From NCBI GenBank assembly GCA_007134215.1, contig SLLG01000269.1, positions 1 to 35,425 of the forward strand: a stretch of DNA of 35,425 nt, written 5' to 3'. A program made the translations under genes and the position numbers. The notes beneath the pieces were generated by a model that searched no databases, was not told where the DNA came from, and worked only from the letters and a program-made list of their open reading frames with translations. Of this stretch, positions 1-35,425 are shown one piece after another. How positions within the stretch are numbered: the stretch's first letter is position 1; every line of letters starts with the position of its first letter. This DNA comes from Opitutales bacterium (GTDB lineage Bacteria; Verrucomicrobiota; Verrucomicrobiia; Opitutales; Oceanipulchritudinaceae).

Positions 1-1
1 G

Positions 2-1771
2 ATGCTTCGTCTTTACAGCACCGTCGAGCGTGACCGCAACCGCCCCTCCGTGGTCGTCTGGTCTTTCGGCAACGAGGATCCGCTCACGACGATGCACGTC
101 TCCGGCGTGCGCGCCCTCAAGGGCATGGACCCGAGCCGCCCGATCCTTTTGCCGTTCCGCGCGGAAGAGGAAACCCCGCCGGAGGTCGACATCCTCGCGC
201 CGCACTACTGGTTCACCGATGAATACGACGAACTCGGCGCCTCCGCGCGGCGGCCCGTGATCACCACGGAGTACACCCACGCCCTCGGCCGCAACCAGGA
301 TTTCGGCGAGTTGGACGAACGTTGGACCGCGCTTACGCAGCACCTCTCGGGCGCCGGCGGATTCATCTGGATGTGGGCTGATATCGGGCTGCGCCGCGAG
401 GTGGCGGGCCGCGAGGTGCTCGACCCGATGGAAGACAAGGACCGCATCACCCGCACAGGCAGCGAGCTGGTCGTGGGCAAGTGGGCCGGGCCTGACGCCG
501 TCTACGACTCGCACGGACGCCACGGCACGGACGGAATCGTCGACGCCGACCGCGAACCGCAGCGCGATTACTGGGAGACGAAGGCTGTCTACGCCCCCGT
601 CCGAATCCTCGCGGACCGCATGCCGCTGGCGCGGGGCCAGACCGAGGTGCGCGTGCCCGTGCGCAACGGGTTCGATTTCCGGAATTTGTCCGACATCACG
701 TTCGAGTGGGAACTGTTCCGCGACGACACGGTGATCGACAGCGGAAGCATGCAAAGGGAAGCGCCGCCGCACGTCACCCGCCGACTCGTGATCCCGGTGA
801 CGGCGATAGAGGAGCTCTCCGGGGCGGTGCACTACCTGCAGTTCACCCTCCGCCGCGACGACGGCAGCGTGATGAACCGCCAGTCCGTGCGTCTCGGTTA
901 CGAGGCAGCGCCGCAGCCAGCCGGGCCGGTGGCATCGAACCGCCCGCGCACACAGACGCGCGGCAACATCCTCACTGTCTCCAACGGACCTGCGTCCTAC
1001 GAGTTCGACACACGCACGGGTGAAATCTCGCGTATCCGCGTGGGCGGGCGCGTCGTCGCCGAGGGGATGGACGTTGTTGTCTGGCGCGACGCCACGTTCA
1101 GCGAGCGCAATCGCTTCGACACGCGCGAGCGCCGCTACGACTGGACGACCTACATGCAGGGGCTCGAACCGGAGTTGCTCTCATGGGATGTCGAGGAATC
1201 CGGCGACGGGGTATCGGTGCGCGTCAGCAGTGAATACCGGAAGGACGAGCTGAATTCGTTTGTCGCGGATATTCATTACAAAATTACGGATACGGGCACG
1301 TTGCGCATCGGCCTCCGCGTCACTCCGGATCTGGACATCACCGAGTTGCCCGAAATCGGCATCGAGCTGGGAACGGGCGGGCACGCCGCCAATCTCACAT
1401 GGCTCGGCGAAGGCCCCATGGATTCGCTGCCGGGCCGCACGTCCGCAACCCACTTCGGGTGGTGGAGCGCCGATATCGGCTCCGAATACGCCGCCGGCAC
1501 AAAATCGGCCATCGAGTGGGCGCGGCTTGGTTTTGACCACGGGGCTGCCGTCCATGTAAAGGATGTCGCCGGTGTGCGCCTCGACGAGCGCGAGGGAGGC
1601 GGCCACGCCTTCCGTATGTTCACGCACCTCGGCGGCGCGTGGACGAAGAACGGCCCCGCCGAACGCCCCGAGTGGCACCTCTCCCTCACCGATGTGGACC
1701 CGTGGTTCGGCCGTGAACTCAACAAGTGGGAATACTTCGAAGGTTCCTTCGAGCTTGTCCCCGTCGAATGA
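2..1771 (+). CDS. Glycoside hydrolase family 2 beta-galactosidase, C-terminal part (5' end outside window)
   Basis: The protein hydrolyses terminal beta-galactosides, probably galactan side chains of pectin or similar oligosaccharides. The window opens inside the TIM barrel, so the first codon here is not the true start. Residue E25 in W-S-F-G-N-E is the GH2 acid/base, and E90 in I-T-T-E-Y-T-H-A is the nucleophile, matching the LacZ E461 and E537 contexts. GGFIWMWADIGL near residue 120 matches the LacZ GGFVWDWVDQ segment. The second half fits the LacZ small-chain domain, with W-L-G-E-G-P near residue 465 resembling LacZ WLGLGP. The N-terminal sugar-binding and jelly-roll domains lie upstream of the window. 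It stands 46 nt before a sugar dehydrogenase on the same strand. The family is clear; the exact substrate is inference from the pectate-lyase neighbourhood. Confidence 0.9.
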   Translation: MLRLYSTVERDRNRPSVVVWSFGNEDPLTTMHVSGVRALKGMDPSRPILLPFRAEEETPPEVDILAPHYWFTDEYDELGASARRPVITTEYTHALGRNQDFGELDERWTALTQHLSGAGGFIWMWADIGLRREVAGREVLDPMEDKDRITRTGSELVVGKWAGPDAVYDSHGRHGTDGIVDADREPQRDYWETKAVYAPVRILADRMPLARGQTEVRVPVRNGFDFRNLSDITFEWELFRDDTVIDSGSMQREAPPHVTRRLVIPVTAIEELSGAVHYLQFTLRRDDGSVMNRQSVRLGYEAAPQPAGPVASNRPRTQTRGNILTVSNGPASYEFDTRTGEISRIRVGGRVVAEGMDVVVWRDATFSERNRFDTRERRYDWTTYMQGLEPELLSWDVEESGDGVSVRVSSEYRKDELNSFVADIHYKITDTGTLRIGLRVTPDLDITELPEIGIELGTGGHAANLTWLGEGPMDSLPGRTSATHFGWWSADIGSEYAAGTKSAIEWARLGFDHGAAVHVKDVAGVRLDEREGGGHAFRMFTHLGGAWTKNGPAERPEWHLSLTDVDPWFGRELNKWEYFEGSFELVPVE

Positions 1772-1817
1772 TGCCCCCACGCTCCGTGGTTTCTGGAATG
1801 AACCGAGGTGACCAAAT

Positions 1818-2948
1818 ATGAAACGACCCCTGCGGCTCGGTGTCGTCGGGTTGGGCGAGGGACGCAGCATCCTCTCGGCGGGCGTGCAAAGCCCGCTGTG
1901 GGAAGTCGGGGGTCTGTGCGACCTCGACGCGTCCCTCGGGCGCGCGCGCTGCGCGGAGTTCGGGCTGGATGAATCGCTCTTCACGACTTCCCTCGATTCG
2001 CTGCTGGGCGATGACGGAATCGACGCGGTCGGGATTTACACGCCCGACGCTCTTCACGCTGACCACGTTGTGGCCAGCCTGCGCGCCGGGAAGCACGTCA
2101 TCTGCACAAAACCGTTTGTCATGGATCTCTCGCGCGGGCGGGAGATTCTCGAAGCGGAGAGGTCGTCGGGCAAACGTGTCATGGTCGGGCAGAGCAGCCG
2201 TTTCTTCACGCCGTTTACCCGGCAGCATGAGCACTTCGAAGCCGGGGTGTTCGGGGACATCATCACGGTGGAGGCGTATTACCATGCCGACCACCGGTGG
2301 TTTCTCGACAAACCATGGGCGCGCAAGGATTCGTTCAAGTGGCTCTACGCATGTATCAGCCATCCCGCGGACCTTGTGCGTTGGTATTTGCCGGACGTCG
2401 ACGAGGTAATGGGATTTTCCTCATTGAGCGAAAACGGCCGCGCGCTGGGACTTGTCCATCCGGATACCTTCCACTTCGTCCTCCGGACGACCGGTGGACA
2501 TATCGCGCGCGTGAGCGGTTCGTATTCCGGCCCGACCGTCCCGGAAGCGCGGGACAGCAACATGAGCTGCATCCTCCGCTGTGCGGAAGGCGCAAGCCAA
2601 GCCGATTACTTCGACCTGCGCTACGCATGGAGGGCGGGGGGACAGTCGGTGGTGGAGACGTTCACGGACGAGGATAGTCACTACTTCCGGTTCGCGGGGC
2701 ACTCGCACCATGCCGGCGAGTACCAGAACTACCTCGAATACTTCGCGCGTTGCCTCCACGACGGAACCGTTCCGAAACCCGACGCACGGGAAGGTCTCGT
2801 GACCGTCGCCCTCATGCAGGCGATGGAGGAGGCCTCGGCCCGTGGCGTTGCCGTGAAAGTCGGGGACATCCTCGCCCGGCACGGGCTGGCCGAAATCCCC
2901 GGCAGTCGGGCCACTCCCGCACCTGCCGCCGCGGAAACGGGGCGTTGA
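1818..2948 (+). CDS. Gfo/Idh/MocA family oxidoreductase
   Basis: This is a predicted NAD(P)-dependent sugar or sugar-derivative dehydrogenase of 376 residues acting in the cytoplasm. The N-terminal Rossmann fold starts with R-L-G-V-V-G-L-G-E-G, and the family catalytic lysine is K98 in C-T-K-P-F, where many members have EKP. A candidate active-site histidine lies in A-C-I-S-H-P-A-D-L. The start is well supported: GAGGTGA at 1805-1811 lies 6 nt before the ATG, one of the few good ribosome sites in this window. It sits between the beta-galactosidase and a sodium:solute symporter, suggesting oxidation of an imported or released sugar. The last 25 residues are Pro/Ala-rich and probably disordered. 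The substrate cannot be told from sequence. Confidence 0.88.
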   Translation: MKRPLRLGVVGLGEGRSILSAGVQSPLWEVGGLCDLDASLGRARCAEFGLDESLFTTSLDSLLGDDGIDAVGIYTPDALHADHVVASLRAGKHVICTKPFVMDLSRGREILEAERSSGKRVMVGQSSRFFTPFTRQHEHFEAGVFGDIITVEAYYHADHRWFLDKPWARKDSFKWLYACISHPADLVRWYLPDVDEVMGFSSLSENGRALGLVHPDTFHFVLRTTGGHIARVSGSYSGPTVPEARDSNMSCILRCAEGASQADYFDLRYAWRAGGQSVVETFTDEDSHYFRFAGHSHHAGEYQNYLEYFARCLHDGTVPKPDAREGLVTVALMQAMEEASARGVAVKVGDILARHGLAEIPGSRATPAPAAAETGR

Positions 2949-3011
2949 CCGACATCCGTACCTCTCTTTGAATCCAACCGAACCTCATTTCACTCACAAA
3001 CCTCGACTATT

Positions 3012-4685
3012 ATGCAACTCATTGACTGGATTGTTGTCGCCGCCTACTTCTGTCTCCTCGTCGGAATCGTCTGGTGGTCTTCGCGACGCCAACGCAACCC
3101 GCAGGACTACTTCCTCGCCGGTCGGGAAATTGGTTGGTTTGTCGTAGGCTGTTCACTCCTCGCTTCGAACATCGGCTCCGAGCACATTGTGGGCCTCGCC
3201 GGAAGCGGCGCCAATCAAGGCATGGCAATGGCCCACTGGGAATTGCACGCGTGGGTCATGATCATTCTCGCGTGGGTCTTCGTACCGTTTTACTACCGCT
3301 CGGGAGTCTTCACAATGCCGGAGTTTCTCGAGCGTCGGTTCGATGCGCGCGCACGGTGGATGCTATCCATCGTATCGCTTGTTGCCTATGTCTTCACAAA
3401 GGTCTCCGTCACCGTCTACGCCGGGGCCATCGTTTTCCAAACACTCCTGCCCGATACCTTCGGCACGCCGCAGAACGCTTTCTGGATCGGTGCCATCACC
3501 ACCGTTGTCCTCACCGGGATCTACACCATTCTCGGCGGTCTGCGGGCGGTCGTCTACACTGAAGTGGCGCAGACGGGGTTGCTCCTCACGGGCTCTCTCT
3601 TCGTGACGATTTTCGGTCTTTCACAGCTCGGCGGTTGGGGCGAGTTGAAGATCACGCTATCCGACCAAGCGGATCAGTTCGCCCTTTGGCGGCCGCTATC
3701 GGATCCGGACTTTCCGTGGCTCGGCGTCCTCATCGCCTCGCCCGTCATCGGTATTTGGTATTGGTGTACCGACCAATACATCGTGCAGCGGACATTGGCT
3801 GCGCGCAATCTGCAGCAGGCGCGCCGGGGCGCGCTCTTCGGTGGTTTCCTCAAGGTTCTACCCGTCTTTCTTTTCCTCGTCCCGGGCATGATCGGGTTTG
3901 CGCTGCACGACAAGGGTTTGATCGAAATCCCCCTTGATCCGAATACAGGCGAACTGCGGGGCGACTCCGTCTTCCCCGCCATGGTTGCCACGCTCCTTCC
4001 CGAGGGGCTGCGCGGCATTGTTGTCGCAGGCTTGATGTCGGCCCTCATGAGTTCGCTCGCCTCCCTCTTCAATTCATGCGCGACGCTCTTTACGATGGAT
4101 ATCTACAAGAAGCTGCGCCCGAACCGTCCGGACAAAGAACTGGTGACAGTCGGACGGTTGGCGACCTCTGTCGTTGTCGTCCTCGGGCTGCTTTGGATTT
4201 TTGTCATGCCTTGGGTCTCACAGGGTGGACTCTACGTATACCTGCAAAGCGTGCAGGGTTACCTTGCTCCGCCCATCACGGCTGTGTTCCTGCTCGGACT
4301 CTTCTTCAAGCGGATCAACTCCCGTGGGGCGATTCTCGGCCTGAGTATCGGATTTTTCCTCGGTATGTTCAAACTAGTCGTGCAGGCCCTTGTCGGCGGC
4401 GAGATTATCGCCGACGCCGGCTTCTTCGGCTGGCTAGGCAACTACCTCTTCCTTTATTATTCCGGCCTGCTCTTCTTTGTGAGCGTGATCATTGTCATTG
4501 TCGGCTCGCTCACTTCCCCCGCGCAGGACGAGAAGTCGATCGAAGGACTCACATGGGGCTCAGTGAACCAACAGCACCGCGATGAGAGCCGCGCCGCATG
4601 GGATTGGCGTGACATCGCGGGAACGGCGGTCGTTCTCGGACTCGTTGTCGGCGTCTACGTCTACTTCAGCTTCTGGCTCAATTGA
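3012..4685 (+). CDS. Sodium:solute symporter (SSS/SLC5 family), sugar transporter type
   Basis: This inner-membrane protein of 557 residues should import a sugar, or another small solute, with sodium ions. It shows the expected run of about 14 hydrophobic helices. The segments D-Y-F-L-A-G-R-E-I-G-W and S-N-I-G-S-E-H-I-V-G-L-A-G in helices 1-2 are typical of SGLT-like members. W-Y-W-C-T-D-Q-Y-I-V-Q-R-T-L-A near residue 250 matches the conserved D-Q-x-x-V-Q-R-x-L segment of the family. Its stop codon overlaps a possible TTG start of the next gene, so the two are very likely cotranscribed. In clusters without SusC/SusD, such symporters usually carry the products of secreted lyases and glycosidases. 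The exact solute is unknown. Confidence 0.92.
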   Translation: MQLIDWIVVAAYFCLLVGIVWWSSRRQRNPQDYFLAGREIGWFVVGCSLLASNIGSEHIVGLAGSGANQGMAMAHWELHAWVMIILAWVFVPFYYRSGVFTMPEFLERRFDARARWMLSIVSLVAYVFTKVSVTVYAGAIVFQTLLPDTFGTPQNAFWIGAITTVVLTGIYTILGGLRAVVYTEVAQTGLLLTGSLFVTIFGLSQLGGWGELKITLSDQADQFALWRPLSDPDFPWLGVLIASPVIGIWYWCTDQYIVQRTLAARNLQQARRGALFGGFLKVLPVFLFLVPGMIGFALHDKGLIEIPLDPNTGELRGDSVFPAMVATLLPEGLRGIVVAGLMSALMSSLASLFNSCATLFTMDIYKKLRPNRPDKELVTVGRLATSVVVVLGLLWIFVMPWVSQGGLYVYLQSVQGYLAPPITAVFLLGLFFKRINSRGAILGLSIGFFLGMFKLVVQALVGGEIIADAGFFGWLGNYLFLYYSGLLFFVSVIIVIVGSLTSPAQDEKSIEGLTWGSVNQQHRDESRAAWDWRDIAGTAVVLGLVVGVYVYFSFWLN

Positions 4686-4693
4686 TCTTTAGC

Positions 4694-6826
4694 ATGATCC
4701 TACTCAATACCCAGATTCCCTTTCTCCGTTTCGCGGCGTGCGTCACGCTGCTTGGCCTCTGTGCGTCTGCGTGGGGCGGTCCGGCGGTTCTGAACTACGC
4801 TGAAGAGCTGGCACGCGAGGCGTCAGTGGAGGTTTCCTACGTGATCGACGAGACGCTCGGTCATCCGGAGGCGTTCCGCATCGAGCGCGGCGAGGGCGGC
4901 GCGGCGGCGATCGTCGCCGGCGGCCCGGGCGGTGTGCTCTACGGCGTCCAGGAGTTGCGCCTTCCGCACACGGTTGTCGGTGCCGAAGGAATGCCCGATT
5001 TCGATGTGCGCGGGACGGTTCTCATGATGCTGAGCGCGTCGTGGTCCTACCAGTCGGAGTTGAGCCCGGAGCGCTACCCGTGGTTTTTCGACCGCGAGTT
5101 GATGACCCGGTATCTCGACTACATCCTGTCGGCGCGCTTCAACACGGTCGTCATCTGGTCGGGGCACCTCTTTCCGCACATCCTTGAGTTGCCGGAGTAT
5201 CCGGATGCCTCGCGTTTCAGCGCGGAGGAAATCCGGCGCAACCAGGAGCAGTTCAACTGGTTCGCGGAGGAAGCGGCGAAGCGGAACATCTCCGTGCTTA
5301 CGCACTTCTACAACATCCACATCAGCGAAGACCTCGCCCGTGCAAAGGGCAGGGAAGGGCGCGACCCCACCCGCTACTCCGAGCCGGATGATTTCGTGCG
5401 GGAGTACTACCACACGATCCTCCTCCGCTACCTTGAGACGTTTCCCAACGTCAGCCTGTATATCTGTCCGGGCGAGTCGCTCGCGCTCGAGCACCAGGAA
5501 GCATGGTTCCGCGATGTCATTTTCCGTGCTGCGCGCGACAGCGGCAGGAATCCGCACCTTGTCATCCGCGACTGGACGCTCGATCCGGAGTTTATGCGGA
5601 AACTGCCCGACATGTATGAAAACCTCTCCTCGGAGCTGAAGCACAACGACGAGACGATCACCAGCACGTGGCCGGACCTCCGCCACCGCGAGTGGGCCGG
5701 TGTCCTCAAGGGACACATCATCAACCTCCACGATCCCTCCGACGCCACGCCGTACCGCGTGGGCAGCCCGCGCATGTTCGGTGAGATGGTGCGCCGCTGG
5801 CATGAAGAGGGCTATATGACCGGGGCGTGGTTCTACCCGCCGCAATGCTGGATCTGGCCGGACACACTCGACATCGTGCGCGACGAAGACGGTGGAGAGA
5901 GCACGCTCATGACCTTCGACCGCGATGAGATGTGGCACCTCATTCAAGGCCGCCTCCTCTGGAAGGCGGAACGCGACTCGGACGAGGAGTTCCGCTGGGC
6001 CGCCGATTGGCTTGGCCGGAAGTTCGGGTACGACCGCGTAGGAGCGAAACTCGTCGAGTGGTACGACCTCACCGCGCCGATTCTCCCGGGTCTGCAAAAC
6101 CTGACATCCATCCGCTTCGGTAATTTCTTTCCTCCGTCCATTGCCCGTGTGCAGGCGGATGTTGACGGTATCCTGCACTACCGCACCTCCATCGGCGAGA
6201 GCCCCATTGAAGGGGCCACCGGCCTGACGAATCAGCGATACTACAGCCGGCCGGTAGATGAGTTCACGCTCGAACGCTACAAGCGCAAACACGGGATTGA
6301 CGAACTGCGCGATCCGCACAGCGTGCCGGTCTCCGTCTATGTCGACCGGGTGGTGGACGGCGGCGATCTTGACGGCTACGTCCTCCCCGTTGAGTTAATC
6401 GATCTCTATCAGGAGATGGCGATTGAGTCGCGCGCCCGCGCGCGGACCGCGTCCGTGATGCCCGTGAATGATCCGGCGGAGATGCGCCGCTTTGTGCAGG
6501 ACAGTGAAATCCTCCTCTTAACGGTTGACTACTACCGCCACAAGATCCTTGCCGCGATGGAGAAACGGTTCTACGAGCGGACGGGTGATCCGGCGCGACT
6601 CCAAGCGTTCCGCGCCCACATGGAGGCATCCGTCCCGGCCTACAAGCGGATGTTCCAATACGCGGAGCAGTTTTACCGTGCCGGAACATCCATGTGGGAC
6701 GCCAAGTCGTGGGAGCGAACCCTCGACGAACGCGTCATTTGGGACTATGAACAGCAGATCCATTGGATTGAAAACCCAGGCGACCGTTCCCCCGCCATCT
6801 GGGATCCCACCCGCGGAAACGACTGA
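4694..6826 (+). CDS. Secreted protein of unknown function, glycoside-hydrolase-like (GH20/GH67-type N-terminal fold suspected)
   Basis: I do not recognise a named family. I chose the ATG at 4694 over an in-frame TTG at 4682, giving 710 residues that begin with a signal peptide (hydrophobic core to about residue 26, then A-S-A-W-G). Residues about 30-100 look like the small alpha/beta domain found ahead of GH20, GH67 and GH115 barrels: a line of beta strands with A-I-V-A-G-G-P-G-G and V-L-Y-G-V-Q-E-L. From about residue 105 the pattern suggests a TIM barrel, with R-F-N-T-V-V-I-W-S-G-H and V-S-L-Y-I-C-P-G-E-S; E261 in P-G-E-S and the acids near D-W-T-L-D-P-E are candidate catalytic residues. 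The gene lies between a symporter and another secreted sugar-active protein, so a role on pectin-derived oligosaccharides is plausible but inferred. Confidence 0.8.
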   Translation: MILLNTQIPFLRFAACVTLLGLCASAWGGPAVLNYAEELAREASVEVSYVIDETLGHPEAFRIERGEGGAAAIVAGGPGGVLYGVQELRLPHTVVGAEGMPDFDVRGTVLMMLSASWSYQSELSPERYPWFFDRELMTRYLDYILSARFNTVVIWSGHLFPHILELPEYPDASRFSAEEIRRNQEQFNWFAEEAAKRNISVLTHFYNIHISEDLARAKGREGRDPTRYSEPDDFVREYYHTILLRYLETFPNVSLYICPGESLALEHQEAWFRDVIFRAARDSGRNPHLVIRDWTLDPEFMRKLPDMYENLSSELKHNDETITSTWPDLRHREWAGVLKGHIINLHDPSDATPYRVGSPRMFGEMVRRWHEEGYMTGAWFYPPQCWIWPDTLDIVRDEDGGESTLMTFDRDEMWHLIQGRLLWKAERDSDEEFRWAADWLGRKFGYDRVGAKLVEWYDLTAPILPGLQNLTSIRFGNFFPPSIARVQADVDGILHYRTSIGESPIEGATGLTNQRYYSRPVDEFTLERYKRKHGIDELRDPHSVPVSVYVDRVVDGGDLDGYVLPVELIDLYQEMAIESRARARTASVMPVNDPAEMRRFVQDSEILLLTVDYYRHKILAAMEKRFYERTGDPARLQAFRAHMEASVPAYKRMFQYAEQFYRAGTSMWDAKSWERTLDERVIWDYEQQIHWIENPGDRSPAIWDPTRGND

Positions 6827-6855
6827 CCTCCGCCAACCCCGGACCGACCCGATTG

Positions 6856-8550
6856 ATGAACTCCATGCCCCGATATGTCCGTCGCCTCCTTCTCGCGGGA
6901 TTCGCCGTCTTCGGCGTGTGTTGCACGCTATCCGCGGAGGTCGTGCAAATGACCGAGTCAGTCCCCAACCACAGAGTGTTCGAGGCCGTTGTCACCAATG
7001 ACCGCGACTACGACAACAAGTTCACCGACACCGAACTGCTCGTGCAGTACCAGGCGCCCTCCGGACGGATTGTAGAGTTCCGCGGATTTTTTGACGGACA
7101 CGGCGACGGCACGGGCGACGCGCGCTCAGGAAATGTTTGGAAGATGCGCTTTATGCCGGATGAGGTCGGCACATGGCGGTTTGTCTACCGCTGGACGGAC
7201 GGTACACCGGGCGGGCGCGGAAGCTTCGAGAGCGTGGCGGATGGCGCCGGTCCGGGGATCATCAAGGCCTACCGCAAGAATCCGCGCTGGTTCGCCTACA
7301 ACGGAACGGATCCCGTGTGGTTGAAGTCCTATTACGAAACCGGCCACGGCTCGCTCGGGCAGGACTTTGACTGGATCGTGGAAAACGTATACCAGCCGCT
7401 CGTCGACCACGGGTACAACCACTTGCAGGTCAATTGGCTCATGTCCCTTTGCTGTTTCGAGCAATACTACCTCGACGGTCCGGAGCCGGAAACACTCGAT
7501 CTCGCGCTTTACAAGGAAGGAAAGCCGTCCTCCACCATGAACCTCGATGTCTGGCACCGCAAGGAGCGGCACCTCGGTTGGCTGAACGACTACGACGTCG
7601 GGGTGCACATGTTCCTTGGCTTCGAGGGCGCGAAGAACGAAGGCCCTCGGTGGGATAAGTTGAGCTATGAGGAGAAAGATTTCTACGTGCGCTACTCCGT
7701 CGCCCGCATGGGAGCCCACGCGAACATCGCCGGGTGGAATTTCGTATGGGAGGTCCCCGGGGACCGCGTCGACTACGAACTAGGCTTCACCCGCTTGGTC
7801 ATGCAATACGATGTCTTCGACCACCTGCGCACTTACGAAGATGAGTTTCCCCGCTACAATCACTTCGACCTTCCCGAATACACCTTTGCGGCTGTCGAGA
7901 ATCACGAGATCGCCGCCCCTACGAAGGACATGGAACGCTACCACATCTGGCGCGACGCATGGACACACCACATGGCGTGCCTGCTCGGCTACCGCGGCAA
8001 ACCCGTCTATATGTCGGAGGGCAACGCACTCTGGCGCCGCTTCTGGCAGGAGTTGACGGAAGCGACCCAGGACGATCTCCGCCGGTCGGCGTGGGCCTGC
8101 GTGACAGCCGGCGCTTCCTTCAACTGGAACGGGCACGCCGGCGAATACGAACTCTACGCGGGCGGACCGACCGGCCTGCCGTTCAACAAGGAGAATGAAT
8201 ACACCAAATCCGAGCGGGCGGTGCAGATTGTCGCCGACGTGATGACCGGCGAGGTGGAGTTTTACCGCATGCGCCCGAACGACTTTCTCCTTGTCGGGCA
8301 CCAGCCTCTCCGCGTCTATGCCCTCGCCGAGGAGGGGCGCCAGTATTTGGTCTTTGCCCCGGACGGCGAGCCGTTTTCCTTGCGCATGAAGGCCGGGGAT
8401 TACGGGCGCGTCCGCTGGGTTGATACGGTTACCGGCAAGCGTATCGACGCCGCGCCTGTGCGCAGCGGCGGAGTCGATGACCCTGTGGCCTTCACCGCGC
8501 CCGACGGCGACACCGACTGGGTGCTGGTCGTGCGCTCGAAGGCGGATTGA
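6856..8550 (+). CDS. Secreted DUF5060 / DUF4038-like glycoside hydrolase-type protein
   Basis: This 564-residue protein starts with a signal peptide (R-R-L-L-L-A-G-F-A-V-F-G-V-C-C core, cleavage near S-A-E). An in-frame TTG lies one codon upstream, but the ATG at 6856 is the likelier start. Residues about 30-125 form a DUF5060-like beta domain, with N-D-R-D-Y-D-N-K-F and W-K-M-R-F-M-P-D-E-V-G-T-W-R-F typical of that family. The following barrel resembles the DUF4038/apiosidase-like group: W-L-K-S-Y-Y-E-T-G-H, G-W-N-F-V-W-E-V-P-G and P-V-Y-M-S-E-G-N-A-L-W carry the likely catalytic acids. A small C-terminal beta domain follows from about residue 470. Family members act on plant cell-wall side chains, fitting the neighbouring pectate lyases. 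The exact linkage cleaved is unknown. Confidence 0.82.
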   Translation: MNSMPRYVRRLLLAGFAVFGVCCTLSAEVVQMTESVPNHRVFEAVVTNDRDYDNKFTDTELLVQYQAPSGRIVEFRGFFDGHGDGTGDARSGNVWKMRFMPDEVGTWRFVYRWTDGTPGGRGSFESVADGAGPGIIKAYRKNPRWFAYNGTDPVWLKSYYETGHGSLGQDFDWIVENVYQPLVDHGYNHLQVNWLMSLCCFEQYYLDGPEPETLDLALYKEGKPSSTMNLDVWHRKERHLGWLNDYDVGVHMFLGFEGAKNEGPRWDKLSYEEKDFYVRYSVARMGAHANIAGWNFVWEVPGDRVDYELGFTRLVMQYDVFDHLRTYEDEFPRYNHFDLPEYTFAAVENHEIAAPTKDMERYHIWRDAWTHHMACLLGYRGKPVYMSEGNALWRRFWQELTEATQDDLRRSAWACVTAGASFNWNGHAGEYELYAGGPTGLPFNKENEYTKSERAVQIVADVMTGEVEFYRMRPNDFLLVGHQPLRVYALAEEGRQYLVFAPDGEPFSLRMKAGDYGRVRWVDTVTGKRIDAAPVRSGGVDDPVAFTAPDGDTDWVLVVRSKAD

Positions 8551-8591
8551 GGGACCGGCTGCGTCCGGGCGTGGTAGTCACCTGAACTTTT

Positions 8592-9605
8592 ATGAACATG
8601 AAAAAGCAACACACAAACATAACCCGACGCATCCGCGTGTTGGCCTACGGTGCCATTGGCACCGTGTTCGCCGCCGCGGGGGCCTCGCTCTCCGCCGGTG
8701 CCGCGGAAGAGATTCCGCCGCAGCGTATGACCATCGCGCAGGCCTTTGAGCCGGTGGTCGTCGACGGTCTCTCCAACGACCGCGTCTGGGAACGCGGAGC
8801 GCTGACCTACGGGTTCCTGCGGTCCGATGACGGCGAACCCGCGCGCCACGGCACCCGGGCACGCGCCATCTACGACCGCACGCACCTCTATTTTGCCTTC
8901 ACCGCTATGGAGGCCGCGGTCGACGATGTCCTCGCCGACGCGCGCCGGGGCGGAAACGACCGGCGCGCCCATGACACGGTGGGCGTCCGCCTGGCGGTGC
9001 CCTCCGGGGAAGGGGAGTACCGTGAGGTCGAAATCCGCGTGAATCCCGCCAACCGCGCGTGGGTGATGGTCGACGGGCGCGAGCGGCGCGGCGGACTCGA
9101 CGGCTTGCGCACGGGCGTCTTCGAGCGTGAGCGCAGTTGGGACGCCGAGATTGCGATACCTTTTGCCGCGCTCGGCGTGGACGAGCCCCGTGTCGGTGAT
9201 GTCTGGGGGATCGACTTTCTCCGCCACCGGGCCCAGCGCGGGGACGCCGCCGCCGAATCAACGGCGTGGAATCCACCGGGCGGCAAGGGCGAACTGCGTT
9301 TCGGTCGCGACCTCATCGTCTATCTCTACTCGCAGCGTCCCTTCACCGGGCGTGACGAGGTCATGGTCTATAATCCTTCCGACCAACTGCGCCAGTTGCG
9401 CGCGGAGATGATTGACGCCACGACCGGCAAGGTCGTCGCGCACGAAACGATCTACCTCGGCTCCGGTCACCGCCGCCAGCACTATCCGCTGCCCGCGCCG
9501 GACGTCGGCGATTACTACCTCATTGTCCGGCAGACGGACCGTCCCCTCGAGAGCGACGACGACAAGCTCGTGGAGTGGCGGCCGCACCGTTCCGGGCGCC
9601 GCTGA
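8592..9605 (+). CDS. Secreted carbohydrate-binding family 9-like (CBM9/DOMON-like) protein
   Basis: The 337-residue protein has a long, charged N-terminus (M-N-M-K-K-Q) and a hydrophobic stretch to A-G-A-A, consistent with a signal peptide; a second ATG at 8598 is possible. Residues about 50-230 match the CBM9-like fold seen in many secreted proteins of sugar degraders: V-V-V-D-G-L-S-N-D-R-V-W-E, A-I-Y-D-R-T-H-L-Y-F-A-F, D-T-V-G-V-R-L-A and W-D-A-E-I-A-I-P-F-A-A-L. A further beta-rich part of about 90 residues follows from Y-S-Q-R-P-F. No catalytic site is evident. It probably binds glycan or helps another enzyme in the cluster. It lies 41 nt downstream of the DUF5060 protein gene. Confidence 0.78.
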   Translation: MNMKKQHTNITRRIRVLAYGAIGTVFAAAGASLSAGAAEEIPPQRMTIAQAFEPVVVDGLSNDRVWERGALTYGFLRSDDGEPARHGTRARAIYDRTHLYFAFTAMEAAVDDVLADARRGGNDRRAHDTVGVRLAVPSGEGEYREVEIRVNPANRAWVMVDGRERRGGLDGLRTGVFERERSWDAEIAIPFAALGVDEPRVGDVWGIDFLRHRAQRGDAAAESTAWNPPGGKGELRFGRDLIVYLYSQRPFTGRDEVMVYNPSDQLRQLRAEMIDATTGKVVAHETIYLGSGHRRQHYPLPAPDVGDYYLIVRQTDRPLESDDDKLVEWRPHRSGRR

Positions 9606-9650
9606 GCCGCGAGGTCCGCACAACGCAAATATTTTACAATATCGACAATC

Positions 9651-11231
9651 ATGTTTTTGAAGCCAATTACAGTATCTCTCTTCCTCATTCTCGCCGGCGG
9701 CGCCTTTGCCGCCGACCATGTGCGCCCGGGTCATCTGCCCGCTCCCACGGTCGTCGACCGTCCGCCCGTGAACGTGGACCACGTTTTCACCCCCGGTGAT
9801 CTCCCGCAGGCTGACATGCCCGCCTTTCCCGGCGCGGAGGGCGGAGGCAAATACAGCTTCGGCGGGCGCGGCGGGCGCGTCATTGTTGTGACGAGCCTTG
9901 AGGACAGCGGTCCAGGCACCTTCCGCGAGGCGGTCGAGGCCGAAGGCCCGCGCATCGTCATCTTCAATGTTGCGGGGATCATCCGGCTGGAGTCGAAGGT
10001 TCACATCACCAATCCCTACCTCACCCTTGTCGGGCACACCGCGCCGGGCGACGGCGTGGTCATCGGCGGCGCCACCGTCGATATCGACACCCACGACGTT
10101 GTCGTCCGCTACATGCGCTTCCGGCGGGGCCTTATCACATCGCATGCGGCCCGCGACGGTGCCATGGGCACGGGCAATCCGGTCGGCAACATCATTGTCG
10201 ACCATTCATCCTTCAGCTGGGGCCTCGACGAGAACATCTCGCTCTACCGCCACACCTACCGCGCCCCCGGCGAAGGCAAGCTCTACGTCGGTCCGGTGCG
10301 CAACCTCACCATCCAGTGGTCGATCTCCAGCGAGGCGCTCGACACGTACAACCACGCCTTCGGGGGTACATGGGGCGGCCGCAACAGCAGTTTCCACCAC
10401 AACCTCTTTGCCAACAACACCGCGCGCAACCCGAGCATCGGCATGGGCTTCAACTTCAATTTCACGAACAACGTGCTCTTCAACTGGCGGCACCGTACCG
10501 TGGACGGCGGCGACCACCGCAGCCGGGTGAATGTCATCAACAACTACTACAAGCCCGGTCCGGCCACGCGCGATGGACCCATCCAGTACCGCATCGGCCG
10601 TGTGCAGCCGAACCCCGATCGCGCCGACAATTCCATCCGTCGTTGGCCGCTCTGGTATGCGCGCGGCAATGTCGTCGAGGGCTACCCCGAGGTCACCGCC
10701 GACAACTGGAAGGGGATGGAGTTTCACGACGATCCCTACCTTGATGACGACGCCTTGGTGGAGCTGACGCGTTCCAAGGATCCGTTCCCCATGGCGCCGG
10801 TCACCCTCCGCACCGCCGAGCGGGCCTACGCACTCGTTCTCGACTACGCGGGCGCAAGCCTTCCCCGCCGCGACGATGTCGACGAGCGTATCATCCGCGA
10901 GGTGCGCACCGGCGAGGTCACCTACAAGGAGGGCAACGGCATCATCACCGATATCGAGCAGGTCGGCGGCTTCCCCGAATACCACGGCGAGCCCTACAAG
11001 GACAGCAGCGGCGACGGCATCCCGGACTGGTGGAAGATCCGCTTCGGGCTCGATCCGGACGACCCGTCCGACGCCTACCTCGACATGAGCGGCGACGGTT
11101 TTAACAACTTCGAGTGCTTCATCTACGGGCTTGACCCTTGGAAGTACATCGATTGGCGTGACCCCGCGAACAATGTGAACACGCTCCGCGACCCGAAAAA
11201 CACCCTCGTCCGTAATCCCGCGAAACCGTAG
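9651..11231 (+). CDS. Secreted pectate lyase, polysaccharide lyase family 1 type
   Basis: This 526-residue enzyme should cleave polygalacturonate by beta-elimination outside the cytoplasm. Residues 1-20 form a signal peptide ending A-F-A. The mature part begins with A-F-P-G-A-E-G-G-G-K-Y-S-F-G-G-R-G-G, the usual start of this PL1 group, and continues as a right-handed beta helix rich in V-x-N-N-x and H-H-N repeats (S-F-H-H-N-L-F-A-N-N, V-N-V-I-N-N-Y-Y-K-P-G). The usual R-x-P-R site reads R259-N-P-S262 here, so the first Arg is kept and the second is lost. The tail (from about residue 445) has S-G-D-G-I-P-D-W-W and a second S-G-D-G-F motif, probably calcium binding. A similar lyase gene lies 1.8 kb downstream. 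Confidence 0.9.
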   Translation: MFLKPITVSLFLILAGGAFAADHVRPGHLPAPTVVDRPPVNVDHVFTPGDLPQADMPAFPGAEGGGKYSFGGRGGRVIVVTSLEDSGPGTFREAVEAEGPRIVIFNVAGIIRLESKVHITNPYLTLVGHTAPGDGVVIGGATVDIDTHDVVVRYMRFRRGLITSHAARDGAMGTGNPVGNIIVDHSSFSWGLDENISLYRHTYRAPGEGKLYVGPVRNLTIQWSISSEALDTYNHAFGGTWGGRNSSFHHNLFANNTARNPSIGMGFNFNFTNNVLFNWRHRTVDGGDHRSRVNVINNYYKPGPATRDGPIQYRIGRVQPNPDRADNSIRRWPLWYARGNVVEGYPEVTADNWKGMEFHDDPYLDDDALVELTRSKDPFPMAPVTLRTAERAYALVLDYAGASLPRRDDVDERIIREVRTGEVTYKEGNGIITDIEQVGGFPEYHGEPYKDSSGDGIPDWWKIRFGLDPDDPSDAYLDMSGDGFNNFECFIYGLDPWKYIDWRDPANNVNTLRDPKNTLVRNPAKP

Positions 11232-11248
11232 ACACCCGGCGTCGTGCC

Positions 11249-11277
11249 GCCGTGCCCGCCGCTGCGGCGGGCACGGC
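11249..11277. terminator. Strong GC hairpin after the first pectate lyase gene
   Basis: A perfect 13-bp inverted repeat (GCCGTGCCCGCCG and its complement) encloses a 3-nt CTG loop, 18 nt after the lyase stop codon. No run of T follows, so it is not a textbook intrinsic terminator. It may block 3' exonuclease or weaken read-through between the lyase and the symporter. The next gene's ATG is 38 nt further on. Confidence 0.5.
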
Positions 11278-11315
11278 GCGTGACGGCCCGCTACCAAACC
11301 CCGCCGGCCCCGCTC

Positions 11316-12887
11316 ATGGATACCTCAATACACTGGTTTGATGGACTCATCATCGTCGTCTACCTGAGCCTTATGCTCGGGATGGGGCTGTATTTCGCCC
11401 GGCGGCAGACGGACACCGACCGTTACTTCATCGCTGGCAAGACCCTGCCTTCATGGGCCATCGGGCTGTCCATCCTCGCCACGCTCATCAGCAGCGTGAC
11501 ATTCATCGCCTATCCGGGGCAGGGTTTCGCGTCCAACTGGATCCTGCTTGTGCAGGGCTTGATGGTTCCCGTCGTGCTGATCTTTCTCGTGTGGTTCATC
11601 GTGCCGCTCTTCCGCGGGGCGATCGGTTTGAGCGCCTATGAGTATTTCGAGAAGCGCTTCGGGGTCTTCGCCCGCGTCTACGCCTCGCTCGCCTTTGCCA
11701 TGGCGCATTTTTCGAAGATGGGGACCGTCTTCTTTCTCCTCGCGCTCGTCCTCTCCTCCATGCTTGGGGTGGATATCAAGATGTTGATCGTCGTCCTCGG
11801 TATCGCTGTCGTTATCTACACGCTCATCGGCGGCATCGAGGCGGTCGTCTGGTCCGACGTGATCCAGGGCATTCTCCTGCTCGCGGGCGGGCTCGTGTGT
11901 GTGTTCGTTCTTTTCTTCACGCTGCCCGTCGGGCCCGGAGAGCTGATCGGCACGGCATGGGAAGCGGGCAAGATCGACTTCGGCCCGTACGACTGGGATC
12001 TCGCGAAACTGACCTTCATCGTCATGGTGCTCAACGGCCTCTTCTACGGCATCCACAAATACGGCACCGACCAGACGATTGTGCAGCGTTACCTCGCCGC
12101 GCGGTCCGACCGTGACGCCATCCGTGCGTCGCTCGTCGGTGTTTTTCTGTGCGTTCCTGTTTGGGGCCTCTTTATGTTCATCGGGTCGCTCCTCTACGGC
12201 TACTACATGAGCGGGGTCGCCGAACTGCCGCCCGACACACGGGCCGACGCCGTCTTCCCCTACTTTATCATGACTGAGCTGCCCGTCGGCATCACCGGTA
12301 TCATTTTCGCCGGCCTTATCGCGGCCGCCTTTTCGAGCCTAGACTCCGACCTCAACAGCCTCGCCGCCGTCACCGTGGAGGACTACTACAAGCGCTTCGG
12401 CAAGAACATCGACGAGCGCGCCGCCCTGCGGTTCAGCCGCATCATGGTGGTCATTTTCGGGGCGGCCTCGATCGGCATCGCCATGTATTACGTCTATGCC
12501 GACAACGAGACGATCCTCGCCATCATCTTCACCTTTTACGCGATTTTCTCAGGAGGTATCGCAGGGCTCTTTCTTCTCGGGGTGTGCACGCGGCGTGCGA
12601 ACAAGCAGGGACTGTATTTCGGGATCGGTGCGACGGTCCTCTTCACGGGCTGGGCGCTCCTCACGTCGACCCCGCTTGTGCCCGGCAGTGATCCCGTGCT
12701 GGACCTCGGACGGTTCAACTACGGCCACCACAGTTACATGCTCGGGGTCTATTCCCATCTCGTGCTTTTCGGCGTAGGTTATACGGCAAGCCTCTTCTTC
12801 AAGTCACCGGATCCCGCCGCGAACCTCACCATCCACGCGTGGCTCGCCAAACGGCGGTCGGCATCCGCCAAGGATGATATAAAATGA
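11316..12887 (+). CDS. Sodium:solute symporter (SSS/SLC5 family), second copy
   Basis: This is a 523-residue inner-membrane sodium-coupled importer, distinct in sequence from the symporter at 3012. The reading frame is open further upstream, but that extension would cover the 11249-11277 hairpin; the ATG at 11316 places the first helix (F-D-G-L-I-I-V-V-Y-L-S-L-M-L-G) in the usual position. Family marks include D-R-Y-F-I-A-G-K-T-L-P-S-W-A-I-G, S-S-V-T-F-I-A-Y-P-G, and Y-G-T-D-Q-T-I-V-Q-R-Y-L-A-A-R. The helix-1/2 segment resembles the branch holding sialic-acid and other acidic-sugar symporters. Sitting between two pectate lyases, it may carry unsaturated galacturonides, but that is inference. 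Confidence 0.9.
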   Translation: MDTSIHWFDGLIIVVYLSLMLGMGLYFARRQTDTDRYFIAGKTLPSWAIGLSILATLISSVTFIAYPGQGFASNWILLVQGLMVPVVLIFLVWFIVPLFRGAIGLSAYEYFEKRFGVFARVYASLAFAMAHFSKMGTVFFLLALVLSSMLGVDIKMLIVVLGIAVVIYTLIGGIEAVVWSDVIQGILLLAGGLVCVFVLFFTLPVGPGELIGTAWEAGKIDFGPYDWDLAKLTFIVMVLNGLFYGIHKYGTDQTIVQRYLAARSDRDAIRASLVGVFLCVPVWGLFMFIGSLLYGYYMSGVAELPPDTRADAVFPYFIMTELPVGITGIIFAGLIAAAFSSLDSDLNSLAAVTVEDYYKRFGKNIDERAALRFSRIMVVIFGAASIGIAMYYVYADNETILAIIFTFYAIFSGGIAGLFLLGVCTRRANKQGLYFGIGATVLFTGWALLTSTPLVPGSDPVLDLGRFNYGHHSYMLGVYSHLVLFGVGYTASLFFKSPDPAANLTIHAWLAKRRSASAKDDIK

Positions 12888-13036
12888 AATAAATGGACCC
12901 CCTTCGCTGACTGTCGTATGGGTCCGGGCGGGTTTGAGGGTGCTTGATTCAGCGTTTCTCCGTTTTGTCTCGTAGGCGCGCCCTGCGCTCTTGACGTCGG
13001 TGCGCCGACCGGATTGAATGAAGGAAAAATATTTTC
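12888..13036. other. Intergenic spacer before second pectate lyase
   Basis: About 150 nt without a gene. It contains a small hairpin (GTCGG, loop TGCG, CCGAC at 12996-13009) and a GAAGGA at 13019-13024 that could serve as a ribosome site 12 nt before the lyase ATG. I see no convincing sigma-70 promoter here. A palindrome over the start codon is listed separately. Confidence 0.4.
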
Positions 13037-13045
13037 ATGAAAATA
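13030..13045. promoter_or_regulatory. 16-bp perfect palindrome across the lyase start codon
   Basis: TATTTTCATGAAAATA is a perfect palindrome centred on the CATG that holds the start codon of the lyase gene (ATG at 13037). It stands out as AT-rich in a GC-rich region. It could be an operator or an RNA stem that hides the start codon. No known regulator site is claimed. Confidence 0.4.
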
Positions 13046-14920
13046 CAATCGCTCCTTTCCCGCCCCCGGTGCCGTCGCTGTCCGCCTGTGCGGGGTCTTC
13101 TCGATTCCGTGGCCGTCGTTGCCCGCCTCTCCGCGTTGGCTCTGATCTTTTCGTGGGTGCTCGCGGCACCGCTCGACGCCGACGACCGGCTTCCCGCTTT
13201 TCCGGGCGCGGAAGGATTCGGCAAATACACCACCGGGGGAACCCGGCTTGCGCCGGAGGTCACGCGCCCAATCCCGATCACCGTGCACAAGGTGACCAAC
13301 CTCAACGACGGCGGGCCGGGCAGTCTTCGCGCGGCGATCAACGCCTCCGGTCCCCGTGTCGTCATCTTCGAGGTGTCCGGGACGATCCGGCTGCGCTCGA
13401 ACCTCGTCATCTCCAACGCCATGATCACCATCGCCGGTCAGACGGCCCCCGGCGACGGCATCTGCATCACCGGTTACCCCGTCATCATTGACGCCAGTAA
13501 TGTTGTCCTCCGGTTTTTGCGCATCCGCCTCGGCGACGAATTCGACCAAGAGGCCGATTCGCTCGAGATTCTGCAGGGTCGCGGCAACATCATCATCGAC
13601 CACTGCTCGTTCAGCTTCGGTGTGGATGAGACATTCTCAGCCTACGCCGTTAGAAACGTTACCGTGCAGTGGTGCATCATCAGCGAGAGTCTCTACGAGT
13701 CGATCCATGACAAGGGGACGCACGGATACGGATCGATCCTCGGCGGCGAGGGGATGAGCTTTCACCACAATCTCTACGCCCATCACTCCAGCCGCACGCC
13801 GCGCTTCAACGGCGGGCGCGCCAACACGGCGGGCACCGAACTCGTCGATTTCCGCAACAACGTCATTTACAACTGGGGCTTCAACGGGGCGCACGGCGGG
13901 GAGGTCGGGGCGAGGATCAACATTGTCAACAATTACTACAAGGCGGGGCCCGCGACCCGTCCGGACCAGCGCCGATACCGCATCGTCGAGCCGACATCCG
14001 ACCGCCTCATGTCGGGAGAGATTTTGCTCGATGACGAAGGCCGGCCCTACCACACGAGCCAGTGGTATGTGCACGGCAACTACGTGCATGGCTTCCCCGA
14101 GGTGACGGCGGACAACTGGGCGGGCGGTGTGCAGGGCGCCTTCGCCGACAATCCGGAAATCCGCGCACACGAGCCGTTTCCGGTCGAGCATCAACTGCCG
14201 GAGTTCAGCGCGGAGGAGGCATTCGAGCGCGTGATGCGCTACGCCGGGGCGTCCCTTCCGCGGCGCGACGCCATCGACCGGCGCATCATCAGCGAGACGC
14301 GCACGGGCACCGCTACCTTCGGTGCTTCCTACGGCGCGGGCACGGGCATTATCGACACACCTTCGGATGTCGGCGGCCTACCGGAACTGGGCAGCACCGA
14401 GGCGCCGCTGGATTCCGACGGCGACGGCATTCCCGACTGGTGGGAGATTGCCAACGGCCTCGACCCGCACGACCCCTCCGATGCACACCGCGTCGACGAC
14501 CCCTCCGGCTACACCAACCTTGAGCTGTACCTCAACGAACTCGCCGCCGCCGCCATGCCGGAGTGGCTTCCCAATGCCGTCGACCGGATCGTGCACGGCG
14601 CCCAGACGGTTTCTCCGGAACTCCTTGCCGAGCGGGGCTATGGTTGGCCGGCTGAATGGAGCGCTTACGCCCATCCGGACTTCGGCGCTTTCCTGCGTGC
14701 GCCTGAGTCGGACTGGATCTTTTCGCTTTCCGAAGAGACATGGTTGTATCCGTTCTCCATTGTGCCCGGCGAGTTCCACTTCTACGATCCCTCCGGGGAC
14801 GCATGGCACTGGTCCGCCGCGGGCCTCGGCGGTCATTTCTGGTCGAATACGGACGCGGCGTGGCGGAAAATCGACCGTCTGAACCTCGCGGCAGATGCCG
14901 ACCTTTCGCAACAGCGGTAA
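13037..14920 (+). CDS. Secreted pectate lyase, PL1 type, with extra aromatic-rich C-terminal domain
   Basis: This 627-residue enzyme should depolymerise polygalacturonate outside the cytoplasm. The N-terminus is long and Arg-rich, followed by a hydrophobic core ([11 protein letters not shown]) ending near residue 45. The catalytic beta helix begins [15 protein letters not shown] and includes the usual R-x-P-R site as R253-T-P-R256 after H-H-N-L-Y-A-H-H. A calcium-type tail ([11 protein letters not shown]) lies near residue 460. Beyond it, residues about 505-627 form a further domain with [13 protein letters not shown] and W-H-W-S-A-A, not part of PL1. A short orphan frame at 17058 carries a similar motif. 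It is a paralogue of the lyase at 9651, with the more canonical active site. Confidence 0.9.
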
Positions 14921-14937
14921 CTTGTGGTCCCCGCGCA

Positions 14938-15948
14938 ATGACTTGGACACCTCCGAGAATCATCTTTGGTTCCAGTGCGCTGGGGAACCTCTACGGCGTG
15001 ATCGAAGACTCCGCGAAGCGGGCCATCGTGGCAGAGTGGGTTGAGCGGCAGAAGCCGTGTGCCGTCATCGACTCCGCCGGAAAGTACGGGGCGGGTCTGG
15101 CGCTGGAATGTATCGGGCGCTTCCTCGGTGAGCTGAAGGTGCCGCCGGAGGCGGTAACAATCAGCAACAAGCTAGGATGGAAGCGTGTGCCGCTGCGCGG
15201 CGACGAGCCGACCTTCGAGCCGGGCGCGTGGTTTGGTTTGGAGCACGATGCGGAGCAAAGTATCAGCTACGATGGTATTCTCGAGTGCTGGCGGCAAGGA
15301 AACGAGTTGCTCGGCGGCTACCGGGCGCAGCTTCTGTCCGTGCACGATCCCGACGAGTTCATTGCCGCTGGCGCCACACCAGCGGAGTCGGCGGAACGCT
15401 ACCGTCACGTCCTCGACGCTTACCGTGCGCTCGGAGAGTTGCGGGACGCCGGCGAAGCCCTCGGGGTGGGGGTGGGTTCGAAGGACTGGCGCGTCATCCA
15501 ACGCCTCGTGGATGACGGCGTGGCCCTCGACTGGGTGATGTTTGCAAACGCCTTCACGCTCCTAAGCCATCCGCCGGATGTGATGGCGTTTATGAATACG
15601 CTCCGTGCCAAAGGGATCGCGGTGATCAACTCCGCTGTCTTCAACGCGGGTTTTCTCACCGGCGGAAAATATTTCGACTACCGGGTTGTCGACCGCGTCG
15701 GCGAGCCGAAGCTCTTTGCATGGCGCGATGCCTTTATGGAAGTCTGCCGCGAGCATGGCGTCGACCCAGCCCATGCATGCTGCCAGTTCGCGATTTCGCC
15801 GCCCGCCGTCGGCGCGCTCGCCCTCAACACAAGCCGCGCGGAGCGCGTCGCCGACAACGTCCGCCACGTTCATGAGACTCTCTCCGGGACATTCTGGAAG
15901 GTGCTGAAGGGACGCGGCCTGTTGGAAGACGAGTACCCCTATTTGTAG
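14938..15948 (+). CDS. Aldo/keto reductase, aldose (fucose/galactose-type) dehydrogenase-like
   Basis: The 336-residue cytoplasmic protein belongs to the aldo/keto reductase family. Its start, [13 protein letters not shown], is typical of the D-threo-aldose 1-dehydrogenase / L-fucose dehydrogenase branch, which oxidises an aldose to a lactone with NAD(P). The catalytic set is visible: D45, Y50 in S-A-G-K-Y-G, K78 in S-N-K-L-G, and H136 in S-V-H-D-P. The frame is open far upstream into the lyase gene, but the ATG at 14938, 17 nt after the lyase stop, fits the family start. It is followed 5 nt later by a zinc alcohol dehydrogenase, so the two likely act on the same sugar. Which sugar (galactose, fucose, arabinose) is not shown by the sequence. 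Confidence 0.85.
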
Positions 15949-15953
15949 GCCTT

Positions 15954-16988
15954 ATGAAAGCTGTATGTATTACCGAACCGGAGCATTGCCGCCTTATGGA
16001 CGTCGCCGAACCGGCCGCGCCCGGCGAAGGTGAAGTGCTGCTTCACGTGCGACAGGTGGGCTTTTGCGGGTCCGACCTCACCACCTTCCGCGGACTCAAC
16101 CCGATGGTCACGTATCCGCGTATTCCCGGCCATGAGATCGGCGCGACGATTGCCTCCGTGGGTGCCGGAGTCCCTGAGGTTTGGCGCGAGGGCATGGATG
16201 TCCTTGTCTCTCCCTACACGAGCTGCGGGGAGTGTTCCGCCTGCCGCCGGGGCCGCGTCAACACCTGCCGTCACAACCAGACCCTCGGCGTGCAGCGCGA
16301 CGGCGCGATGACATCCTACCTCCGCGTGCGCTACGGTAAACTCTTCGCCGCCCCCGGCCTCGGCCTCGCCGAGATGGCCATGGTCGAGCCGCTCACCGTC
16401 GGGTTTCATGCCGCCGCGCGAGGCAAAATCTGTCCGGTCGACACCGTTGTCGTCATTGGCTGCGGAGCCATCGGCCTCGGGGCCGTGGCGGGTGCCGCCG
16501 CCCGCGGGGCGAGGGTTGTCGCCGTCGATATCGACGACGACAAACTCGAACTCGCGCGCCGATGCGGGGCGGGCGAAACCATTCACTCCGGAGAGGCTTC
16601 CCTTGACGACCGCTTGCGGGAGCTGACCGGCGGCGAGGGGCCGGATGTCATGATCGAAGCCGTGGGTCGCCCGGAGACGTTCCGCGCCTGCGTGGAGACG
16701 GTGTGCTTTGCCGGGCGCGTCGTCTACATTGGGTACGCCAAGGCACTGGTCGAGTATGAGACAAAATACTTCGTCATGAAAGAACTCGACATCCGCGGCT
16801 CCCGCAATGCCCTGCCGGAGGATTTCCGTGCAGTCATCGAATACCTCGGACGACGGACCTTCCCTATGCAAGCCGTCCTCACCCGCGAGGTCTCCCTCGA
16901 CGAGGCCCCCGCCGCCCTCGAAGCATGGAGCCGCGACCCCTCGAAAATCACCAAGATCCAAGTACGTATCGAGGATCCCGCGCCGTGA
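15954..16988 (+). CDS. Zinc-dependent alcohol dehydrogenase (medium-chain, sugar-acid/polyol type)
   Basis: This 344-residue cytoplasmic enzyme oxidises or reduces a secondary alcohol with NAD(P). Catalytic zinc ligands are C38 (G-F-C-G-S-D), H60-E61 (P-G-H-E) and E145. The structural zinc is held by C91, C94, C97 and C105 ([15 protein letters not shown]). The coenzyme fold shows [12 protein letters not shown] near residue 165, and A-V-D-I-D-D-D ends the second strand, which favours NAD. The layout resembles L-galactonate 5-dehydrogenase, sorbitol and galactitol-type dehydrogenases. Its coupling to the aldose dehydrogenase ahead of it suggests a sugar-lactone or sugar-acid step, which is inference. 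It is the last gene of the + strand cluster. Confidence 0.88.
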
Positions 16989-17057
16989 AGCGGATTTGCC
17001 TGCGTTTACGCCGAAGCGTTTTACGCGCACAGCCTAAACCGCTGACTCTCTCCGTTG

Positions 17058-17243
17058 ATGTTCCACCCCGGCGAATACTATTTCTATGATCCGGCGAACG
17101 GACGCTGGTGGTGGAGCGCGGACCGCACCGCCGGCCACTATTGGTCCCTCGACGAAGAGGCGTGGCAATTCCTGCCCGGCGCAAACGGCGACCCTCAGTC
17201 GCGCAGTTCGGGGGGGAGGGCTTCCGGCGGAAAACTTTGGTAG
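17058..17243 (+). pseudogene. Orphan fragment resembling the aromatic C-terminal domain of the second pectate lyase
   Basis: A 61-residue frame begins at ATG 17058 (TTG one codon earlier), with a stop 15 nt upstream of the ATG at 17043-17045. Its first 45 residues read like the lyase tail: G-E-Y-Y-F-Y-D-P-A-N-G-R-W-W-W-S-A here, against [17 protein letters not shown] in the lyase, then H-Y-W-S-x-D-E-E-A-W-Q against [11 protein letters not shown]. The end has no similarity and runs over the 3' end of the oppositely oriented dehydrogenase gene. There is no signal peptide. It is most likely the leftover end of a lost secreted protein, though a real small protein is possible. Confidence 0.55.
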
Positions 17244-18730
17244 CAGACGGGGCGGAGAAAGCGGTCGATGGCGCGTGTGCCGACGGAGGTGAACCGGCTG
17301 TCGGTCGTGGCGGGGTAGGGGCCGCCGTGAACCATGGAGGCGCTGACGTCCACGCCGGTGGGGAAGCCGTTGCAGACGAGCCGGCCGGCGAAGGTTTCGA
17401 GATCGGCGATGAGGTCGGCGTTGGCGGAAACATCGCTGGCGTTGGCGTGGAAGCTGACGGTGAGCTGTCCGCTGACGGCGGTGATGACCTTGCGCACGGT
17501 GTCGGCGTCAGAGCAACGCACGAGAAGGGTGACGGGGCCGAAGACCTCCTCGTGGAGCGGATCGGCCTTGAGGAAGTCGGCGGCGCCGACGCGGAAGAGG
17601 GCGGGGGCGGCGTGGCAGCCGCCGGGGCCGTGCTCCGGTTCGGGGCGAAGGAGGGTTTCGACCCCGGAGGTCTTGGCGAGGCGCTCGAGGCCCGCGTCGT
17701 ACCCTTCGCACGTGCCGCGGTTGAGCATGGGCGCCGCGTCGTGTGCGCCGAGTTTGGCGGCGAGCTTTTCAGCGAAGGCATCGGCCGCCGCGCCCTCCGG
17801 CAGGAGAACGAGCCCCGGGTTGGTGCAGAATTGCCCGACACCGAGGGTGACGGAGCCGTAGAGACCGTCGACAATGGCATCGGCCTCTTCGGCGAGGCGT
17901 CCGGGAAAGAGGATCACCGGGTTGATGCTGCTCATTTCGGCAAAAACCGGGATGGGGTCGGGGCGGGCGGCGGCGAGGTCGAAGAGCGAGCGCCCGACGG
18001 ACTGGCTGCCGGTGAAGCCGACGGCTTTGACGGCGGGGTGATTCACGAGGACCGGTCCGATTTTACTCCCACTGCCGAAAAGGAGGCTGAAGACGCCCTC
18101 GTGCATGCCGCAGGCGTCGATGGCTTTGCGGATCGCCGCGCCGACCATTTCGCTCACCCCGGGGTGGCTGGAGTGGGCTTTGACGACAACGGGACAACCG
18201 GCGGCAAGGGCGCTGGCGGTGTCCCCGCCGGCGACGGTGAAAGCGAGCGGAAAATTGGCCGGACCGAACACCGCGACGGGGCCCAGCGCGATGTAGCGCA
18301 GGCGGGTGTCGGGCTTGGGGAGCGGTTCGCGGTCGGGCTGAGCGGGTTCGATGAGCGGGCGGTTCCACCCGTCGCTTTCCAGTGCGGCGGCGAACATCCG
18401 CAACTGCCCGCAGGTGCGGCCGCGCTCGCCGTTGGCGCGCCCGGCGGGCAACCCGCTTTCCTCGACATAGCGCTGCGGCAGGGCGTCGCCGATGCCCTCG
18501 ATCTCGTCGGCGATCCGGCGAAGAAAAGCGGCGCGTTCGGCCGGTGTCGTGCGGCGGAAGGTGCGGAATGCTTCGCCAGCGAGCGCGCAGGCTTCTTCCG
18601 CTTCCTCCACAGTGGCCCCGTGGTAGGGCGGTTCGAGCCCCTTTCCGGAGGCCGGGTTGGCGGCGTGGAAGGGTTTGTCGGTCGGTTGTCCGCGGCGCGG
18701 GCCGATGAAGGAGAGTCCTTTGAGGTTCAT
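17195..18730 (-). CDS. Alpha-ketoglutarate-semialdehyde (2,5-dioxopentanoate) dehydrogenase
   Basis: The 511-residue cytoplasmic aldehyde dehydrogenase should oxidise 2,5-dioxopentanoate to 2-oxoglutarate, the last step of oxidative (Weimberg-type) pentose and uronate routes. I chose the ATG at 18730 because M-N-L-K-G-L-S-F-I-G matches the usual start; the frame extends 12 codons upstream. Active-site residues are N159 (G-P-A-N-F-P), K184, E265 (F-A-E-M-S-S-I-N-P) and nucleophile C302 (G-V-G-Q-F-C-T-N-P-G). The S-S-I-N-P segment and G-Q-F-C-T-N-P are marks of the semialdehyde branch. It lies 48 nt after a XylX-like dehydratase gene, whose product would be this enzyme's substrate. It is the last gene of the - strand operon. 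Confidence 0.88.
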   Translation of the reverse strand: MNLKGLSFIGPRRGQPTDKPFHAANPASGKGLEPPYHGATVEEAEEACALAGEAFRTFRRTTPAERAAFLRRIADEIEGIGDALPQRYVEESGLPAGRANGERGRTCGQLRMFAAALESDGWNRPLIEPAQPDREPLPKPDTRLRYIALGPVAVFGPANFPLAFTVAGGDTASALAAGCPVVVKAHSSHPGVSEMVGAAIRKAIDACGMHEGVFSLLFGSGSKIGPVLVNHPAVKAVGFTGSQSVGRSLFDLAAARPDPIPVFAEMSSINPVILFPGRLAEEADAIVDGLYGSVTLGVGQFCTNPGLVLLPEGAAADAFAEKLAAKLGAHDAAPMLNRGTCEGYDAGLERLAKTSGVETLLRPEPEHGPGGCHAAPALFRVGAADFLKADPLHEEVFGPVTLLVRCSDADTVRKVITAVSGQLTVSFHANASDVSANADLIADLETFAGRLVCNGFPTGVDVSASMVHGGPYPATTDSRFTSVGTRAIDRFLRPVCYQSFPPEALPPELRD

Positions 18731-18778
18731 CGTTCTTTGATGACAGGAAAGCACGCGGGCTGTCAACGACAGCGCCGT

Positions 18779-19990
18779 TTAAGATCGCGATTGCATGAGA
18801 AATTGTATCATATCTCCGATACCGTAATCCCACTTCGGAATTTTGTCCGTGTGGTTGACCCAGTTGACGAGCGTCCCGAGTTGCGGCGTGGAAATCTCCA
18901 CACAATCGCCGATGTGGTGGGTGAAGCCTTGGCCGGGTGCGTCGCGGTCGGTCGTGGGGGCGAACATCGTGCCGAGGAAGAGCACGAGGCCGTCGGGATA
19001 CTGGTGGTGTTTCCCGATGGCCTGGGCGGCGAGTTCGCGCGGGGAACGGCTGATCTCCGCCATGCGGTTGGCGCCGCCGGTCGTGACACCGTCCTCGCCG
19101 GTGATGCGCAGGCTCACTTCGCAGTTTTCGACATCTTCGAGCCTGAAGCTGCCGTCGAAGAAGCGCACCATGGGACCGATGGCGCAGGAGCCGTTCTGGT
19201 CTTTCGCCTCGCCGAGGAGAAGCGCGCTGCGGCCTTCGAAGTCGCGCAGGTTGACGTCGTTGCCGAGGGTGGCGCCGACGATTTCGCCGCGGCATGAAAT
19301 CGCCAACACGATCTCCGGTTCGGGATTATTCCAGTTGGAACGCGGGAGGATGCCGACCTGCGCGCCGTACCCAACCGATGCCATCGGCTGGGCCTTGGTG
19401 AAGACTTCCGCGTCGGGGCCGATGCCGACTTCGAGGTACTGCGACCATACGCCCTCCGCGATGAGGCGTTTCTTCAGTTCGACGGTTTCGGGTGATCCGG
19501 GTTTGACCTGCGAGAGGTCTTCCCCGAGCGACTCGAGGATAATGCGGCGGACCTGGGCGGCGGTTTCGGCGTCGCCCCGCGCCTTCTCTTCCACGACGCG
19601 TTCGAGCAGGCTCTTGATGAAGGTGACCCCGCAGGCCTTGGTGGCGAGGAGGTCGTTGGGCGCGAGGAGGACCGGTTTGCTTTCGTGGGCCAAGCGGGCC
19701 GCGCGGTTGTAGTGGAGACTGTTCGTGAGCAGTTCCGCCACAGAACCGATCCGGCGCGCCCCGCGCGCGAGGGCGGCCCGGATGCCCCCGGCGGGGTCGT
19801 CGCTGTTGACGAGGCCGGAGAACGTGGGAAACGAATCACCGAGGTCGTAGACCTCGCCGTCCCGTACGCTGATGACGCGCGGCCCCGCGATGCCGTTTGC
19901 CGCGGTTGAGGCGGGCAACCACGCCCGCCCGGCCCATGTCCCGCCTTCGCCGCCGGCGGGGAGGGCGTTTGAGGTGTCGTAGTGGGTCAT
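18779..19990 (-). CDS. FAH-superfamily 2-keto-3-deoxy-sugar-acid dehydratase, XylX-like
   Basis: The 403-residue cytoplasmic enzyme belongs to the large form of the fumarylacetoacetate hydrolase superfamily. It resembles Caulobacter XylX, the 2-keto-3-deoxy-xylonate dehydratase that makes 2,5-dioxopentanoate. Distinctive segments are G-V-T-F-I-K-S-L-L-E near residue 121, V-W-S-Q-Y-L-E-V-G-I-G-P-D-A-E-V-F-T-K, and N-N-P-E-P-E-I-V-L. E224/E226 and D245 (G-N-D-V-N-L-R-D) are the likely magnesium ligands; K263 in A-K-D-Q-N-G-S lies where the family has a conserved lysine. The next gene is a 2,5-dioxopentanoate dehydrogenase, which supports this role. A cleaving (hydrolase) activity on a diketo acid is the main alternative. 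Confidence 0.82.
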   Translation of the reverse strand: MTHYDTSNALPAGGEGGTWAGRAWLPASTAANGIAGPRVISVRDGEVYDLGDSFPTFSGLVNSDDPAGGIRAALARGARRIGSVAELLTNSLHYNRAARLAHESKPVLLAPNDLLATKACGVTFIKSLLERVVEEKARGDAETAAQVRRIILESLGEDLSQVKPGSPETVELKKRLIAEGVWSQYLEVGIGPDAEVFTKAQPMASVGYGAQVGILPRSNWNNPEPEIVLAISCRGEIVGATLGNDVNLRDFEGRSALLLGEAKDQNGSCAIGPMVRFFDGSFRLEDVENCEVSLRITGEDGVTTGGANRMAEISRSPRELAAQAIGKHHQYPDGLVLFLGTMFAPTTDRDAPGQGFTHHIGDCVEISTPQLGTLVNWVNHTDKIPKWDYGIGDMIQFLMQSRS

Positions 19991-20017
19991 GGATTTGAAT
20001 CTGCCCGTGAAAGCGGG

Positions 20018-21115
20018 CTACGCAAGAGAAACGACCTTGCCCTCGTCAGCGCTTTTCAGGGCATGGAAGCACAGCGCGAGGCTTTGCATGACATCGGCGG
20101 CGCTGTTGTCCGGCTCGCGCTTCTCTTCGATGGCGCAGAGGAGTTCGCCCATCGTGCCGATGAAGCCGCTGTCGAACCAGCATCCGTCGAGGTCGACGAC
20201 GGCCCGGCCCTCGTTGAGGAAGAGTTGCATGCGTGGCTGGTCGTTGAGGCCGGGACCGGTGCTCCGCAGGGTCCCCTTCGTGCCGACGACCGTCGTCGTG
20301 TCTTCCTCGCCCAAAGTGGTGTGGGCGTTGAAGCTCATCGTAACCTGGGCACTCTCATAGTTGATGATCGCACCGGCGAGGGCGGGCGGGCGGTAGAGCT
20401 GGCCCTCAAAGGCCCGGGCCGCCGCATAGACGCTCTGCGGCCGGTGGCCCCGCATGAAGGTGTGCGTTATGTCGAACCAATGGATGGCGAAGTCGGCAAG
20501 GACCATGTGCTTGATGGATTCAAAGGCCGGTATTCCCGCGATCCACGTCTGGTCCCATTGTAGTGAGAAATTTACCGAGACGACCTTTCCGATGATCCCG
20601 TCGGCAATGGCGTTGCGCATGTAGGCAAAGTGCGGCGCCCAGCGGCCGTTCTGGTTGACGGCGAGCTTGAGTCCCTTTTCCGCGGCGAGGTCGACGAGCC
20701 GTTGGCCGTCTTCGAGCTTCTCGGCGAAGGGCTTCTGGCTCAAGACGTGTTTGCCCGCTTCGAGGGCGTCGGCGACGATGGCCACGCGCGCGTCGGGATG
20801 CGGTGTGACGTCGACGACCTCGATGTCGTCCCTGCGCAGCAGTTCCTTGTAGTCGGTCGTTACGTCGGCGTCGGGGTAGAACTCGTTGCGGCGCTTCTCC
20901 GCCTTTTCAAGGGTGCGGTTGGCGATGGCGACGACATTCAGGCCCATGGCTTTGTAGGCCTTGAGGTGGAACTCCGAGATGCCTCCCGCGCCGATGAGGC
21001 CGATCGGCGGGTTGTAGGCTTTCGGCTGGCGCGGCCGGTAGGTGACCGGAGGCGGTTCGATCTGTCCGGTCTTTTTGTCGGGGCTGAGCCCGTATTCGGA
21101 TTCGTTCTGGCTCAT
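20018..21115 (-). CDS. Gfo/Idh/MocA family oxidoreductase (operon copy 2)
   Basis: The 365-residue cytoplasmic dehydrogenase has an unusual polar N-terminal leader of about 36 residues (Lys/Pro-rich) ahead of the Rossmann fold, whose P-I-G-L-I-G-A-G-G-I-S motif begins near residue 37. The catalytic lysine is K128 in L-S-Q-K-P-F, and D-F-A-I-H-W-F-D-I-T-H holds the likely catalytic His. It is placed directly after the TIM-barrel isomerase-like gene (30 nt gap) and before the XylX-like gene (27 nt gap). It could supply the sugar-oxidising step that feeds the XylX/semialdehyde dehydrogenase pair, or oxidise a glycoside at C3 for the neighbouring TIM-barrel protein. Both ideas are inference. Confidence 0.87.
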   Translation of the reverse strand: MSQNESEYGLSPDKKTGQIEPPPVTYRPRQPKAYNPPIGLIGAGGISEFHLKAYKAMGLNVVAIANRTLEKAEKRRNEFYPDADVTTDYKELLRRDDIEVVDVTPHPDARVAIVADALEAGKHVLSQKPFAEKLEDGQRLVDLAAEKGLKLAVNQNGRWAPHFAYMRNAIADGIIGKVVSVNFSLQWDQTWIAGIPAFESIKHMVLADFAIHWFDITHTFMRGHRPQSVYAAARAFEGQLYRPPALAGAIINYESAQVTMSFNAHTTLGEEDTTTVVGTKGTLRSTGPGLNDQPRMQLFLNEGRAVVDLDGCWFDSGFIGTMGELLCAIEEKREPDNSAADVMQSLALCFHALKSADEGKVVSLA

Positions 21116-21145
21116 TGTGTCCGTGGAGCGTTTCGGGGTGACCGT

Positions 21146-21967
21146 TCAACCGCGGAGACCGGCTTGCTTCATGCGGTCGGCGGTGGCGGCGTAGGCTTCT
21201 TCCACCCACTCGACGATCTTGGACGGATCGGGCGAATACTCGAGTTCGAGCGACACCGCGCCGTCGAAGTCGAGTTCGCGGATGGCATTGAGGTAGGGAA
21301 CAAACTTGACGACACCGCGGCCGGGCGGGAGGTCGCCGTGGACCTTGCCGTCGCAGTCGCTGATGTGGACGTGCGTGGCCTTTCCTTTGAGCTTGGTCAG
21401 TTCTTCGGGGGAGGCGTCCGCCAGCACCATGTGGCTGATATCGATGTTGGCTTTGACGCGGGGGTGGTTGCATTCGTCGATAAAGCGGCTCATGGACGTG
21501 ACGTTGTTGAGCAGGCTGAGGCGGAACGGTTCCAGCTCGAGCGCGATGTCCACGCCCGCTTTGTCGCCGTAGTCGCCCAGCTCGCGGCAGGCTTCCATGC
21601 CCCATTGCCACTGCACTTCGGGGGGAATGACTTCGCGCTGCCAGAGGTATTCGCCGAGGACGAGGAGGACGTTTTTGGCACCGAAGCGCTTGGCGAGGTC
21701 GATGAATTTCTTCACCCGTTCGACATGGAAGGCCCGCACGGGGTCGTTGAAGTCGACGAGACCGATGGCCACGCAGACGACCGACACGATGGGCAGGCTC
21801 TTGTTTTGGCAGGTGTCGATGATGAGTTTTTCCTCCGCCGGGTCGAGGTCCCATGCTTCGGTGAAGATGTCGACGGAGTCGAAGCCGATACGCGCGATGT
21901 GTTCGAGGCCGGTTTTGGTGTCCACGCCCGCTTGCCCGAAGGCGCTGTTGATGATGCCGAGTTTCAT
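21146..21967 (-). CDS. Xylose-isomerase-like TIM-barrel (sugar phosphate isomerase/epimerase family) protein
   Basis: This 273-residue protein has the AP-endonuclease-2/xylose-isomerase-like barrel. The putative metal ligands are visible at the strand ends: E146 (A-L-E-L-E-P-F), D176/H179 (N-I-D-I-S-H), H201 (H-V-H-I-S-D-C-D) and E243 (S-L-E-L-E-Y). H210 and R217 in V-H-G-D-L-P-P-G-R-G are the family's usual substrate-side residues. The family covers sugar isomerases, epimerases and, when paired with Gfo/Idh/MocA enzymes, lyases that cut 3-keto-glycosides. Here it lies between two Gfo/Idh/MocA genes with gaps of 33 and 30 nt, which points to joint work on one substrate. The reaction is not deducible from sequence alone. 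Confidence 0.86.
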   Translation of the reverse strand: MKLGIINSAFGQAGVDTKTGLEHIARIGFDSVDIFTEAWDLDPAEEKLIIDTCQNKSLPIVSVVCVAIGLVDFNDPVRAFHVERVKKFIDLAKRFGAKNVLLVLGEYLWQREVIPPEVQWQWGMEACRELGDYGDKAGVDIALELEPFRLSLLNNVTSMSRFIDECNHPRVKANIDISHMVLADASPEELTKLKGKATHVHISDCDGKVHGDLPPGRGVVKFVPYLNAIRELDFDGAVSLELEYSPDPSKIVEWVEEAYAATADRMKQAGLRG

Positions 21968-22000
21968 GATGCTGTAGGTTCTGAGGTTTGAAGGAATGCG

Positions 22001-23104
22001 TTAACGGTCGAAGTGATCCCGCGTGGTGCGGGGATCACTGAAATCTTTTATGGGTACGACAGCGCCGTTTTGGCGGGCGGAGACGAACATGGCTTGGATC
22101 AACTCGACGGTCGCCGCGCCCACCTCGCCGGGAGACTCGTTTTCGCCGTTGCCCTGTATCAAATCGATAAAGCGGCGGGGCGGTGCCTCGCAGCTGTAGG
22201 CGCCGAGTCCTTCGGGGATGCTCTCGGTGTGGTGTTTGCCGTCGTGGCGGCGGACCTCCATGCGCTCGCGTTCCATGTCGATGAGGAGAACGCCTTCGCT
22301 GCCGAAGATCCGCAGGTCCACCTGGAACTTGTCGTCGTCAACAAGGTTGGCGGCGCCGGAGATCACACCGAGGCCCCCGTTGTTGAAGGTGAAGTGGGCG
22401 GCGTTGTATTCGTCCACGTCGCGGTTCGGCGAACCCATGCGGCAGGATACGTCAACGGCCCGCAGGCCGGTGAGGCGGAAGAGGAGACCGGCGGAGTGGG
22501 TCACCTGACCGTGGGCGAATCCGCCGCCGTTTTCCTTGACCTGCCATGTGGCCGGATCCGGAGCGCTGAGTTCGTTTTCCCATTGTGACATGACGCGCAT
22601 GCGGGGATCGAGGAAACTCTTCCACGGTGACGCCATGTGGCAGAGGGCAAACTCGACCGTGCCGACAGCGCCGTCGTTGAGCATGTCCGCGGCGGTTTTG
22701 ACAAAAGGTTTGTAGTTCCAGCCGTAGGGGATGAGGAGATGCCGGCTGTTCGCGCGGGCGAGGTGGACGAGGTGCCAGGCTTCGGCGGCGTCGAGTGTCA
22801 TGGGCTTTTCGCACAGGACATGCAGTCCCTTGCGCAGGGCGGCTGTCGCCTGCCGGTAGTGCAGGTGGTGGGGCGTGGAGACAACGACGGCGTCGAGCGG
22901 TTGGTCGAGCAGTTCCTCGTAGTCCTCCGTGGCGTGCCGGAAACCGAACTTGCTTTGGATCCGGCCGAGCTTGTCGCGTCCGAGGGCGCAGACGGACACG
23001 AGTTCGACGTCCGGGCGGGCGGCGAGCTGCGGAATGTGGTTGGTGGTGGCCCACCAGCCCGCGCCGATGACGCCGACGTGGACTTTGGAAGTGGATGTCG
23101 TCAT
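22001..23104 (-). CDS. Gfo/Idh/MocA family oxidoreductase (operon copy 1)
   Basis: The 367-residue form starts at ATG 23104, which puts V-H-V-G-V-I-G-A-G-W-W-A at the usual distance from the start; the frame itself is open 15 codons further upstream. The Rossmann motif is followed by K100 in L-C-E-K-P-M, the classic EKP catalytic lysine. G-W-N-Y-K-P-F and the F-A-H-G-Q-V-T-H segment with a candidate catalytic histidine follow. It is clearly different in sequence from the copy at 20018, so the two are not a recent duplication and probably oxidise or reduce different positions or substrates. It lies 33 nt upstream of the TIM-barrel isomerase-like gene. Confidence 0.87.
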   Translation of the reverse strand: MTTSTSKVHVGVIGAGWWATTNHIPQLAARPDVELVSVCALGRDKLGRIQSKFGFRHATEDYEELLDQPLDAVVVSTPHHLHYRQATAALRKGLHVLCEKPMTLDAAEAWHLVHLARANSRHLLIPYGWNYKPFVKTAADMLNDGAVGTVEFALCHMASPWKSFLDPRMRVMSQWENELSAPDPATWQVKENGGGFAHGQVTHSAGLLFRLTGLRAVDVSCRMGSPNRDVDEYNAAHFTFNNGGLGVISGAANLVDDDKFQVDLRIFGSEGVLLIDMERERMEVRRHDGKHHTESIPEGLGAYSCEAPPRRFIDLIQGNGENESPGEVGAATVELIQAMFVSARQNGAVVPIKDFSDPRTTRDHFDR

Positions 23105-23149
23105 GGCGTCAGCGGGTGTGGCCGGAGGGAGGGGTTGGTATCGGAACAA

Positions 23150-24112
23150 TCATGCGGTCCATTGGTAGTGCGAGAGGTCGTTCTCCCGGATCTTCCGGCA
23201 TTGGCCGAGCGACTGTAATTCTTCGAGGTGCCCGGTCAGCGGCCAGCAGAGGAACGTGCTGGACTCCGGCGCCCAGTCGCCGAGTTTTTCGCCGAGCGTG
23301 GCGCACAGCTCCTTCATGGTCACGGGCCGGTCCGCTGCGCGCAGGGCATCGGTCAAACTCCCGTGCAGGCTCTCGGCGAAGGCGCGGCTCTCCGCGAGAA
23401 AGTCGCCGACAGCCGCGCCTTCGAGGACCCGGTAGTGGCAGGTGAGAAGCCGCGCGGGTGCGAGTGCCTCGATCCGGGCGATGGTTTGCAGGTAGGGCTG
23501 GTAGTAGCGGTAGGTGGGCGGAAAGGCGGGCGACCCGTCCTTGAACGGCACGGCCTTGCCGAGGACGGCGTCCTGCGCAAGCAAAGTATCGCTGGTTCGG
23601 TCGTAAAGCCCCACATGGCCCCGCGAGTGGCCCGGAAGGTGCAGGACTTCGAGTTCCCGGCCGCCGCCGAGGTCAAAGGTCTCGCCGCCGGAGAGGGTGA
23701 GGTCGAGTGGTGTGTGAAAGACGTTCTTGCGGATGAACTCGATTCCGTCGTCGGACTCGTCGATCCCGTCGTCCCATGCGTAGCAGCGGTAGCGCTTTTC
23801 GATGAGCGTATCGACATCTTCGATGAGCGGCCGGTCGGCGCGGTGGCAGGCGAAGACCGCGCGCGGGGCCGCCTTGCGCACGGCGGCGTTGCCCCCGGAG
23901 TGGTCGAGGTCGGAATGGGAGATCAAGACATAGTCGAGATCCGACGGATCGAAGCCTGTCGATCCGCAGTAGGGAAAGAAGACCTCGTCCATCATCGGCT
24001 GGATGGCGGTGTCGAGGAGGAGGCTGCGCCGCTCTCCGCGGAGGAGGTAGAAGGCGACGATGCGTCCGCCTGTTTCGCCGACGAGGCGGTGGATGCCGGG
24101 AATAAGTTCCAT
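23150..24112 (-). CDS. Metallo-beta-lactamase-fold hydrolase
   Basis: This is a cytoplasmic MBL-fold protein of 320 residues, starting at ATG 24112 (M-E-L-I-P-G-I-H-R-L); an upstream extension of 52 codons is Pro/Ser/Arg-rich and not protein-like. The metal site reads H66-S-D68-L-D70-H71-S-G-G, the H-x-D-x-D-H variant in which the second His of H-x-H-x-D-H is Asp. A third His lies in L-P-G-H-S-R-G-H and a bridging Asp in L-L-A-Q-D-A-V-L-G. Such proteins hydrolyse lactones, thioesters or other esters. In this operon it might open a sugar lactone or release an acyl-CoA, but the sequence does not decide. Confidence 0.83.
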   Translation of the reverse strand: MELIPGIHRLVGETGGRIVAFYLLRGERRSLLLDTAIQPMMDEVFFPYCGSTGFDPSDLDYVLISHSDLDHSGGNAAVRKAAPRAVFACHRADRPLIEDVDTLIEKRYRCYAWDDGIDESDDGIEFIRKNVFHTPLDLTLSGGETFDLGGGRELEVLHLPGHSRGHVGLYDRTSDTLLAQDAVLGKAVPFKDGSPAFPPTYRYYQPYLQTIARIEALAPARLLTCHYRVLEGAAVGDFLAESRAFAESLHGSLTDALRAADRPVTMKELCATLGEKLGDWAPESSTFLCWPLTGHLEELQSLGQCRKIRENDLSHYQWTA

Positions 24113-24167
24113 GGGGTCGGTGCGGGGTTGGGTGGAGCGGTGGTCGGTGCGGGGTCGTCCGGGCGGG

Positions 24168-24950
24168 TCAATTGCCTTCGAAGCGCGGTTGTTCTTTGGC
24201 TTTGAAGGCCTCGATGCCGCGCCGGGCGTCGGCGGTGTTGAAGCAGGTGAGAAAGGTCTCGTTCTCATACTTGAGGCCGACGTCCAGCGGTGCGTTCATG
24301 GAGACGCGGAGGAGGGTCTTGATGGCCTCGGCGGCGATGGGCGCGTTGGCGGCAATTCTGGCGGCCAGCCCGCGGGTGCGGTCGGCCAACTTGCCGTCTT
24401 CGGTCAATTCCTGCACGAGGCCCATGCGGTAGGCGGTTTCCGCGTCGATGATGTCGCCGGTGAAGAGGAGGAGCCCGGCATTGCCCGCGCCGATGAGCCG
24501 GGGCAGCAACTGCGTGACGCCGCCGCCGCCATGCCAGCCGAGCTTGATCTCGCCCGCACCGAATTTCGCCGTGGGGTCGGCGAGGCGGATGTCGGCGCAG
24601 AGGGCGATCTCAAGGCCGCCGCCGATGGCGTAGCCCCGCACCGCCGCGATGACCGGTTTGCGGATGGCGAGAAGCTCGCGGCAGTATTCCGTTCGGTTGC
24701 GGATTTCCCATCCGCTGCCGTAGTCGTCGAGCGCTTTGACGTCGCTCCCGGCGGAAAACGCCTTGTCGCCCGCGCCCTCGATGATGACGGCGCGGATGGA
24801 AGCGTCGCCGTTGATTTCCCGCACAATGCCGGGAAGCGCTTCCGACATGGAGCGTGTCATCGTATTGAGCTTTTTGGGACGGTTCAGCCGGATGACGGCT
24901 GTCGAATCCTCGCGGGTGATGATCAGATCCTCTTGTGGTGATTCGGCCAT
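24168..24950 (-). CDS. Enoyl-CoA hydratase/isomerase (crotonase) family protein
   Basis: This 260-residue cytoplasmic enzyme acts on CoA thioesters. The oxyanion hole segments are A-F-S-A-G-S-D-V-K (66-72) and G-Y-A-I-G-G-G (106-112). Both catalytic glutamates of true hydratases are present: E114 in G-G-G-L-E-I-A-L and E134 in G-A-G-E-I-K-L-G, followed by G-G-G-G-V-T-Q-L-L-P-R. It therefore looks active as a hydratase or a related reaction such as carnitinyl-CoA (CaiD-like) chemistry. It lies 21 nt after the CoA-transferase gene, suggesting that one makes the CoA ester and the other transforms it. Its presence inside a sugar operon is unusual. Confidence 0.88.
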   Translation of the reverse strand: MAESPQEDLIITREDSTAVIRLNRPKKLNTMTRSMSEALPGIVREINGDASIRAVIIEGAGDKAFSAGSDVKALDDYGSGWEIRNRTEYCRELLAIRKPVIAAVRGYAIGGGLEIALCADIRLADPTAKFGAGEIKLGWHGGGGVTQLLPRLIGAGNAGLLLFTGDIIDAETAYRMGLVQELTEDGKLADRTRGLAARIAANAPIAAEAIKTLLRVSMNAPLDVGLKYENETFLTCFNTADARRGIEAFKAKEQPRFEGN

Positions 24951-24971
24951 GGCGGTTTCCGGGGGGCGCGG

Positions 24972-26177
24972 TCAGACGATTTTGTTTTCGCGGAGGCTCC
25001 GGATGTGGTCCTCGTCGTAGCCGAGCACGTCGCGCAGGACCTCGTCGGTGTGTTCGCCGAGAAGCGGGGCGTGGCGGTCGATCCGCATGGGCGTGCCGGA
25101 CATCTTCACGGGCACATTCGCCTGGCGGTAACTGCCGATGGTCGGGTGGGGGATGTCGGCGATCATGCCGGTCGCTTTCACGTGCGGATCGTTGTCGACA
25201 TCTTCGTAGCGGTGGACGGGGCCGGACCAGATTTTGTATTGGTCGAAGTGTTCGATCCATTCCGCCGTCGTGCGTTCGGGCATGCGCGCCTTGACGATGC
25301 GGAAGACTTCGTCGCGGTGTTTGGCGCCGTCGGACCACTCCGTCATTTCCCGCAGCCGGTCGTTGTCGAGGGCCTCGCCGAGGATGTGCAGCGGGGCCAT
25401 GGCGAGGGTCAGGTAACCGTCCTTGGTTTCGTAGATTCCGTACGGGGCATTGATCCACGCGTTGGCGAGCGGTTCGTCGGTGCGGGGCGGCGGTTGCCCG
25501 GTGTTGAGGTAGGTGAGGAACTCCTGCTGCTGGCAGTCGAGCACGGTGCTGAACATGCTTACGGAAATGTTCTGGCCCTCGCCCGTCTGCCCGCGCGCGA
25601 AGAGCGCCCCGAGGATGGCGATGCACGCTTGGTAGGAGGTCATGACGTCGGCGGCATAGAAAGGCGCGGGCGCGGGCGGATCGGTCTTGCGCCCGACGGA
25701 GAAGAGCGTGCCGCTGTAGCCTTGCAGGAGCAGATCCTGGCCGGGCCGCTTCGCATAGGGGCCCTCCTCGCCGTAGCCCGAAATGGAGCAACAGATGATG
25801 CGGGGGTTGATCTCCGCGAGGCGGGCGTAGTCGATCTTCAGCCGCTCGGTCGTCCCCACCCGGTAGTTGGAGAGCACGACGTCGCTCTTGCGCACCAGAT
25901 CGTAAAAGAGTTCGAGCCCCTCCGGGGCTTTGAGGTTGATCGTGAAGCCGCGCTTGTTGCGGTTCATCCCCAGATACGGCGTCGACTCCGTCTTGAGGAA
26001 GGCGTTCGCGATCGTGTGGGTGCGCTGCCACTCGCCCTGCGGAGGCTCCACTTTGATGACGTCGGCGCCGAGGTCGCCGAGCCGCATGCCGCACTGCGGT
26101 CCGGCCAGCATCTGGGAGCAATCCAGAACACGGACGCCCTTCAAGGCGCCGGGATTTTCGGGTATAGGAGAGTTCAT
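24972..26177 (-). CDS. Class III CoA-transferase, CaiB/BaiF family
   Basis: The 401-residue cytoplasmic enzyme should transfer CoA between two carboxylic acids. Family marks are V-R-V-L-D-C-S-Q-M-L-A-G-P near residue 15, L-G-A-D-V-I-K-V-E-P-P, Y-L-G-M-N-R-N-K-R-G near residue 68, and the catalytic aspartate D148 in P-G-Q-D-L-L-L-Q-G-Y-S-G (equivalent to Asp169 of formyl-CoA transferase). The start at 26177 has the right length for the family. It is the first gene of the eight-gene operon and is divergent from a LacI-type regulator across 89 nt. CaiB-like carnitine, formyl and aromatic acid transferases all belong here; the acid used is unknown. Confidence 0.9.
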   Translation of the reverse strand: MNSPIPENPGALKGVRVLDCSQMLAGPQCGMRLGDLGADVIKVEPPQGEWQRTHTIANAFLKTESTPYLGMNRNKRGFTINLKAPEGLELFYDLVRKSDVVLSNYRVGTTERLKIDYARLAEINPRIICCSISGYGEEGPYAKRPGQDLLLQGYSGTLFSVGRKTDPPAPAPFYAADVMTSYQACIAILGALFARGQTGEGQNISVSMFSTVLDCQQQEFLTYLNTGQPPPRTDEPLANAWINAPYGIYETKDGYLTLAMAPLHILGEALDNDRLREMTEWSDGAKHRDEVFRIVKARMPERTTAEWIEHFDQYKIWSGPVHRYEDVDNDPHVKATGMIADIPHPTIGSYRQANVPVKMSGTPMRIDRHAPLLGEHTDEVLRDVLGYDEDHIRSLRENKIV

Positions 26178-26213
26178 AGGTGTCGCGGCGCGGAACGCCG
26201 TTTCTCCCTCTCT

Positions 26214-26242
26214 TCATAGCGCGGCGGGCTTGACCCCTTCAA
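26214..26242 (-). promoter_or_regulatory. Candidate sigma-70 promoter for the eight-gene operon
   Basis: Reading the - strand, TTGAAG (26237-26242) is followed 17 nt later by CTATGA (26214-26219). This spacing suits a housekeeping promoter, and the CoA-transferase start at 26177 lies about 37 nt beyond the -10 box. The call rests on consensus likeness only. Confidence 0.4.
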
Positions 26243-26244
26243 GC
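26228..26244. promoter_or_regulatory. Inverted repeat between divergent promoters (operator candidate)
   Basis: GCTTGA and TCAAGC face each other across a 5-nt CCCCT gap. The repeat overlaps both candidate -35 boxes, so a protein bound here could control the regulator and the operon together. It lacks the central CG step of typical LacI-family operators. Confidence 0.35.
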
Positions 26245-26265
26245 GGGCATCGATGATACACGTGT
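26230..26265 (+). promoter_or_regulatory. Candidate promoter and ACACGTGT palindrome before the LacI-type regulator
   Basis: TTGACC (26230-26235) and TGATAC (26254-26259) are spaced by 18 nt and could form a sigma-70 promoter reading into the regulator. An 8-bp palindrome ACACGTGT with a central CG (26258-26265), the type LacI proteins favour, overlaps the -10 box and ends just before the ATG at 26267. If real, transcription would begin at or near the start codon, giving a nearly leaderless message, and the regulator could repress itself. Confidence 0.35.
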
Positions 26266-26266
26266 C

Positions 26267-27364
26267 ATGGGCCGTGTGACCGCAGTGAACATCCGCGAAC
26301 TGGCGCGGAGCGTGGGCTATTCGCCGATCACCGTGTCGCGTGCGCTGAAGGACGACCGGCGGGTGCGGCGGGAGACGCGTGAGCGGATCCTTGCGGCGGC
26401 GCGGGCCGCCGGGTACCGGCCGAACCCGATGGTATCGTCGCTCATGGCGCACATCCGCGGCGCGGGCGGGCGGCGGCCCGGGGTGAACCTTGCGTGGCTC
26501 GCGGGGGATGCCGGCGCGGCGCCGTGGACGCGGGACCCGCACCGGGCGGGTTACTACGCGGGGGCACGGGAGCGGGCGGGGGAGCTGGGGTTCGGGCTCG
26601 ACATCATCGCCACGGAGAGTGGCGCTGCGCCGCAGCGCGCGGCCCGCATCCTTGATTCGCGCGGGATCGCGGGGGTGGTGTATCCGCCCGGGTATTGGCG
26701 CGACAACACCGTGCCGCACACGGACTACGCGGCCGTGATCCTCGGCGGTTGGTATCTGGGAGAACGGTTGCACCGCGTCTTTTCCGATTACACGGTCAAC
26801 CTCTCCACCGCGTTCCACCACTTGCTCGGGCACGGTTTGCGGCGGATCGGCCTCTTCTGCTCGCGGGCGCACTTGGTTGAGTCGCAGGGCAATACCTACG
26901 CCGCCTTCATGTTCAATCAGCGGCTGTTGGACGCGAAGGACCACCTGCCGCCCGTCGTCGTGAAGCGGGCGGCGGGCCCGCCGCGACGGGCGTTCGAGCG
27001 GTGGTGCGCGGCGCACCGTCCCGACGCCGTCCTGACGGATTTCGACGAGATGGAGACATGGTGTGCGGCGGGCCGCGGATCTGCCGGACCCCGCCCCGTG
27101 CATCTCGACCTGTGCGGCGAACCGGCGGGCCGCTGGGGCATGGATTGCCGGCACCGCGTGCAGGGCCGCGTCGCCATCGACCTCCTCGCCCGGCAAGTCT
27201 ACCACAACGAGCGCGCCGTCCCGGCCTTTCAGGAAAAAGTTCTCATTCCCGGAGTGTGGGCCGGTCCCGCGCCCCGCGGGTCAGCGGACGAAGCCGCCTT
27301 CCTCCGCCCGGAATGGTACGACCAGTGGGTGCCCGCCCCGGAGGATCCCGGCTGGCCGATGTAG
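26267..27364 (+). CDS. LacI family transcriptional regulator
   Basis: The 365-residue DNA-binding protein carries an N-terminal helix-turn-helix: V-N-I-R-E-L-A-R-S-V-G-Y-S-P-I-T-V-S-R-A-L-K-D (residues about 7-29), a hinge region ending R-P-N-P-M-V-S-S-L-M-A-H-I-R, then the sugar-binding periplasmic-protein-like core. The N-terminus could begin at GTG 26276 or 26285 instead, since no clear ribosome site precedes the ATG. R-P-N-P-M-V-S-S-L-M-A is a form often met in Opitutae regulators. It is divergent from the CoA-transferase-led operon, which it probably controls in response to a sugar or sugar acid. The effector cannot be told. Confidence 0.88.
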   Translation: MGRVTAVNIRELARSVGYSPITVSRALKDDRRVRRETRERILAAARAAGYRPNPMVSSLMAHIRGAGGRRPGVNLAWLAGDAGAAPWTRDPHRAGYYAGARERAGELGFGLDIIATESGAAPQRAARILDSRGIAGVVYPPGYWRDNTVPHTDYAAVILGGWYLGERLHRVFSDYTVNLSTAFHHLLGHGLRRIGLFCSRAHLVESQGNTYAAFMFNQRLLDAKDHLPPVVVKRAAGPPRRAFERWCAAHRPDAVLTDFDEMETWCAAGRGSAGPRPVHLDLCGEPAGRWGMDCRHRVQGRVAIDLLARQVYHNERAVPAFQEKVLIPGVWAGPAPRGSADEAAFLRPEWYDQWVPAPEDPGWPM

Positions 27365-27386
27365 GTCGCGCCGTCGATCCCCTTGG

Positions 27387-27408
27387 AACCGCCCCTGCTG
27401 CGGCGGTT
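27387..27408 (+). terminator. Hairpin after the LacI-type regulator
   Basis: AACCGCC and GGCGGTT pair across an 8-nt loop, 23 nt after the regulator stop codon. A short TTT is part of the 3' side but no long T run follows. It may end the regulator transcript. Confidence 0.4.
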
Positions 27409-27549
27409 TGTCTCCTGATTTATGCCTACGGCGACCGGGTAGCTCTGGATGAGGAACAATGGAAAGACGAGGTATTGGCTACGTCCTTAAAGTGGTCCTC
27501 GAAGGAAGCGGCGTGAAGCGATGAAGGGTCTTTGACTTCTCTGACTTAC
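27409..27549. other. Intergenic stretch without a recognised gene
   Basis: About 140 nt between the regulator's hairpin and the dehydrogenase remnant. The + strand frame ends with L-D-E-E-Q-W-K-D-E-V-L-A-T, and neither strand gives a sequence I recognise. It may be more eroded DNA. Confidence 0.3.
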
Positions 27550-27690
27550 TCATACTTCGACGAGGACCTTTATGCCTTCCTGCCGGAGGTTCACTTGAAA
27601 GGCCTTGTCGATTTCATCAAGGGGAAAACGGTGTGTGATCAGGGATGCAATCGGTAACCCGAAATGCTCCGCGGTTGCGCGTGGACCGGA
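27550..27690 (-). pseudogene. C-terminal remnant of a zinc-type alcohol dehydrogenase
   Basis: On the - strand, one frame ends H-F-G-L-P-I-A-S-L-I-T-H-R-F-P-L-D-E-I-D-K-A-F and then Q-V-N-L-R-Q-E-G-I-K-V-L-V-E-V before a stop at 27550-27552. The I-T-H-R-F-P-L-D-E-I-D-K-A-F pattern is the usual end of medium-chain zinc dehydrogenases such as sorbitol or galactitol types. Only about 40-45 codons remain; the rest is missing, and the adjoining esterase gene ends at 27692. It is too short to be an active enzyme. It differs from the ADH at 15954, so it is not a simple copy of it. Confidence 0.7.
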
Positions 27691-27691
27691 T

Positions 27692-29278
27692 TCAGGGTTC
27701 GTCGGTGAGGAAACGGGGAACCATCTGGCGCTCGCCGGTTCGTTCCCATGTGTCGCTGCGCCATGGGGTCACGGGAAGGCCTTCGGTGCTGTAGAGGTTG
27801 ACGAGCGGGTTGTCGGCCCAGGCGTAGCGCACCGCTTTGATACGGACATCCGGCGGGACTTCGAGACGCACTTCGCGGCCATTGATGAGGTGCCCCTCGA
27901 CGGTATGCCATGCCCTGTCCTCTCCGGCGACAGCGAATCCATGCACGACATCGAATTCCCGCGTCAGCAAACCGCCATCGGTATTGGCGAAGTGTATACG
28001 GACATGTTCGCCGTCCGGTTCCCATCCGGCGATTCGGGGCGCAGCGTAGGCAATACCTCTTGCTTCGTATTCATGCGCCAAGGCCCAGCGGGCCAGTCTC
28101 CGCGCCACTTCTTCCTTCTCCCATGGATGGATGTCGGCTCCGTCGCCGATGTCGATGGTCACGGCTTCACCGGTGCGGGGGAGGGCGCGGGTGCGGCTCT
28201 GCGCCTCGCGGAGGAAAGCCCACGAGGCATCGGGGCCGGAGGGTTGACGATTACGGAAGGCGGTTAGCTGAACCCAGTAAAACGGGAAATTCCCTTGCCC
28301 CCAACGATCCCGCCAGTCCCCGATCATGGCGGGAAAGAGTTCCGCGTAGAGCTCGGGGTCCCGCGCGTTGCTTTCTCCCTGATACCAGATGACGCCGCCG
28401 ATGGCGGTCCCCAACAAAGGCTGGACGCGGTTATTGAATATATTTCCCGGGCGCTGGTTCCCCTTCATCAGGTTGCGTGGGGCGCGCGGTTGCCGAGGCG
28501 GATCCTCGCCGCGGCGGAGGGCAGCGTCGCGACGGCGTTCCCACGCGGCAATCCTTCCCTCATGGCGCTCCATTTCGGCGGCAAAGTCATAGCGTTGCTC
28601 GAATTCTCTCCAGAGTTCATCGATCAAGCGGAAGCGGGGATCGGTCGCGAGGAGGTCGCGGTCCATCCATGCCTCAATGGCGGATCCCCCCCAAGAAACA
28701 TCGATGATGCCGACCGGCACCCCGAGGTATTCGTGCAGAATCTGGGCGAAGTGGAAACCGATGGCGCTCATGTCTCCGAGGTTGCCGCGGGTGGCCGGTC
28801 GCCAGGCATCGTCAAACTCGAGCGTTTTATCCGCACTGCCCTCCGGCGCGACGCGAAGGATGCGAATCTCCGGGTAATCCCAGATGGCCCGATGGAGGTC
28901 GGCATTGCGGCTGCGGTCGATGGTCCACTGCATGTTGGACTGACCGCTGGCGACCCACACCTCGCCGGCCCAGACCGGGTGTTCGAGATCGTCACCGTGA
29001 TCCGTTTGCAGATGGAGGACGTAGGGCCCGCCGCCGTCCAGCGGATCCATGGACGCTTGCCAACGGCCTTCCCCGCTGGCCGTCGTGCGGGTGTGCTGCC
29101 CATCGAGGCGGATTTCTATGATCGCTCCCGGTGTGGCCCACCCGCGAAGCTTCCACGCGGTTTCCCGTTGCAAGACCGCACCCTCGCCGAATTGGGCGGG
29201 CAGGCGCAGCTCGGCGTGCGCCACGCACGCGCTGAGGATGAGGCAGGCGAAGAGCCGGAAGAATCGTTGAGAACTCAT
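27692..29278 (-). CDS. Secreted sialate O-acetylesterase-type (SASA/SGNH) carbohydrate esterase
   Basis: The 528-residue exported esterase should remove acetyl groups from glycans such as acetylated pectin or sialic acid. It starts with a signal sequence containing both a lipobox-like L-S-A-C18 and a signal-peptidase-I-like A-H-A site, so secretion or lipid anchoring are both possible. An N-terminal beta domain (residues about 23-105) precedes the SGNH fold: S114 in G-Q-S-N-M is the nucleophile, G-V-I-W-Y-Q-G-E-S-N-A (295-305) is the block with conserved Gly/Asn/Glu, and D382-I-H384 supplies the Asp/His. It lies intact between three broken genes. In this setting pectin deacetylation fits best, but the substrate is inferred. 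Confidence 0.87.
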   Translation of the reverse strand: MSSQRFFRLFACLILSACVAHAELRLPAQFGEGAVLQRETAWKLRGWATPGAIIEIRLDGQHTRTTASGEGRWQASMDPLDGGGPYVLHLQTDHGDDLEHPVWAGEVWVASGQSNMQWTIDRSRNADLHRAIWDYPEIRILRVAPEGSADKTLEFDDAWRPATRGNLGDMSAIGFHFAQILHEYLGVPVGIIDVSWGGSAIEAWMDRDLLATDPRFRLIDELWREFEQRYDFAAEMERHEGRIAAWERRRDAALRRGEDPPRQPRAPRNLMKGNQRPGNIFNNRVQPLLGTAIGGVIWYQGESNARDPELYAELFPAMIGDWRDRWGQGNFPFYWVQLTAFRNRQPSGPDASWAFLREAQSRTRALPRTGEAVTIDIGDGADIHPWEKEEVARRLARWALAHEYEARGIAYAAPRIAGWEPDGEHVRIHFANTDGGLLTREFDVVHGFAVAGEDRAWHTVEGHLINGREVRLEVPPDVRIKAVRYAWADNPLVNLYSTEGLPVTPWRSDTWERTGERQMVPRFLTDEP

Positions 29279-29312
29279 TCTGTGAATTGGTTAGGAGTCT
29301 GGTTGAAAGCTG

Positions 29313-30010
29313 TCAAACGGAAGCGGTCGAATCCCTCACAATGAGGGTGGGAGCCAACTGGACGTTCTCGTGGCTGCGCTTCCTTTCCGATCCATTGTGG
29401 CCGAGGGCTTCAAGGATGAGCGACGCCGCCCGCCGCCCGATTTCCTCGGGACTCTGACGGATGGTGGTGAGGGCGGGGTCCAGTTGTCTCGCAATGGCAA
29501 GGTCGGCGAAGCCGACGACGGAAAGATCCCGCGGAATCTGAAGGCCCGCTTGGCGGGCCATTCGGCATAGATCGGCCGCGGTATCGTCGTTGGCGCAGAA
29601 GACAGCGGTGGGCAGTTTCTTCTGCTGCAGAAGGGTGGTTAACCCCCTCGACGTCGTGAAATCCCTGGAGCGCGATCACCTGGCATTCGGCTCCGGCGTC
29701 GTGCATGGTATCTTCGAATCCGCGGCGACGGCAGCGCGCCGTGCTGACAAAGTCGGGTCCGGCCAAGTGCGCCACGTGCCGATGGCCAAGCTCGAGGAGG
29801 TGGTGCGCCACCAAGGTGCCCCCCATGTAGTCGTCCGTGCCGACGAAATCACAATGGGCTTTGGGCAGGAAGCGGTCGATGACGACGAGGGGGATGTTGC
29901 GCTTGCGCAGTTCCTCGAAATGGGGAGTCGGTCGCTCCGTCGTCACTCGGACGGAAGATCACGCCGTCGACGCGGCGTTCGACGAGCCGCTGGAAATCCG
30001 TGACGAAGTA
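29313..30010 (-). pseudogene. LacI/GalR family regulator, frameshifted and lacking its DNA-binding domain
   Basis: Three segments in different frames of the - strand join into one LacI-family core. They read F-V-T-D-F-Q-R-L-V-E-R-R-V-D-G-V-I-F, then H-F-E-E-L-R-K-R-N-I-P-L-V-V-I-D-R through G-T-L-V-A-H-H-L-L-E-L-G-H, and then L-P-T-A-V-F-C-A-N-D-D-T-A-A-D-L through G-F-A-D-L-A-I-A-R-Q with the stop at 29313. The frame changes map to a run of four G at 29922-29925 and a run of five C at 29643-29647 (+ strand), so single-base slips explain both. No helix-turn-helix is found upstream, so even a repaired frame would not bind DNA. It was probably the regulator of the eroded genes around it. Confidence 0.75.
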
Positions 30011-30185
30011 CGAAATCGGACGGGTGTGATGATAACACGCTGAAATCTGAAAGCGGGAAGGCAGTCGGGTGGGGAGGGGCTTCCATGAACACAATGGTGT
30101 TCTACACGAACGCGGTGTTTCCATGGTCTTCGCCGACTACTTCGCACACCAGGGCTCCTTCATCGCTTTCCAGATCGTTGAGGTT
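30011..30185 (-). other. Stretch between two remnants, no gene recognised
   Basis: Directly after the GH4 stop and in the same - strand frame, a segment reads D-L-E-S-D-E-G-A-L-V-C-E-V-V-G-E-D-H-G-N-T-A-F-V before a stop. It looks protein-like but I cannot place it. The missing front of the LacI-type remnant is not found here. Confidence 0.3.
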
Positions 30186-30866
30186 TTACGAATACCCGAG
30201 AGCACGGAGTTGGGTTTTCAGGTGGTCCAGCATTTCATCGGCCATGGCGGCGCATCGGTCGGTGGACAGCGTAATCAGCGGATCGAGAACAACGCTTCCC
30301 GCGCGGCATCCACAAATCGCGCTTGAGGGCGGCGGATGAAATGGCCTCCTGAACATCCACCACCCGCGAAACCAGACGATGCGCGGAAGCAGGGAGTGGA
30401 CGTGCGAGCAGAGGGGTGACCCGGTCCCGGCGAAAAGCGGCGTTGGTCTCCACCACCGAGTCTCAAGGCAAGTGGGGGCTCTGTCCGCGGTTGGGTAGGT
30501 TGACATTGGTTTCCAGGGTCCGCAGGCCCAGCAAGGCCTCGATTTGCTCGACCTCTTCTTCGCCGCTGGGATTAATGGTATTTTACGAATAGGTATCCAC
30601 GGAATCATCCTTCTTCCGCCGTGATTCTAGACGATAGGCGTACGGGGTGCAGACCACGCCCCAGCGGTGGAGGGTTTTCTCATCACGCGCATACCAAGGG
30701 ACGAGTTCCGCCAAGTGCCGGTCTCCCGCAGCGCCCAAGGCTCCAAAACGACAGAGCAAATTTAGGAACACCAGGCTGTGTGATCCAAAATAGACTTTAT
30801 CGCGGACACGTATACGCGCATCGCGGGTAATGTCGGCAAAGAAACCCGGTGCGGATTAGCGACTAA
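30186..30866 (-). pseudogene. GH4 family glycosidase, C-terminal half with stop codon and frameshifts
   Basis: Pieces of a family 4 glycosidase can be read on the - strand. The first runs from A-P-G-F-F-A-D-I-T-R-D through R-F-G-A-L-G-A-A-G-D-R-H-L-A-E-L and R-W-G-V-V. Another reads L-E-T-N-V-N-L-P-N-R-G-Q-S-P-H-L-P, an in-frame TGA at 30463-30465, then D-S-V-V-E-T-N-A-A-F. After L-K-R-D-L near 30320 the frame shifts to F-V-D-A-A-R-E-A-L, then near 30290 to L-D-P-L-I-T-L-S. G-D-R-H-L-A-E and N-L-P-N-R-G-Q are GH4 marks. The NAD-binding first half is absent. GH4 includes alpha-galacturonidases, which would suit pectin, but subfamily is inference. It lies after a Gfo/Idh/MocA gene on the same strand. 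Confidence 0.75.
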
Positions 30867-30956
30867 TATTTAGCGTGTTTCAGTTTCTATCGATACCGCA
30901 TCCCGATGGAAAAAGGCTGTGTGGATTACAATCGCTACTGGATATCCCACATTCCA
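30867..30956. other. AT-richer spacer
   Basis: About 90 nt with lower GC than the surroundings and stops in all useful frames. I see no gene or clear terminator in it. Confidence 0.3.
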
Positions 30957-31985
30957 TTAGCCGGCTACGGAAACCGCTTCGCCGCGCTCCGCGCTGTCCA
31001 CCGCGCCGAAGACCATGGCTAGACTTTTGAGGTTGTCTTCGCAATGGGTGAGGGGAGGTCGCCCTGTCCGCACGGCTTCGAGGAAATCCCGGATGAGGCC
31101 CTCATGGCCGTTCAATGAGGGATCCCAATCGGCAGATTTAACTCCGATATCCTTGCACTCGTGCATGTATCCGCTGTTGCCGACAACCCTCTGTGCATGG
31201 ATGGAGTGCTCTCCGTCCCAGATCAGCGTTCCTTCTGAACCGATGATGCGCCACTGGCATTGCCATGAGGTTGGCATGCCATGGGCACACCAAGCGCCCC
31301 GATAGTTGAAAACAATGCCATCGGTCATCTCGAACAAAGCCGTGGCCGCCGCGCCGTGCTTGAACCAGGAGCCCGGTGGATTGTATTCGCGGCAATAGAC
31401 GCGGCGGGCGTCCGCACCGGCGAGGAAGCGCGCTTGGTCGAAGGAGTGGACCGCCATGTCGACGAGGAGCACGTGGTCCATTTCCTCGCGGAAGCCGCCG
31501 AAATGCGGTCCGAGATAGAAGTCGGCGTTGACGGTGTGAACTTGGCCGATGACGCCGCTTGCGAGGGCCTCGCGAACGGTGCGGATGTTGCGGTCGTAGC
31601 GCCGGTTCTGGATGACCGCGTATATCTTTCCGGCTTCGCGCGCCGCCGCGCACATCTCCCGCGCGTCTGCCATCGACTCCGCCATCGGTTTCTCGCCGAG
31701 CACGTGGCAACCGTGCCTCAGCGCGGTGAGCGTGACGGATTTGTGCGCGGGCGGCGCGGTGACGTCAAAGACGGCGTCGGGGCGTGTGGCCGCGAGGGCG
31801 GACTCAAGGGAATCGTCGATGTGTGCCGCGGCCAGCCCGTAACCGGCGGCGCGGGCGGCGGCGGCATCACGCCGGAGGTCGACGAGACCGGCGATGTCGA
31901 TTTCCCCGATACGGGCGGCGGCGTCGAGCCATGCCCGGCTCATGCTGCCGCACCCAACGAGAACTGCGCGTATTTTGCTTTTCAT
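30957..31985 (-). CDS. Gfo/Idh/MocA family oxidoreductase
   Basis: This 342-residue cytoplasmic dehydrogenase starts at ATG 31985 (M-K-S-K-I-R-A-V-L-V-G-C-G-S-M-S); the frame extends 66 codons upstream but that part is Arg-rich and unlike the family. The Rossmann motif G-C-G-S-M-S is followed by the catalytic K99 in L-G-E-K-P-M. V-D-M-A-V-H-S-F-D-Q-A-R holds the usual catalytic histidine. It is the fourth Gfo/Idh/MocA gene of the window and differs from the others. Its next downstream neighbour is the broken GH4 gene, so it may have worked with that glycosidase. It is separated from the SbtB-like gene by 44 nt. Confidence 0.87.
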   Translation of the reverse strand: MKSKIRAVLVGCGSMSRAWLDAAARIGEIDIAGLVDLRRDAAAARAAGYGLAAAHIDDSLESALAATRPDAVFDVTAPPAHKSVTLTALRHGCHVLGEKPMAESMADAREMCAAAREAGKIYAVIQNRRYDRNIRTVREALASGVIGQVHTVNADFYLGPHFGGFREEMDHVLLVDMAVHSFDQARFLAGADARRVYCREYNPPGSWFKHGAAATALFEMTDGIVFNYRGAWCAHGMPTSWQCQWRIIGSEGTLIWDGEHSIHAQRVVGNSGYMHECKDIGVKSADWDPSLNGHEGLIRDFLEAVRTGRPPLTHCEDNLKSLAMVFGAVDSAERGEAVSVAG

Positions 31986-32029
31986 GACAAGAGAGATGTC
32001 CGTCGCGGGCGGTTGCCGCAATCGCCGTC

Positions 32030-32332
32030 TCAGCGGTATTTCGCCCCGCGCACGACATCGACGCTGTGTGCGTAGGCGATGACGGCGTAGTGTTCGAAGT
32101 AGTGGGCGGAGAGGTGTTGCAGGATCTTGTCGGCGACAGCGGGGCTGACGATGGTCTCTATCTTCTCGTTGCGGCCCTCCCATTCGCTCGCGCGCACGCC
32201 GCGCGACCCGCGCCCCTCCGCCTTTGTGGCGGTGTAGCCCGTTGCGCCGAGGCGGAGGAGGTCCTCTTGTATCCGCTCGGCAATGACGGCTTCGGCGACG
32301 ATGGTGACCCGTTTCATGGTTTCAATGTTCAT
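32030..32332 (-). CDS. SbtB-like PII-family signalling protein
   Basis: The 100-residue cytoplasmic protein has the PII ferredoxin-like fold typical of SbtB, which binds adenine nucleotides and controls the bicarbonate transporter SbtA in cyanobacteria. The pattern K-R-V-T-I-V-A-E, L-L-R-L-G-A-T-G-Y-T, A-E-G-R-G-S-R-G-V-R and I-E-T-I-V-S-P-A-V-A-D-K-I corresponds to the first strand, helix, T-loop base and later strands. The C-terminal C-G-P-x-G-C redox loop found in many cyanobacterial SbtB proteins is absent; the chain ends R-G-A-K-Y-R. A start at M6 (32317) is equally possible. It follows the SbtA-like gene with a 24-nt gap, a textbook pairing. Confidence 0.85.
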   Translation of the reverse strand: MNIETMKRVTIVAEAVIAERIQEDLLRLGATGYTATKAEGRGSRGVRASEWEGRNEKIETIVSPAVADKILQHLSAHYFEHYAVIAYAHSVDVVRGAKYR

Positions 32333-32356
32333 GGCGTTTCCTCCGTGTGCGGTCCG

Positions 32357-33319
32357 TCAATAGAACCATCCGGAAAGGGCGTAGTAGAGGGGGATGCCCA
32401 CCGTAAGGTTGAAGGGAAAGGTGATGGCGAGAGCGGGGGTGAGGTAGAGCGCGGGGTTGGCCTTCGGGAGGGCGAGGCGCACGGTTGCCGGCGCGGCGAT
32501 ATAGGAGGCGCTCGCGGCGAGCGTGCCGAGGACAAAGGCACCGCCGCGCGAGAGCCCGCAGAGGTGGCCCGTGTAAATGCCGAGGAGGGCGTGCACGACG
32601 GGGAGGGTGATTCCGAAGACGAGCAGGGCGGCTCCGACCTTGCCGAAATCGCCGAAGCGGCGTGCCGCGACCATCCCCATTTCGAGGAGGAAAAGGCAGA
32701 GCACACCCTGAAAGGGTGTGACGAAGAACGCATCGACTTTGGCGAGCCCCGCTTCGCCCGTGGCCGCGCCGACGGCGAGCCCGCCAAGGAGGAGGAAAAC
32801 GCTTTTGCCCACGACGACGGTCCGGACGGATTCCACCCATGGCGTGGATTCGCCCGAGAGCCGCTGCACGAGGAGGAGCGCGACGACGATCCCCGGCACC
32901 TCCATGAGGGCGACCATAGCGGGAAGAAAACCCTCGAACGGCTCGCCGATGGCATGAAGGAAGGCGGTGGCGGCAAGAAAAGTGACGACTGAGACGGACC
33001 CGTAGTGCGCCGCGACCGCGCCGGCGTCGGTGGGCGAGAGGCGCAGGAAGATCCGCAGCAGGGGCAGGCACCAGAGCGGCGTCGCCGCGCTGATCAGGAC
33101 GGCGGCGCCAAGGGCAAGCCACATGCCGTCCCCGCTGCCCGAGGCGAGGGCCACACCGCCTTTGATGCCTATGGCGAGAAGGAGGTAGATCGAGAGCGCC
33201 TGGTAGAGCGGCTCGGGGAACCGCAGGTCGCTGCGTGCGAGCGTCGCCGCGATGCCGAGGGCGAAGCACAGGATGGCGGGTGAGAGAAGGTTGATCTGGA
33301 CCAGTTCGAGAGCGGACAT
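32357..33319 (-). CDS. SbtA-like sodium-dependent bicarbonate transporter family permease
   Basis: The 320-residue inner-membrane protein has about ten hydrophobic helices and matches the SbtA/DUF897 family, which takes up bicarbonate with sodium in cyanobacteria. Marks are N-L-L-S-P-A-I-L-C-F-A-L-G near the start, L-L-L-A-I-G-I-K-G-G-V-A-L (47-59), H-Y-G-S-V-S-V-V-T-F near residue 105, G-F-L-P-A-M-V-A-L-M-E-V-P-G, and a second-half S-P-like repeat with A-S-A-S-Y-I-A-A-P-A-T-V-R. It is shorter than the 374-residue Synechocystis protein, mainly in the central loop. The SbtB-like partner gene follows. In a heterotroph its job could be bicarbonate supply for carboxylases. Transport substrate is inferred from family and partner. 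Confidence 0.87.
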   Translation of the reverse strand: MSALELVQINLLSPAILCFALGIAATLARSDLRFPEPLYQALSIYLLLAIGIKGGVALASGSGDGMWLALGAAVLISAATPLWCLPLLRIFLRLSPTDAGAVAAHYGSVSVVTFLAATAFLHAIGEPFEGFLPAMVALMEVPGIVVALLLVQRLSGESTPWVESVRTVVVGKSVFLLLGGLAVGAATGEAGLAKVDAFFVTPFQGVLCLFLLEMGMVAARRFGDFGKVGAALLVFGITLPVVHALLGIYTGHLCGLSRGGAFVLGTLAASASYIAAPATVRLALPKANPALYLTPALAITFPFNLTVGIPLYYALSGWFY

Positions 33320-33323
33320 GGGA

Positions 33324-34643
33324 TCAGCGGATGTTGAAGTCTTCCATGATAATCTGGGAGCGCGGCACAGCGGCGTCGGTGAGAAAAGCGCGGAACGCGT
33401 CCATCATCGGCTCGGGTCCGCAGATGAAGAACGCGTGTTCGGGGAGCGGACGGTCGAGGAGGTTTTCGAGGTAGCCGCGGTCGATGAATCCCTCGTCATC
33501 GGAGACGTGGCGTACGAAACGCAGGTGCGGCAGGTTTTCCGCCGTCTCTTCGATTTCCTTGGCGTAAACAAGCGCTTCGCTTGTCGGCGCGGAGTAGATG
33601 AGGGTGGTGTCACCGGTGCGGCTGGCAAAAGCCTGGGCGCGGACGATGCTCAGGAACGGTGTGATTCCGATCCCGCCGCCGATGAGGACGGCCGGGGCCT
33701 TTGTGCGCTTGAAGAGCGTCTCGCCGAAGTGGCCGTAGGGCCCCCACACGCGCGCCGGTTCGCCGCGTTTGATGTTGTCGACATCGCCCGTCCAGTCACC
33801 GAGCCGCTTGACGGAGAGTCGGAGGCGGCGGGATTCCGGCGGGCTTGAAATACTGAAGGGGTGGGGCTCCTCCGAGACCGCGTCGGAGTCGAACGAGATG
33901 TAGAGAAACTGCCCGGGATGGAAATACATGGGGCGCCCGACCGGATCGAGGTAGACCTCCGTGATGTGGTCGCCGATGTTGGCCACCTCCGCCGTGACGA
34001 CGTCGTATTGCGGCCCGACAAACCGGTAGAGCAGGCGAATGTAAACGTAAGCCGCGAGGCCGACGGCGACCCATGCGCCGTGCCACGCCGTGAGGACGGG
34101 AAAAGCCATGATCTCGCCTCCGGAGATGACGGCGTGGACGACAATGAGCACGAGGAGCAGACCGAAGAAGTCGTGCGTGCGTTTCCAACGGTGGTAGGCG
34201 ATCTTCACGTAGATCGAAAGCACGACGAGCACGGTGAAGGCGGCGAGAGCGATGATGCCCGTGTTGCGGACCCAGTCGCCGGAAAACCACAGGTAGCGGA
34301 AAAACCCGGCGATGTCTTCGGAAAACGCCACCGCGAGAAACACCGGGTGCAGCCAGATGAGGAAGAACGCCGCCTCGCCGACGTAGCGGTGCGCCTTGTA
34401 GACCTTGTCGAGTCCGCCGAAGAGCCACTCCACGGGGCGGAACCGTGTGGCGAGGATGAATGCCCAGCACATGAGCATGAGCGTCGTGTGGCTGCCCACC
34501 TTGGCGGGATACTTCCACGCGCTTTCATACCATGCGTCGGCGGCCCACAGCGAACCGATCCAGAGGCCGAGCCCGGTGAAAACGGTGGCGGCGATGAGAC
34601 CGTATCCGGTCCAGCGCCGGTAAAAGGAAACGCTTTGCGGCAT
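33324..34643 (-). CDS. Ferric-reductase-like membrane flavohaem oxidoreductase
   Basis: The 439-residue inner-membrane enzyme moves electrons from NAD(P)H through FAD to haem. The first 210 residues hold about six membrane helices with paired histidines typical of ferric-reductase-like domains: H52, H85, H99, H157 and H170. From residue 215 a ferredoxin-reductase part follows: H-P-G-Q-F (242-246), the FAD site H261-P-F-S-I-S, the NAD(P) site I-G-G-G-I-G-I-T-P-F (321-330) and C-G-P-E-P-M-M near the end. The electron acceptor might be iron, oxygen or a periplasmic partner. The SbtA-like gene begins 4 nt after its stop, so the two are probably one transcript. No functional link with bicarbonate uptake is known to me. 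Confidence 0.87.
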   Translation of the reverse strand: MPQSVSFYRRWTGYGLIAATVFTGLGLWIGSLWAADAWYESAWKYPAKVGSHTTLMLMCWAFILATRFRPVEWLFGGLDKVYKAHRYVGEAAFFLIWLHPVFLAVAFSEDIAGFFRYLWFSGDWVRNTGIIALAAFTVLVVLSIYVKIAYHRWKRTHDFFGLLLVLIVVHAVISGGEIMAFPVLTAWHGAWVAVGLAAYVYIRLLYRFVGPQYDVVTAEVANIGDHITEVYLDPVGRPMYFHPGQFLYISFDSDAVSEEPHPFSISSPPESRRLRLSVKRLGDWTGDVDNIKRGEPARVWGPYGHFGETLFKRTKAPAVLIGGGIGITPFLSIVRAQAFASRTGDTTLIYSAPTSEALVYAKEIEETAENLPHLRFVRHVSDDEGFIDRGYLENLLDRPLPEHAFFICGPEPMMDAFRAFLTDAAVPRSQIIMEDFNIR

Positions 34644-34723
34644 CGTCGGCCAAGAATTGCGCCCCCGGCGTGCGGCGCAACGGCAAAACCAACCCGAAAA
34701 CGGCCCGCGCGTTCGATCGAGTG

Positions 34724-35335
34724 CTACCGTCCGCCGAGTGTGAGGAAGAAGACCACCTGGACGAGGCCGATGACAAACCCGAGCACGCCGCCGAGGATTT
34801 CGATCTGCCGGAACTCGCGGCCCGCGAGGCGGTGGATGATCGCCTCAAGGCGTTCCAGGTTGAAGGCGCGGATGCGGTCTTCGACGATTCGGCGCACGGG
34901 CAGGTGGCTCTCCGCGTCGCTCGCGAAGCGGCGCAGGAGTGCTTCCGATTCGCGCCGCATCTCCTCGCGGGCGAGCTGCTCGATCTGCGGCAGGAGCTTG
35001 CCCGAGGCCACGCTGCCCAGCACCGGTACGGCCCGCAGCTTCGGCCCGATGCGCGCGTAGACCAGCCGCGCCACGTATTCATCGATGTAGGGCTGGAGGT
35101 TAATGCGCTCGACCTCGGCCTGGAGCACATGCTGGTTGAGCAGTTGCGTCTCGACGATCTCGCCCACGCTGCGCGCGATCTCCTCGTGGCGGCGCGGAAT
35201 GAGGCCGTGCCAGCGGATACCGAGGGTGTTTACCGGCGTGCGCGGCCGGAAGAGCATCTGGATGGCCAGTCGGTTCGTCGCCCAGCCGATGAGGGCGGAG
35301 ACAACGGGCAGGGAAAGCAGGAAGATCCAGTTCAT
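34724..35335 (-). CDS. DUF445 family membrane protein
   Basis: This 203-residue protein is a short DUF445 member. It has an N-terminal membrane helix (M-N-W-I-F-L-L-S-L-P-V-V-S-A-L-I-G), then the family block W-A-T-N-R-L-A-I-Q-M-L-F-R-P, L-G-I-R-W-H-G-L-I-P-R-R-H-E-E-I-A, and a second helix at the C-terminus (G-V-L-G-F-V-I-G-L-V-Q-V-V-F-F). The part between is helical and charged. The function of the family is not established. It lies 80 nt before the flavohaem gene on the same strand and may share its transcript. Confidence 0.83.
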   Translation of the reverse strand: MNWIFLLSLPVVSALIGWATNRLAIQMLFRPRTPVNTLGIRWHGLIPRRHEEIARSVGEIVETQLLNQHVLQAEVERINLQPYIDEYVARLVYARIGPKLRAVPVLGSVASGKLLPQIEQLAREEMRRESEALLRRFASDAESHLPVRRIVEDRIRAFNLERLEAIIHRLAGREFRQIEILGGVLGFVIGLVQVVFFLTLGGR

Positions 35336-35425
35336 TCGGAGCCATTCTCACGGCTGCCGCTGCCGATGCAACCGCGCCGTGCGGTGCCCGTGCCCCGGCG
35401 AGGGGCCGTCCCCAAGGCTTTGGAC

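Follow-up and report, generated by a model that had tools for sequence, protein, structure and literature searches.

The closest described relatives of the gene analyzed here are the GH138 glycoside hydrolases BPa0997 and BT0997. GH138 enzymes reportedly retain the configuration of their substrate, with E294 serving as acid/base and E361 as nucleophile, and the enzyme is said to consist of four domains; BT0997 is said to need a second galacturonic acid (GalA), and R332 and R521 are reported to set the specificity. We take R332 and R521 of BPa0997 to be these specificity arginines, the former corresponding to R292 in the protein described here. The D-apiose pathway reportedly includes a Gfo/Idh/MocA dehydrogenase and a DUF1537 kinase. 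In the literature on rhamnogalacturonan II (RG-II), BT0997 is described as an alpha-galacturonidase acting on alpha-1,2-linked GalA of RG-II, and BT1017 as an RG-II methylesterase with a DUF3826 module (PMC7939467); RuBisCO-like proteins are described as taking part in the breakdown of D-apiose, which occurs in RG-II and apiogalacturonan (PMC6302742).

We analyzed a gene encoded in a stretch of 35,425 nucleotides from an Opitutales bacterium, referred to as the window, whose product resembles these enzymes in sequence and predicted fold. With it, the GH138 kind of enzyme, characterized from Bacteroides and from RG-II digestion, reaches into a distinct clade whose members come from Verrucomicrobiota, Planctomycetota and Acidobacteriota, and this clade is tied to a candidate apiose pathway.

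The GH138-like gene and its neighborhood

Positions 4694-6823 of the plus strand translate into 710 residues with a stop codon next, and relatives of the product, 33-92% identical to it, occur in three phyla. Since this conservation is far beyond chance, the open reading frame proposed in the sequence-only reading is real (Table 1). The protein may have either 710 or 714 residues, because an in-frame TTG at 4682, 12 bases 5' of the start at 4694, overlaps the stop codon of the symporter gene (4683-4685), and the copy in a sister genome has methionine at both candidate positions. Residues 1-26 are hydrophobic and are modeled with a pLDDT under 50; a signal peptide, as proposed earlier, is probable here, and the protein is probably secreted. 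An open reading frame of 498 aa on the opposite strand (4823-6319) was rejected as a gene, as the plus-strand protein is conserved across phyla.

Table 1. Features of the window discussed in the text, with their positions and the basis of each assignment.
Feature	Position	Strand	Remarks
GH138-like glycoside hydrolase gene, stop included	4694..6826	+	710 aa; start possibly 4682
Probable signal peptide, residues about 1-26	4694..4771	+	hydrophobic N-terminus, pLDDT under 50
Codon of E261, predicted acid/base, aligned with BPa0997 E294	5474..5476	+	after barrel strand 4
Codon of R292, aligned with BPa0997 R332	5567..5569	+	sequence alignment
Codon of E320, predicted nucleophile, aligned with BPa0997 E361	5651..5653	+	after barrel strand 6
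Residues 465-481, PG(L/M)QN and following stretch, replacing the GITEGNRQT loop	6086..6136	+	alignment
GH2, LacZ type, cut by the left end of the window	2..1771	+	domain scans; full copy in L050
Gfo/Idh/MocA oxidoreductase, candidate D-apiose dehydrogenase	1818..2948	+	co-occurs with the clade and with GH138
Sodium:solute symporter (SSF)	3012..4685	+	Pfam
DUF5060 + Collagen_bind_2 protein	6853..8550	+	Pfam; 22% to the DUF5060-Apiosidase protein of a GH138 locus, remote
PelZ-like pectate lyase	9651..11231	+	Pfam/NCBIfam
PelZ-like pectate lyase	13037..14920	+	Pfam/NCBIfam

The gene lies, as described previously, between a symporter and a DUF5060 protein, and the assignment of this region to a pectin cluster is borne out by two PelZ-like pectate lyases downstream, between which a second symporter is encoded. 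The tools applied assigned no function to the Gfo/Idh/MocA (Gfo) protein. The 337-aa protein encoded at 8592-9605 matched neither a Pfam nor an NCBIfam family, and among solved structures it had no significant relative; it is conserved at 83% in a congeneric genome. The row of genes as a whole is preserved, at identities of 83-97%, in an Opitutales metagenome-assembled genome (MAG) of this genus (L050), where a GH95-GH88 protein and a full GH2 stand ahead of the conserved row. The former is encoded by one open reading frame (L050:556-4026) of 1156 aa with GH95 and GH88 domains, which may be a true fusion or a product of the assembly. Another genome of the genus (G514) showed no match to the GH138-like gene at E <= 1e-50, and the distribution of the gene is sporadic.

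Sequence and predicted fold relate the protein to GH138

A Pfam scan of the protein returned no family at E up to 1. The NCBIfam alpha-d-galacturonidase model NF049878, on the other hand, matches residues 54-474 with an E-value of 3.2e-58 and 197.5 bits; this does not reach the curated cut-off of 1300 bits, which does not discriminate here, as not one of the 372 genomes sampled from the order attains it. In a phmmer search, the solved GH138 enzyme BPa0997 (6hze/6hzf/6hzg) matches residues 45-468 (E 6.9e-44), so that sequence similarity to a characterized GH138 member is present across the catalytic domain. A profile of 15 clade rows aligned with L074, a close relative of BPa0997 (1332 bits), over 564 columns with probability 100 and E 2.9e-66 (hhalign).

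A structure model predicted from 50 homologues (pLDDT 88.8, pTM 0.90) has a lead alpha/beta domain, then a barrel, then a helical tail; a first AlphaFold2 model from 5 rows (pLDDT 64.9, pTM 0.50) was left out of structural matching. The top Foldseek match of the model is BPa0997 (E 4.4e-39), and the three BPa0997 entries head the VIA-align results with Z 34.9-35.9 over 618-622 residues at 2.7-2.8 A. Compared with 6hzg (Z 35.9, 618 residues, 2.7 A), the model has the lead domain, TIM barrel and helical domain of GH138. GH138 sequences also entered the alignment from which the model was built, which makes the evidence from sequence and from fold partly interdependent. The next-best folds are GH20 (Z 22) and GH84 (Z about 20), the absence of a family from the VIA-align list not being taken as evidence. 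The model thus contains both the GH20-like lead domain and the barrel expected from the sequence-only reading; the hexosaminidases of GH20 and GH84 share these two elements, but at 9-14% identity and with no sequence match to the query, so that the resemblance is one of fold only.

That reading had found no CAZy family for the protein and suggested that it might represent a new one. The confident match to a characterized glycoside hydrolase family, GH138, mostly refutes the suggestion, and the structure prediction, with its best match to BPa0997, argues against a new family as well; only a weaker version of the suggestion survives, given the lack of a Pfam model, the position in a separate sister clade and the changed specificity loop. 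Identity to BPa0997 in the structural alignment is only 22-24%. The protein is about 180 residues shorter than BPa0997 (893 residues), and the match of the model stops at residue 718-725, with nothing matching beyond 725 and the C-terminal domain of GH138 left unmatched. Lengths in the clade are 685-753 aa in 16 of 19 rows; the other three (856, 866 and 954 aa) have C-terminal additions, which lie outside the comparison with the C-terminal domain of GH138. Because neither the R521 loop nor the C-terminal domain was found, we describe the protein as GH138-like, on the basis of sequence and predicted fold, and refrain from counting it as a member of GH138, although similarity may well lead CAZy to include it in that family. 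Titles and abstract openings on GH138, galacturonidase, rhamnogalacturonan II, Verrucomicrobiota and Planctomycetota, a body of text in which subscription journals are mostly uncovered, include none about the sister clade.

A sister clade of GH138

We reconstructed a phylogeny of 67 rows from the catalytic core and drew it with a midpoint root; the tree program flagged long branches where the outer groups meet the remaining rows. The query clade (19 rows, branch support 98/92) contains sequences from Opitutales, Opitutaceae, Planctomycetota, an Akkermansiaceae MAG and Luteitalea (Acidobacteriota), the outermost of which are only 33-41% identical to the query. GH138 itself, with BPa0997 included, makes up a group of 33 rows (95/64); a branch with support 100/100 unites it with the query clade to the exclusion of two outer groups. 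In the sampled tree, the query clade is accordingly placed by its sequences as sister to GH138 and not nested within it.

Several sequences were dropped before the tree was built and the counts were made: L003 and L006 (contigs of L050 and L060), L089 (same start as L052, taken as a duplicate) and the fragments L084, L037, L049 and L076. A 55-residue match (L086) is outside the sequence set, and the identical L055 and L092 were both counted. L093, from genome G680, is a long-branch relative without the GNRQT loop that joins GH138 weakly (95/64); it is counted among the 33 GH138 rows.

Conserved catalytic acids and a changed specificity loop

Barrel strands were taken from the model (residues 105-111, 151-155, 200-206, 253-258, 289-292, 311-316, 340-345 and 377-380). 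E261, which the sequence-only reading had named as a candidate acid, aligns with the GH138 acid/base E294. The further candidates seen around D-W-T-L-D (293-297) do not hold up, as this motif follows the conserved R292 and by homology holds no catalytic acid; the second predicted acid is E320, absent from the earlier candidates. It aligns with E361, and a solved BPa0997 entry is labeled E361S. In the alignment E261, E320 and R292 are invariant in all 19 clade rows and all 33 GH138 rows, as are K316, N344, H346, W388, P389, R410, D411, R420 and W423.

The two groups differ around R521, which in BPa0997 is located in the motif GITEGNRQT and has no aligned counterpart in the clade. The core of the motif, GNRQT, is present in 0/19 clade rows as opposed to 31/33 GH138 rows, the two exceptions being L093 and the segment of BPa0997 used, which ends at 511. 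The clade has PG(L/M)QN at this site, mostly followed by RFGN; the block-mean pLDDT of residues 471-490 is only 66 and 71, and R474 is not invariant (R in 12/15 rows, K in L059 and L060, Y in L061). Position 334 is H in 32/33 GH138 rows and W in 19/19 clade rows, and position 333 is T, G, A or S in GH138 but D in 18/19 clade rows. Residues specific to the clade are D293, W294, P259, Q468 and N469. As R521 and GNRQT are missing from every clade row, the sugar-acid pocket of the clade probably differs from that of GH138.

Pectin genes and candidate apiose genes in related loci

In Pelagicoccus sp. SDUM812005 (L055) the GH138-like gene is part of a tightly packed run of genes on a single strand. 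The run begins with a RuBisCO-like protein, a DUF1537 kinase (SBD_N/NBD_C, Pfam domains which we take to be the same as DUF1537), an Asp/Glu racemase-like protein, an SBF transporter and a Gfo/Idh/MocA protein, and continues with a sugar-binding protein, an ABC protein, a permease, the GH138-like gene and GH28. The genome from which the window comes encodes GH127, GH78, RuBisCO-like, kinase, racemase-like and SBF proteins side by side on another contig (C336; L096:6718-16219), the last five of these (GH78 to SBF) being ordered as in the Pelagicoccus locus, where GH78 is represented by a cut end only. By analogy with the described pathway, the association of the clade gene with Gfo, a RuBisCO-like protein and a DUF1537 kinase in an operon-like run points to the use of apiose from rhamnogalacturonan II, and the Gfo protein of the window is a good candidate for an enzyme of the RG-II or apiose pathway.

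Gfo proteins 65-67% identical to that of the window are encoded in GH138 loci of other Verrucomicrobiota (L068, L075, L083 and L085). In L068 a DUF5060-Apiosidase protein, GH127, a GH43-like protein and DUF3826 are found near GH138; DUF3826 also stands beside a GH138-like relative (30% identity) in L133. GH95, or a match of 734-751 residues to the GH95-GH88 protein of L050, occurs near the clade gene in five loci: GH95 together with GH2 in L050, L131 and L060, and matches to the GH95-GH88 protein in L132 and L133. L053, L054, L056, L130 and L134 have few or no pectin genes in their scanned parts. These statements refer to a Pfam scan of neighbors that excluded L052, L058 and L059, and gene calls in the loci are crude.

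Co-occurrence with the oxidoreductase gene

For the order, 372 genomes were sampled at even spacing out of a larger group. The clade is present in nine of them and GH138 proper in 12, among which G398, G628, G672, G678 and G694 were called by score alone, outside the tree; two unclear genomes, G429 (a fragment) and G680 (L093), were assigned to neither group. An orthologue of the window Gfo gene at E <= 1e-110 was found in 17 of the 372 genomes. These comprise eight of the nine clade genomes (all but G489) and nine of the 12 GH138 genomes (all but G398, G628 and G694), as compared with none of the remaining 351 (Fisher p 6e-26). No more than 6 kb separate the Gfo gene from the clade gene in 7/8 genomes; for the GH138 gene this holds in only 1/9.

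None of the 21 genomes of the sample carrying either gene was found to have both, with the proviso that in many genomes only the top two or three first-look candidates were scored, which could hide a second gene; every candidate was scored in 19 genomes. Because co-presence would be expected only about 0.3 times among 372 genomes, exclusivity across the whole sample says little. Within the 17 Gfo-bearing genomes, each has exactly one of the two (clade in eight, GH138 in nine), a pattern with a chance of 1 in 24310 if the genes were unlinked, or 1 in 462 when counted by 11 genera, although the shared ancestry of the sampled genomes weakens all of these statistics, exclusivity included. The pattern suggests that clade and GH138 proteins share one role. 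Exclusivity is not universal, since G362, from outside the order, combines a clade gene with a fragment, located on a different contig, that aligns to the GH138 model over its C-terminal half.

Proposed function and alternatives

We consider the protein to be a retaining alpha-D-galacturonidase of GH138 type that acts on chain A of RG-II and feeds an RG-II and apiose pathway, and we give this reading a probability of about 0.6. The enzyme would remove alpha-linked galacturonic acid from pectin, its most likely target being GalA-alpha-1,2-rhamnose in side chain A of RG-II or some variant of that structure. Cleavage would proceed by double displacement, with E261 as acid/base and E320 as nucleophile, while R292 may help to hold the sugar acid. 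In eight of the 17 sampled Gfo-bearing genomes of its order, the clade takes the place of GH138. Several observations count against this reading: the missing GNRQT motif and the altered positions 333 and 334, the end of the match to BPa0997 at residue 725, the NCBIfam score below its cut-off, the LacZ type of the GH2 in the window, the Gfo protein to which no tool assigned a function, the sporadic distribution of the gene, the clade gene of G489, which occurs without a Gfo match at 1e-110, and the loci with few pectin genes.

It is possible, if doubtful, that the same fold and catalytic pair serve another substrate, namely alpha-GalA of apiogalacturonan or of the RG-I backbone, esterified GalA or some other sugar, with the loop rebuilt where GH138 has R521. 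Such a loop would make room for a different acceptor or a different uronic acid. The missing GNRQT loop and the five clade-specific residues are consistent with such a change, and the nearby pectate lyases and GH95-GH88 protein would suit other pectins too; the presence of exactly one of clade and GH138 in each Gfo genome suggests a shared role instead, and the catalytic residues and most of the compared barrel residues are unchanged. It is rather unlikely that the clade, as a separate family-level branch within a GH138 superfamily, has remodeled the loop that binds the carboxylate, cleaves an alpha-galacturonide that GH138 does not and has displaced GH138 in part of the order; its targets could be, for example, apiogalacturonan, or RG-II chain A without the demand of GH138 for a second GalA.

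A catalytically dead binding or scaffold protein is very improbable, as both acids are invariant in the query clade (19/19), even though the second of them is gone from a cousin clade further out in the tree. We give still less credence to an entirely new CAZy family with a mechanism unrelated to GH138: this would fit the lack of a Pfam model and the low identity of the outer clade members to the query, but conflicts with the matches to GH138 in sequence and fold and with the presence of both catalytic acids. The exchange of clade and GH138 beside the same oxidoreductase makes it possible to examine directly what sets the specificity of GH138, since R521 is absent while the catalytic pair and the equivalent of R332 remain.

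Outer groups of the tree

One of the outer groups, from the phylum of the window, is a third cousin clade of 13 sequences (L015, L017, L018, L033, L034, L038, L039, L041, L042, L043, L045, L046 and L048) with lengths of 583-769 aa, some of them cut by the end of the locus. Its members have a homologous barrel and keep the equivalents of E261 and R292 in 13/13 rows, but form a separate clade and have S or A at the E320/E361 site in 13/13. Those scanned match NF049878 only, and weakly (L034, E 2.5e-34); going by its sequences, this clade looks like an uncharacterized family. L040 (G114) and L047 (G375) are long proteins that make up a fourth group, in which both acids, R292 and K316 are kept, whereas H341, N344, H346, W388 and P389 are sites of difference.
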